NCBI GenBank assembly: GCA_014727925.1
Contig: WJMN01000018.1
Coordinates: 1-42,604 of the forward strand
Length of the DNA stretch: 42,604 nt
Source of the DNA: Microcaldota archaeon
Lineage (GTDB): Archaea; Micrarchaeota; Micrarchaeia; Anstonellales; Bilamarchaeaceae
Direction of reading: 5' to 3'
A program made the position numbers and the translations under genes. The notes under the pieces were generated by a model. The model ran no database searches. It worked only from the letters and a program-made list of their open reading frames with translations, and was not told the DNA's origin. Below, piece after piece: positions 1 to 42,604 of this stretch (positions are counted from its first letter, which is position 1; each line of letters starts with the position of its first letter).

Positions 1-3000
1 ACATAAAATCTGACAAACCTGTCTGCTTTACCTGCTCATCCTCGAATATGCTTCCGATTTCTTTCTCAAGCAGCTCAAGCCGCTGCCCAAGGTAAGAGGG
101 AAGGGAATACTCCTCCACCATGACCTTGGATATTTCAAGATATTTCAGGATTCCGCCCTTGTGGATTGTGAGTGTAAGCTTGCCCCCGCAGCGTGTGCAT
201 TTGCCGGAAAGGGGTGTGCGCCTATAGATTGTGTTACAGTCCACACAGCGGAAGGTCTGCCTTGCATATGAGCGCAGATTTCCGTAAAGGTCCGGGATGA
301 AATGGCTCAGGATTAGGCGCTCTGCCGTGTTGTTCACATCAACCGGGCGGAGCTTCCTGTGCAGGGCAAACTCTGCCTCAATTTTTTCAGGGATTGAACC
401 AAGGGTGACGTATTTTGTCCGGGTGGGGCCGTCATTCAAATCCGTAGTGTCATGGGTGAACCCAAGGTCCCCATACTGCTCTTTCTTCCCCAGGAGGTCC
501 TGCACTGTTTTAAGCTTTACATCGCTGGGGTAGGCGTTGTTTTCGCAGGCCCTGTAAAACTCCAAGGGGTAGCTGTAAACCACTTCCAGGCAATGCGCCT
601 CATCATCAACCTCCCGCGGGTCAAGGTTGGGAGTGATTGTAAGTGGGGCATCCATCGTCCCTCCTCTCCTGTCAGAGAGGTAGGAGCGGGAAAAATTAAG
701 AAGGCAGTCTGCAAGCAGGATTATTGCGTCCTCATCTCCATCTGCATTTCGTCTCTTTGCAGTATGGAAATAGGGATGGGCATAACCCACATTTGCATCA
801 GTGTACCCGATTATGCGCCCAAGCACGCTGCCGGAAGTGTGGGGGGAAAGCCCGACTACCAGGTGCCCAAAAAGACCTTCCCTGGAATCTAGCTCATAGA
901 ACGGTTTCATCCCATAGAGGTAAACTAGCAGGTCGTCTACAAAATCAGCTATTTTGGCCAGGTAGTCCATTGAGGCAGAAGAGATTATTATGTCCTGGCA
1001 ATTAAGGGAAATTACCTGCTCAGGGCTCTCTATGGGCTTTCCAAGGTGGTCATGGGTATACCCAAGATTCTTTATTCCCTCAGCAGTCTGCCCTATCTCT
1101 GAAATCCTGAAATGAGTAATTGGTGCATCTGTTGCATCAAACCTGCAGGTCCCGTCACGGAATACATAAACTCCGTGTTTGGCACGCAAAAAGCCCTTCT
1201 CAAGGCGCTCAGGAATCTTCCTTGCATTCATCAGCCCCTTTACCCCCCGCACATCAGGGGGAGCCATTCCAAGCTCTGTCTTCACAGAATCATAAAGCTC
1301 AACAAGGGGAACCGGCCTCCTCTCATAAAAAACAGTAGGGGCATCACAGTGCTCTTTTTCAGTGGTGACTGCTCCGCACCTCTGGCATATCCTCTGTGGA
1401 TTTGCCGGTTTCCCGCAGGAATCACACCTGGGGTAGAAGGTTGTGGAGCTGCAGGAAGGGCACTTATATCGTGCAATCTCAACATTTATGGAGCGTTCCT
1501 TGTCCCTGGCCCGCAGACTCTTGTAGCGTTTTGTTATGCTGCGGTCCCTGGATGTTGCAGTTGGAAAAAGCACATGTGGCCTTCCCTCCATCAGGCGCTC
1601 CCTTGACTTTTCCGGCCTACCCATCCTTGCCCCTATATATGTGGGTGCTTTATCCCGCACTTTTATGCCAGAAAGCCTGCAGACGTTTTCAAGGGGTGTC
1701 GCCTCATTGTCCAGCTCAGGTGCAGGAGAAATCTCCTTTCCTAAAAGCATTCCAAGGCAAGAGAGAAGGGAATATGCATCATCTCCTCCGGCAACAACCT
1801 TTCCGTTTTCAAGCCTGTGCTCAACAAGCAATTTCTCAAGCGTTTCTTTTGCACCTTCTACCTCAAGGCCTACAATCTCCCCTGCATCAAGCCGCAATAC
1901 AGAAGCAGAAAGGGCAGAGCATAGAGAAGAAAGCTCAGGATTGCCAATATCGTTCCAGGGATAAGTGTATTCGGGGTGGAGGGGGGTTCCATGTTTCCTT
2001 GAAAGCTCAAAGGCCTCTTTTGCAGAAGGCGAAACAGGGGGGTCTTCAACCCCTGCCTCCTTTGCCTCCTGGGCCCACCACTCAAAACAATATCCGGGGG
2101 GCATCAGGGGGTGGTTGGACTTAAGGAAATCACCATAGGTAACAAGCATATCGCCCACGAACAGGATTTCCTCAACATCCTCGATAAGCTCCTCTGCCTG
2201 TTCACTGGTTTTTACCTTTACCACCGAGCCGCCGCGGAGCCTGACTACCGGGCCCTCTATTGAATCACATGAGGTGACAATTGCTCCTTTTCCGGGTCGC
2301 TCAACCTTGATATGGGTGCCGTTTGCAGTAAAAGAATCGAGAAGATACATGGTTGCCGGATGGATATTCCTGCCCATTATCCCGTTTGTGCGGCTGTGTC
2401 CATACCTGAGGCGGAAGCCGCCCTTGGCCATTGGATAGGAGAACACCGGGCGCCCTGCAACAAGCCCGTCGAGGTAGCTGGGATCAGGCTTTATCTCAAC
2501 CTTGTCCGCCTTTTTCTTTACCTTGATTACATCCTGGAGCCATTCCCAGTCAAGGCCAAACTTCTTGGTAAATTTCAGGACCTTGGGGGCTTTTAGGGCA
2601 ATTCCTTCGCAGACAACCAGGGGGACTCCTCCGCGCACCCGGTTGCTTTTTATCCGCTCAAGGTTCCTGTGAACCGAAACCTCAACCTCTTCAGTCGGGT
2701 CCCCGTCTATGCAAACGGGGCAGTTGCGCACTATATGCGCAACGTGCTCATCGGGGGGTTTGTACTGGAGGTGGGTGCAGCGGTGCTCATAAACATTTAC
2801 TTCTTCTACATAGCGGGCAATTTCTGTTTCAGTTGGGCGGTAATCTCCCACACCTGCCTTTCTCCTCGCATGGTCTGCAAGGGCAACGCTCAGTGCGGCA
2901 ACTGTACCTCCCGCGCTCCGTATTGGCCCTGCAAAAAGCACCGAAATATAATCGCTGCCATCTGGGTTCTGGTTTATTCTTACATCTGCAATTCCCTCTG

Positions 3001-3334
3001 TTGGGGCAACAAGAACCCCCTCGGTCAGAATGCCAACGCTTGTGCGGATTGCCTGCTCTATCAGAGTGCGGTTGTCCCCCTGGATTATTTCCCCCGAAGC
3101 AATTTTTTCCGCAATATTGAATGCAATTTCCGGGCGGGACATCCCTCCCTGCTCCATCTCACGGATTATAGAGGCGATTCCCCTGGGGCCCACAAGCCCC
3201 TCAACACGCGCTGCCACGTCTTTTGCAATAGGTATTTCAACCTTGTTCTCCGGGTCAAAACCCTTGCCCCTTGCTTCCTGGGCAAGCCCGTAAACCCGGT
3301 CCAGCTCCTGCTTGAGTGATTCAAAATAATCCAT
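1..3334 (-). CDS. polC: DNA polymerase D large subunit DP2 (3' end beyond window)
   Basis: Catalytic polymerase subunit of the archaeal replicative family D polymerase, working with DP1. The frame opens with MDYFESLKQELDRVYG at 3334 and stays open to base 1, giving 1111 visible residues. The catalytic motif NADGDED sits at residues 863-869, with D865 and D867 the expected metal-binding aspartates. A cysteine cluster (CPSC...CDSC...CQRC) lies near residues 625-650 and another (CVDC...CTRC) near 1026-1048, as expected for DP2 zinc sites. The last visible residues, KQTGLSDFM, resemble a C-terminal PCNA-interacting peptide (QxxLxxF), so only a few residues should be missing. There is no intein, although the family is a frequent intein host. 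The start is 4 bases after the DP1 stop, with GGTGAGG just upstream, so the two subunits are co-transcribed with DP1 first. Confidence 0.96.
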   Translation of the reverse strand, partial: MDYFESLKQELDRVYGLAQEARGKGFDPENKVEIPIAKDVAARVEGLVGPRGIASIIREMEQGGMSRPEIAFNIAEKIASGEIIQGDNRTLIEQAIRTSVGILTEGVLVAPTEGIADVRINQNPDGSDYISVLFAGPIRSAGGTVAALSVALADHARRKAGVGDYRPTETEIARYVEEVNVYEHRCTHLQYKPPDEHVAHIVRNCPVCIDGDPTEEVEVSVHRNLERIKSNRVRGGVPLVVCEGIALKAPKVLKFTKKFGLDWEWLQDVIKVKKKADKVEIKPDPSYLDGLVAGRPVFSYPMAKGGFRLRYGHSRTNGIMGRNIHPATMYLLDSFTANGTHIKVERPGKGAIVTSCDSIEGPVVRLRGGSVVKVKTSEQAEELIEDVEEILFVGDMLVTYGDFLKSNHPLMPPGYCFEWWAQEAKEAGVEDPPVSPSAKEAFELSRKHGTPLHPEYTYPWNDIGNPELSSLCSALSASVLRLDAGEIVGLEVEGAKETLEKLLVEHRLENGKVVAGGDDAYSLLSCLGMLLGKEISPAPELDNEATPLENVCRLSGIKVRDKAPTYIGARMGRPEKSRERLMEGRPHVLFPTATSRDRSITKRYKSLRARDKERSINVEIARYKCPSCSSTTFYPRCDSCGKPANPQRICQRCGAVTTEKEHCDAPTVFYERRPVPLVELYDSVKTELGMAPPDVRGVKGLMNARKIPERLEKGFLRAKHGVYVFRDGTCRFDATDAPITHFRISEIGQTAEGIKNLGYTHDHLGKPIESPEQVISLNCQDIIISSASMDYLAKIADFVDDLLVYLYGMKPFYELDSREGLFGHLVVGLSPHTSGSVLGRIIGYTDANVGYAHPYFHTAKRRNADGDEDAIILLADCLLNFSRSYLSDRRGGTMDAPLTITPNLDPREVDDEAHCLEVVYSYPLEFYRACENNAYPSDVKLKTVQDLLGKKEQYGDLGFTHDTTDLNDGPTRTKYVTLGSIPEKIEAEFALHRKLRPVDVNNTAERLILSHFIPDLYGNLRSYARQTFRCVDCNTIYRRTPLSGKCTRCGGKLTLTIHKGGILKYLEISKVMVEEYSLPSYLGQRLELLEKEIGSIFEDEQVKQTGLSDFM

Positions 3335-3338
3335 CGCC

Positions 3339-4775
3339 TCACCTTGTGAAATCCAGCGTACGCAGCTTCTTTCCCATAAACTCGTAGATGGGCACTTTTG
3401 CAGGTGTGGGGATATGGCCCTGCTTCTTCTGGAAATCAGTGATATCCTGGAAAGTCCCGGAATTTATTATGAGGCTCCCTCTGTAGTTGGAATAGCCGTT
3501 TTTGTGGACGTGGCCAAAATGAACGATGTCCGGCTCACGCTTTATCACCATGTAGTCTAGCTTCTCAGGTACTACCGCATTTCCCCCAAATGAGGGGGAG
3601 AGATGACGCCTCCTCAGGCATTCCACCATGACCTTTTCCGGGTGGTCGTAGCTCAGGTGGGGAAGAGAGGATATCCAGCTGTCTGCTGAAGTGCCATGGT
3701 AGATAAGGTGCTCCTGGTTCTCAGCGCAGAACATTGAGGGGCTTCCCACGCTGGTTACATCGCAGCCAAGGATTTCCTTTGAGAGGGCAGGCATCGGCTC
3801 AGCCCTTCTCACCGCATCATGGTTTCCAGGTGAAACCACAACCTTGATGTAATCAGGAAGCTCCTCTACAAAATCCGCGAAAAGAGCATATTGCTTGAAA
3901 ACGTCCGGCTCTTCAAGGTCCTTTTCCTGGTTAGGATAAATTCCTATGCCGTCCACAAGGTCCCCGGCAACAAAAACATACTTTACCTTTCCTGCAAGCT
4001 CCTGCCCTGAGCCCTTGAGATTTATCCAGTCCAAAAAACGGTTGAAATACTCTCCAAGGAATTCCTTGCTTCCAAAATGGAGATCTGAGAGATAAACTGC
4101 GGCAAGGTCCCGCTCTGCATCTTTTTTTTCCCTTCCCACCCTCATATCAGGCCACTCCAGGTCTTCTGCAATCATGAAGGCAGGAGCAATCTTTCCATAA
4201 ATAAGAATTACATCGTCCTTAACGAGGTTCATGGCCTTCTCAAAAACCTTTTCGTCTCTTCTGGAAACAACTACCTTGAACTGGCCGGTAAGGTCCTCGA
4301 CCTGGAGGAGCATGTTGCCTTTTTTTGTTTCCCTGAACTCAGTAACCATCACTACAATGCGGGCTTTCTGCCCGGCAAGCTTTGCTATTCCCTCCAGGTC
4401 AGCTTCGGGATATTTTCCGCTGTAGGTTTTGAGTAGGGCAGAAAGGCTCTCGTACCTGTTGCGGAAATAGCTTACGAAATCCTCGACCCCGCCTTCGGTG
4501 CGGGACTTCCCCGTGACATCCGAATCCTCCCGCACTCTCAGCTCCGGCTCATACTCGCTTGCAAGGGGGCGGGGGGAAGAAGGGGCGGGTGCTTCTGCTT
4601 CCGGCTTGTTCTTCTCTTCCCTTTTCCTTGAAACAATCTCCTGCACATCCTCAAGATTTACAAAATGCTTTTCTAGGGCAATTATCTCTTCTTCGGGCAA
4701 GCTGTTTTTGGCTATGAACTCCTCTGCATCAAGAGACAACCGGATTCCTTTTTTCTTGAGACCCTCAAAGGCCAT
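3339..4775 (-). CDS. polB: DNA polymerase D small subunit DP1 (Mre11-like 3'-5' exonuclease)
   Basis: Proofreading subunit of PolD. Counting from the upstream GTG at 4781, an acidic linker (about 55-100) precedes an OB-fold around 140-215 (RIVVMVTEFRETKKGNMLLQ and following). The calcineurin-like exonuclease domain then shows SDLHFGS (232-238), GDLVDG (274-279), GNHD (319-322), HGT (362-364) and GHVHKNG (423-429), so all metal-binding motifs are present. About 480 residues is a short to normal DP1. Start choice: GTG at 4781 overlaps the UPF0147 stop (GTGA), but AAGGAG lies 5 bases before the ATG at 4775, so the ATG is preferred. It forms an operon with the UPF0147 gene upstream and DP2 downstream. 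Confidence 0.95.
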   Translation of the reverse strand: MAFEGLKKKGIRLSLDAEEFIAKNSLPEEEIIALEKHFVNLEDVQEIVSRKREEKNKPEAEAPAPSSPRPLASEYEPELRVREDSDVTGKSRTEGGVEDFVSYFRNRYESLSALLKTYSGKYPEADLEGIAKLAGQKARIVVMVTEFRETKKGNMLLQVEDLTGQFKVVVSRRDEKVFEKAMNLVKDDVILIYGKIAPAFMIAEDLEWPDMRVGREKKDAERDLAAVYLSDLHFGSKEFLGEYFNRFLDWINLKGSGQELAGKVKYVFVAGDLVDGIGIYPNQEKDLEEPDVFKQYALFADFVEELPDYIKVVVSPGNHDAVRRAEPMPALSKEILGCDVTSVGSPSMFCAENQEHLIYHGTSADSWISSLPHLSYDHPEKVMVECLRRRHLSPSFGGNAVVPEKLDYMVIKREPDIVHFGHVHKNGYSNYRGSLIINSGTFQDITDFQKKQGHIPTPAKVPIYEFMGKKLRTLDFTR

Positions 4776-4777
4776 GC

Positions 4778-5023
4778 TCACTCCTTCATCGCTTCAAGCT
4801 CGCTTATGATGCTCCATATCTGCATCCTAGCATGCGGGGGCATATTCACATCCTCGGTAATGGATTCAATAGAATAGATTGCAGAGCTTACCTTCACGAC
4901 CAGGTCATCCTCGCTCTGGAGACGCTGCTTGGCGTCCCCAACAGCTTTCCTTATGTTCTTGGGCACAGACGAGTCTTCAAGGACTTCATCCATAAGACCT
5001 ATTATTTCCTCAACAGAAGACAT
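4778..5023 (-). CDS. UPF0147 family protein
   Basis: A protein of about 81 residues matching the archaeal UPF0147 family by its conserved pieces DSSVPKNIRKAVGDAK and MPPHARMQIWSIISELE. It is mostly helical and its function is unknown. AGGAGG at 5031-5036 is 7 bases from the ATG at 5023 but only 1 base from an upstream in-frame GTG at 5029, so the ATG is taken. It begins the operon with DP1 and DP2 and its stop overlaps the DP1 upstream GTG. Linkage to the PolD subunits hints at a replication-related or housekeeping role, but that is inference only. Confidence 0.85.
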   Translation of the reverse strand: MSSVEEIIGLMDEVLEDSSVPKNIRKAVGDAKQRLQSEDDLVVKVSSAIYSIESITEDVNMPPHARMQIWSIISELEAMKE

Positions 5024-5049
5024 ATACACACCTCCTCTTTAACATACAA

Positions 5050-5156
5050 CGGGCCCGGTGGGAGTTTCACATTTTTGGATTGGCCAAAATAATGTTTTGA
5101 ACCCACGACCTACTGCTTAGAAGGCAGCCGCGCTATCCAGACTGCGCTACGGGCCC
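5050..5156 (-). tRNA. tRNA-Arg(UCU) with a T-loop intron
   Basis: Read on the minus strand: acceptor GGGCCCG pairs with CGGGCCC; the D-arm is GCGC...GCGC; the anticodon stem GCTGC/GCAGT holds the loop CTTCTAA (anticodon UCU, Arg); the variable region is AGGTC; the T-stem is GTGGG/CCCAC; the discriminator is G. The T-loop does not close unless 32 bases are removed, after which it reads TTCAAAT. The anticodon loop itself has no intron. A TATA-like CTATATAGC lies about 20 bases upstream (5171-5180). The transcript probably terminates separately from the UPF0147 operon just downstream. Confidence 0.93.
5064..5095 (-). other. tRNA-Arg intron in the T-loop (position 59/60)
   Basis: This 32-nt insertion falls after T-loop base A59. 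A textbook bulge-helix-bulge can be drawn: outer helix GTGGG/CCCAC (the T-stem), a 3-nt bulge ACT holding the 3' junction, central 4-bp helix TTCA/TGAA, a 3-nt bulge AAA holding the 5' junction, and inner helix CATT/AATG. Cutting after the second base of each bulge restores the loop TTCAAAT. A further TTTGG/CCAAA pairing closes the intron hairpin. Confidence 0.88.
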
Positions 5157-5169
5157 GTGTGCCCATTTA

Positions 5170-5182
5170 TTGCTATATAGAG
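5170..5182 (-). promoter_or_regulatory. TATA-like box of tRNA-Arg
   Basis: AT-rich element reading CTCTATATAGCA on the minus strand, centred about 20 bases before the first base of tRNA-Arg. That spacing fits an archaeal TATA box with transcription beginning at or very near the mature 5' end. Confidence 0.5.
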
Positions 5183-5211
5183 AATTAAAAGCTTTCTGGT
5201 GCAGGAATGGC

Positions 5212-5222
5212 TAAAAAAATGA
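5212..5222 (-). terminator. Oligo-T terminator after the acidic micro-ORF
   Basis: A TCATTTTTTTAG run on the minus strand, about 40 bases after the micro-ORF stop and preceded by a G-run and a C-run that could pair. Archaeal RNA polymerase terminates on oligo-T, so this is a reasonable transcript end. Confidence 0.4.
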
Positions 5223-5259
5223 GGGGAGCTGTGCCCCCCGCTGCCAGGGGAAGCTTCTC

Positions 5260-5343
5260 CTAGAACTCATCCTCATCAAAGTCTTCCTCTTCATCCTCGA
5301 AGTCTTCATCTTCCCAGTCTTCATCTTCGTCGAAAATCATCAT
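5260..5343 (-). CDS. Acidic micro-ORF (27-28 residues)
   Basis: A short frame starting MMIFDEDEDWEDED and continuing as almost pure Asp/Glu with Phe/Trp, ending DEDEF before TAG at 5262-5260. It contains no basic residue. A TATA-like CTTTTTATTC lies about 40 bases upstream, and there is only a weak GGGTCG before the start. It diverges from the strongly basic 407-residue protein at 5423, with the promoter region shared. The open frame is short and its composition comes from a simple GAAGAT-like repeat, so it could be a chance ORF. No family is recognised. Confidence 0.4.
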   Translation of the reverse strand: MMIFDEDEDWEDEDFEDEEEDFDEDEF

Positions 5344-5422
5344 GTCAATCGACCCAGGCGATTATGGGAAGCTAGGAAACGAATAAAAAGCTATCTGAAA
5401 CCGGGCAAGGATTAAAAACCAA

Positions 5423-6646
5423 ATGCGAGAAGTGGAGGGTATGGGGGGCGGAAGAGCAGAGAAGGCAAAAAAAGAGATTGAATGGGAAAAGGCAAGGGCG
5501 TTTGCCCGTGGTCTTGAGTCTGTGTTCAGAGGGGAGAAGGCGAAAATACAGGCGAGAACAAGAATACGGATAAAAGAGTTCCTTGTCTCCCTTGGAAATA
5601 AGGAGAGGGGCTGGCTTGAAGGGGCATATAAAAAAGCCGCGGAGAAAGAGAGAAAGCTTTTCCTAAAGACCATGATGTATTTCATGTTCTGGCTCGGAAC
5701 AGGAAAAACCGGGCAGAGCAACCTAAAAGAAACGATAAGGAGGATGAGCAGGGACGGGGCAATGCTTGGGGAATTTTATGATTACCTTGTCCAGTACAGG
5801 GACAAAAAGATAAGGGGGCGGGGAGTAAGGCTCGCTTCCCTGGTTTCAGCAATGAACCATGACATAAAGATGGGCAAAGAGTATTACTCGTGGTTTTCCG
5901 AAGAATTCAATATTCCGCCTGAAGGAGTCTGGTCCAGCTACCCTACCTTTTTTACCGGAAAAACCCCAAAAGAGCTCAGGGAAGCAAGGAAAAAAATAAA
6001 CTGGAGGGCGCTGCGCAACATACTCTCCTCGGTTTATGGGATGTATGTGGGACATGCTGCACTGGGCAGGATAGAAGATTATGTTAAAAACGGCCACTTG
6101 GCAAAGCTCGCGTTCCAAAACAAAAAAAGGGCGGCCCGCATTGCAAGCCTGTTATTCCAGTTTGGAATAAAGGACATCTCCCAGAACGGAAACAAGCTTA
6201 CCCTCGGCCTGAGGGAAACAATTTACCAGGCAAGAAAGCAGGTGGAAGAGGAGCCGGCAATAGAGCTTAACAAAAGGTTTCTGGAAAGGTACCTCAGCTA
6301 TTTCACTGCACATGGGCTAGACAGGGGGAAGGCGGAGGAGATAACCAAGATATTTTCAGAAGGCGACAAGTGGGGGGCAATAGACAAAATGTGCAGGATG
6401 GGGCTGAGGATTTGCAAAAAAGAATACCTTATAATGGGGGAAAAGAAATACAGGTTCGGAAAAAGGGGGAAGAAAATGGTCTCGGATTTCAAGATGAATG
6501 TGGGGAAACAGGGTGATGCATCCCTGCTCAAACTATATGAAATGATTGCAAATGAAGACTACACCAGGGCACTGCGCAGGCTCAGGGCAATCCTGGATTC
6601 TGTAGATTCAGTAAGGGAAGACTACCCTGGCCTCTTTTCATCCTGA
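5423..6646 (+). CDS. Uncharacterised basic helical protein, 407 aa
   Basis: I do not recognise this protein. It is rich in Lys/Arg and predicted helical throughout, with no signal peptide. A hydrophobic stretch near residues 84-92 (TMMYFMFWLG) is too short for a clear membrane helix. The region GTGKTGQSN near 91-99 looks superficially like a P-loop but lacks a following kinase fold, so I do not call it an NTPase. The start at 5423 has no Shine-Dalgarno; AATAAAAAG at about 5381-5389 could be its TATA box. An ATG at 5441 is an alternative start. Its 3' end overlaps the end of the convergent aglB gene by 9 bases. It stands alone on its strand. Confidence 0.7.
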   Translation: MREVEGMGGGRAEKAKKEIEWEKARAFARGLESVFRGEKAKIQARTRIRIKEFLVSLGNKERGWLEGAYKKAAEKERKLFLKTMMYFMFWLGTGKTGQSNLKETIRRMSRDGAMLGEFYDYLVQYRDKKIRGRGVRLASLVSAMNHDIKMGKEYYSWFSEEFNIPPEGVWSSYPTFFTGKTPKELREARKKINWRALRNILSSVYGMYVGHAALGRIEDYVKNGHLAKLAFQNKKRAARIASLLFQFGIKDISQNGNKLTLGLRETIYQARKQVEEEPAIELNKRFLERYLSYFTAHGLDRGKAEEITKIFSEGDKWGAIDKMCRMGLRICKKEYLIMGEKKYRFGKRGKKMVSDFKMNVGKQGDASLLKLYEMIANEDYTRALRRLRAILDSVDSVREDYPGLFSS

Positions 6647-9600
6647 AATTTTGTAAAGCTTTACTGAACCGTCTGAAGTTGTGTATGCCTGCTCAAACCC
6701 TTCAAGTTTCCCAAGCACAAATGCATTGTAGAGATTGGAATCATAGAACTCCTTTGTGCGGTCTTCCCATCCTGAGACAACTTCCCCGTTTTCAAGCCAG
6801 GTCTGGTCCTTTGTGTAATAAACATCATAGATTTGGGTGCCATCTGAGGTGCTGCCTATCTTATTCAGGAATGCCTTGTGGAGCTTCAGGTCTCCATTTC
6901 CATGGGTCTCATTTAGCTTGTATGGGGCGATAATTGTTTCCCCTGTTGCAAGTGTTGTCTCTCCCATGCAATATTTCTGCTGCCCGCTAACTGCATCAAA
7001 GGCCACTACCCCGGATTTTCCGGAGAGGCTGGAGATTGTGCAGGGCTGCTGGCTGGAAGGGACTGCAACCTGCTCCCAGCGGTGCTCCATTTCGCATGTG
7101 GACTGGCCAGGTGAATCTGCAACAGAAGTTTCATTGTTCCTTGCGCAGGAAAGGTAGTTTAGCGCATGGAACTTTCCCCCGAAGCTTCCATCTGAGTTGA
7201 ATATTATTTCCCGGTCAAAGAACACATAGGCAGAACCGTGCGCCTGCATAATCTGCTTCAGTTCCTCCGGGGTTCCGTAGATAAACCCATGCGCCACATC
7301 AAGAATCATGTCCTGGTGGGCGTGGTCATTCCTCAGAACTGTGTCCCTCTGGCCAAAATAATTTGTCCAGTGGCCGTAGTCCCACCAGGAAGTGAACCGT
7401 GCATCCTTGGGGGATTCCTCAAACTGCCATTCAGTAAATTCTATCCAGTAGGATGCCATTGTGTTGCATCGGAGTGAAGCTGCAAGCTGCTCTGAAGATG
7501 TGGGATTTGCAGGGTCTGAGAATAGGGAATAGATGCAGAGCATCTGGTCATATTGTGAAGGCATTCCTTTTGATGCAAACCCGACCGGGTCTTCTGCTGC
7601 TTCGCATGCATCAGGATAACCGCTCACCATGCAGAGCTCCTCCATCTTCGGCTGCACTGCTTCAGGGTTGTCCTGGAACCGCGGGGTAAAAGAACTGAAG
7701 AAAAGGCTTTCCCCAACCCCTGTGCTCCATTCAAAATAAACAAACATGGCACTTATTAGCACAAAGCCTGTTACAAGGTAGCGGGAATACTTTTTTCTCT
7801 TCTCTTCATCCTTCAGCTTTTCAACCTGGTGGCCAAGGAACTGGGAAATCTCACCCAGAGAAACACCAAGCCCTGCAGAAATCGCAAACCCGAGGTAGAT
7901 CACGTACTTTGTCTTGAAAAGCCCGATTAGGGAAACGGGAAAGATGAATGCGGCAAAAAGAAGAGCAAGGCGCTGCTCCTTTGTTTTGAATTTAAGGTAG
8001 ATAGAGTGGAACATTGCCACAAACATTGCAAAGAAAACCACCATCAGCATGCTGTTGTTCTTGTCCTTGTAGATAAGCTCTGTCCCAAAGATTGTGTTGA
8101 GGATTGCAACTATCCCTGAGAGCACCAGGTTGGAAATGGCAGTCAGGAAAACTGCAACAAATGCAAAAAGATGCTGGAAGATCCCTACAAGCAAATCAAA
8201 AAGTGCGAAGATTATATTCTTGTTGGAAAAATCAAGCATTTCCTCAAAAGTTGGTAGCTTATCAAAATCCATTGCTATGAAACCAAGGCCGGACTGGAAG
8301 CTTGCCCCTGCAACCCCCTGCTCTGCAATGGTACGCTCAAGCGGCCTGTTGAACTGGGTAATCTCAAGTTTCCCTTTGCCCATTGAAAGAACTGAATCCC
8401 CCAAAGGAGTGAAGAATATCAGAAGAATAGCGGCCAATACTATTCCGCCAAGATAGGGAAGGGACTTCTTGAAGTCATCAATTTTAAAGCTGGGCAGATT
8501 TTTGAAGGGAAGCCTGAGTGAAGAAACCCCTCCCATCGCCTGCAGCAGAAGGAGAACCAGGGAAAACGCATATGCTAGCAGAATAATCGGGGTATATCCG
8601 GAAAACAGGCCGGAAACAAGCGAAGTTTCCCTGAAGAGATTGGCTAAAATTGTTGAAAGCACAGGTCCAAGAAGTATTATTATGCCGTTTATCTTTGCAT
8701 TTGGAAGCAGGTCCTCCTTCATAAAAAACAGGAAAATTGCCTGTAGGGGGATGAATATGAAGAGGGTGGCAATTAGGACAACTTCTGAACTTGAGCCCAG
8801 GAAAGTGGTGAAAAATGCAAGCCCTGCAATCACTGCAAAGAGCAGGTCTTTTCTTTTTACTGCAAGCGCATAAGCGCCCAGGAAAAACGCCAGCCCGAAA
8901 AACGCGTATGGCTGGACCTCGCTCTCTCCTGCCATTAGCTTCATGACAAACATGGGGAGGAAGGCGGCAACACCTGCAGCTGCAATAGCAAAGATTCGCT
9001 TGTATTCTGAAGAAACAAAAAGATAGAGAAAGAACACTGCAAGAGCAGCAAAGACAGGGGGAAGCATCCCTGCAACCGCAGAAAGCATGTACCTATCAAA
9101 ATCCGTGTTCTGGTTGTATAACGCATAGCTTACTGCTTCAAGGTATGCTTTCATCGGGGCAACGCGGTGGCTGGAGAGATGTGGGTACCAGGCACAATCC
9201 TCCTGGAGCGGGGCACCCCCCTCAGAAAGGATGAGTGCAGTGTGCTGGATATAGAAATACGGGTCAAGCTCCATAAGCAGGGGGCCGTATGAAGCCATCC
9301 TTACCCAAAAGGCAAGCAGCATTATCAGGATGATTGCAATTGTGGGAAGGGCCTTTCTGTAATCAGAAGGGAAGGATATGGTTTCCCATGCTTTTTCCTT
9401 TACAAACAGTGCAACGGAGAGGAGGTAGAAAAGGGCAACACACCCAACTGCCAGGCCATAGGAAAAACTTATCCCTGCAATGAAAAGCAGGAATGCAAAA
9501 AGTGCGGGGAAGAGGAGGCCGAGGCCGAAACCTATGCCCACCTTGTCAAAGAGGGGCATCTCCTTCTTTTTGAGAAGTGCAAGGGAAAGCACCGCCCCGG

Positions 9601-9658
9601 GAATGAAGAACCCGAGGAAAAACCACAACGTCATTAATATAGGGTCAAATTCAAACAT
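6638..9658 (-). CDS. aglB: STT3/AglB dolichyl-phosphooligosaccharide-protein glycotransferase
   Basis: Membrane oligosaccharyltransferase that moves a lipid-linked glycan onto Asn of secreted proteins. From the ATG at 9658 it has about 1006 residues. The N-terminal half has many transmembrane helices. MELDPYFY near residue 130 carries the first DxD-type metal motif, and SEVQPYAF lies in a later loop. The signature WWDYG is at 758-762, beginning the soluble domain (WWDYGHWTNYFGQRDTVLRN). An in-frame GTG at 9673 would add MVGVL, but GGTGGGTG precedes the ATG at a usable distance, so the ATG is chosen. A TATA-like TTTAAATT (about 9706-9713) gives it its own promoter downstream of the ftsZ genes. 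Likely substrates in this window are the macroglobulin, lipoproteins and pilin-like proteins. Confidence 0.95.
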   Translation of the reverse strand: MFEFDPILMTLWFFLGFFIPGAVLSLALLKKKEMPLFDKVGIGFGLGLLFPALFAFLLFIAGISFSYGLAVGCVALFYLLSVALFVKEKAWETISFPSDYRKALPTIAIILIMLLAFWVRMASYGPLLMELDPYFYIQHTALILSEGGAPLQEDCAWYPHLSSHRVAPMKAYLEAVSYALYNQNTDFDRYMLSAVAGMLPPVFAALAVFFLYLFVSSEYKRIFAIAAAGVAAFLPMFVMKLMAGESEVQPYAFFGLAFFLGAYALAVKRKDLLFAVIAGLAFFTTFLGSSSEVVLIATLFIFIPLQAIFLFFMKEDLLPNAKINGIIILLGPVLSTILANLFRETSLVSGLFSGYTPIILLAYAFSLVLLLLQAMGGVSSLRLPFKNLPSFKIDDFKKSLPYLGGIVLAAILLIFFTPLGDSVLSMGKGKLEITQFNRPLERTIAEQGVAGASFQSGLGFIAMDFDKLPTFEEMLDFSNKNIIFALFDLLVGIFQHLFAFVAVFLTAISNLVLSGIVAILNTIFGTELIYKDKNNSMLMVVFFAMFVAMFHSIYLKFKTKEQRLALLFAAFIFPVSLIGLFKTKYVIYLGFAISAGLGVSLGEISQFLGHQVEKLKDEEKRKKYSRYLVTGFVLISAMFVYFEWSTGVGESLFFSSFTPRFQDNPEAVQPKMEELCMVSGYPDACEAAEDPVGFASKGMPSQYDQMLCIYSLFSDPANPTSSEQLAASLRCNTMASYWIEFTEWQFEESPKDARFTSWWDYGHWTNYFGQRDTVLRNDHAHQDMILDVAHGFIYGTPEELKQIMQAHGSAYVFFDREIIFNSDGSFGGKFHALNYLSCARNNETSVADSPGQSTCEMEHRWEQVAVPSSQQPCTISSLSGKSGVVAFDAVSGQQKYCMGETTLATGETIIAPYKLNETHGNGDLKLHKAFLNKIGSTSDGTQIYDVYYTKDQTWLENGEVVSGWEDRTKEFYDSNLYNAFVLGKLEGFEQAYTTSDGSVKLYKISG

Positions 9659-9724
9659 CAGTACACCCACCACTGAATAGAATTAGTTTAGTATAATTGA
9701 AAAAATTTAAAAGGGAGGATGGTT

Positions 9725-10855
9725 TCAGAGGATTGAGCTCAGCACCTCATCATGCTCCTGGGATTTCTGCTCCTCAAAAAGATGGGGTGCCTTTACCCCT
9801 GTAATTACTGCGGTCACCTCAACAGAACTGCCGAGGCCGCTGTCAACCCTGGAGCCAATTTTTACTTCCGCATCCTCATTGAAATCCTTGCTTATCCCTT
9901 CGCAAATGAGTGTTGCGTCCCCAAGAGTAAGGCCGCCTGAGCCTGCAACGTGGATTAGGGCGCCCTTTGCGCCTTCATAGGAAACCTGGAGAAGAGGGTT
10001 GTTGCGTGTGTTCTCTACCGCGCTCTCAGCCATTCCCCCTCCGGTTCCTGATGCCTTGCCTATTGAAATCATGGCAAGGCCCCCGTCTTTCATTACTGCG
10101 CGCACATCCGCATAATCAACATTCATCATGCTCGGGAGCACCACAAGGTCTGATATTCCGCGGACCGCTTTTGAAGATATTTCATCTGCAAGGGCAAATG
10201 CCTTATCTATCGGGAGGTTGGGTACATAAGAAAGCAAGCGGTCATTCTCCACAACTATTACCGTATCTGCTTCATCCATTAATTTCTTCAGCCCATCCCT
10301 TGCCCTGTATATCCTTGAGCGCTCCAGCTTGAACGGATAGGTGACCACGCCTATTACGGTTGCACCCTGCTCCTTTGCCAGGCGGGCTATCAGCGGTGAT
10401 GCACCTGTGCCTGTTCCCCCGCCCATTCCGGCACAAACAAATACAATCTCGTTTTCCCCGATAAGCCTCCGTAGTTCATCCTTGTCTGAATCTGCAGCCT
10501 TTTCAGCTACTTTTGGGTCTCCTCCGCTTCCTAGGCCCTTGGTGACCATCTTTCCAAGAATGTGTTTTCTATGGGCTTCTACCACCTTAAGGTGAAGCTT
10601 GTCGGTATTCACGGCAACTGTGCGGGCGCTCTCTATCCCGTTTTTCTTTATCCTGCTCACGCAGTTGCATCCTGCGCCGCCTACCCCGATTACGGAAATC
10701 CTTATTCCTGAATTATCATCCCTGTCTTTATTCTCTTCTTTTTTAAGAGGAAGTTCCTCTTTTTTGTCCTTCCCCTCCACGGGTTTCTCTTCAAAAACAG
10801 GAGCTATCTGCCCTTTCTTTTCAGAATTTACTTTATTTACAATACCTTCAAGCAT
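9725..10855 (-). CDS. ftsZ: Cell division GTPase FtsZ, paralogue 2
   Basis: Tubulin-like GTPase of the division ring. A charged, Lys/Glu-rich N-terminal extension of about 50 residues precedes GVGGAGCN (57-64), the tubulin signature GMGGGTGTG (143-151), ENDRLLSYVPNLP, and the T7 loop NVDYADVRAVM (245-255), which supplies the catalytic acids. It is 376 residues long. It follows the other ftsZ in the same direction after an 85-base gap that holds a hairpin and its own TATA-like T/A tract; GGTGA precedes the ATG by 4 bases. Many archaea have two FtsZ with different jobs (in Haloferax, FtsZ1 for assembly and FtsZ2 for constriction). Which is which here cannot be told from this sequence alone. Confidence 0.96.
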   Translation of the reverse strand: MLEGIVNKVNSEKKGQIAPVFEEKPVEGKDKKEELPLKKEENKDRDDNSGIRISVIGVGGAGCNCVSRIKKNGIESARTVAVNTDKLHLKVVEAHRKHILGKMVTKGLGSGGDPKVAEKAADSDKDELRRLIGENEIVFVCAGMGGGTGTGASPLIARLAKEQGATVIGVVTYPFKLERSRIYRARDGLKKLMDEADTVIVVENDRLLSYVPNLPIDKAFALADEISSKAVRGISDLVVLPSMMNVDYADVRAVMKDGGLAMISIGKASGTGGGMAESAVENTRNNPLLQVSYEGAKGALIHVAGSGGLTLGDATLICEGISKDFNEDAEVKIGSRVDSGLGSSVEVTAVITGVKAPHLFEEQKSQEHDEVLSSIL

Positions 10856-10881
10856 CTGGTCACCAATAGTGGATTGGAAAA

Positions 10882-10924
10882 CAAAAAATAAAAATGTTTT
10901 GCCCGTTTTCCGAAGAAAACGGGC
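10882..10924 (-). terminator. Hairpin plus T-tract between the two ftsZ genes
   Basis: Perfect 10-bp inverted repeat GCCCGTTTTC / GAAAACGGGC (10901-10910 and 10915-10924) with a 4-base loop, 16 bases after the upstream ftsZ stop. On the minus strand it is followed by ACATTTTTATTTTTTG. The T-tract can end the upstream ftsZ transcript and its AT-rich core can also serve as the TATA region of the downstream ftsZ, whose ATG is about 28 bases away. Confidence 0.65.
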
Positions 10925-10940
10925 TTTTTGGGTTATTCAA

Positions 10941-12020
10941 TCAGCCAAGCACTTCAAGATCGTTGCTGAATGAGGGCATTGAGGATTCCTCCTCTACCTG
11001 ATAATCCTTGCCCAGGATTGAGGCGCCCTTTACTCCGGTAACTATTGCAACGATTTCCAGCTTGCCCTCATAATTCTGCATTATGCGGGCACCCCACTTG
11101 ACGTTGGCTTCTGCATCCATCCTTTCAGTGATTATCTCACCTGCCTTGATTGCATCACCAAGCGAGAGGTCGCTGCCTCCTGAGATGTGGATGATTGCGC
11201 CCTTTGCGCCCTCAAAGTCAACATCAAGGAGTCTGTTCTTTACAACTGCTTCGGCTGATCCGGTAACCTTATCTGTTCCCTTGCCTTCACCTACTGCAAT
11301 GAAGCCGACTCCGCCGCCCTGCATAATCGCCCTTACATCTGCAAAGTCGATGTTAATGAGGGATGGCTGGGTAATTGTCCATACAAGTCCGCTGATTGCC
11401 CTTGCAAGAATCTCATCTGCCACGGCAAATGCCTCAGACATCGGGAGGTTCGGCACCAGCTGCACAAGGCGGTTGTTATCCACAATGATTACAGAGTCGC
11501 AGCTTTGGCGGAGTTTCGCAATTGACTCGTCTGCTTTCTTCCTCCTGGCCCTCTCAAGGGCAAAGGGATAGGTGACCATCGCAACGGTTATTGCCCCTTG
11601 CTCCTTTGCAATCTGAGCAGTGATGGGGGCTGCTCCGCCTCCGGTTCCTCCTCCCATACCAGCGCATATAAACACCAGGTGGGAGCCTTCAAGCTCCTTC
11701 TCTATGAGTGGCCTGTCAACCTCTGCGGATTTTGCACCTAGGTCAGGGTATCCTCCTGCGCCAAGCCCTTTGGTAATGCTTCTTCCAATGAGCACCTTGG
11801 ATGCCTTCTCATGAACCTGCTTGAGGTGCTGCTTGTCCGTGTTAACAGCAACAAGCTGGCTTCCCTTGACTCCGGCTTTGATGAGCCTGTTTACGGTGTT
11901 GTTTCCTGCACCACCAACTCCGACTGTGACAATCTTGATTGTCTCGGAGCTGTCTTCGTGTTCCTTCTCAGTTTCCTGAGGGGCTTTTTCTCCAACTACT
12001 GATTTCACCAGTTCATCCAT
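10941..12020 (-). CDS. ftsZ: Cell division GTPase FtsZ, paralogue 1
   Basis: Second FtsZ, 359 residues. A short acidic N-terminal region (about 30 residues) is followed by GVGGAGNN (34-41), GMGGGTGGG (121-129), [13 protein letters not shown], and the T7 loop [11 protein letters not shown] (223-233) with the acids needed for GTP hydrolysis in the next protomer. The C-terminus ends [21 protein letters not shown], which may form a short partner-binding tail. GAGGCG lies 8 bases before the ATG, and TATTTAAA at about 12056-12063 is a good TATA box. It is the upstream member of the ftsZ pair. SepF, the expected membrane anchor, is encoded separately at 26315. Confidence 0.96.
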
Positions 12021-12053
12021 AATATTCGCCTCGTGAGAAATTGGGTGAATGGC

Positions 12054-12066
12054 GCTTTAAATATGT
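12054..12066 (-). promoter_or_regulatory. TATA box of the first ftsZ gene
   Basis: On the minus strand ACATATTTAAAGCG, about 36-45 bases before the ATG at 12020. This leaves a short leader containing the GAGGCG ribosome-binding site. A TTACGTCGGA element (plus-strand reading) sits directly upstream of it. Confidence 0.6.
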
Positions 12067-12072
12067 TGAGAT

Positions 12073-12138
12073 TTACGTCGGAGGAATAGAAACACAAAAC
12101 TCTACTTATGGGAACATGGAAACTGGAGTTACGTCGGA
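12073..12138. repeat. Two copies of TTACGTCGGA in the ftsZ-vapB intergenic region
   Basis: An exact 10-base repeat occurs at 12073-12082 and 12129-12138 (TTACGTCGGAGGAATA and TTACGTCGGAAGTAATA in context), in the same orientation and 56 bases apart. One copy lies just upstream of the ftsZ TATA box and the other just upstream of the vapB TATA box, so they may be binding sites for a common regulator of the divergent promoters. I recognise no known regulator site. Confidence 0.5.
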
Positions 12139-12140
12139 AG

Positions 12141-12171
12141 TAATATAAATGTATTTACTAAATGTATTTAC
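12141..12171 (+). promoter_or_regulatory. vapBC promoter with tandem operator-like repeat
   Basis: TAATATAAAT at 12141-12150 is a TATA box centred about 26 bases before the vapB ATG, which implies a leaderless transcript. The 12-mer AAATGTATTTAC is repeated exactly at 12147-12158 and 12160-12171 (period 13), covering the expected transcription start. VapB-type antitoxins usually repress their own promoter, so these repeats are the likely operator. Confidence 0.6.
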
Positions 12172-12387
12172 ATGGTCAAGGTAATCACAATACGTGATGA
12201 TGTCTACGAGGGCCTCAGCGAGCTAAAAAAGAGGCACGGTATGAGCTTCTCCGAGGCAATAGACATGCTTCTCAACGAGAGCAGCTCAACCAGGGAAGGC
12301 CTCATTGAGCACGCTGGAACCCTCCAGGAAACCGAGATAGACCGGAGGGTACTCAAAAAATTAAGAAGGTGGAGCAGTGGCGACTAA
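12172..12387 (+). CDS. vapB: VapB-type antitoxin (ribbon-helix-helix, DUF217-like)
   Basis: A 71-residue protein with the start of an archaeal VapB antitoxin: VKVITIRDDVYEGLSELKK forms the DNA-binding ribbon and first helix, and GMSFSEAIDMLLNE the second helix. The charged C-terminal part (about 35-71) would wrap and block the toxin. Its stop overlaps the vapC start by 11 bases, so the two are translationally coupled. It probably represses its own promoter through the repeats just upstream. Confidence 0.88.
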   Translation: MVKVITIRDDVYEGLSELKKRHGMSFSEAIDMLLNESSSTREGLIEHAGTLQETEIDRRVLKKLRRWSSGD

Positions 12388-12757
12388 AGTATGCCTGGAT
12401 ACCGATGTAATCCTTGACTTCTTCAAGGGAGAGCTGAAAACAGTGCAGAAAATACGGCAGTATTCAAGGGCAGACCTTCTCTGCCTGACATCACTCACAT
12501 ACTTTGAGCTCCTAAGTTCCATAAGGGGGCACAGCAGGTGGGATGTGCTAAAGGTTGTGGACAAGCTGGAAATGCTGAACCTTGATAGGAAATCTTCGGT
12601 AAGGGCGTCCAAGATATACGAGCAGGTCAGAGATGCGGGGCTAAACACCCCAATGCGGGACATCCTCACAGCATCAATCTGCCTTGCAAACAATGCTAAC
12701 CTGTTCACCGGAAAGAGGGCGCCCTACGAGGGGATAAGGGGGCTGAAATTTGTCTGA
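12377..12757 (+). CDS. vapC: VapC-type PIN-domain toxin (ribonuclease)
   Basis: A 126-residue PIN domain. The acidic metal site is visible: D8 and D10 in CLDTDVILDFF, E44 in YFELLSS, and D95 in PMRDILTAS. The usual last motif is LFTGKRAPYEGIRGL, typical of the C-terminal strand. VapC toxins are Mg-dependent RNases that cut tRNA or rRNA. The start is a GTG inside the end of vapB, with GGTGGAG just before it. No other toxin-antitoxin genes were seen nearby. The gene converges on the DNA ligase gene. Confidence 0.9.
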   Translation: MATKVCLDTDVILDFFKGELKTVQKIRQYSRADLLCLTSLTYFELLSSIRGHSRWDVLKVVDKLEMLNLDRKSSVRASKIYEQVRDAGLNTPMRDILTASICLANNANLFTGKRAPYEGIRGLKFV

Positions 12758-12781
12758 GGCTTATTATTGGTTGGCAAGGAC

Positions 12782-12841
12782 GAGCCGCGTTTTGCGCGGA
12801 TAAAACGCAGGCGGCCGCAAGGGCTCTGCGCTTTATGCGCA
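12782..12841. other. Structured convergent intergenic region (hairpins)
   Basis: Between the ends of vapC and the ligase gene. GAGCC (12782-12786) can pair with GGCTC (12822-12826), enclosing a 7-bp hairpin GCGTTTT/AAAACGC (12787-12793 with 12802-12808). Directly after comes TGCGC/GCGCA (12827-12831 with 12837-12841) with a 5-base loop. It could be a two-way terminator or a small structured RNA. No tRNA, box C/D or H/ACA pattern could be made out. Confidence 0.4.
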
Positions 12842-12898
12842 TCCCCTCCTCCTTATCATTTAAAATATGGTTTCGGGTTTTGTGTTTTCGGTTTTGAG

Positions 12899-14611
12899 TT
12901 ATGAAAACTTGTGCATCTCTTCTACTTCTTTTGTGGTGGTTGCGTTGAATGGTCCTTTATCATCACGGATGCGAATCATGCGGGGGAAGCGCAGGGCAAG
13001 CCCCTTTCCTTCTTTTCTTCCGCAGGTGTGGGTGGGCGAGCGGGTAATATTATCATATGCAACTTCCACCACGTGGCGGGGATGCACCCAGAAGTCCGGC
13101 TCAATCTCGTAATCAAGGTTGGAGGGGGACCTCTTTACCCTGTCCTCATCCAGCATCTTCTGGAACTTTTCCATTTCCTCTTCAGTGAATCCGCTTCCCA
13201 CCTTTGCAATTGTTTCAAACCTCGAGCTGTCGCTGTTATAAACTGCAACAAGGATGCCCCCAAACCCGAAACGGGTGCGGGAGCCTTTTCCCCGGTAATA
13301 ACCCACGATTACCGCATCAATGGTGTCCATCTCCTTTCCATAGGATTTTTTCAGCTTAATCCAGGCAAACTTCCTTTTTCCCGCAGTGTATGGGGCATCT
13401 AGGTCCTTTGCCATTATTCCTTCAAGGCGCATGCCCAGGGCAGCCTGGAAAAGCGAATCTATCTCTCCTGCTTTTTCGACAATGCGCATCTTGCTGGTCT
13501 GTATTATCCTGTGGGGAAGGAAGGATTCCAGCTTTTTCCTCCGGTCAAGGTAAGGGATGGTGGTGCAGTCTTCCCCTTCAAGGTAATGCAGGTCAAATGC
13601 AAATAGGTAAAGAGGGTATTGCCTAGATGCCTTCTCCAGCCCGTATTTCCTCCTTCTGTGCATCGTTTCCTGGAAAGAATAAAACCGCTTGTCCTCTTCG
13701 TTGAATGCGAGTGCTTCCCCCTCAAAAATCACTTCCTTTGGCTTGAGCTTCTTAACTGCCTCCACAACATCAGGAAACATCGCGGTCATCCTCTCAAGCT
13801 TGCGGGAATAAATCTCAACCCGCTCCCCCTTCTTGTGCACTGCAATCCTGAAACCATCGTATTTGTATTCAACTGCGCACTTGCCAAGCTTCCCTATTAT
13901 CTCCGAAGGGGTTGCGAGCCTCTCTGCAAGTGCGGGCATAATCGGCTTGAATACCTCAATCCTGAATTCCTTTACCTTCTGGGGGTCTTCAAGGAAAACA
14001 CGGGAAACGTGCCCAATGTCCGAGCAGAGGTTGTAGGCGCGCTCAATTGGCTCCCTCCAGGATTTATCCCCTTCATGGGAAACACTTAATGCGTCTAATA
14101 CTGTGGGGTCGCCTACCCCAAGGCGAAGCTGGCCAAGCACAAACCTGGTGATGTATTTTGCGCCTATGGGGGTTGCATTGTTGTAGAGCTCAACAAGCCT
14201 TGATATCTTGGATGCCTGGGAGCCCTCCCCGCAAGCGCGGGAAATCTTTAGCATTGAATTGTAGACTGAAAGAACGCTGAGGGATTTCTGGAAAAGTGAC
14301 TGCTGGCGCTTTTTTCCAAGAAGCTTTTCTGCCACTATTCCAAGGTCCCCTTCTTTTTCAAACTCCTGCCCAACAACCCTTTCCGGGTAACCTGAAGCCC
14401 TCCGTATTGCTTCAAGAACGAATCTTTCCCCCATTCCCAGATCTATCCCTTCGTAAGGGGGGCGGAGCTCTCCCTGTATTATATAGGATAATCTCTCTCC
14501 CTCCTCTGGGGTTGCTTTTTCGAAAAGCCTTGCAAGCAGGTCGGTCATCTCAAGGCGGCCGCTGCGCTTCTCTATTTCGCTAAATGCCTTTGCAACCTCC
14601 TCAAAACGCAT
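12899..14611 (-). CDS. lig: ATP-dependent DNA ligase
   Basis: Seals nicks, including those between Okazaki fragments. It is 570 residues, the usual size for archaeal replicative ligases. The helical N-terminal DNA-binding domain spans about 1-215. Adenylation motif I is EYKYDGFR, with the nucleophile K250. Motif III is LYLFAFDLHYLEG, motif IV EGIMAKDLDAPY, and motif V AWIKLKKSYG. The C-terminal OB domain ends with LALRFPRMIRIRDDKGPFNA, the conserved final region. The ATG at 14611 is taken as the start. The gene is monocistronic. Confidence 0.97.
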   Translation of the reverse strand: MRFEEVAKAFSEIEKRSGRLEMTDLLARLFEKATPEEGERLSYIIQGELRPPYEGIDLGMGERFVLEAIRRASGYPERVVGQEFEKEGDLGIVAEKLLGKKRQQSLFQKSLSVLSVYNSMLKISRACGEGSQASKISRLVELYNNATPIGAKYITRFVLGQLRLGVGDPTVLDALSVSHEGDKSWREPIERAYNLCSDIGHVSRVFLEDPQKVKEFRIEVFKPIMPALAERLATPSEIIGKLGKCAVEYKYDGFRIAVHKKGERVEIYSRKLERMTAMFPDVVEAVKKLKPKEVIFEGEALAFNEEDKRFYSFQETMHRRRKYGLEKASRQYPLYLFAFDLHYLEGEDCTTIPYLDRRKKLESFLPHRIIQTSKMRIVEKAGEIDSLFQAALGMRLEGIMAKDLDAPYTAGKRKFAWIKLKKSYGKEMDTIDAVIVGYYRGKGSRTRFGFGGILVAVYNSDSSRFETIAKVGSGFTEEEMEKFQKMLDEDRVKRSPSNLDYEIEPDFWVHPRHVVEVAYDNITRSPTHTCGRKEGKGLALRFPRMIRIRDDKGPFNATTTKEVEEMHKFS

Positions 14612-14716
14612 GCTTCCTAAAGGGCGTAGCAGGAATAAAAATGTGTCGCAAATTAGGCAAATTTATTGTGTTCTGTGTGGGTTGGTTGATGTGGTGTGTT
14701 CATTTGTGGGTATAGG

Positions 14717-14732
14717 TGTATATTTATAAATC
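14717..14732 (+). promoter_or_regulatory. TATA box of the 244-aa gene
   Basis: TGTATATTTATAAATC, centred about 27-30 bases before the ATG at 14754, with no Shine-Dalgarno between. This is the spacing of a leaderless archaeal transcript. Confidence 0.6.
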
Positions 14733-14753
14733 CTTTCTATCTTATCTATACAT

Positions 14754-15488
14754 ATGAATGCTGCGCTGAGGTACCGTAAAGGAACCCACATAGATCAGGG
14801 CAAGCTACGGGAGTTCCTTTTAAGCGAAGACAGGCGTACCCAGCTTTTTGCAATTGATGCGTTGGACAAAATGGTTTTTGAATTTGGGGACCTGCCGCCC
14901 TGTATAAGCCCTGCTGAACTGGTGGATATTGCAGTAGACTCCGGGCTGGAGTCAAATTTCCCAGGGGAGGGAATTGCACTGGAAAAAATTCAGGAAAAAA
15001 CCTGGAGCGTGATTAGAAGGCACATCCAGGCAACAGATGACGTTTCCCCTCTCCTCAGGCAGGCAAAAAAACGGATTGGAGAGGATGTTGAAGTGCACGG
15101 TGGGGATTTCCCCCTGAAACTCTGTGCATATTGTGTCCAGTTTAGAAAGTATTCAAAAGAACTTTCAGATGCACTTGCAATAGGCCTAAAATCCCCATCA
15201 GTTTCAGAACAAAACAAACAGGGTATACTGGAAATTGCTGAAACCATGTTTGAGAGGGGAATGGACATGAGAGGCATAAAGAGGGCCCTGAAAAAGGCGG
15301 CAGATGGGAAATTAGTCGGTTGCCAATCAGCAAAAGCAAGAAGCATTTACACAAAAGCATCAATAGGAAAATTCAACAGGCCCCCTGGCTGGTTCAGCAG
15401 GCAGCGGACGAAGTTCAGGATGTTTAAGATGTCCCGCAGGAACACCCGGCCTGCACCATCTGCAAAAAATCTTGCCGGGAAGCGCTAA
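14754..15488 (+). CDS. Uncharacterised helical protein, 244 aa, paralogue of next gene
   Basis: Not recognised. It is alpha-helical, with a pattern like HEAT or armadillo hairpins (LREFLLSEDRRTQLFAIDAL; LSDALAIGLKSPSVSEQ). Residues after about 205 form a very basic tail rich in Arg, Lys, Pro and Ser, suggesting nucleic acid or ribosome contact. Its N-terminal pattern (H/V-D-x-x-x-LR-x-F followed by a QLFAIDAL-like helix) recurs in the next gene, so the two look like diverged tandem paralogues. There is no signal peptide. A TATA box 27 bases upstream implies leaderless translation from 14754. Confidence 0.7.
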   Translation: MNAALRYRKGTHIDQGKLREFLLSEDRRTQLFAIDALDKMVFEFGDLPPCISPAELVDIAVDSGLESNFPGEGIALEKIQEKTWSVIRRHIQATDDVSPLLRQAKKRIGEDVEVHGGDFPLKLCAYCVQFRKYSKELSDALAIGLKSPSVSEQNKQGILEIAETMFERGMDMRGIKRALKKAADGKLVGCQSAKARSIYTKASIGKFNRPPGWFSRQRTKFRMFKMSRRNTRPAPSAKNLAGKR

Positions 15489-15501
15489 GGTGCTGGATTA
15501 G

Positions 15502-15516
15502 CTTAAAAAATATTTG
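15502..15516 (+). promoter_or_regulatory. TATA box of the 203-aa gene
   Basis: CTTAAAAAATATTT, centred about 26-28 bases before the ATG at 15536. This supports a separate leaderless transcript for the second paralogue and choice of ATG over the upstream GTG at 15524. Confidence 0.5.
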
Positions 15517-15535
15517 CTGAGATGTGCTTATTCAT

Positions 15536-16147
15536 ATGGGCGACAACGGCACTGCAATCGACCCCCCTGTGGACATCGACCGCTTACGGCAATTTATCTC
15601 TGGTGGGGACCCCTGGTTGCAGGAGCGCTCTGTTTTTGCAGCTAAAAAGAATGCGGAGCGCTACGGCATAAACTCTGTTCCTGTGGGCATGGAATTGCTC
15701 AGCCTTGCCCTTTACCACTGGAATGAGAGGGTGAAGGATGTGGCAGAGGGCATGGTGGCAAGGTGCATAAAAAACAAAGTTGAATCTGACAAACTGATGG
15801 AAATAATGGTGAAAACTGCTGAAGGGGCAGCGGGCCGGGAAAACGACGGATTTTTTGCTGAATGTGCCCTAATAGGGCTAAAGAACGGCCATGAGAAGGA
15901 AGCAATACACATTCTTGGTTCTGTTGCGGGCAGAGATCACCATGAATCTGCAATCCTTGATATGGTTCTAGAAAACCTCAGCGAAACTTTTGGGGAGGGC
16001 AGCAAGTTTATGCGGATAAAAAAGAAGCTTGAAAGAGCACCACCCCGAGTGCTAAAAGCAAAAGCAAAGTCTCCGGCAGTATCTAGGAAAATGAAGAAGC
16101 CGCGGGTTCTGCTGCAAAGGCCTGGGCGCCAAGTGTTGCGTACTTAG
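15536..16147 (+). CDS. Uncharacterised helical protein, 203 aa, paralogue of previous gene
   Basis: Not recognised. From the ATG at 15536 it begins MGDNGTAIDPPVDIDRLRQF. The helical body resembles HEAT-like hairpins (GMELLSLALYHWNERVKDVAEGMV; FFAECALIGLKNGHEKEAIHIL). The last 45 residues are strongly basic (KAKAKSPAVSRKMKKPR and onward), as in the preceding gene. The start is chosen because a TATA box sits about 27 bases upstream; the in-frame GTG at 15524 would fall too close to it. It ends shortly before the convergent endonuclease IV gene. Confidence 0.7.
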   Translation: MGDNGTAIDPPVDIDRLRQFISGGDPWLQERSVFAAKKNAERYGINSVPVGMELLSLALYHWNERVKDVAEGMVARCIKNKVESDKLMEIMVKTAEGAAGRENDGFFAECALIGLKNGHEKEAIHILGSVAGRDHHESAILDMVLENLSETFGEGSKFMRIKKKLERAPPRVLKAKAKSPAVSRKMKKPRVLLQRPGRQVLRT

Positions 16148-16180
16148 GGATTCTTAAAATTAAATGGGTTTTGGCAACTT

Positions 16181-17023
16181 TCAAACATACCGGAGATACT
16201 CTTTTTGCATCTTAAGTGCATCAAATTCCAGCTTTGGGGATTCGGAGATTATTACGCCTCCGTAACCGTTTTCTGCAAGCACTTTCATGAGGGGCTTGTA
16301 GGGGGGAGGGTTTTTCCCCTCTAATGGAAGGTGGTTGCGCTCCCCTTTTTCTGAGTAGTTTATGCAGGAGAAATGAGCATGGAAATCCTTCGTATATCCA
16401 GGAATTTTTTCTTCAACATACTCAAGGAGCCTGGCATAATCGGATTCGGTTTTGCAGGGCCAGTCGCCCCTTGCAAGCAGGTGGGCAAAATCAATTACCA
16501 GCATTATTTCCTTTACGCTGTTGTGGAGCTCTATGCACTCATCCAGGGAACCATACTGGGATTTCTTGCCTACTGTTTCTGCGCCCAGCTTTAGGCCTTT
16601 TATTTTATGATTGTCCATTTGGGTTTTGAGTTCCCTGAACCGTTCTTTTGTGAGCTCTAGGCATTCTCTGGAGGTTTTGCCCTGGTAGTAGCCTGGGTGG
16701 AATACTGCAACCCTGGCGCCTGAGCAATGGCAGGCTTGTGCAGAAAGAAAGAGATTCCTCAGGGTTGTTTCCTGTTTCTTCTTTTCAGTTGAGCAGCAGT
16801 TTATCCAATAAGGGGCATGGGCAGAGAGGCGCACATCAAACTTCTCTGCTTCTCTCCTGAGTTCCCGCAAGCTTTCCTCATTAAGGTAAACCCCACGCAC
16901 AAACTCCAGCTCAAGGGCCCCCAGGTTCAGTTCACGCGAGCATTTTACCGCGTCAAATGTCTCTCCTTCACACTGGTGGGGAATTCCTGCAGAGCCGAAA
17001 CGAACTTTTGCCTTTTTGGGCAT
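16181..17023 (-). CDS. nfo: Endonuclease IV (AP endonuclease family 2)
   Basis: Base-excision repair enzyme that cuts DNA 5' to abasic sites, with a zinc-dependent TIM barrel. It is 280 residues, normal for the family. Visible zinc-site motifs are LSAHAPYWIN, VFHPGYYQG, LGAETVGKKSQYGSLDECI, MLVIDFAHLLARG, DFHAHFSCI and the terminal IISESP. These match Nfo better than the related xylose-isomerase-like sugar isomerases, although that fold is shared. It starts 13 bases after the end of the PD40 lipoprotein gene and may be at the tail of that operon. Confidence 0.88.
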   Translation of the reverse strand: MPKKAKVRFGSAGIPHQCEGETFDAVKCSRELNLGALELEFVRGVYLNEESLRELRREAEKFDVRLSAHAPYWINCCSTEKKKQETTLRNLFLSAQACHCSGARVAVFHPGYYQGKTSRECLELTKERFRELKTQMDNHKIKGLKLGAETVGKKSQYGSLDECIELHNSVKEIMLVIDFAHLLARGDWPCKTESDYARLLEYVEEKIPGYTKDFHAHFSCINYSEKGERNHLPLEGKNPPPYKPLMKVLAENGYGGVIISESPKLEFDALKMQKEYLRYV

Positions 17024-17035
17024 AGCCGGGAAAAC

Positions 17036-18043
17036 TCAATCATTCTTTTTATAGGCAACGTAAATGTCTGCTTCAAGCATCGTCCCGTTATCATAGAAAT
17101 GGTGGGTGAAATAGATGTTGCCTTTATCATCCAGTGTTGGCTCCCCTGCAAACTGTGAAATGATTAGTTCCGGCTCCTGCCATGTCCCATTGATTAATTC
17201 TGATTTATAGATTGCAGGTGTTCCGAAATGGGTGCGGGTAAACCAGAGCTCATCCATTTCCTGGTTTATGAACGGCCATCCTTCCATTGCTTCGGTATTT
17301 ACGGCTTCAACCGGTTCCGGCTCCTGCCAGTCCCCACTAACTTTTTCTGACACATAAATGTCATAACCGCCTTTTCCGCCTTCCCTTTCCGAGTGGAAAT
17401 AAAGCTTATTTCCATCACGGGTTATGTGTAGCTCTCCCACCTCGTATTCAAGGTTTATCATCTCCCCTGCATTCTCCCAGTTGGACCATTCCCCATTAAG
17501 CTGCTCTGCGGTCCAGATATCAACCTCACGGTAATTCCCGCCGCGCACCGAGCAGAACCAGGCCTTACTCCCCTGCACAAAAAGGCAGCCGTCCATGGAC
17601 AGTTCATCGCTGAGGATTATGCGCTCGGGTTCCGACCAGCCGGATGGTGTTTTGCGGGTGAGGTAAATTCCGGTCACCCCATCTAGCACCTGTTTTTCAA
17701 CCGGAATCCGCACATCAGGGGTGTAGAAAAAATAGAATGTGCCTCCATCCGGGCTGATGAATGCAGAATCCTCTGCGCCTTTTGTGCTTATTGGATAAGG
17801 CATGGGGACTGGCTCTTCGTATTCACCTAAATGGAGCATAGGCGGGTAGTTATCCATTGCAGGAGTCAGTTTTTCTGTATCGTTTGGAAGCTGGGTTCCT
17901 TTTGGTTTTGTGATGGGGCTGGTTCCTGGTTCTGGTTCAGGGTCTGGCTCCGGCTCAGGAGCGGAAATTTCAGGTGCCGTTTCCTGGGGGCACCCAGCAA
18001 GGAGAAAAGCAACAGCCAGCACCAAAATAATCCAGGCTTTCAT
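17036..18043 (-). CDS. Lipoprotein with PD40/TolB-like beta-propeller repeats
   Basis: From the ATG at 18043 the protein begins MKAWIILVLAVAFLLAGCPQ, a signal peptide with lipobox LAGC. A Pro/Glu spacer (PEPEPDPEPEPG) follows, then several PD40-type blades: FISPDGGTFYFFYTPD, SMDGCLFVQGSKAWFCS, ITRDGNKLYFHSEREGGKGG, MDELWFTRTHFGTPAIY and LDDKGNIYFTHHFYDNG. It is about 335 residues, probably anchored outside the membrane. Its role is unknown; such propellers often bind proteins or glycans. The longer upstream frame (to 18097) is rejected because it would bury the signal peptide. It starts 4 bases after the stop of the 152-aa lipoprotein, so the two form an operon. Confidence 0.82.
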   Translation of the reverse strand: MKAWIILVLAVAFLLAGCPQETAPEISAPEPEPDPEPEPGTSPITKPKGTQLPNDTEKLTPAMDNYPPMLHLGEYEEPVPMPYPISTKGAEDSAFISPDGGTFYFFYTPDVRIPVEKQVLDGVTGIYLTRKTPSGWSEPERIILSDELSMDGCLFVQGSKAWFCSVRGGNYREVDIWTAEQLNGEWSNWENAGEMINLEYEVGELHITRDGNKLYFHSEREGGKGGYDIYVSEKVSGDWQEPEPVEAVNTEAMEGWPFINQEMDELWFTRTHFGTPAIYKSELINGTWQEPELIISQFAGEPTLDDKGNIYFTHHFYDNGTMLEADIYVAYKKND

Positions 18044-18047
18044 ATTA

Positions 18048-18506
18048 TCACTTACACTGTACAGAGCCAAGGGCCCTCTCCGAATTCTCCTGGTCATACC
18101 ATCCTTCCGCGCATGCGAACATGGTTATGTACACTGTTTTTTCCCCGCATGGAATCATTTTTATTTCGGCTTTGTAGCTGTGTTCTTCTGCATCTGCAAG
18201 CACCCTGAATTCGGCAGAAGAGCCGGTTATTTTTTCGCTTGCAAGGCTAACTCCTTCTGTGTCGCTATAAATCCCTTTTATATATGTTACAAATGCATCA
18301 AAAGATGGCTGGCCTGAAATTTTTGTAACCGTGAGCTGGCAGAGGCCGTCTGAAACCTTGAAGACTTCGTCTCCCGCAGTCTGCTCTATTTTTCCTGCGG
18401 GATAGCTTACGCTGAATTTTTCATTTGTGTAGATATCCCATTTCTGCCCTGGGCAACCAAACAAAAGCAGGGCAAGGGCCAAAATTGCAATCGGTTTAAA
18501 GTCCAT
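18048..18506 (-). CDS. Small lipoprotein with a four-cysteine domain, 152 aa
   Basis: Begins MDFKPIAILALALLLFGCPG, a signal peptide with lipobox LFGC. The mature domain contains FSVSYP, SDGLCQLTVTKI, KAEIKMIPCGEKTVYITMFAC and a terminal VQC. The same order of motifs and cysteines recurs in the N-terminal part of the neighbouring glycoside-hydrolase-like lipoprotein (18672-20078), so this is a shared extracellular domain. Function is unknown. A TATA box GCTATAAAAG at about 18524-18533 lies 20-27 bases upstream, so it is probably leaderless. It heads the operon with the PD40 lipoprotein. Confidence 0.78.
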   Translation of the reverse strand: MDFKPIAILALALLLFGCPGQKWDIYTNEKFSVSYPAGKIEQTAGDEVFKVSDGLCQLTVTKISGQPSFDAFVTYIKGIYSDTEGVSLASEKITGSSAEFRVLADAEEHSYKAEIKMIPCGEKTVYITMFACAEGWYDQENSERALGSVQCK

Positions 18507-18521
18507 ACAAATGGTTTCCTT

Positions 18522-18537
18522 GGCTCAGTCTTTTATA
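18522..18537 (-). promoter_or_regulatory. BRE/TATA promoter of the four-cysteine lipoprotein
   Basis: On the minus strand GGAGGCTATAAAAGACT, a purine-rich BRE-like stretch followed by a TATA box, 20-27 bases before the ATG at 18506. This is the clearest leaderless promoter in the window. Confidence 0.65.
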
Positions 18538-18671
18538 GCCTCCCATGCCCTGGGTGCCTAGGCAGATTACACATATATACTCTGGGGGCTTAGAAGTTAG
18601 AGTGGGCTGAATGCTCTGGCCATAGAGAAAAATCCAGAATATTTAGCCAAGTTAGAAATCACCTGTGCATC

Positions 18672-20078
18672 TTATTCCTCTGTGTATTCCTGCCATGTGG
18701 CCCATGATTTTTTAGGGGTCCCGTCCGGGTTCTTGAGCCCGAGGCTGCAGAGATACTCCCTGAATCGCTCCATGTACTCCTCATTTTCCTGCACTTCGGG
18801 GAAGTCTTCAACATAAGGAGCTGCAGCTTCAGTGCAGTCACTCCACTCATGCAGGCTGAACCAGATTACGAATTCGGCATCTGTGCGTTCATAATAGGAA
18901 AAAAAATCCTCTAGGAACTGGTTCTGCTTTTCTTCGCTGGAGCCTAAAAATTCTGAAGAGCTCCAGCCTGTTTCAAGTATTGCATAAGGTTTTCCCGGGA
19001 CCACTTCAGGAACCTCCTCCAGGTACTCCATTCCCCTAGAAACATTGGAATAATTGTAGCTTCCCTCATAAGGGTGGACTGTATATCCTATTAAATCGCA
19101 TTCTGGGGCAAGCTCTTGTATTATGTCTGTTGCATTGTATTCCTTTGCATAGTGGTAGGTTACCACCACTCCGAGCTGGGTTTCCGGGCTCTCCTCCTTT
19201 ACCCTCTCATATGTATGGGAGAGGAGTTCTTTGAATGCGGGGACCTGCCCGCGGTGGGAATTAAGGTAGATGTCCACTTCCCCCCCAACAAAGTAATAGT
19301 CGGGTTTGTAGCGCTTTACAAACTCAACCGAAAAATCAGCAAAATCCTCCCTGAATCCGGGCTCATCAAATGATTCGTAACGCTCCGGGTATTCTCCGAG
19401 CACATTTGAGTATATTACATTCATGAGGACTGCGGTTTTGCCTTCATAGGAAATGGGCTCCATCAGGTGGTCAGCAACTGTCCAGTTGTTTTCAAGCGGG
19501 CCCCAGAAAAAATACCAGGAAAGTACATCCGCGCCATTTTCCCGGGATTCCCTAAACGCAGGCACAATCAGTGAAGAGCTGTCGTTTGCAGGGAGGGGCA
19601 TCAGGCCAAGACCTGGTTTTGTATTTAGGTTTTTCCTCTCGCATCCAGCAGAAGAAAGTATAGGAGCATCAGGGGGTTCCGGGCACACCATGGAAATTGC
19701 ATATGTTTCATAATCACAGTAGATTATGCGGGTTTTTGCATGGTATGTCTCCTGCTCTGTGGGAACTGCATATTCTGCATATTCGCCGCTGAACTCTGCG
19801 CCGAAATCCTCTTCCAGCCTTTCCTTAAGGAAAACAGAGGCAGCTAGGTAGCGTGCTGCGGAAAAAATGCAATTCCCATCTGTTTTAAGCATGAACATTT
19901 CCTCGTCTTCTGCAGGGACATCCTCCCAGTCAGGATAATCAAAAAAGAGGATTCCTGAGGAATAATGTTTTATGGAGGGGGGCGGGGGCTGCTCTTCTCC
20001 AGGCGGTGTGTTGCCCTCACCTGCGCATCCGCAAAGCAGCAGGAGCGGAAGAAGCAGCAAAGTAAGCAATTTTTGCAT
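18672..20078 (-). CDS. Lipoprotein: four-cysteine domain fused to a clan GH-A-like glycoside hydrolase
   Basis: From the ATG at 20078 it begins MQKLLTLLLLPLLLLCGCAG, a signal peptide with lipobox. A Pro/Glu-rich spacer is followed by a domain with FFDYPD, LKTDGNCIFSA, AKTRIIYCDYETYAISMVC and GC, parallel to the lipoprotein at 18048. From about residue 150 a TIM-barrel hydrolase domain follows, with YFVGGEVDIYL (E267, likely acid/base) and AILETGWSSSEF (E369, likely nucleophile). ETGWxS resembles the GH17 signature, but family assignment is uncertain. Probably a surface-anchored glycan hydrolase. The longer frame to 20132 would bury the signal. CATTAAAAAC at about 20099-20108 is a TATA candidate for a leaderless start. 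Confidence 0.78.
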   Translation of the reverse strand: MQKLLTLLLLPLLLLCGCAGEGNTPPGEEQPPPPSIKHYSSGILFFDYPDWEDVPAEDEEMFMLKTDGNCIFSAARYLAASVFLKERLEEDFGAEFSGEYAEYAVPTEQETYHAKTRIIYCDYETYAISMVCPEPPDAPILSSAGCERKNLNTKPGLGLMPLPANDSSSLIVPAFRESRENGADVLSWYFFWGPLENNWTVADHLMEPISYEGKTAVLMNVIYSNVLGEYPERYESFDEPGFREDFADFSVEFVKRYKPDYYFVGGEVDIYLNSHRGQVPAFKELLSHTYERVKEESPETQLGVVVTYHYAKEYNATDIIQELAPECDLIGYTVHPYEGSYNYSNVSRGMEYLEEVPEVVPGKPYAILETGWSSSEFLGSSEEKQNQFLEDFFSYYERTDAEFVIWFSLHEWSDCTEAAAPYVEDFPEVQENEEYMERFREYLCSLGLKNPDGTPKKSWATWQEYTEE

Positions 20079-20179
20079 GTTGTTTGATTTTGGACCGGTG
20101 TTTTTAATGGTTCTTTTTCTACAAAATACCAAAAAATACCTCTTTTAAGCATTGTGGGGCAAAATAGAAAGAGAGGAGC

Positions 20180-21349
20180 ATGAAACTAATTCAGATACAA
20201 AAAGGCATAGAACACAGGGAGGGGCCAGATGGAGAATTCAGGAGCAGGCGAACTCCTCTTGAAGAGGGGGTCATAGACCGCAGCCGCCTCCTGCTCACTT
20301 TTGCAAAGCACGGAAATATTGAAGATGCGAAAAAGTTGCTGGAGGCAGGAGCTGATGTAAATGCAGCCGGGAGCGGAGGCTGGAGGGCTCTTAGCATCGC
20401 TTCCCTCCACAAGAAGGGGGAGATGGTCAGGCTGTTTCTTGAGCACGGGGCCGAGGTTGATGCAAAGTGCCACTGGGGAGGGACTGCATTGATGGTGGCA
20501 GCAGAGCACTGGGATGAGGAAATTTTTGGGCTTCTGCTCAGGGCAGGGGCGGATATTGACCCAAGGGACAACGAGGGAAAGACTCCTCTGATGAGGGCAG
20601 TGTGGAAAGGGGAAAACGATATTGCAGAAAAGCTAATTGAAAAGGGGGCAGATGTAGAAGCTGAGGATTATGAAGGCCGTACAGTGATAATGGTTGCAGC
20701 CTGGCAGGGGAATGCCCAGATTATACAAAGATTGGCTGTCCTGGGCGTGGGAATGGACCTTCAGGACAGTCGGGGAGAAACTGCATTGATGAAGGCTGCT
20801 TTCCGGGGCCACACAGGTGCTGTAACAGAACTCCTGGAGGCAGGTGCAAATGTCTGCCTTAAGGATTTGAGGGGGGAAACTGCATTGCTGAAGGCGGCAT
20901 GGAAAGGCAGTATAATAGCAGCAAAGCTTCTGATTGAGGGGGGAAGCAAGGTAAATGCATTAGACAAAATATGGAGAACTGCGCTGATGAATACGGCATG
21001 GAGAGGGGACCTTGAGATGGGGCGAATGCTGCTTGGGGCGAATGCAGATGTGGACTTAAAAAGCAGGTACGGGGAAACTGCGCTGATGCGGGCGGCATTC
21101 AGGGGAAACTGGAAAATGGCAAAGCTTCTAATTGGGGCGGGGGCGAAACTGGATGCAAAAGACAAACTGTGTGAAACTGCGCTGATGAAGGCGGCGCTCA
21201 ACGGGAATTCAGAAACCGTGAAGGCTCTCCTGGAGGCAGGGGCAGATGCCGGAGGCCTGGACATATATGGAAAAAGCGCACATGAAAAGGCCGTGGAGAA
21301 CGGGGACCCGGAAACCATCAGGCTGCTTGCCCGGGAAAGTGTTCGTTAG
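20180..21349 (+). CDS. Ankyrin-repeat protein, about 11 repeats
   Basis: 389 residues with about 11 consecutive 33-residue ankyrin repeats from around residue 34 to the end, each of the type GETALMKAAFRGHTGAVTELLEAGANV. There is no signal peptide or membrane segment, and no catalytic domain. Repeats 6-10 share near-identical DNA at the start of each unit (GAAACTGCGCTGATGAAGG and variants), pointing to recent internal duplication. Ankyrin stacks bind proteins; the partner is unknown. GAGAGGAG immediately precedes the ATG. It diverges from the hydrolase lipoprotein. A second, smaller ankyrin gene follows. Confidence 0.93.
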   Translation: MKLIQIQKGIEHREGPDGEFRSRRTPLEEGVIDRSRLLLTFAKHGNIEDAKKLLEAGADVNAAGSGGWRALSIASLHKKGEMVRLFLEHGAEVDAKCHWGGTALMVAAEHWDEEIFGLLLRAGADIDPRDNEGKTPLMRAVWKGENDIAEKLIEKGADVEAEDYEGRTVIMVAAWQGNAQIIQRLAVLGVGMDLQDSRGETALMKAAFRGHTGAVTELLEAGANVCLKDLRGETALLKAAWKGSIIAAKLLIEGGSKVNALDKIWRTALMNTAWRGDLEMGRMLLGANADVDLKSRYGETALMRAAFRGNWKMAKLLIGAGAKLDAKDKLCETALMKAALNGNSETVKALLEAGADAGGLDIYGKSAHEKAVENGDPETIRLLARESVR

Positions 21350-21424
21350 CAACTACTTAAAAATCCAAAAATTACGCCTTTTTGTTTATATGTATTGTGT
21401 TCTAAGAGATATACGGGCAGAAGA

Positions 21425-21883
21425 ATGGTCAGGAATAAAATTGAAAAGAAGCCGGAGAAGAATGATAGGGAAAGCTTTCCCCCGGTTCCCGGAAAACAAA
21501 AGAAAAGTATTCCCCCCAAACTGCAGCAAAAGCTCAATATGAACCTGCTGCTTGCAGCGCAGGCCGGGCAGTGGGGAAGGGCAGGGCGGCTTCTTGAAGA
21601 AGGTGCCGCACCTGAAGAAACAGACGGGTGCAGCTACAGTGCGCTCACATATGCATCTGCAGCCGGAGAGTCCGGCCTGGTCAGTGGTATGCTGGAGGAA
21701 GGTGAATTTGATATTGATAAACCACAGAACTATGCTGCAATAATGCTTGCACACAGGGAAGGCCATCACGAAATAGTGGGACTGCTTGGAGAACACATGA
21801 AGGAAAAAAATGACCTGAGTGAGTTTTATGCTAAGGCAATTAAGGAGCATACACTGTTTCTGATAAGGAACAGGGGGGGCTAA
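21425..21883 (+). CDS. Small ankyrin-repeat protein, 152 aa
   Basis: Begins MVRNKIEKKPEKNDRESF, a basic linker of about 40 residues. About three ankyrin repeats follow: MNLLLAAQAGQWGRAGRLLE; YSALTYASAAGESGLVSGML; NYAAIMLAHREGHHEIVGLL. The frame extends upstream to a TTG at 21395, but TTTATATG at about 21384 is better read as the promoter, so the ATG at 21425 is taken. It lies 75 bases after the large ankyrin gene and is likely a paralogue with a related role. Confidence 0.85.
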   Translation: MVRNKIEKKPEKNDRESFPPVPGKQKKSIPPKLQQKLNMNLLLAAQAGQWGRAGRLLEEGAAPEETDGCSYSALTYASAAGESGLVSGMLEEGEFDIDKPQNYAAIMLAHREGHHEIVGLLGEHMKEKNDLSEFYAKAIKEHTLFLIRNRGG

Positions 21884-21935
21884 ACCCCCTTTTTAAATTT
21901 TATGCATGTAAATATTGGGTTGCCGGTGACTGATT

Positions 21936-22517
21936 ATGTATTATGAACTGAATGCCGAGGACACCGTAAGGGTCCCCCCCAACATGCTGGTGATGAACCT
22001 CAACGAAGCAATCACAAAAATACTCAGGGAAAAATACGAGAGGAGAATCTTCAGGGAATTGGGGATGGTAATAGCAATTGAGGATGTTGAGGCAGAAAAG
22101 CAGGGGACTGTTATCCCGGGAGACGGCGGGATATACTACAAGGTTAATTTCAATGCAATCTCATTCATTCCCCACGTAAACGAGGTTTTCCTTGGAAAGG
22201 TTAAGGAAATTGTGGAATTCGGGGCCTTTGCATCAATTGGGCCGCTGGACGGACTCATACACATCTCCCAGATAGGAAATGAGAAATTTTTCTATGACAA
22301 GAAAACCAAGGCACTGAGCACAAAGCGGGGAAAAACCCTCAAAACAGGAGATGACACTGTGCTGAAGGTTTCAACTGTGAGCCTGAAAAGCACGACTTCT
22401 GATACCAAGATAGGCCTTACCATGCGCTCTGAGGGGCTGGGGGTCTCAAGGTGGAAAAAGGAGAAAAAGGCGGAGAAGGCGGCAGTAAAGAAAAGTAAAA
22501 AGGAGGCTAAAAAATGA
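21936..22517 (+). CDS. rpo7: RNA polymerase subunit Rpo7 (RpoE')
   Basis: Stalk subunit of archaeal RNA polymerase, homologous to eukaryotic Rpb7, which pairs with Rpo4 and helps open complexes and processivity. The N-terminal RNP-like domain has MYYELNAEDTVRVPPN and GMVIAIEDVEAEKQG. The S1/OB domain has FLGKVKEIVEFGAFASIGPL, DGLIHISQIG and IGLTMRSEGLG. The C-terminus is a Lys-rich tail. It is 193 residues, the usual size. GGTGA is 6 bases before the ATG. Its stop overlaps the spt4 start by 4 bases, the common archaeal rpo7-spt4 pairing. Confidence 0.96.
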   Translation: MYYELNAEDTVRVPPNMLVMNLNEAITKILREKYERRIFRELGMVIAIEDVEAEKQGTVIPGDGGIYYKVNFNAISFIPHVNEVFLGKVKEIVEFGAFASIGPLDGLIHISQIGNEKFFYDKKTKALSTKRGKTLKTGDDTVLKVSTVSLKSTTSDTKIGLTMRSEGLGVSRWKKEKKAEKAAVKKSKKEAKK

Positions 22518-22696
22518 AGGCCTGCAGAAACTGCAGAAAAATAGTTGAAGAAGGCGAAACCTGCCCGGTCTGCGGCTCTGATGAACTCAGTGACAGGTTT
22601 TCCGGAATGTTGATTGTGCTTGACCCGGAAAAATCCGGAATCGGAAAAATCACTGAGGTAAAGGCGCCGGGAAGGTATGCGGTGAAGGTTAAGTGA
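22514..22696 (+). CDS. spt4: Transcription elongation factor Spt4 (RpoE'')
   Basis: 60-residue zinc-finger protein and partner of Spt5 on the RNA polymerase clamp. Cysteines are CRNC and CPVCGS, followed by FSGMLIVLDPEKSGIGKI, the signature of Spt4. It overlaps the rpo7 stop by 4 bases and its own stop overlaps the next GTG start, so the run is translationally coupled. Confidence 0.95.
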   Translation: MKACRNCRKIVEEGETCPVCGSDELSDRFSGMLIVLDPEKSGIGKITEVKAPGRYAVKVK

Positions 22697-23397
22697 AGTT
22701 CCTTTTCGGAAAGGAAGCAGCAGTCTATGAGGATGCCTTGCTTATCTCTGATTTGCACCTTGGGATGGAATGCGCCCTTTTTGAGCGGGGAGTGAGGAGT
22801 TCGGAAATCTCGCAAAGGCTTGCTGAAAAAACCCTGGAAGTGCTTGGAGAAACAGGAAGAGGCAAACTAATTATAGTTGGGGATATTAAAGAAAAGGTAG
22901 TGGGGATACCTCGGGAAGCTAGGAAATACATAAAAGAAGTGGGAGAGCACGCAGAAATAATCGTGGTAAAAGGAAACCATGATGGGGGAATAGAACGGAT
23001 TCCCGGAATTGAAGTTGTCGGGCACGGAGGATTTGCATATAATGGCCTGGGGATTTTTCATGGGCATGCCTGGCCATCTGAAGAAGTAATGGAGTGCGGT
23101 ACCATATTGATGGGGCACAACCATCCGCAGCTAAAGATGCAGGGGGAATGGCACCCGGTATGGGTGGAAATGAAAGCAAACCGGGAAAAAATCAGGGAAC
23201 GCTACCCGGAATGCGGGGGAGAAAACAGGCTTGTGCTTATGCCCTCATTCAATCCGCTGCTTGGGACAAACATCGCAGGGAGCTGCGGGCTGGGGCCTGT
23301 TCTAAAGAACAACTTATTTAAAATCAATACAGCAATAGTATATACGCTCAGCGGAACAAAGCTTGGTAAGCTGGGTGAACTTTTCAAGAGGTTGTGA
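22693..23397 (+). CDS. Archaeal calcineurin-like metallophosphoesterase (SbcD-related)
   Basis: 234 residues with all dimetal motifs: LLISDLHLGMECAL, IIVGDIKEKV, VVKGNHDGGIE, GIFHGHAWPS and ILMGHNHPQ. This arrangement, with E/R-rich helices after DLHLG, matches the small archaeal SbcD-related phosphoesterase family (TIGR00024-like), whose substrate is unknown. Translation starts at a GTG overlapping the spt4 stop (GTGA). It lies between transcription and ribosomal genes, which suggests a housekeeping role in nucleic acid metabolism; that is inference. Confidence 0.88.
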   Translation: MKFLFGKEAAVYEDALLISDLHLGMECALFERGVRSSEISQRLAEKTLEVLGETGRGKLIIVGDIKEKVVGIPREARKYIKEVGEHAEIIVVKGNHDGGIERIPGIEVVGHGGFAYNGLGIFHGHAWPSEEVMECGTILMGHNHPQLKMQGEWHPVWVEMKANREKIRERYPECGGENRLVLMPSFNPLLGTNIAGSCGLGPVLKNNLFKINTAIVYTLSGTKLGKLGELFKRL

Positions 23398-23399
23398 CA

Positions 23400-23654
23400 A
23401 TGGGAAAAAAGAGAAGAGGACGCGATAGACTCATGACCTGTGTCTCCTGCGGGCGGGCAGTCCCGAGGGAGAAAGCAGTCGAATATGAAAGGCGAAATTC
23501 CTACAGCACTGATTTGCGCGATGAAGAAAATGTTAGTGCAATGTCAACTACTGTTGAATACTACTGCATAAGCTGTGCAAAACACAGGAAGATTTTTGAA
23601 AAAAAGAAACGGCAGGCCCAAAAAAGGCGTGAACGCAGGGAAGGGAGGTTCTGA
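23400..23654 (+). CDS. rps26e: 30S ribosomal protein S26e
   Basis: 84 residues beginning MGKKRRGRDRLMTCVSCG. The zinc site is CVSC...CISC, and the C-terminus is a basic tail KKKRQAQKRRERREGRF. AGAGGT lies 7 bases before the ATG at 23400; an in-frame GTG at 23394 is disfavoured. S26e is present in eukaryotes and many archaea but not all, so its presence is a mild taxonomic clue. Confidence 0.88.
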   Translation: MGKKRRGRDRLMTCVSCGRAVPREKAVEYERRNSYSTDLRDEENVSAMSTTVEYYCISCAKHRKIFEKKKRQAQKRRERREGRF

Positions 23655-23656
23655 GC

Positions 23657-23953
23657 GTGGATGCCGTTAAATTCGGGGAGAGGGAGTATAAAGGAATAAA
23701 GCAACAAATTGGAAATCTCAGCCTGGTGATTGTAAAGGCAAAATACGGATATATTGCCTGTAGCTACATAAGCAGGAGCACTGCAGAAAAAGTCGGGGAT
23801 GTTGCAGCATTTGTACAGGGGGTAAAAGATTACCCGGATCTTCTGAATGCAAAGATACAGGGGAAAACAACCTGGGCAGATGACCTGGGAATACGGGAAG
23901 GAATGAGCGTAAGAAAAGCCCTTGAAATAATGGATAGTGAGCAGGAAGAATAA
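23657..23953 (+). CDS. DUF1805 family protein
   Basis: 98 residues of the DUF1805 type (YunC-like): LSLVIVKAKYGYIACSYISR, AEKVGDVAAFVQGVKDYPDL and WADDLGIREGMSVRKALEIM. A small alpha/beta protein of unknown function. It starts at a GTG with GGGAGG 8 bases upstream, only 2 bases after the S26e stop, so it is the last gene of the rpo7 operon. Confidence 0.85.
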   Translation: MDAVKFGEREYKGIKQQIGNLSLVIVKAKYGYIACSYISRSTAEKVGDVAAFVQGVKDYPDLLNAKIQGKTTWADDLGIREGMSVRKALEIMDSEQEE

Positions 23954-24445
23954 TCATCTTTTTCTTGATAAAAATGCAAAGCCCAGTGCAAGAAGGGAAA
24001 ATGCAGTAGCCACGCAAACCGGCTCCGGCTTTTCCGCATGGGCCATGCACCTGTTTTTTTCAAACTCATAATCTTCATCAGTTATCCTTTCACAGATGTA
24101 GGGGTCAGCAAGCCTCGTGGAAATACTGTCAATGCACAGCACATACTCCCGATAAAGGGTGTCTTTATCATCCGGGTCGGTGGAAACCTGCCTTATCTCC
24201 TCGCAGCAGGCGGTTGCGTTTGAGGGATTGTTTTTTGCTGCGTATGCTATTGCCGCAGAATGCCAGCAGCTTATGTTTGCCTTCATTATGTAATGCTCAT
24301 CAAGCGCCCCTGCAGGATTCAGGAGCCAGGGATTTTTGGATGCCTCTTCTTGCGCGTCAAGGTTCCTGCAGTCATCTATAGTGCGCATGTTGATGCATCC
24401 GGAAAAAGCAGCAAGCAGAAGGAATATTATCAGCAGCTTCTTCAT
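23954..24445 (-). CDS. Cysteine-rich lipoprotein with a C-terminal membrane helix, 163 aa
   Basis: Begins MKKLLIIFLLLAAFSGCINM, a signal peptide with lipobox FSGC. The mature part has spaced cysteines (DDCRN, ISCWHSA, TACCEEI, VLCIDS, YICERI, NRCMAH, PVCVAT), likely disulfide-bonded outside the cell. AIAYAAKNNPSNATACCEEI suggests helical TPR-like hairpins. The C-terminus ATAFSLLALGFAFLSRKR is a membrane helix with a basic cap. It overlaps the HD-domain gene by 4 bases (ATGA). No family is recognised. Confidence 0.72.
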   Translation of the reverse strand: MKKLLIIFLLLAAFSGCINMRTIDDCRNLDAQEEASKNPWLLNPAGALDEHYIMKANISCWHSAAIAYAAKNNPSNATACCEEIRQVSTDPDDKDTLYREYVLCIDSISTRLADPYICERITDEDYEFEKNRCMAHAEKPEPVCVATAFSLLALGFAFLSRKR

Positions 24446-24963
24446 TTTCTCGCCTCAAACAGCCAGGCAAATGCATCCCTTTCAAGGGCTTGCCTGCACA
24501 GCTTCTTTGCTGAAGGAGTGCGGAGCACTGAGGATGCATTTTTTATCCAGTCTTTTACATAGGGGTTTCCCAGGTCCTGGTACTCTTTTGCCTGGAAAAT
24601 GCATTCAAGCTTGTCCGCATCCTTCACAACCTCCATAATCCGCTTATCCTTAAAAGGCCTGAGGAAATCGGGCAAGGTTTCCAGCGCATCTTCCCTTGCC
24701 CTCTTTTCATCTACTTCCGCATACTGTTTTGCAACAAGATGGAGGTCGGTAGTGCGGGCCTCGTGCACATCATGGAGCAGTGCGGCAAGCAGCACACCCT
24801 CCTTGTTTTCTATGCCTTCTTCTTTTGCGAGAAAATATGCAATAAGTGCAGTTCGGTAGCTGTGCTCAGAAACGCTTTCCGGGGTTATTCCAACTGTTTT
24901 CCAACCTGAGCGGTCAACGTCTTTTAGTGAACCTGCCTGGTAAAGAAAATCAACAATATCCAT
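24442..24963 (-). CDS. HD-domain phosphohydrolase (YfbR/HDDC2-like)
   Basis: About 173 residues. The HD metal site is visible: H in SVSEHSYRTAL, HD in LLHDVHEART, and D in VVKDADKLEC. The order and the sequence following match the YfbR/HDDC2 family of 5'-deoxynucleotidases, which dephosphorylate dNMPs. The ATG at 24963 follows the cdc6 stop by 1 base, with GAGGG inside the end of cdc6 as ribosome-binding site; the upstream frame at 24975 is disfavoured. Being in an operon with cdc6 fits a role in nucleotide pools for replication. Confidence 0.87.
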   Translation of the reverse strand: MDIVDFLYQAGSLKDVDRSGWKTVGITPESVSEHSYRTALIAYFLAKEEGIENKEGVLLAALLHDVHEARTTDLHLVAKQYAEVDEKRAREDALETLPDFLRPFKDKRIMEVVKDADKLECIFQAKEYQDLGNPYVKDWIKNASSVLRTPSAKKLCRQALERDAFAWLFEARK

Positions 24964-24964
24964 A

Positions 24965-26149
24965 TCATCCCTCAAGCCTCTTTGAAAGGAGCTTGATTAC
25001 CTCCCGCGGGGGGTGCCCCATCTTAACCAGCTTTGTGTGGCCACGTATCCCCTTGCCGCTCTCTATTGAAGTTATCAGCCCAAGCATCTCCAGGTCATTT
25101 AGGTAGCTGCGGTAGCTGCGTGCAGTTTTCGCCTGCTTTTTGAGGCGCTTGCAGAGCGTGGTGTACTCTTCATAAACCTCTCCGGAAAAAAGATATCCGT
25201 CATTTGTTTCGTCCAGCCGGGCATACCTGCTCCCGGAAATGGAAAGGCGGGCCACCCCGTAAAGAACCACCTGGTGGTTTTCTGGGAGCTTGTCTATTGC
25301 TTCCTTTACAATGTCAAATTCAACAAGCTCCCTTGCCGCATTTACCTCCCTGTCGGTTAATTTTTCGCTTTCGCCTTCCTCTGTCATTTCTGCGGCCCTG
25401 CAAAGTATCTTGAGCGCATACCTTGCATCGCCCGATTCCTGCGCCGCGATTGCGCCGGCAAGGTTTATTGCGCCTGTGGTATAGGCGCCGGTATGGAGGC
25501 CAAGCTCTGCCCTCTGGTGGAGTATTTTCTGGAGCTGGTTTGCAGTATATGGCGGAAAAACCATCTCCCGCTCATAAAGGCTGCTTCTGCTCCGGGGATC
25601 AAGGTCTTCCTTGAAAAGCAGGCGGTTGGAAATGCCGATTAGAGAAACCCCGCCTGCCTCAAGCTCATCATTTGCCCGGGTTATCGTATAAAGAAGCTCA
25701 TCAAGGTGCTTTACCATGTCTATTTCATCAAGAACCATCACAAGGTGCTTCCCTTCTCCTGCCCAGATCAGGAGCCGCTCATAAATGTGGGGAAGGCCAT
25801 ACCCCTGCTTGTCAAACCCTTCCATCACCGCCTTTGCCGCTTTGAGCATCACCCGGTAGGGCTTGTTGTGTATTCTGCAGTTTATGTAAACTATTCTTGA
25901 GCGGCCGTTTGCCTTCTCCTCAAACTTTTTTGTAATCTGCTTTACGGAGCAGGTTTTTCCGGTTCCTGTTTTCCCGTAAATAAATATGTTGCGGGGCTTC
26001 TTGCTCATGAGGGCAGGCGCAAGGGCAGACATCAGCTCCTTTATCTGGTGGTCGCGGAAATAGAGTGTATCCGGTATATAATGGGGAGAAAGCACATCCC
26101 TGTCCCGGAATACCCTGGATTCTGCTATGAAGTCATCAAAAGAAGGCAT
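24965..26149 (-). CDS. cdc6: Orc1/Cdc6 replication initiator
   Basis: Origin-binding AAA+ ATPase that loads the MCM helicase. From the ATG at 26149 it has 394 residues. Walker A is GKTGTGKT and Walker B VLDEIDMV; sensor 1 is LIGISNRL; sensor 2 lies in SGDARYALKIL. The C-terminal winged helix covers about 280-398 (YTTLCKRLKKQAKTARSYRS; IESGKGIRGHTKLVKMG). GGGTGG is 4 bases before the ATG; an in-frame TTG at 26161 is weaker. TATGTTTATTAACC upstream is the likely TATA. Archaeal cdc6 genes often lie beside an origin, so the intergenic region to sepF is a candidate origin. Confidence 0.96.
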   Translation of the reverse strand: MPSFDDFIAESRVFRDRDVLSPHYIPDTLYFRDHQIKELMSALAPALMSKKPRNIFIYGKTGTGKTCSVKQITKKFEEKANGRSRIVYINCRIHNKPYRVMLKAAKAVMEGFDKQGYGLPHIYERLLIWAGEGKHLVMVLDEIDMVKHLDELLYTITRANDELEAGGVSLIGISNRLLFKEDLDPRSRSSLYEREMVFPPYTANQLQKILHQRAELGLHTGAYTTGAINLAGAIAAQESGDARYALKILCRAAEMTEEGESEKLTDREVNAARELVEFDIVKEAIDKLPENHQVVLYGVARLSISGSRYARLDETNDGYLFSGEVYEEYTTLCKRLKKQAKTARSYRSYLNDLEMLGLITSIESGKGIRGHTKLVKMGHPPREVIKLLSKRLEG

Positions 26150-26255
26150 CTGTCCACCCAAAGGACATTAGTGGAAATGGTTAATAAACATATGCTTCCG
26201 GTATTCTTGCTAACTTTTTAAAACCTATAATCCCACATACCACACAGAGTGCTGA

Positions 26256-26282
26256 GGATAAGCTATTTAAATTTGCTTATCC
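26256..26282. promoter_or_regulatory. Perfect inverted repeat around the sepF TATA box
   Basis: GGATAAGC (26256-26263) and GCTTATCC (26275-26282) form an 8-bp perfect inverted repeat with the spacer TATTTAAATTT, which contains a strong TATA box for sepF. A dimeric protein bound here would block or modulate TBP. The sepF ATG is 32 bases further on. The site also lies between cdc6 and sepF. Confidence 0.65.
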
Positions 26283-26314
26283 AAATAGGGTAATTCTCTA
26301 GGCAAGGTGTTGTA

Positions 26315-26689
26315 ATGGGTATATTCGACAAGATTATGGGCGGAAAGGAAAGGGAAGAAGTCCCTGATATTGAACATTATCTGGAATTGGAAGAAGAAGG
26401 GGACGCAGTAAACCCTCCGGCAGACTTTTATGTAAAAAGGATTGACCTCAGAAACGAGGGGGACGCAAACCTGGCAATGAAGGAGCTTACCTCCAAAAAC
26501 ATCATAATCCTGAATGTGCATGCCCTATCCAAGCAGCCCAACAGGCTCAAAAACATAATCGGGAAGCTCAAGATGAACTGCGAAAAATCAAACGGGGACA
26601 TTGCACTGCTTACCCAGGACCTTGTCATACTTACTCCTTCTAAAGTAAAAATAGTTAAGAGCAAGGCAAAGCCCAAGAAAAGGGCCTAG
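26315..26689 (+). CDS. sepF: Cell division protein SepF
   Basis: 124 residues. The N-terminal MGIFDKIMGG is the amphipathic membrane-targeting peptide of SepF. An acidic linker follows, then the SepF core (about 38-118): DFYVKRIDLRNEGDANLAMK, IIILNVHALSKQPNRLKNII, GDIALLTQDLVILTPSKV. In archaea SepF anchors FtsZ to the membrane. GGTG precedes the ATG by about 7 bases. The inverted repeat over its TATA box suggests dedicated regulation. A T-rich stretch after the stop (CTTTCTTTTATT) may end the transcript. Confidence 0.93.
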   Translation: MGIFDKIMGGKEREEVPDIEHYLELEEEGDAVNPPADFYVKRIDLRNEGDANLAMKELTSKNIIILNVHALSKQPNRLKNIIGKLKMNCEKSNGDIALLTQDLVILTPSKVKIVKSKAKPKKRA

Positions 26690-26736
26690 CCCCCATCCCT
26701 TTCTTTTATTAAACTCTTCTTTGCTTAACCTGAATT

Positions 26737-27639
26737 ATGCTTAAGGTCACCTTTCTCGGGACAAGTGCAGCAGTGCCTAGTGCAAGCAGGGCAATGCCTG
26801 CGATTGCGCTAAAATATGATAAGCTGTTCCTCTGGGACTGTGGAGAAGGGTGCCAGAGGGAAATGATGCGCAGGGGCATAGGTTACGGGGGAGTTGATGC
26901 AATATTCATCACCCACCTGCACCTTGACCACGTGATGGGAATATTCGGGCTGATTGAAACAATAAGGATGAACACGGAGAGGGAGAAGATAACCATATTT
27001 GCACCGAGGGGATTTGAGCGTATGCTTTCTGGAATAAGCCCGACTATGGGCTGGGACCCTTCCTTCCTGGACATACGGGAGATAGAGGAGGGGGAAATTT
27101 ACCGTGGGAAAGACTACTCAATATTTGCATTCAGGGTAAAGCACCAGAGGAGTAATGCTTTTGGGTTTGTATTCCTTGAAGATGACAAAAACAAGTTTTA
27201 CGAGGCAAAAGCAAAAAAACTGGGGCTGAAAGGAAGGATGTTTACGGAAATCCAGAAAAAGGGGTTTGTGGAAGTGGGGGGAAAAAGAGTTGAGCTTTCT
27301 GATGTTTCCTGGGTGCGCAGAGGAAGGAAGATTGTCTATACCGGGGACACTGTTTATGATGAGGGGATTGCAAAAACAGCGATGGGCGCAGACCTCCTCA
27401 TCCATGAAGCCACCTTTGGTGAAGACCTCAAAGAGGAGGCAGAACTCCGCGGGCACTCAACTGCAAAGCAGGCAGCAAAAATTGCAGATATGGGGGAAGT
27501 GAAAAGGCTTGTGCTCACCCACATAAGCGGCAGATACAGGAACGGGAGTTCCCTTGCAAGGGAAGCGCGGGAAATTTTCCCGGATGCGGTTGCCGCAGTG
27601 GATGGAACAGAAATTGAGCTAACCCCTGAAAAAAAGTAA
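26737..27639 (+). CDS. rnz: Ribonuclease Z
   Basis: tRNA 3'-end-processing metallo-beta-lactamase endonuclease, 300 residues. Motifs are FLGTSAAVPS near the N-terminus, the zinc motif HLHLDH (60-65), the conserved H in FRVKHQRS, IVYTGDT, LLIHEATFGED, HSTAKQAAKIA and the final histidine motif LTHISGRY. All metal ligands appear present. TTTTATTAAA about 25-30 bases upstream and the lack of a Shine-Dalgarno suggest a leaderless mRNA. It converges on the aldolase gene. Confidence 0.95.
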   Translation: MLKVTFLGTSAAVPSASRAMPAIALKYDKLFLWDCGEGCQREMMRRGIGYGGVDAIFITHLHLDHVMGIFGLIETIRMNTEREKITIFAPRGFERMLSGISPTMGWDPSFLDIREIEEGEIYRGKDYSIFAFRVKHQRSNAFGFVFLEDDKNKFYEAKAKKLGLKGRMFTEIQKKGFVEVGGKRVELSDVSWVRRGRKIVYTGDTVYDEGIAKTAMGADLLIHEATFGEDLKEEAELRGHSTAKQAAKIADMGEVKRLVLTHISGRYRNGSSLAREAREIFPDAVAAVDGTEIELTPEKK

Positions 27640-27643
27640 GGGG

Positions 27644-28288
27644 CTATTTCTTGGATTTCTCGTAATCTGCAAGGAACTTCTCTATTCCCCTGTCTGTGAG
27701 GGGATGGTTGTAGAGCTTCTCCAAAACGGCTGCAGGAACAGTTGCAATATGTGCGCCGAGGCGGGCCGCTTCCACAACATGGCCGGGGTGGCGGATGGAG
27801 GCAACTATTACTTCCGTATCAAAATCATAATTATCAAAGATGTCCAGAATTTCCGCAACCAGGAACATGCCATCCTGGGAAATATCATCAAGCCTCCCTA
27901 CAAACGGAGAAACATATGCTGCCCCTGCTTTTGCTGCAAGGAGTGCCTGGGAAGGAGAAAACACCAGGGTAACATTGGTGCGGATGCCTTTATCCTTCAG
28001 AATACGCACTGCCTTGAGCCCTTCCTTTGTCATGGGAACCTTGATTACTATGTTCCTGCCCCAGCCGGAAAACTCTTCTGCCTCCCTGACCATTCCTTCT
28101 GCATCTTCAGAGATTGCCTCCACGCTTATGGGGCCTTCCACAATTCCGGATATTTCCTGGATTACCTCTTTGTGGTCCCTTCCTGATTTCATTATAAGAG
28201 AGGGATTTGTGGTTACTCCGTCGCACATTCCCATCTCCTTTGCCTTCCTTATTGCTACAACATCTGCTGTGTCCAGAAAAAATTTCAT
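27644..28288 (-). CDS. tal: Transaldolase / fructose-6-phosphate aldolase family
   Basis: 214-residue short transaldolase-family TIM barrel. The N-terminal [16 protein letters not shown] and VTTNPSLI are the family signature. The Schiff-base lysine is K83 in [41 protein letters not shown] and [11 protein letters not shown] follow. This short form includes both TalC-type transaldolases and fructose-6-phosphate aldolases, which sequence inspection cannot fully separate. The surrounding transketolase and epimerase genes favour transaldolase use in the non-oxidative pentose phosphate pathway. Last gene of the operon. Confidence 0.92.
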
Positions 28289-28292
28289 ATTT

Positions 28293-29267
28293 TCACCCTT
28301 TATTTTTCTTAACTTCTTCAGTTACAATCTCTTCAATTCCTGCAGCATCAAGCTTATATTTGCGCATTAGCTCTGCAGCGCTCCCTGATTCGCAGAAGCG
28401 GTTGTAGATACCGTGCCTGCGCAGCACCGCATCAGTTTTGTGCGCTGTAAGCGCTTCGGCAACTGCGCTTCCCATTCCGCCGGATACCTGGTGCTCTTCC
28501 GCTGTTACCAGGAGGCCAGTCTTATTTGCCATCTCCTCAACCATCTTGTTATCTAGGGGCTTGAGCGAATAAACATCAACCACGGAAGCGGAAATTCCTT
28601 TGCTTTTGAGATTCCTTGCTGCAAGCAGGGACTGCCAGAGCATCGGGCCACATGCAAGTATCGCAACATCATCGCCGTCCTCAAAAAGGTTTGAGCCGCC
28701 TAGCTCCATAGGAGTTTCTTCTGAGCTAAACGTGGGAAACTTTTCCCTGCTTGTGCGGAGGTATCCAGGCATGTTCTGCTCATAGAGCAGGTGGGTTGCC
28801 TTCTTTGCCTGAAGGATATCCGAGGGGGCAATGAGATTTATGTTGGGAAGAGAGCGCATCAGTGCAATGTCCTCAAGAATCTGGTGGGATGCCCCATCAG
28901 GGCCTACAGTGATTCCTGTGTGGGAAGCATGCACCACCACAGGCACATCATTGTAGCAGATGGAAACCCTTATCTGCTCCCAGTTCCTTCCCGGAGAAAA
29001 CTCCCCAAAGCCGGAAATAAAAACCCGCTTTCCGCAGGAGGCAATGCCTGCTGCAACCCCTGCCATGTTCTGCTCTGCAACCCCTGCCTGGACAAACCTG
29101 CTGGGGAACCTGTTAGCGAACCATTCTGTGCGGGTGGAGCCGCTCAAATCAGCAGAAAGTGCCCATACATTGGGATCCTTTTCTCCCAGTTCAAGAAGGG
29201 CTTTTCCAAATCCGTCCCTTGTTGCTTTTTTTTCTTCAGGAGATTCAATGTATTTTGTTTTTTCCAT
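28293..29267 (-). CDS. Transketolase, C-terminal subunit
   Basis: About 324 residues covering the pyrimidine-binding and C-terminal domains of transketolase as a separate protein. Visible are [35 protein letters not shown] (with the catalytic Glu that activates thiamine diphosphate), [18 protein letters not shown], and [21 protein letters not shown]. It works with the N-terminal subunit encoded immediately upstream, as is usual in archaea. The ATG at 29267 is preferred over a GTG at 29276 that overlaps the previous stop, because GAGGAG is about 11 bases away from it. Confidence 0.94.
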
Positions 29268-29272
29268 AAAAA

Positions 29273-30130
29273 TCACAGCTCCTCTATCCCTGCCCGGTCA
29301 AGCTCAAGGATTTTGTAGGCTTCTGCCGCCTGCTCCGGGCTCGGGGGCTTTCCGTGCCATTCGGTCAGAAACTCCATAAAGGGAATTCCTTTTCCGGGGA
29401 TGGTGTGGGCGAGGACCAGGGTGGGCCTCTCGTAAACCGCCTTTGCCTGGTTGCATGCATCAATTATCCTCTGGATGTTGTGGCCATCAATTTCTTCTAC
29501 GTGCCAGCCAAATGCCTGGTATTTGGCAATAATCGGCTCTAGGGGATTGACCTCTTCGGTGAAACCATCAATCTGGATGTTGTTGCGGTCCATTATTACA
29601 GTGAGGTTGCCCAGCTTGTACTTTGAGGCGAGCATCAGTGCTTCCCATACCTGGCCTTCCTGCTGTTCCCCGTCAGACACAATGCAATAGACTCTCCAGC
29701 GCTTCTTCTCCCTCTTTGCATAAAGCGCCATTCCCACTGCAATGGAAATTCCCTGGCCCAGGGGGCCGGAACTGTTTTCTATTCCCGGAAGGGCTGTGCG
29801 GTGGGGGTGGCCCTGGAGGCGGGAGCCAAGCTTCCTCAGGGTCCTAAGCTCCTCCTTTGGGAAATATCCTGCATTTGCCATTGCCGCATACATGACAGGG
29901 CAGACGTGGCCGTTTGAAAGCACCAGCCTGTCCCTGTTTTCCCACTCCGGGTTTTCCGGGTCGTGATAGAGCACATTAAAATAAAGTGCGGTGAATATGT
30001 CCGCAAGCCCGATGGAGCCTGCAGAATGGCCGGATTTTGCCTCTGTGAGCATATCCACTACATCCCTTCTTATGGTGTTTGCAATCAGCTTCAGTTTCTT
30101 TATGTCCTGTATCTTGTGGAAAGGTGCCAT
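29273..30130 (-). CDS. Transketolase, N-terminal subunit
   Basis: About 285 residues, the thiamine-diphosphate-binding half of transketolase. The motif SDGEQQEGQVWEALMLAS...MDRNNIQIDG is the diphosphate/Mg signature. AKSGHSAGSIGLADIFTALYF and GPLGQGISIAVGMAL are conserved N-terminal regions. AGAGGAGG inside the end of rpe lies 9 bases before the ATG at 30130; the longer frame at 30151 is rejected. It transfers two-carbon units between sugar phosphates together with the C-terminal subunit. Confidence 0.95.
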   Translation of the reverse strand: MAPFHKIQDIKKLKLIANTIRRDVVDMLTEAKSGHSAGSIGLADIFTALYFNVLYHDPENPEWENRDRLVLSNGHVCPVMYAAMANAGYFPKEELRTLRKLGSRLQGHPHRTALPGIENSSGPLGQGISIAVGMALYAKREKKRWRVYCIVSDGEQQEGQVWEALMLASKYKLGNLTVIMDRNNIQIDGFTEEVNPLEPIIAKYQAFGWHVEEIDGHNIQRIIDACNQAKAVYERPTLVLAHTIPGKGIPFMEFLTEWHGKPPSPEQAAEAYKILELDRAGIEEL

Positions 30131-30134
30131 ATTT

Positions 30135-30800
30135 TCATGCCTCCTCTGCAAGGGCCTTTAGCCGCTTTATTGCCTCGCCAGGATTCTCCGCCCGGAAGAT
30201 GGTACTTGCACTTGCAAGGATATCTGCTCCTGCTTTTGCCGCGCGAGGGGCGGTTTCAAAATTTATCCCCCCGTCAACTTCAATCTCGTGCTCGGGGCAG
30301 GTTTCCCTGAGCCTCTCTATCTTGGGCTCAATCTCTGGGAGATACTTCTGCCCCTCAAATCCGGGCACAACAGACATTACCAGAAACCTAGAAACCCTGT
30401 CCCGGTAGCCAAGCACAGAATCAAGCGGGGTTTCAGGATTTATGGAAATGCCAAGCCTTCCTCCGGTATCCTTCACCGTATCCAGGATAAGGCCAAAATG
30501 CGAATCAGACTTCAGGGTTTCTGCGTGCACCATGTGAGTATGGGGTCCGGGCATCGTTGCAATCCACCTCTCCGGCTCCTCCACCATCCAGTGAAGTGAG
30601 TATTCGGTTCCTTTGGGAAGGGGCTCGAGCTCCCGGGGCCCGATTGTCTTGTTGGGTACGAATATGTCGTCCATCACATCCACGTGGACGCCTTTTACAT
30701 ATTCCCTCACCATCTCCACCTGCTCCAGAAAGCGGTGGCGGTCTTTGACCAGGATGGCAGGAAGGATTTCAATTTCTTTGGTTTTACTGCTAGCAGGCAT
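30135..30800 (-). CDS. rpe: Ribulose-phosphate 3-epimerase
   Basis: 221-residue TIM barrel interconverting ribulose-5-phosphate and xylulose-5-phosphate. Motifs are ILPAILVKDRHRFLEQ, VHVDVMDDIFVPNKTIG (metal ligands), LHWMVEEPERW, VMSVVPGFEGQKYLPE and IEVDGGINFETA. DVMDD in place of the common DVMDG is a small departure. TATA-like AACTATATTATC lies about 25-35 bases upstream. It is the first gene of the pentose phosphate operon (rpe, two transketolase subunits, aldolase). No ribose-5-phosphate isomerase is present in this window. Confidence 0.93.
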   Translation of the reverse strand: MPASSKTKEIEILPAILVKDRHRFLEQVEMVREYVKGVHVDVMDDIFVPNKTIGPRELEPLPKGTEYSLHWMVEEPERWIATMPGPHTHMVHAETLKSDSHFGLILDTVKDTGGRLGISINPETPLDSVLGYRDRVSRFLVMSVVPGFEGQKYLPEIEPKIERLRETCPEHEIEVDGGINFETAPRAAKAGADILASASTIFRAENPGEAIKRLKALAEEA

Positions 30801-30850
30801 TATGCATCACACCCCACCCAAGGCGATAATATAGTTTATGTGGTGCACCC

Positions 30851-30900
30851 ATTTAAATCTTCCCACCGGAAGGCAGCCTTCCTGCACTTTTTTAATCCCT
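30851..30900 (+). promoter_or_regulatory. Leader region of the GINS operon: TATA and hairpin
   Basis: CATTTAAATC at about 30850-30859 and CTTTTTTAATC at about 30887-30897 are both TATA candidates before the GINS ATG at 30928. Between them GGAAGG/CCTTCC (30868-30873 and 30877-30882) makes a perfect 6-bp hairpin with loop CAG, followed by T6. If transcription starts at the upstream box, the hairpin plus T-run could act as an attenuator. With the downstream box it is outside the mRNA. Confidence 0.35.
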
Positions 30901-30927
30901 ACTTACCAAAATAAGAAAGGGTGGAAC

Positions 30928-31449
30928 ATGCTTAATTATTCCAAGCTCAGAGAGATGCAACGGGCCGAAGTCGCTTCAAGCGAGCTGTACAAAGTTGATG
31001 GTGATTTCTATTCCCAGATGCAGAAATTCCTAGATGAGAAGCGGGAGGAAGCAATAGAATCCAAGAAGCTACTTGTGATAAAAGAATATGAAAACCTGAA
31101 AAAAATTGTCCGGGCAATCGTGAACAAGAGGAACGAGAAGCTCATGCTGCTTGCCCTGCGCGGAAAAACAGACACAGGAGGACTTGCGAAGGAAGAAGCG
31201 GAATTCTTCGGGCATCTCTCCCGTGCAATAGAGGAAAATGAGTCCCGGCTTTCATTCATTTTCGAAGAGGGAAACGGGGGGGAGAGAAAAGATAATATTA
31301 AAAGGATTAGGCTACTCAAGGATATTAGCCCTTACAAAGGACTAGATGAAAGGATATATGGCCCTTTCAAAAAGGGCGACGAGGCGGAGCTCCCCCCTGA
31401 TGAGGCCCAGTGGCTTCTCAAGGAAAAAATGGCGGAGCTTCTTGCTTAG
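30928..31449 (+). CDS. GINS complex subunit (Gins51/Sld5-Psf1 type)
   Basis: 173-residue subunit of the archaeal GINS complex that joins MCM and Cdc45-like RecJ in the replicative helicase. The larger helical A domain comes first (MLNYSKLREMQRAEVASSEL, EYENLKKIVRAIVNKRNEKLM). The small beta B domain is C-terminal: LLKDISPYKGLDERIYGPFK and GDEAELPPDEAQWLL. A-then-B order identifies the Gins51 (Gins15) type rather than Gins23. The frame extends upstream but GGGTGG lies just before the ATG at 30928. It heads the ribosomal/aIF2 operon. Confidence 0.9.
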   Translation: MLNYSKLREMQRAEVASSELYKVDGDFYSQMQKFLDEKREEAIESKKLLVIKEYENLKKIVRAIVNKRNEKLMLLALRGKTDTGGLAKEEAEFFGHLSRAIEENESRLSFIFEEGNGGERKDNIKRIRLLKDISPYKGLDERIYGPFKKGDEAELPPDEAQWLLKEKMAELLA

Positions 31450-31465
31450 AAGAAGGTGTTTTCTC

Positions 31466-31747
31466 ATGAAATTTCCAAAAGAGATTAACGCATACTGCCC
31501 CCACTGCCGGAAGCACACCAGGATGAAGGTAAAGATTGCGAGCAAGGGAAAGGCAAGGACCACTGCAATAGGCAACAGGAAGCATGAACGCTCACTTCTG
31601 GGGCACGGAGGAAAAAGAGCGGGTGAGAAGAGCGTGAAGAAGCAGGGGAAAAGGCAGAAGCTCATGCTCACCTGCCCGGAATGCAAGAAAAAGACCCCGC
31701 GGGTTCTCAGGGGAAGGACCAAGAAAAAAGTTGAGATACAGAGGTAA
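31466..31747 (+). CDS. rpl44e: 50S ribosomal protein L44e
   Basis: 93-residue basic ribosomal protein with two zinc-binding CxxC pairs: INAYCPHCRKHT at the N-terminus and LMLTCPECKKKTPR near the C-terminus. GNRKHERSLLGHGGKRAGEK in the middle is typical. The ATG at 31466 follows AAGGTG; the longer frame beginning at 31346 overlaps the GINS gene and is not real. L44e followed by S27e, aIF2-alpha and Nop10 is a conserved archaeal operon. Confidence 0.95.
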   Translation: MKFPKEINAYCPHCRKHTRMKVKIASKGKARTTAIGNRKHERSLLGHGGKRAGEKSVKKQGKRQKLMLTCPECKKKTPRVLRGRTKKKVEIQR

Positions 31748-31752
31748 GTATT

Positions 31753-31920
31753 ATGGCGAGCAAATTCATCGTGGTTAAATGCGAATGCGGAAACGAGCAG
31801 AACATATTCAGCCATTCTTCTAGGCCAATAGACTGCAAGGTATGTGGAAAGAGGCTTGCTTCCTCTTCAGGCGGCAAGGCAATCATCACAAACGGGAAAA
31901 TAGTAAAAGAGCTGGAATAA
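31753..31920 (+). CDS. rps27e: 30S ribosomal protein S27e
   Basis: 55 residues, between L44e and aIF2-alpha. It begins MASKFIVVKCECGNEQNIFS and carries the four-cysteine zinc site KCEC...DCKVCG, followed by SSGGKAIITNGKIVKEL. Five bases separate it from the L44e stop and 1 base from the aIF2-alpha start. Normal size and position for the family. Confidence 0.95.
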   Translation: MASKFIVVKCECGNEQNIFSHSSRPIDCKVCGKRLASSSGGKAIITNGKIVKELE

Positions 31921-31921
31921 T

Positions 31922-32668
31922 ATGGATGAAAAATTCCCTGAGAAAAACGAGCTTGTTTTGGCAACGGTAAAAAAGATAATGCCCTATGGGGCATTCCTTA
32001 ATCTTTCGGAGTATGGAAACAGGGAGGCCTTCATGCACATTTCAGAAGTTGCTCCCCGCTGGATAAAAAACATCCACGAATTCCTTTCAGTAAACCAGAA
32101 GCTTGTTGTGCGCGTCCACCGCATAGACCAAGAAAAAAACCAGATAGATGTTTCCCGGAAGAGGGTAAATGAAGACGAGAAAAAGTGGAAGCTAGATGAG
32201 GTGCGCAGGAAAACCAGGGCAAAAAAACTCCTGGAAGTGGCAGCCAAAAAAGCAAAGTCCAGGAAAAGCCTCGAAAAGCTGGAAAGCGAGATACTTGAGC
32301 ACTACGAAACACTTTATGATTTCCTAGAAGAAGTCCGGGATGCAGGGGAAAAGGCATTTGAGGGAATTGACGTGAAGGGGGCGCTGAGGGAAGAGATACT
32401 GAAAACTGTCCAGAAATACGTTAAGAAGCCTGTTGTGGAAGTGAGCAGGATGCTCCACCTGAAATGCTATGAACCTGACGGGGTGGAAGTAGTCCGCTCC
32501 GTGCTCGGGGGGGTTGGAGCGCATTATGTCGGACCTGGGAAATACCGGGTAAAGGTGGATGCAGAAGACTACAAGGCAGCAAACAAGAAAATGGATAATC
32601 TAATCAAATCAGTCAACAAAAAAATCGGAAAAAAAGATTGTGAATTCTCCGCAGAGGAGGAAAAATGA
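31922..32668 (+). CDS. eif2a: Translation initiation factor aIF2 alpha subunit
   Basis: 248-residue alpha subunit of the aIF2 heterotrimer that delivers initiator Met-tRNA. The N-terminal S1 domain (about 10-85) has LVLATVKKIMPYGAFLNLSE, MHISEVAPRWIKNI and VVRVHRIDQEKNQIDVSRKR. A helical domain follows and then the C-terminal alpha-beta domain (KPVVEVSRMLHLKCYEPDGV; GPGKYRVKVDAEDYKAANKK). Its stop overlaps the Nop10 start by 4 bases. Confidence 0.96.
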   Translation: MDEKFPEKNELVLATVKKIMPYGAFLNLSEYGNREAFMHISEVAPRWIKNIHEFLSVNQKLVVRVHRIDQEKNQIDVSRKRVNEDEKKWKLDEVRRKTRAKKLLEVAAKKAKSRKSLEKLESEILEHYETLYDFLEEVRDAGEKAFEGIDVKGALREEILKTVQKYVKKPVVEVSRMLHLKCYEPDGVEVVRSVLGGVGAHYVGPGKYRVKVDAEDYKAANKKMDNLIKSVNKKIGKKDCEFSAEEEK

Positions 32669-32820
32669 AAAAGATCAGGAAATGTGAATCCTGCGGGGAG
32701 TACACCCTTGAAGAAGAGCACTGCGGAATTAAAACTCTTTCTGCGCACCCGCCAAAATATAACCCTAATGACAAATATGCAAAATACCGCAGAAAAGAAA
32801 AGGGGATTTCTAATGGATGA
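32665..32820 (+). CDS. nop10: H/ACA RNP protein Nop10
   Basis: 51-residue subunit of the H/ACA ribonucleoprotein that guides pseudouridylation. It begins MKKIRKCESCGEYTLEEEHC, with the zinc-ribbon cysteines, followed by GIKTLSAHPPKYNPNDKYAK, the core of the family. It overlaps the aIF2-alpha stop (ATGA) and its own end overlaps the PAC2-family start by 8 bases. Confidence 0.95.
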   Translation: MKKIRKCESCGEYTLEEEHCGIKTLSAHPPKYNPNDKYAKYRRKEKGISNG

Positions 32821-33565
32821 AACAATAATAAAAGAAAAAAAAGGAGTTGAATTGAAGAAGCCGGTAATGGTTACCGGGCTGCCCGGAATAGGCCTGATTG
32901 GCCAGGTAGCGGCAAAATACATGATAAAAAAGCTGAAGGGGGAGAAAATAGCTGAGATTTACTCTCCTCATTTTCCCCACCAGGTGCTAATGAGCAAAAA
33001 GGGCGGGTTGCGACTCCTCAAAAATACAGTTTACAAAATCAGGGGGAAAAAACAGGACCTTCTGGTTATAATCGGGGATGTGCAGGCAGTATCTAGCACC
33101 GGGCAGTATGAGGTTGCTGAAAAAATTCTGGATTACGCGGAGGAGAAGAAGGTGAAAACTATTATCACCATAGGAGGCTACAGCACGGGAAAAGTGGGGG
33201 AGAAGAGAAGGGTTTTTGGCTCTGCAAACAACAAGCGGGTAAAAAAAGAATTTGAAAAGAAGGGCATAATCTTCGGGGAAACAAAGGGCTCTATCGTAGG
33301 GGTTGCGGGACTGGTGCCCGGCCTTGCCCAGCTTAGGAAAATAGACGGAATATGCATAATGGGTGAAACCCATGGGAGCTATGTTGACCACTCCTCTGCA
33401 AAGAATGTGGTGGAAAAACTTTCCGAAATACTCGGATTTGAAATAGGGCTAGACGAGCTGGAAAAAGAAGCAAAAACACGGGAAAAAGTGATTAAGAAAA
33501 TAGAGCAGGAAGTTGAGCAGCAGATGGGCAGTGGCGCTAAAAAGGATATTACTTATATTAGATAA
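32813..33565 (+). CDS. PAC2 family protein (proteasome assembly chaperone-like)
   Basis: 250 residues of the PAC2 superfamily found in the aIF2-alpha/Nop10 operon of many archaea: PVMVTGLPGIGLIGQVAAKY, AEIYSPHFPHQVLMSKKGG, LLVIIGDVQAVSSTGQYEVA, IITIGGYSTGKVGEKRRVFG, and a charged coiled-coil C-terminus. It is thought by homology to assist proteasome assembly, but archaeal members are poorly characterised. The ATG at 32813 overlaps the end of nop10; the frame extends upstream only as nop10 in another phase. Confidence 0.9.
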   Translation: MDETIIKEKKGVELKKPVMVTGLPGIGLIGQVAAKYMIKKLKGEKIAEIYSPHFPHQVLMSKKGGLRLLKNTVYKIRGKKQDLLVIIGDVQAVSSTGQYEVAEKILDYAEEKKVKTIITIGGYSTGKVGEKRRVFGSANNKRVKKEFEKKGIIFGETKGSIVGVAGLVPGLAQLRKIDGICIMGETHGSYVDHSSAKNVVEKLSEILGFEIGLDELEKEAKTREKVIKKIEQEVEQQMGSGAKKDITYIR

Positions 33566-33574
33566 GGTGAGAAA

Positions 33575-33811
33575 ATGAAAGGACAGGTATCTGCGGAAAT
33601 GCTGATACTGCTTGCAGTGGTTGTGGCAATAGTTGCAATCGCCGCAGCATACATGATGGACCTCGGGGAAAAATCAGGCCAGAGCGTGCAGGAGAGCGGG
33701 CAAGCAGTGCTCCACAAGGCAGAGGCAACAGCAAAGGGGAAAGAAGGGGACCCGTGCATAGTGGACTCTGATTGTATATCAGACAGCTGCGACGAGAATG
33801 TATGCTCATGA
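33575..33811 (+). CDS. Class III signal-peptide protein, 78 aa (pilin-like)
   Basis: Starts MKGQVSAEMLILLAVVVAIV. The short KG-QxSxE motif followed by a hydrophobic helix is the archaeal class III (type IV pilin-like) signal peptide, cut by an EppA-type or related prepilin peptidase before Q. The remainder is a small polar domain with a cysteine pattern DPCIVDSDCISDSCDENVCS. Such proteins are minor pilins or surface fibres. GGTGA precedes the ATG. Its stop overlaps the next gene's start. Confidence 0.82.
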   Translation: MKGQVSAEMLILLAVVVAIVAIAAAYMMDLGEKSGQSVQESGQAVLHKAEATAKGKEGDPCIVDSDCISDSCDENVCS

Positions 33812-34188
33812 AGGGGCAGGCAACTGTTGAGTACCTGCTTGTTTTTTCCATGGGCCTTGCACTCATTGCATTTGCAGTGGGGGCACTTGGCACAATCAGG
33901 GATGCAGAATCAAGAATGAGCGGGCTGGAGCAGGCGGAAATTGCTGCAGCTTCTTTGAAATCTGCCGGAGATGAGGCTTGTGCGCTTGGGGACGGGAACT
34001 CCCGTGTTGTGGAGCTTAGCTGGGCTGTGGAGCTGGAATGTTCGGGGAACGTGATTAAGGCATATATCGGGAACCAGAGCGCGATTACAGGGCTTGAGCA
34101 TTGCGATGTTTCCTGCTCTGGGAGCGGGGACAGGTTTGGAGTTTCCAATTCTTATGGAATAATAGAGATAGGAGAATCAGCTCCGTGA
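33808..34188 (+). CDS. Class III signal-peptide protein, 126 aa (pilin-like)
   Basis: From the ATG at 33808 it reads MKGQATVEYLLVFSMGLALI, the same KG-Q-x-T/S-x-E signal followed by a hydrophobic helix. The mature part contains a C-terminal beta-rich domain with cysteines (ELECSGN, LEHCDVSCSGSG). It is coupled to the preceding pilin-like gene (ATGA overlap), so the two probably act in one surface fibre. The last 12 bases overlap the convergent thyX-like gene. Confidence 0.8.
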   Translation: MKGQATVEYLLVFSMGLALIAFAVGALGTIRDAESRMSGLEQAEIAAASLKSAGDEACALGDGNSRVVELSWAVELECSGNVIKAYIGNQSAITGLEHCDVSCSGSGDRFGVSNSYGIIEIGESAP

Positions 34189-35535
34189 TTCAATCCAGAA
34201 TGTGAGGTCCGGATGCACTTTTTGTATTTCCTGGAGCATTCCGTTTGCAATTTCCCTTATTGTGAAATGGGCCCAGGGGGTTGAGCGCAAGCGGATGAAG
34301 TGATTGAGCTCGCGCAGGTTCATGGTGGCGAGGCAGCGGCGGTAGTGGGCATTTGTTGCGATATATCCGGCTGCATAGGGAAAATCCCTTTCCATCTTTC
34401 TGAAGGCATCTGTGGCCTTGTCCAGGGCTGCTGTGTATCCAGATTCAAGCCCTGCTTTTTTGATGTCCTCGGGGGTGCGGTAGCCTAAGTGGACTGTGGG
34501 GTTCTGGGGGGTAAGGGTGAGCATGCGGTGGCGCTTGAATTCTGCGTATGCGCCCTGGTCCATTACCAAATCAAATGTGTAGTAGGCATGCTCGAATTCG
34601 CGCATCGGGGGCTCTCTGGAAATCTTTTCAAGTGCCTTCTGGATTGTGGATTTTTGTTCTTCCCTGCCCATTTCCCTGGCACGGGATGCTGCATCTGCAA
34701 AAGAGAGGCCTGAGTATTTGTAGAGGAAAGCGGAAATGATCTTTTCAAGTGCATCCTTTTCGTAAGAAGCAAGTTCAACCTTCTTTTCGAAGCCGCTGCG
34801 CTGGTCCCAGAGCTCGGAGTGGAACTGGATTCCGGTTTCCTCTAAATAAGTGCTGGGCTCCGGGTCTCCGGTGAGCGTAGGAAGGGATTCTCGGGAAGCC
34901 TCCTTCATCTCCCTCCCTATTTCGCGGACTTCTGCAAGCGGGGAGGAAAGCATCTTGGTGAGCGCGTGCATCAGGGTGCGGGAATTAAAGGTAATTCCCA
35001 CATTTGCAAGAGTTGCGTTGGGAAGTAGGAAGCGCGCATTGTCCAGGGCCATAAGCTTTAGGTTTGCTTCATATCTCTTTTCAGATTCCTCTTCCTTCTT
35101 TGGGGTTTGATTGCGGTAGTATTCAACCATGCCTGCAAGTATGGAGTCATAGGTGGAAAAGAGGAGGTCGATTGTTTCCCTGTAAGAATCTTCGTATTCT
35201 GTGCCTTTGAGCTCCCTGGGAAAATGGACGTGCTCCTTGTCCAGTTTCTGATAGCGGGTTGACTTCTCAGTATATGCACCGAGACGGTTGGACTCTATGC
35301 ATTCTACTGAAAGGCGGGAAATGTTTTCTGCGGCAAGATGAAGGGAAGCGTGCTCCGCAACGCTTCCATGGCCGAACCTGAGTACCCATTTCTCATGGAA
35401 ATCCCTGGTGGACTCCGGGTCCAGCCCGGAAATGATTTTATCAAAGGATTCGGGGCTCCTGCTGGTCTTTGCAAATGCAACAGAAACCATCTCCTCGGGA
35501 TAATTCTTAAGTGAATAAACTCTTCTTTCAGGCAT
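34177..35535 (-). CDS. ThyX-like protein with two ThyX domains
   Basis: 452 residues, about twice a normal ThyX (FAD-dependent thymidylate synthase). Both halves show the family pattern. N-terminal: RFGHGSVAEHASLHLAAENI, ESNRLGAYTEKSTRYQ (81-96), ARFLLPNATLANVGITFNSR. C-terminal: FEHAYYTFDLVMDQGAYAEF, KRHRMLTLTPQNPT (334-347), AHYRRCLATMNLRELNHFIR. The canonical motif is RHRxxSxNExSxRY. The first half keeps the E-x-S-x-R-Y end but has SNR for RHR; the second keeps RHR but has QNPT for the serine part. It may be a fused synthase with complementary half-sites, or a paralogue with another function. GCTTTTAAAAC upstream is the likely TATA. Confidence 0.85.
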   Translation of the reverse strand: MPERRVYSLKNYPEEMVSVAFAKTSRSPESFDKIISGLDPESTRDFHEKWVLRFGHGSVAEHASLHLAAENISRLSVECIESNRLGAYTEKSTRYQKLDKEHVHFPRELKGTEYEDSYRETIDLLFSTYDSILAGMVEYYRNQTPKKEEESEKRYEANLKLMALDNARFLLPNATLANVGITFNSRTLMHALTKMLSSPLAEVREIGREMKEASRESLPTLTGDPEPSTYLEETGIQFHSELWDQRSGFEKKVELASYEKDALEKIISAFLYKYSGLSFADAASRAREMGREEQKSTIQKALEKISREPPMREFEHAYYTFDLVMDQGAYAEFKRHRMLTLTPQNPTVHLGYRTPEDIKKAGLESGYTAALDKATDAFRKMERDFPYAAGYIATNAHYRRCLATMNLRELNHFIRLRSTPWAHFTIREIANGMLQEIQKVHPDLTFWIESRS

Positions 35536-35596
35536 CCTCTCACCGCAAAAGGGAAGGTGATTTGGTGGAGGAGTTTTAAAAGCGTGGCGGAATCCC

Positions 35597-35851
35597 TTAC
35601 TTCTTCACAACAAAATCCTTTGGGCTTTTTCCGTTTGGAAAAAAGAAACCGGTTGGTGCGCGGACTGGGAAATCCACTTCATTTGCAACGCGCATTAGCT
35701 CAGAAATGACGATTGGCTGGTCGGTTTCAAGAAAATAGTATTTTCCGAATGCAGAATCTTCCTTTTTCAAATCAAATTTGTGCTTCTGTATCATACCGGA
35801 AACCCGGACCTTGATTTCGGCAGAGCCCTTCTTTATGATCTTCTTGTCCAT
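35597..35851 (-). CDS. Uncharacterised small protein, 84 aa
   Basis: Not recognised. It begins MDKKIIKKGSAEIKVRVSGM and ends with FFFPNGKSPKDFVVKK; predicted alpha/beta, lysine-rich, with no signal peptide. CTTTAAAGTATTT at 35873-35888 is a TATA box about 25-30 bases before the ATG, so the transcript is probably leaderless, which supports it being a real gene. It lies upstream of the ThyX-like gene, which has its own TATA. Confidence 0.7.
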   Translation of the reverse strand: MDKKIIKKGSAEIKVRVSGMIQKHKFDLKKEDSAFGKYYFLETDQPIVISELMRVANEVDFPVRAPTGFFFPNGKSPKDFVVKK

Positions 35852-35964
35852 AGGGAATCAGTGAGGTTAGAAAGCGAAATACTTTAAAGAGGTAACCCTG
35901 GATTTTTCGGCTCGGAACGAAGCATGGGTGCAGTATTTAAATAATTTGGAGGGGTTCTCCGGGC

Positions 35965-38900
35965 ATGTACAAAAAATTCCTAATTATTCTTGCACTTCTG
36001 GGAATGGCCAGCGCAATGTGGATAAATACTGCAGAGGAACACCTCCCGGGGGAAACGGTATCCATAACCGTTAGCCATGCAGAGGGAACTCTTTCTCTTG
36101 ATGTATATGATAGTTATGGGGAAAATGTATTCCACGAAACAAGGGCAGTGGAATCAGGGCCGGAAGATTATTACTATTCGCAGGAAACCTTTGAAACAAA
36201 GCTTACATCAGGAGAATACCGCATAGTTGCAAGGGACAACCTGGGAGAGGAAGAAGCAGAAATATGGGTCACTTCGCTTGGGATTATGGCCGTTGTCGGC
36301 CCTGAGGGGATGGGTGCGCTTCTTTCCAAGGAAGACGGACGTGCAGTAGAAGGAGGGGAAATAACCCTGTATTACAATACAAGCGGGGAATCCTGGGAAA
36401 ACACCACGGTTTCCGGAAAAAACGGGATTTTCAGTTTTGATGCAAACGGGCTGGTCAGGATAACTGCAGAACACCAGGGAGATGAGGCAGAGCTTGCTTT
36501 GAGCTATTATGGGTATCCTGAACCATACTGGCATCCCGGGGATGGGTATTCCAGCTACATATTCAGCGACAAAAGGCTTTACCGGCCCGGGGAAACCATG
36601 CATCTTTCAGCAGTAATACTCAGGGAAAACAATAACAGTTATGAAACAGTTGAAGGGGAATTTGATATTGAAATAAGCGGGCCGGACTACAATACTGTTT
36701 ATTCGCGGTCAGTTGCCGCGGTGAATTCCAGAGTGAGCCTTGATTTTCCTGTTGATGGGGAGGCACCGCTTGGGTGGTACTCTGTAAGCCTGAAGAAAAA
36801 CGGGAGCTATGTTGGCTGGTACAATTTTGAGGTGCAGGAGTATGACCGGCCGGAGATAGATGTTTCCCTCCATCCGAGGGAAGAAGTTTTCCCGGTAAAC
36901 AGAACAGTGGAAGTGGAAGTTGAAACCGAGTATTATTTTGGCGGGCCTGCGGATGCTGAGGTGAGGTTTGAAATATACCGGACCCCGCACTACTGGCCGC
37001 TTTATGACAGCTATTACTGCTGCATCCCCTATTGGCAGCCGGAAAAAGTTGCAGAGGGAATGGTTTACACAGAGAACGGAGAGGGGGTGATTGCCTGGAG
37101 CGGGACAAACCACACCGGGGATTACACAGTAAAGGTGGAGGTTACAGATGAAAGTGAAATAGTTAGCAAGGCAGACGCAGGATTCTCGGTTCTTGAAGAG
37201 GTAAACCTGCAGGCGCTGGTTCCGACCATGGAGGCAAACAAGACCAGTTCAATAACCATTCTTGCATTTGACAGAAGAGATAAGCCCCTGAACTTCTCGG
37301 GAAATTTGACAATCTACAAAACCGATGGATATTACTATGGCCGGGAGAACGATAGTGCTGAAACCATTTTTGAAACAAATTTCAGCACTGTGGACGGGGC
37401 ATTCACGTTTAATTTTACTCCGGCAGAATATGGGGATTATGTGCTGGAGGCATGTGGCGGAGGGGCAACCCTAAAAGAGCACTTTTACATTTCCCCCTGG
37501 GACTGGTGGAACTGGAACTACCTTGAGGCTGAGCTGGACAAGGAAGAATATGTGGAAGGAGAGGAGATTTCCCTGCAGGTGACTTCCCCTGTTAGAGGCC
37601 GGATGCTCCTGGTTTCAATCGATTCTGGGCCGGAAATAAGAGAATTTGAAATAAGCCCGGGGATGAACACCTTTCTGCTGGAGGCAGAGCAAACAGCTCT
37701 GCTCTACCCCTATGTTATACAGGGTGGAGAAAGGTACGGAGGGTATACAAACTATATTGTGCGGGGGGAAGACTGGATTAAGGTTAATATCTCGCATAGC
37801 GAAGCTTATGAACCCGGGGGAGTTGCAAGAATAGTTATTGATGCTGAGAAAGGGGGAAGCCGCTCAAATGCGGCTGCTTCCATAGCGATTGTTGACCAGG
37901 CAATAGTGGACCTCTCGGGTGCAGAATGGAATGACATTTACAAATACTTTTACCGGGTCCCGCTTGAGGATTACAGTATAATGTTCAGCTGGGAAGGGAT
38001 GTACTTTCCAAGGCCTGTGGGGATGGCAGAGGATGCGGTTTATGGAAAGGAGGCACCGGAGGGGGGAGAAGAGCACGAAGAGGAGGAAATTGAGGTAAGG
38101 GAGAAATTCCCGGAAACCGCGCTCTGGATTCCCTACCTTATACTAGAAGAAGGCAAAAAAGAGGTAATCTGGCATATTCCTGATTCGCTTACCACCTGGA
38201 ACATTACAGTAATTGCAAACGAAGGTTCTGCGGTGGGGATGGGCACTAGCAAGGTGCTTGTTACAAAAGAGGTAATCGGGAGGATGAGTCCGCCCCCCTC
38301 GCTTGTAGTCGGGGACGCGGCATCCATACCTGTAACAATATTCAATTATGGAGAAGAACGGGAAACTTTCGGGGTAGAACTGGGATGCAGCAGCAATCTT
38401 CTGATTCTGGGTAGCCCGGTAAGATATGTGAGCCTTGAGCCAGGAGAATCAGTAACCAAATACATACCTATAAAAGCTCTGGAAAGAGGAGAGGGGGAAC
38501 TCCTGCTGAAGGTTGAGGGGGGAGAGGGGGACGCGCTTAAGCTGGGGCTTGAGGTAAAGGAAAACGGAGTGGAAATACTGGAAGGGGAATCGGGCATTGT
38601 TTCCGGGGAGGAAGGGGAATTTGACTACTCTGCGCCCGAAGGGGCGGAAACCACCCTCTACCTGCACTCCACCATAATCTCTTCTGCATTTGAGAGCCTA
38701 GACTACCTTGTGAGCTACCCCTATGGGTGCATAGAGCAGACCATGAGCGGGTTCCTTCCCAATGTGGTGCTGATGTATTCCATGGATGAGCTTGGAGTGG
38801 AATACTATGGGGAGGAAAACCTGACCGGGCTTGTGGAGGATGGGCTGGCAAGAATATACATGCACCAGAACCCGGATGGAAGCTGGGGATGGTTCAGGGG

Positions 38901-40266
38901 GCATGATGAGAGGATAAGTGCTTATGTGATGCATGGGCTCTATATCGCAAAAAACACCGGAATAGGTGTGGACGACGGAGTTTATGACTCCGGCCTAACC
39001 TGGCTTGAGGGCGCGAAAAGCCCCTATGCACTTTTTGTGCTCAAGAAAATAAAACCTTCCACTGTGGGTGACTATCCGGAAGGCGCATTTGGCGCCCTTG
39101 CGGAATGTGAAGGTGGCAGCTGCGACCGGCTGCTTTCAGTTCTGGATTGTGCAGGGGACTACTGCAGCCTGGAATATGGTGGAGAGCGCAGGTGGTACCA
39201 CACTGAAACCGAAATGACTGCATATGCCCTAGAAGCACTTGTGGGCTCTGGAGAAGATGAAGCCGCAGCAAAATGCGTAAACTGGCTGATGGCAAACAAA
39301 GGGGGGAGGTATTGGAGGAGCACAAAGGACACTGCCCTCTCTGTGCTCTCCCTTGCAGAATATGCAAAAAGCACAGGGGAGCTGAGGTCAGATTACCTTG
39401 CGGCAGTTTTCCTAGACGGGAAAGAAGTTTACCAGAAAAGGCTTGGCCACAAAAGTGCTGAAGAGGGGGTAGTGGTGCTTCCGGCCGGAGACCATGAGAT
39501 AAAAATAACAAAGGATGGGTACGGGCCACTTTACTATACCCTGGAGAAAAAGTACTGGGCAGATGAAGTGCCTGAAGGGGAAATACAAATTGAGCGGGAA
39601 TACAGCAAAACTGTTGCTAAAGTCGGAGACACCATAAATGTTACCCTGAAGATCAATGGAAGCGGGGAATATGTTGCGATAGAAGACCCGATTCCGATGG
39701 GTGCGGAAATAATTGATGAAGATGACCGCGGCTGGTGGTATTATGGAGGCTACAGGATGGAAGCAAGGGAAGACCGGGCTGTTTTCTTCTTTGACCGGTT
39801 AGAGGATGCTGAAGTCAGCTATACCCTGAGGGTAACGCACAAGGGAGACTTCACTGCACTGCCCACCCATGCATATAACATGTATGCACCAGAAGTTGGG
39901 GGGTACTCCGGGTTTGAAGAGTTTACATTCTATGAAAAGGCATATATCGAGCCGTATATCACAGAAGAAAATACAACTCTTTTTGTTGAGTGGGAGGGGG
40001 ATGTTCCTGCAATCCTGAGGGTTTATTCTGAAGAAGGAAGAACTGAATACAACATAAGCCCGGGAAAAACAGAGATTTTTGTGGACACTGCAGAAGTAAG
40101 CTATGAGTTTGAAGCAGAAGGAGAATACCATGCGGCAGAGTTGGGAGAGAATGAAGCTTCGGAGATTCCCGGAGATTCCGGGCTGGGTTCGGGCGGGGAG
40201 AGTTACCTGCTTGGCCTGGCAGTTGTTGTTGGGCTAATTGCCTTCCTTTACCTTTGGAAGGGCTAG
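35965..40266 (+). CDS. Alpha-2-macroglobulin family protein with thioester motif
   Basis: 1433 residues. Signal peptide MYKKFLIILALLGMASA. Repeated beta-sandwich macroglobulin domains follow, including FSDKRLYRPGETMHLSAVIL, the MG3-type start. A large acidic linker (about 690-710) could serve as bait. The core ALWIPYLILEEGKKEVIWHI and PDSLTTWNITVIANEGSAVG is followed by the thioester motif YPYGCIEQT (C922 to Q925), matching the bacterial CxEQ form. The helical thioester domain continues with GSWGWFRGHDERISAYVMHGL. The C-terminal LGLAVVVGLIAFLYLWKG is a membrane anchor. It probably traps proteases or attaches covalently to targets at the cell surface. A TATA GTATTTAAAT at 35933 and GGAGGGG precede the start. 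Confidence 0.93.
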   Translation: MYKKFLIILALLGMASAMWINTAEEHLPGETVSITVSHAEGTLSLDVYDSYGENVFHETRAVESGPEDYYYSQETFETKLTSGEYRIVARDNLGEEEAEIWVTSLGIMAVVGPEGMGALLSKEDGRAVEGGEITLYYNTSGESWENTTVSGKNGIFSFDANGLVRITAEHQGDEAELALSYYGYPEPYWHPGDGYSSYIFSDKRLYRPGETMHLSAVILRENNNSYETVEGEFDIEISGPDYNTVYSRSVAAVNSRVSLDFPVDGEAPLGWYSVSLKKNGSYVGWYNFEVQEYDRPEIDVSLHPREEVFPVNRTVEVEVETEYYFGGPADAEVRFEIYRTPHYWPLYDSYYCCIPYWQPEKVAEGMVYTENGEGVIAWSGTNHTGDYTVKVEVTDESEIVSKADAGFSVLEEVNLQALVPTMEANKTSSITILAFDRRDKPLNFSGNLTIYKTDGYYYGRENDSAETIFETNFSTVDGAFTFNFTPAEYGDYVLEACGGGATLKEHFYISPWDWWNWNYLEAELDKEEYVEGEEISLQVTSPVRGRMLLVSIDSGPEIREFEISPGMNTFLLEAEQTALLYPYVIQGGERYGGYTNYIVRGEDWIKVNISHSEAYEPGGVARIVIDAEKGGSRSNAAASIAIVDQAIVDLSGAEWNDIYKYFYRVPLEDYSIMFSWEGMYFPRPVGMAEDAVYGKEAPEGGEEHEEEEIEVREKFPETALWIPYLILEEGKKEVIWHIPDSLTTWNITVIANEGSAVGMGTSKVLVTKEVIGRMSPPPSLVVGDAASIPVTIFNYGEERETFGVELGCSSNLLILGSPVRYVSLEPGESVTKYIPIKALERGEGELLLKVEGGEGDALKLGLEVKENGVEILEGESGIVSGEEGEFDYSAPEGAETTLYLHSTIISSAFESLDYLVSYPYGCIEQTMSGFLPNVVLMYSMDELGVEYYGEENLTGLVEDGLARIYMHQNPDGSWGWFRGHDERISAYVMHGLYIAKNTGIGVDDGVYDSGLTWLEGAKSPYALFVLKKIKPSTVGDYPEGAFGALAECEGGSCDRLLSVLDCAGDYCSLEYGGERRWYHTETEMTAYALEALVGSGEDEAAAKCVNWLMANKGGRYWRSTKDTALSVLSLAEYAKSTGELRSDYLAAVFLDGKEVYQKRLGHKSAEEGVVVLPAGDHEIKITKDGYGPLYYTLEKKYWADEVPEGEIQIEREYSKTVAKVGDTINVTLKINGSGEYVAIEDPIPMGAEIIDEDDRGWWYYGGYRMEAREDRAVFFFDRLEDAEVSYTLRVTHKGDFTALPTHAYNMYAPEVGGYSGFEEFTFYEKAYIEPYITEENTTLFVEWEGDVPAILRVYSEEGRTEYNISPGKTEIFVDTAEVSYEFEAEGEYHAAELGENEASEIPGDSGLGSGGESYLLGLAVVVGLIAFLYLWKG

Positions 40267-40958
40267 GGAGCAACTGCAAACTCCATTGATTTGCGGTGCC
40301 TTGAAATCCTGATTTTTTCCCCTTTATTTACTTTTATCTCCTTTTTGCCGTCTATTACAAGGTGGGCAGGGTTCAGAGAGGAGATGAAAACTTTATGGGA
40401 AGAGCCAACAACAACCGGATCAAAAAGCCTCTTGTCCGGGGCAACCGGGACAATCCCCATTGCCTCCATTGAGGGCTCTATCACCGGGCCCCCTGCTGAA
40501 TAAGCATATGCAGTGGAGCCAGTAGGGCTTGAAACCACCACCCCATCTGCATCAAAGCAGTATTCGTCGCCGCTGATTGCAACAGAAATGGTTACCACAT
40601 CATGATTCCTGGACATGAGGGCAGCATCATTGAGCGCGGTGTACTTCTTCTTCCTGTGGACAATCTCCAGCATCATTCTCTCTTCATAAGCAGGTTTTGA
40701 AATTAGGGTTGAGAGTGACTCCTTCCAGTCGTCCCTGGTGGCCTGGCAGATAAAGCTCTTTTCGCTTCCTACCCCAAATACCGGGCCCTCCAGCTTTTCC
40801 CGGTGATAGATTATTGTGCCGTCCCCTCCTATTACAACCGTGAAATCCGGCCTGGACTTTACCACACTCACTTTTTTTTCTTTCAAAAATTCCTTTACCT
40901 CGTCTGCGGTCTTCACCGCCCACTTCTTGGTTGAATTCCAGATAACCTTTGCCTTCAT
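40263..40958 (-). CDS. nadK: NAD kinase
   Basis: From the ATG at 40958 it has about 231 residues. It phosphorylates NAD to NADP. The GGDGTIIYH motif holds the catalytic Asp. FVICQ-like substrate loop LNDAALMSRN, FDADGVVVSSPTGSTAYAYS and AGGPVIEPSMEAMGIVPVAP are the family signatures. It overlaps the yjbQ stop by 1 base (TGATG), with AGGTGG before the ATG. Its end overlaps the convergent macroglobulin gene by 4 bases. Confidence 0.95.
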   Translation of the reverse strand: MKAKVIWNSTKKWAVKTADEVKEFLKEKKVSVVKSRPDFTVVIGGDGTIIYHREKLEGPVFGVGSEKSFICQATRDDWKESLSTLISKPAYEERMMLEIVHRKKKYTALNDAALMSRNHDVVTISVAISGDEYCFDADGVVVSSPTGSTAYAYSAGGPVIEPSMEAMGIVPVAPDKRLFDPVVVGSSHKVFISSLNPAHLVIDGKKEIKVNKGEKIRISRHRKSMEFAVAP

Positions 40959-41335
40959 CAAACCACCTGAACACAAACCTTCCTTTCCCTCGGCCCGTCC
41001 AGCTCAAGAAAAATTACCCTCTGCCAGGTGCCCAGTGCAAGATGGTTTCCCTCTAGAGGAATCGAAACAGAAGTTCCTGCTAAAGATGCGGAGAGGTGGG
41101 CCCTTGCATTATTGTCTATTCGGTCGTGCCTGTAAGTTACTTCCGGGACTATTTCTGAAAAAAGCTCCTCAATATCCTGCTTCAGGTTGGGCTCAAACTC
41201 ATTTACCAGCACTGCGGCAGTTGTGTGGGGCACATAAACCGTGCAGATGGCCCCCCCACCAACAACTGAAGAAACTTTCTCGGTTATGTCCAGGGCTTCC
41301 ACCTTCTTGGACGAGCTTAGGGAAAAACTGTGCAT
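40958..41335 (-). CDS. YjbQ/UPF0047 family protein
   Basis: About 125 residues from the ATG at 41335. Signature features are VYVPHTTAAVLVNEFEPNLK, TYRHDRIDNNARAHLSASL, SVSIPLEGNHLALGTWQRVI and DGPRERKVCVQ. The family has weak thiamine-phosphate synthase activity in bacteria; the archaeal role is uncertain. TTTTAATTTTTG about 25 bases upstream and no Shine-Dalgarno suggest a leaderless start at 41335 rather than 41383. It is coupled to nadK. Confidence 0.92.
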   Translation of the reverse strand: MHSFSLSSSKKVEALDITEKVSSVVGGGAICTVYVPHTTAAVLVNEFEPNLKQDIEELFSEIVPEVTYRHDRIDNNARAHLSASLAGTSVSIPLEGNHLALGTWQRVIFLELDGPRERKVCVQVV

Positions 41336-41369
41336 GGATGGATGGAGCAAACAAAAATTAAAACACTTC

Positions 41370-41876
41370 CTATATTTTTTCAAAAACAGGGTGGTCCTTA
41401 TAGTGCCTGGTGAAGGGATGGATATAGCGCAGGAACTTGACAGGGCGGGTGAAGTATGTGGACTTTCCCTTGCGGAGAGGGTTGAAGCCTATGCGGTAGA
41501 GCAGCATTTCATCCTTCTGGGTGCACTTTGAGAGAAAAACCTTCCCGTCTTCAGTTATGCTGCCCACTGCATCAAAAAGCCCTGCAAGGAAGTTTGCGCT
41601 GTATTCGTTCTTGTATTTGAACCTTTCTAGTTCATCATCAATTACTTTCTGGAAAAACTTGCGGTAAGAAGTATGGTAGAAATACATGGAGTCATTGCCC
41701 TCCTCCCCTGTCTGGGTGAGAAGTTTATCAGGCTCGGTCAGCTCCAGCTCCAGTGCGGCCTGGGCAAATATTGAAAGCTGTTCCTCTTCGCCCCTGATTC
41801 CGATTCCCTCCTTTGTGCGCCTTTCCTTCCAGAATCCAATAAGATAAGAAAGCTCAGGGGTAAGCCGTACCTTCAT
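41370..41876 (-). CDS. LAGLIDADG-like protein, 168 aa
   Basis: A free-standing protein with two copies of a LAGLIDADG-type helix: LSYLIGFWKERRTKEGIGI near the N-terminus and NFLAGLFDAVGSITEDGKVF at about 92-111, the latter followed by CTQKDEMLLYRIGF as in homing endonucleases. The first helix lacks the usual acidic residue (GFWKE for GLIDG), while the second keeps D in LFDAVGS, so it may be nuclease-dead or altered. There is no intein or intron in the neighbourhood. The ATG at 41876 is preferred over a GTG at 41882. It follows the 167-aa unknown by 6 bases. Confidence 0.72.
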   Translation of the reverse strand: MKVRLTPELSYLIGFWKERRTKEGIGIRGEEEQLSIFAQAALELELTEPDKLLTQTGEEGNDSMYFYHTSYRKFFQKVIDDELERFKYKNEYSANFLAGLFDAVGSITEDGKVFLSKCTQKDEMLLYRIGFNPLRKGKSTYFTRPVKFLRYIHPFTRHYKDHPVFEKI

Positions 41877-41882
41877 AACCAC

Positions 41883-42368
41883 TCACGCTCTGCGGCTCTT
41901 TTTCTTTTCTTCTTTGGGCGGCTCGGTTTTTTTCTTTAGCTGCCTTTCCGGGACAAAAGCAAACTTCTCCTTCCTTCTTTTTCCCTGTATCTGCACTGCC
42001 AGTTCATTTGCAAGAAGGTCGTCCTCATCAGAAACTACATTGTGCTTGAATCTGGCCTCAGCTTTTTTGGGCATATGTGCCCGCTCAAAAATCTTTGCGA
42101 TTTCCTTCTCCTCTTTTTCAGTGAAGGGTTTTTTCTCCTGGAGAATCCGGTAATTTGCTTTTTCCAGGATTTCCGCAAACCGGTTTATATCTCGCTTGGA
42201 GGCTCCGCCCACTTTCAGCGCAGAAAGAAGGCCTGCTGCAAGTACGGTATTCCTTTTCCTTACCCTAGAAAGCATCCTTTCAAGCACACCAGACTCCTTG
42301 TCCGTAAGCTTTCCTTCCACTGCGTTGAGCACTTTTTCGGCAAAGGACGAAAAATCAAATAGCGCCAT
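41883..42368 (-). CDS. Uncharacterised helical protein, 161 aa
   Basis: Not recognised. From the ATG at 42368 it begins MALFDFSSFAEKVLNAVEGK; predicted helical with a long lysine/glutamate-rich C-terminal tail (KRRKEKFAFVPERQLKKKTE and onward). AAGGGG is 9 bases upstream and ACATTTAAAAATA about 25 bases further is a TATA box. The in-frame ATG at 42386 would sit on that promoter and is disfavoured. It is the first gene of a four-gene run ending with nadK. Confidence 0.68.
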   Translation of the reverse strand: MALFDFSSFAEKVLNAVEGKLTDKESGVLERMLSRVRKRNTVLAAGLLSALKVGGASKRDINRFAEILEKANYRILQEKKPFTEKEEKEIAKIFERAHMPKKAEARFKHNVVSDEDDLLANELAVQIQGKRRKEKFAFVPERQLKKKTEPPKEEKKKSRRA

Positions 42369-42500
42369 GTTGGAATTCCCCTTCATATATTTTTAAATGT
42401 TGCCTCCGGCCGGAATTTGAAGCACGCTTTAAAAAAGATTTGGGCAATAAAGTGGAATACGCAAATTGAATCCGGCACAGGAGCCGGCTGCAACTTGTTT

Positions 42501-42604
42501 GGGCCCATAGCTCAGGCTGGTTAGAGCGACGGTCTTATATGGCCACCTCTAATACAATGGTCTAAGACAGCCGTAGGTCAGGGGTTCAAATCCCCTTGGG
42601 CCCA
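42501..42604 (+). tRNA. tRNA-Ile(UAU) with an anticodon-loop intron
   Basis: Acceptor GGGCCCA pairs with TGGGCCC, followed by discriminator A at the last base of the window. The D-arm is GCTC...GAGC, the anticodon stem ACGGT/GCCGT, the variable region AGGTC and the T-arm AGGGG-TTCAAAT-CCCCT. Removing the 29-nt intron leaves the loop CTTATAA with anticodon UAU, which reads the isoleucine codon AUA. The body (GGGCCCA acceptor, A73, short variable loop) fits archaeal tRNA-Ile and rules out class II Leu or Ser. Confidence 0.9.
42540..42568 (+). other. tRNA-Ile intron at position 37/38
   Basis: 29-nt intron with a perfect bulge-helix-bulge: outer helix ACGGT/GCCGT (anticodon stem), 3' bulge ACA, central 4-bp helix CTTA/TAAG, 5' bulge TAT, and inner helix GGCCA/TGGTC. 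Cutting after the second base of each bulge gives the canonical 37/38 junction and the UAU anticodon. Other junctions give anticodons that would need a long variable arm or an A34. Confidence 0.88.

Follow-up and report, generated by a model that had tools for sequence, protein, structure and literature searches.

The 42,604-nucleotide stretch of DNA analyzed here (the window) ends in a tRNA gene at 42501-42604 on the plus strand, flush with the contig end, whose spliced product, a tRNA-Ile with the anticodon UAU, is very probably charged by IleRS and reads AUA, replacing the TiaS/agmatidine route and leaving AUU and AUC to tRNA-Ile(GAU) and AUG to tRNA-Met(CAU). Such a tRNA is the rule in the phylum and is common in a second DPANN phylum, and it does not represent a private loss in one organism.

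The gene was matched by the tRNA model RF00005 with a score of 59.5 bits (cut-off 29 bits) and can be read as GGGCCCA TA GCTC AGGCTGGTTA GAGC G ACGGT CTTATA, the intron TGGCCACCTCTAATACAATGGTCTAAGAC, and A GCCGT AGGTC AGGGG TTCAAAT CCCCT TGGGCCC A (Table 1). ARAGORN in intronless mode reports no tRNA at 42501-42604, and when introns are allowed it reports tRNA-Ile(tat) with a 29-nt intron. At the sequence level, the mature tRNA has 75 nucleotides, A73, and the anticodon UAU; CCA is absent within the window, which ends at A73. The gene is the final feature on contig C59 of a 1.01-Mb assembly that consists of 59 contigs and is 88% complete, but it is no artifact of the contig end, since relatives in the genus carry the same UAU gene inside contigs. 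The mature tRNA has GGGCCC and A73 in common with tRNA-Ile(GAU) of the same genome, with 76% identity. However, tRNA-Lys(UUU) from this genome is as similar (77% identity), so overall similarity alone does not fix the identity of the tRNA.

Table 1. Parts of the interrupted tRNA-Ile gene at the end of the window
Feature	Position	Strand	Content or basis
5' exon of tRNA-Ile(UAU)	42501..42539	+	acceptor 5' strand, D arm, anticodon stem 27-31 (ACGGT), C32 T33 T34 A35 T36 A37
Anticodon T34 A35 T36 (UAU), expected AUA reader	42536..42538	+	placement relative to D arm and anticodon stem (A37 = 42539); ARAGORN Ile(tat)
Canonical intron 37/38, 29 nt, TGGCCACCTCTAATACAATGGTCTAAGAC	42540..42568	+	bulge-helix-bulge
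Conserved intron box ACA (RYA across families), intron nucleotides 15-17	42554..42556	+	same position in 15/22 family representatives
3' exon	42569..42604	+	A38, anticodon stem 3' strand GCCGT, variable loop, T arm, acceptor 3' strand, A73

The splice sites are fixed by a bulge-helix-bulge of the archaeal type, that is, a central helix of 4 bp with a 3-nt bulge on either side, where exon meets intron. The outer helix is ACGGU/GCCGU, the central helix, in which C32-A35 pair with UAAG, is CUUA/UAAG, and the bulges read UA^U and AC^A; this pairing, together with the two bulges, places the splice sites at 37/38 and gives the anticodon loop C-U-UAU-A-A. When the downstream sequence is shuffled, pairing of this shape at 9/9 positions is obtained in 0.46% of cases. 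Of 46 distinct UAU genes from the phylum, 44 have at least 8 of the 9 pairs (expected, 4.2). In an alignment of 16 family members, 98.3% of the cells are paired, a count biased upward because the sequences were picked with the structure in mind; the bias can be gauged from controls in which the partner is slid by 1-3 columns, where pairing falls to 18-43%. Eleven cells in this alignment are changed on both sides, and its covariation score exceeds all 500 shuffles. The initial annotation had proposed that a bulge-helix-bulge fixes the intron and yields UAU, and this is borne out by the complete set of 9 pairs, their conservation and covariation, and the ARAGORN assignment.

Evidence that AUA is an isoleucine codon comes from its frequency and its placement in proteins. 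The frequency had been proposed as a check by the initial annotation, and in 37 open reading frames chosen by hand AUA is found to be the commonest Ile codon (296/705, 42%), present in every one of them. When DNA ligase, FtsZ, and RNase Z were aligned with their solved homologues, the residues opposite AUA were Ile or Val at 51% of positions and Met at 2%, whereas Met stood opposite 21% of the AUG positions; AUA aligns with Ile, Val, or Leu, as AUU and AUC do and AUG does not. These results bear on the proposal that the gene is decaying or unused and that the reading of AUA falls to tRNA-Ile(GAU) or some other route, or that AUA has been reassigned. Expression of the gene is deduced from the DNA, which leaves room for this proposal, but the conservation of the exons and of the bulge-helix-bulge across many families, the heavy use of AUA, and its alignment with Ile, Val, and Leu make it very unlikely. 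Moreover, G34 is not expected to read A.

The second body of evidence concerns the components of the TiaS route. Neither TiaS domain (PF08489, TiaS_FLD; PF22641, TiaS_TCKD) was found in the organism's own 88%-complete genome. Its tRNA inventory comprises 46 tRNA-like matches, part of whose anticodons were read by eye, and includes tRNA-Ile(GAU), with a 41-nt intron, and only two CAU tRNAs: the initiator (C43:19188-19262) and a gene of elongator-Met type (C35:3-190) with the acceptor GCCAAGG and a 114-nt intron. ARAGORN places the intron of the latter differently and labels it Thr(cgt), but with an intron at 37/38 the exons give CCAGA CTCATAA TCTGG. No CAU tRNA of Ile2 type is present among the 46 matches from this 88%-complete assembly. 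It should be noted that tRNA-Ala(UGC) and tRNA-Arg(UCG) were likewise not found in it and that, given this and the 88% completeness, absence from the organism's own genome is weak evidence when taken alone; relatives were examined for this reason.

Several other features of the inventory may be recorded here. A sub-threshold tRNA-like sequence beside the initiator tRNA (G000:C43:19007-19092) has the same 3' half and lacks CAU; it is probably a decayed copy. In tRNA-Arg(UCU), at about 5050-5156 on the minus strand, the T loop is interrupted by an intron of about 30 nt near 59/60, and RF00005 matches the 5' part only; tRNA-Arg(CCU) (G000:C10:12662) is interrupted at the same place in the T loop. 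The elongator Met genes of the genus (L076-L081) have long introns with the conserved segments TATGAGT.CTGAGGC and GCC.ATGA.TGA, which perhaps reflect two or more introns or a box C/D guide.

Among the relatives, PF08489 was detected in none of the 301 genomes of the phylum, 96 of them at least 90% complete, and in all 4 archaeal control genomes; PF22641 was not found in 59 relatives. A strict UAU tRNA-Ile pattern matched in 229 of the 301 genomes, a count that is a lower bound, and a reversed control pattern gave almost no matches. The CAU pattern occurs mostly once per genome in the phylum, with the GCC acceptor of the elongator-Met type in 29 of the 30 loci that were read out. In the phylum that contains a Woesearchaeota genome, PF08489 was absent from all 236 genomes and the UAU pattern was present in 125; PF08489 was likewise absent from 15 archaeal genomes in which the UAU pattern has a match. 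The loss of tiaS and of the CAU tRNA-Ile2 predicted by the initial annotation is thus in agreement with the organism's own genome and, for tiaS, with the 301 genomes of the phylum; the combination of tiaS with a third CAU tRNA, which would speak against the prediction, was looked for and not found.

The same surveys bear on the suggestion that the UAU tRNA is only an addition to a normal TiaS/agmatidine system, the genes for which fall within the 12% that the assembly lacks. A genome that is 88% complete allows for such a gap, and some bacteria are reported to retain both U34 and C34 forms of tRNA-Ile along with tilS (PMC4810244), but the absence of TiaS_FLD from 301 genomes of one phylum, including 96 that are at least 90% complete, and from 236 of another, together with a CAU complement of essentially one gene of elongator-Met type per genome, renders the suggestion extremely improbable.

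Neither TiaS nor the UAU pattern was found in 72 of the 301 genomes, and a second, looser UAU pattern had no match in 43 of these 72. No recognizable UAU gene was seen in G015 and G079, whose tRNA matches were read, or in G016, whose matches were counted; in these three the pattern fails because the tRNA genes are heavily interrupted, only 20-21 tRNA-like matches, many of them interrupted, being present in G079 (97% complete) and G016 (93%). All three genomes are nearly complete, and in G015 a repeated element, CCCTAGGGGGCACTA, lies within or directly behind several of the interrupted genes. Outside the archaea, the UAU pattern also matches many Patescibacteria (CPR) and scattered other bacteria, which suggests that a UAU tRNA-Ile may be common in reduced bacterial genomes as well.

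Predicted folds of the RNA are of interest with regard to the position of the cuts. In its free minimum-energy fold the unspliced RNA does not adopt a cloverleaf; in the fold of the spliced RNA the acceptor, anticodon, and T arms form, and the D arm is not in its standard place. The greater stability of a non-cloverleaf shape for the unspliced sequence might be taken to favor splice sites other than the canonical 37/38, and hence another anticodon, but this is scarcely credible in view of a fully paired bulge-helix-bulge that is conserved with covariation and abolished by sliding the partner, and of UAU genes in some Micrarchaeota records (L153, L165) that have no intron at all, so that TTATA is read directly.

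With splicing at 37/38, the intron contains a conserved box that spans 42540-42556 in the window. The intron begins with YGRC in 15 of 22 family representatives, and RYA occupies intron nucleotides 15-17 in 15 of the 22, compared with 8 in the best of 5000 shuffles, a figure that does not constitute a probability because the representatives are related to one another. Conservation of the box extends over many families in the phylum (matching introns L052-L075 and L287-L303), and it is partly recognizable in introns of the Woesearchaeota-containing phylum and of Aenigmarchaeota; the box is missing from the introns seen of two large families (f20 and f21) and from very short introns. Cleavage at a bulge-helix-bulge is not known to require such a box. 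It is conceivable, though doubtful, that the box is a recognition element for modification of the anticodon on the unspliced RNA, preventing the reading of AUG, by analogy with the independent case of eukaryotic Pus1. Two other roles were considered and dropped: pairing of the box with 23S rRNA, as the variable part of the box loses complementarity, and a full H/ACA or C/D guide, as some introns have only 27-29 nt and Rfam detects only tRNA at the tested loci.

We infer the following course of events for the tRNA. The archaeal splicing endonuclease would cut the pre-tRNA at the canonical bulge-helix-bulge, and ligation would leave UAU; IleRS would charge the spliced tRNA-Ile(UAU), and Watson-Crick pairing of U34 with A3 would allow AUA to be read directly, so that TiaS would not be needed. 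AUU and AUC would be read by the separate tRNA-Ile(GAU), and AUG by tRNA-Met(CAU). Because a tRNA-Ile with U34 could misread AUG, avoidance of AUG would depend either on modification of U34, by ELP3 or otherwise, or on a plain U34 combined with discrimination by the ribosome. The organism itself encodes ELP3, a wobble-U enzyme. Of 59 genomes searched for it, 55 were positive, among them every one of the 26 with a completeness of at least 90%. The presence of ELP3 makes modification of U34 possible. According to one review, cnm5U is found in a mutant haloarchaeal tRNA with UAU, which nevertheless binds AUG (PMC7694415), and another review describes weak AUG binding by an unmodified UAU tRNA in B. 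subtilis (PMC4810244).

The archaeal system of Ile2(CAU) and agmatidine, formed by TiaS, solves the same problem, the reading of AUA as Ile without the reading of AUG, but the CAU tRNA-Ile2 and TiaS by which it is recognized were both not found here. In the open-licence surveys, tRNA-Ile(UAU) is presented as almost missing among archaea and AUA as generally dealt with by TiaS, and the only archaea named there as having a UAU tRNA-Ile are Nanoarchaeum and Korarchaeum (PMC6000648, PMC8450103). The statement of the initial annotation that few archaea have this tRNA therefore matches the literature but not the phylum, where the trait is usual. The tRNA-Ile3(UAU) of Nanoarchaeum equitans and Candidatus Korarchaeum cryptofilum is similar to that described here in that a UAU tRNA-Ile replaces Ile2(CAU), and the Korarchaeum gene also contains an intron and is close to the Ile(GAU) gene of the same organism (PMC6000648, PMC8450103). 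The present case differs in being phylum-wide (at least 229 of 301 genomes, with TiaS in none) rather than limited to two single genomes, and in the conserved box of the intron. Replacement of the modified CAU tRNA by a UAU tRNA is also seen in bacteria that have tRNA-Ile(UAU) and no Ile2(CAU), such as Mycoplasma, Bifidobacterium, and Neorickettsia (PMC8450103), and in a tilS deletion of B. subtilis (PMC7694415); the archaeal gene differs in its bulge-helix-bulge intron, and no common origin is claimed. In eukaryotic tRNA-Ile(UAU), too, an intron interrupts the anticodon loop, and pseudouridines 34 and 36 of this tRNA are intron-dependent (Pus1; reviewed in PMC4090602), but the likeness of the introns implies no demonstrated kinship, and a role of the archaeal intron in modification is hypothetical.

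The mechanism is thus a known one, and what is new is its breadth, which is far wider than the open-licence literature states; earlier reports may exist elsewhere. The finding raises the question of how a tRNA-Ile with U34 is kept from reading AUG in these cells. With whole DPANN lineages in which TiaS is not detected and most genomes have a UAU tRNA, the history that is inferred for the decoding of AUA in archaea changes.
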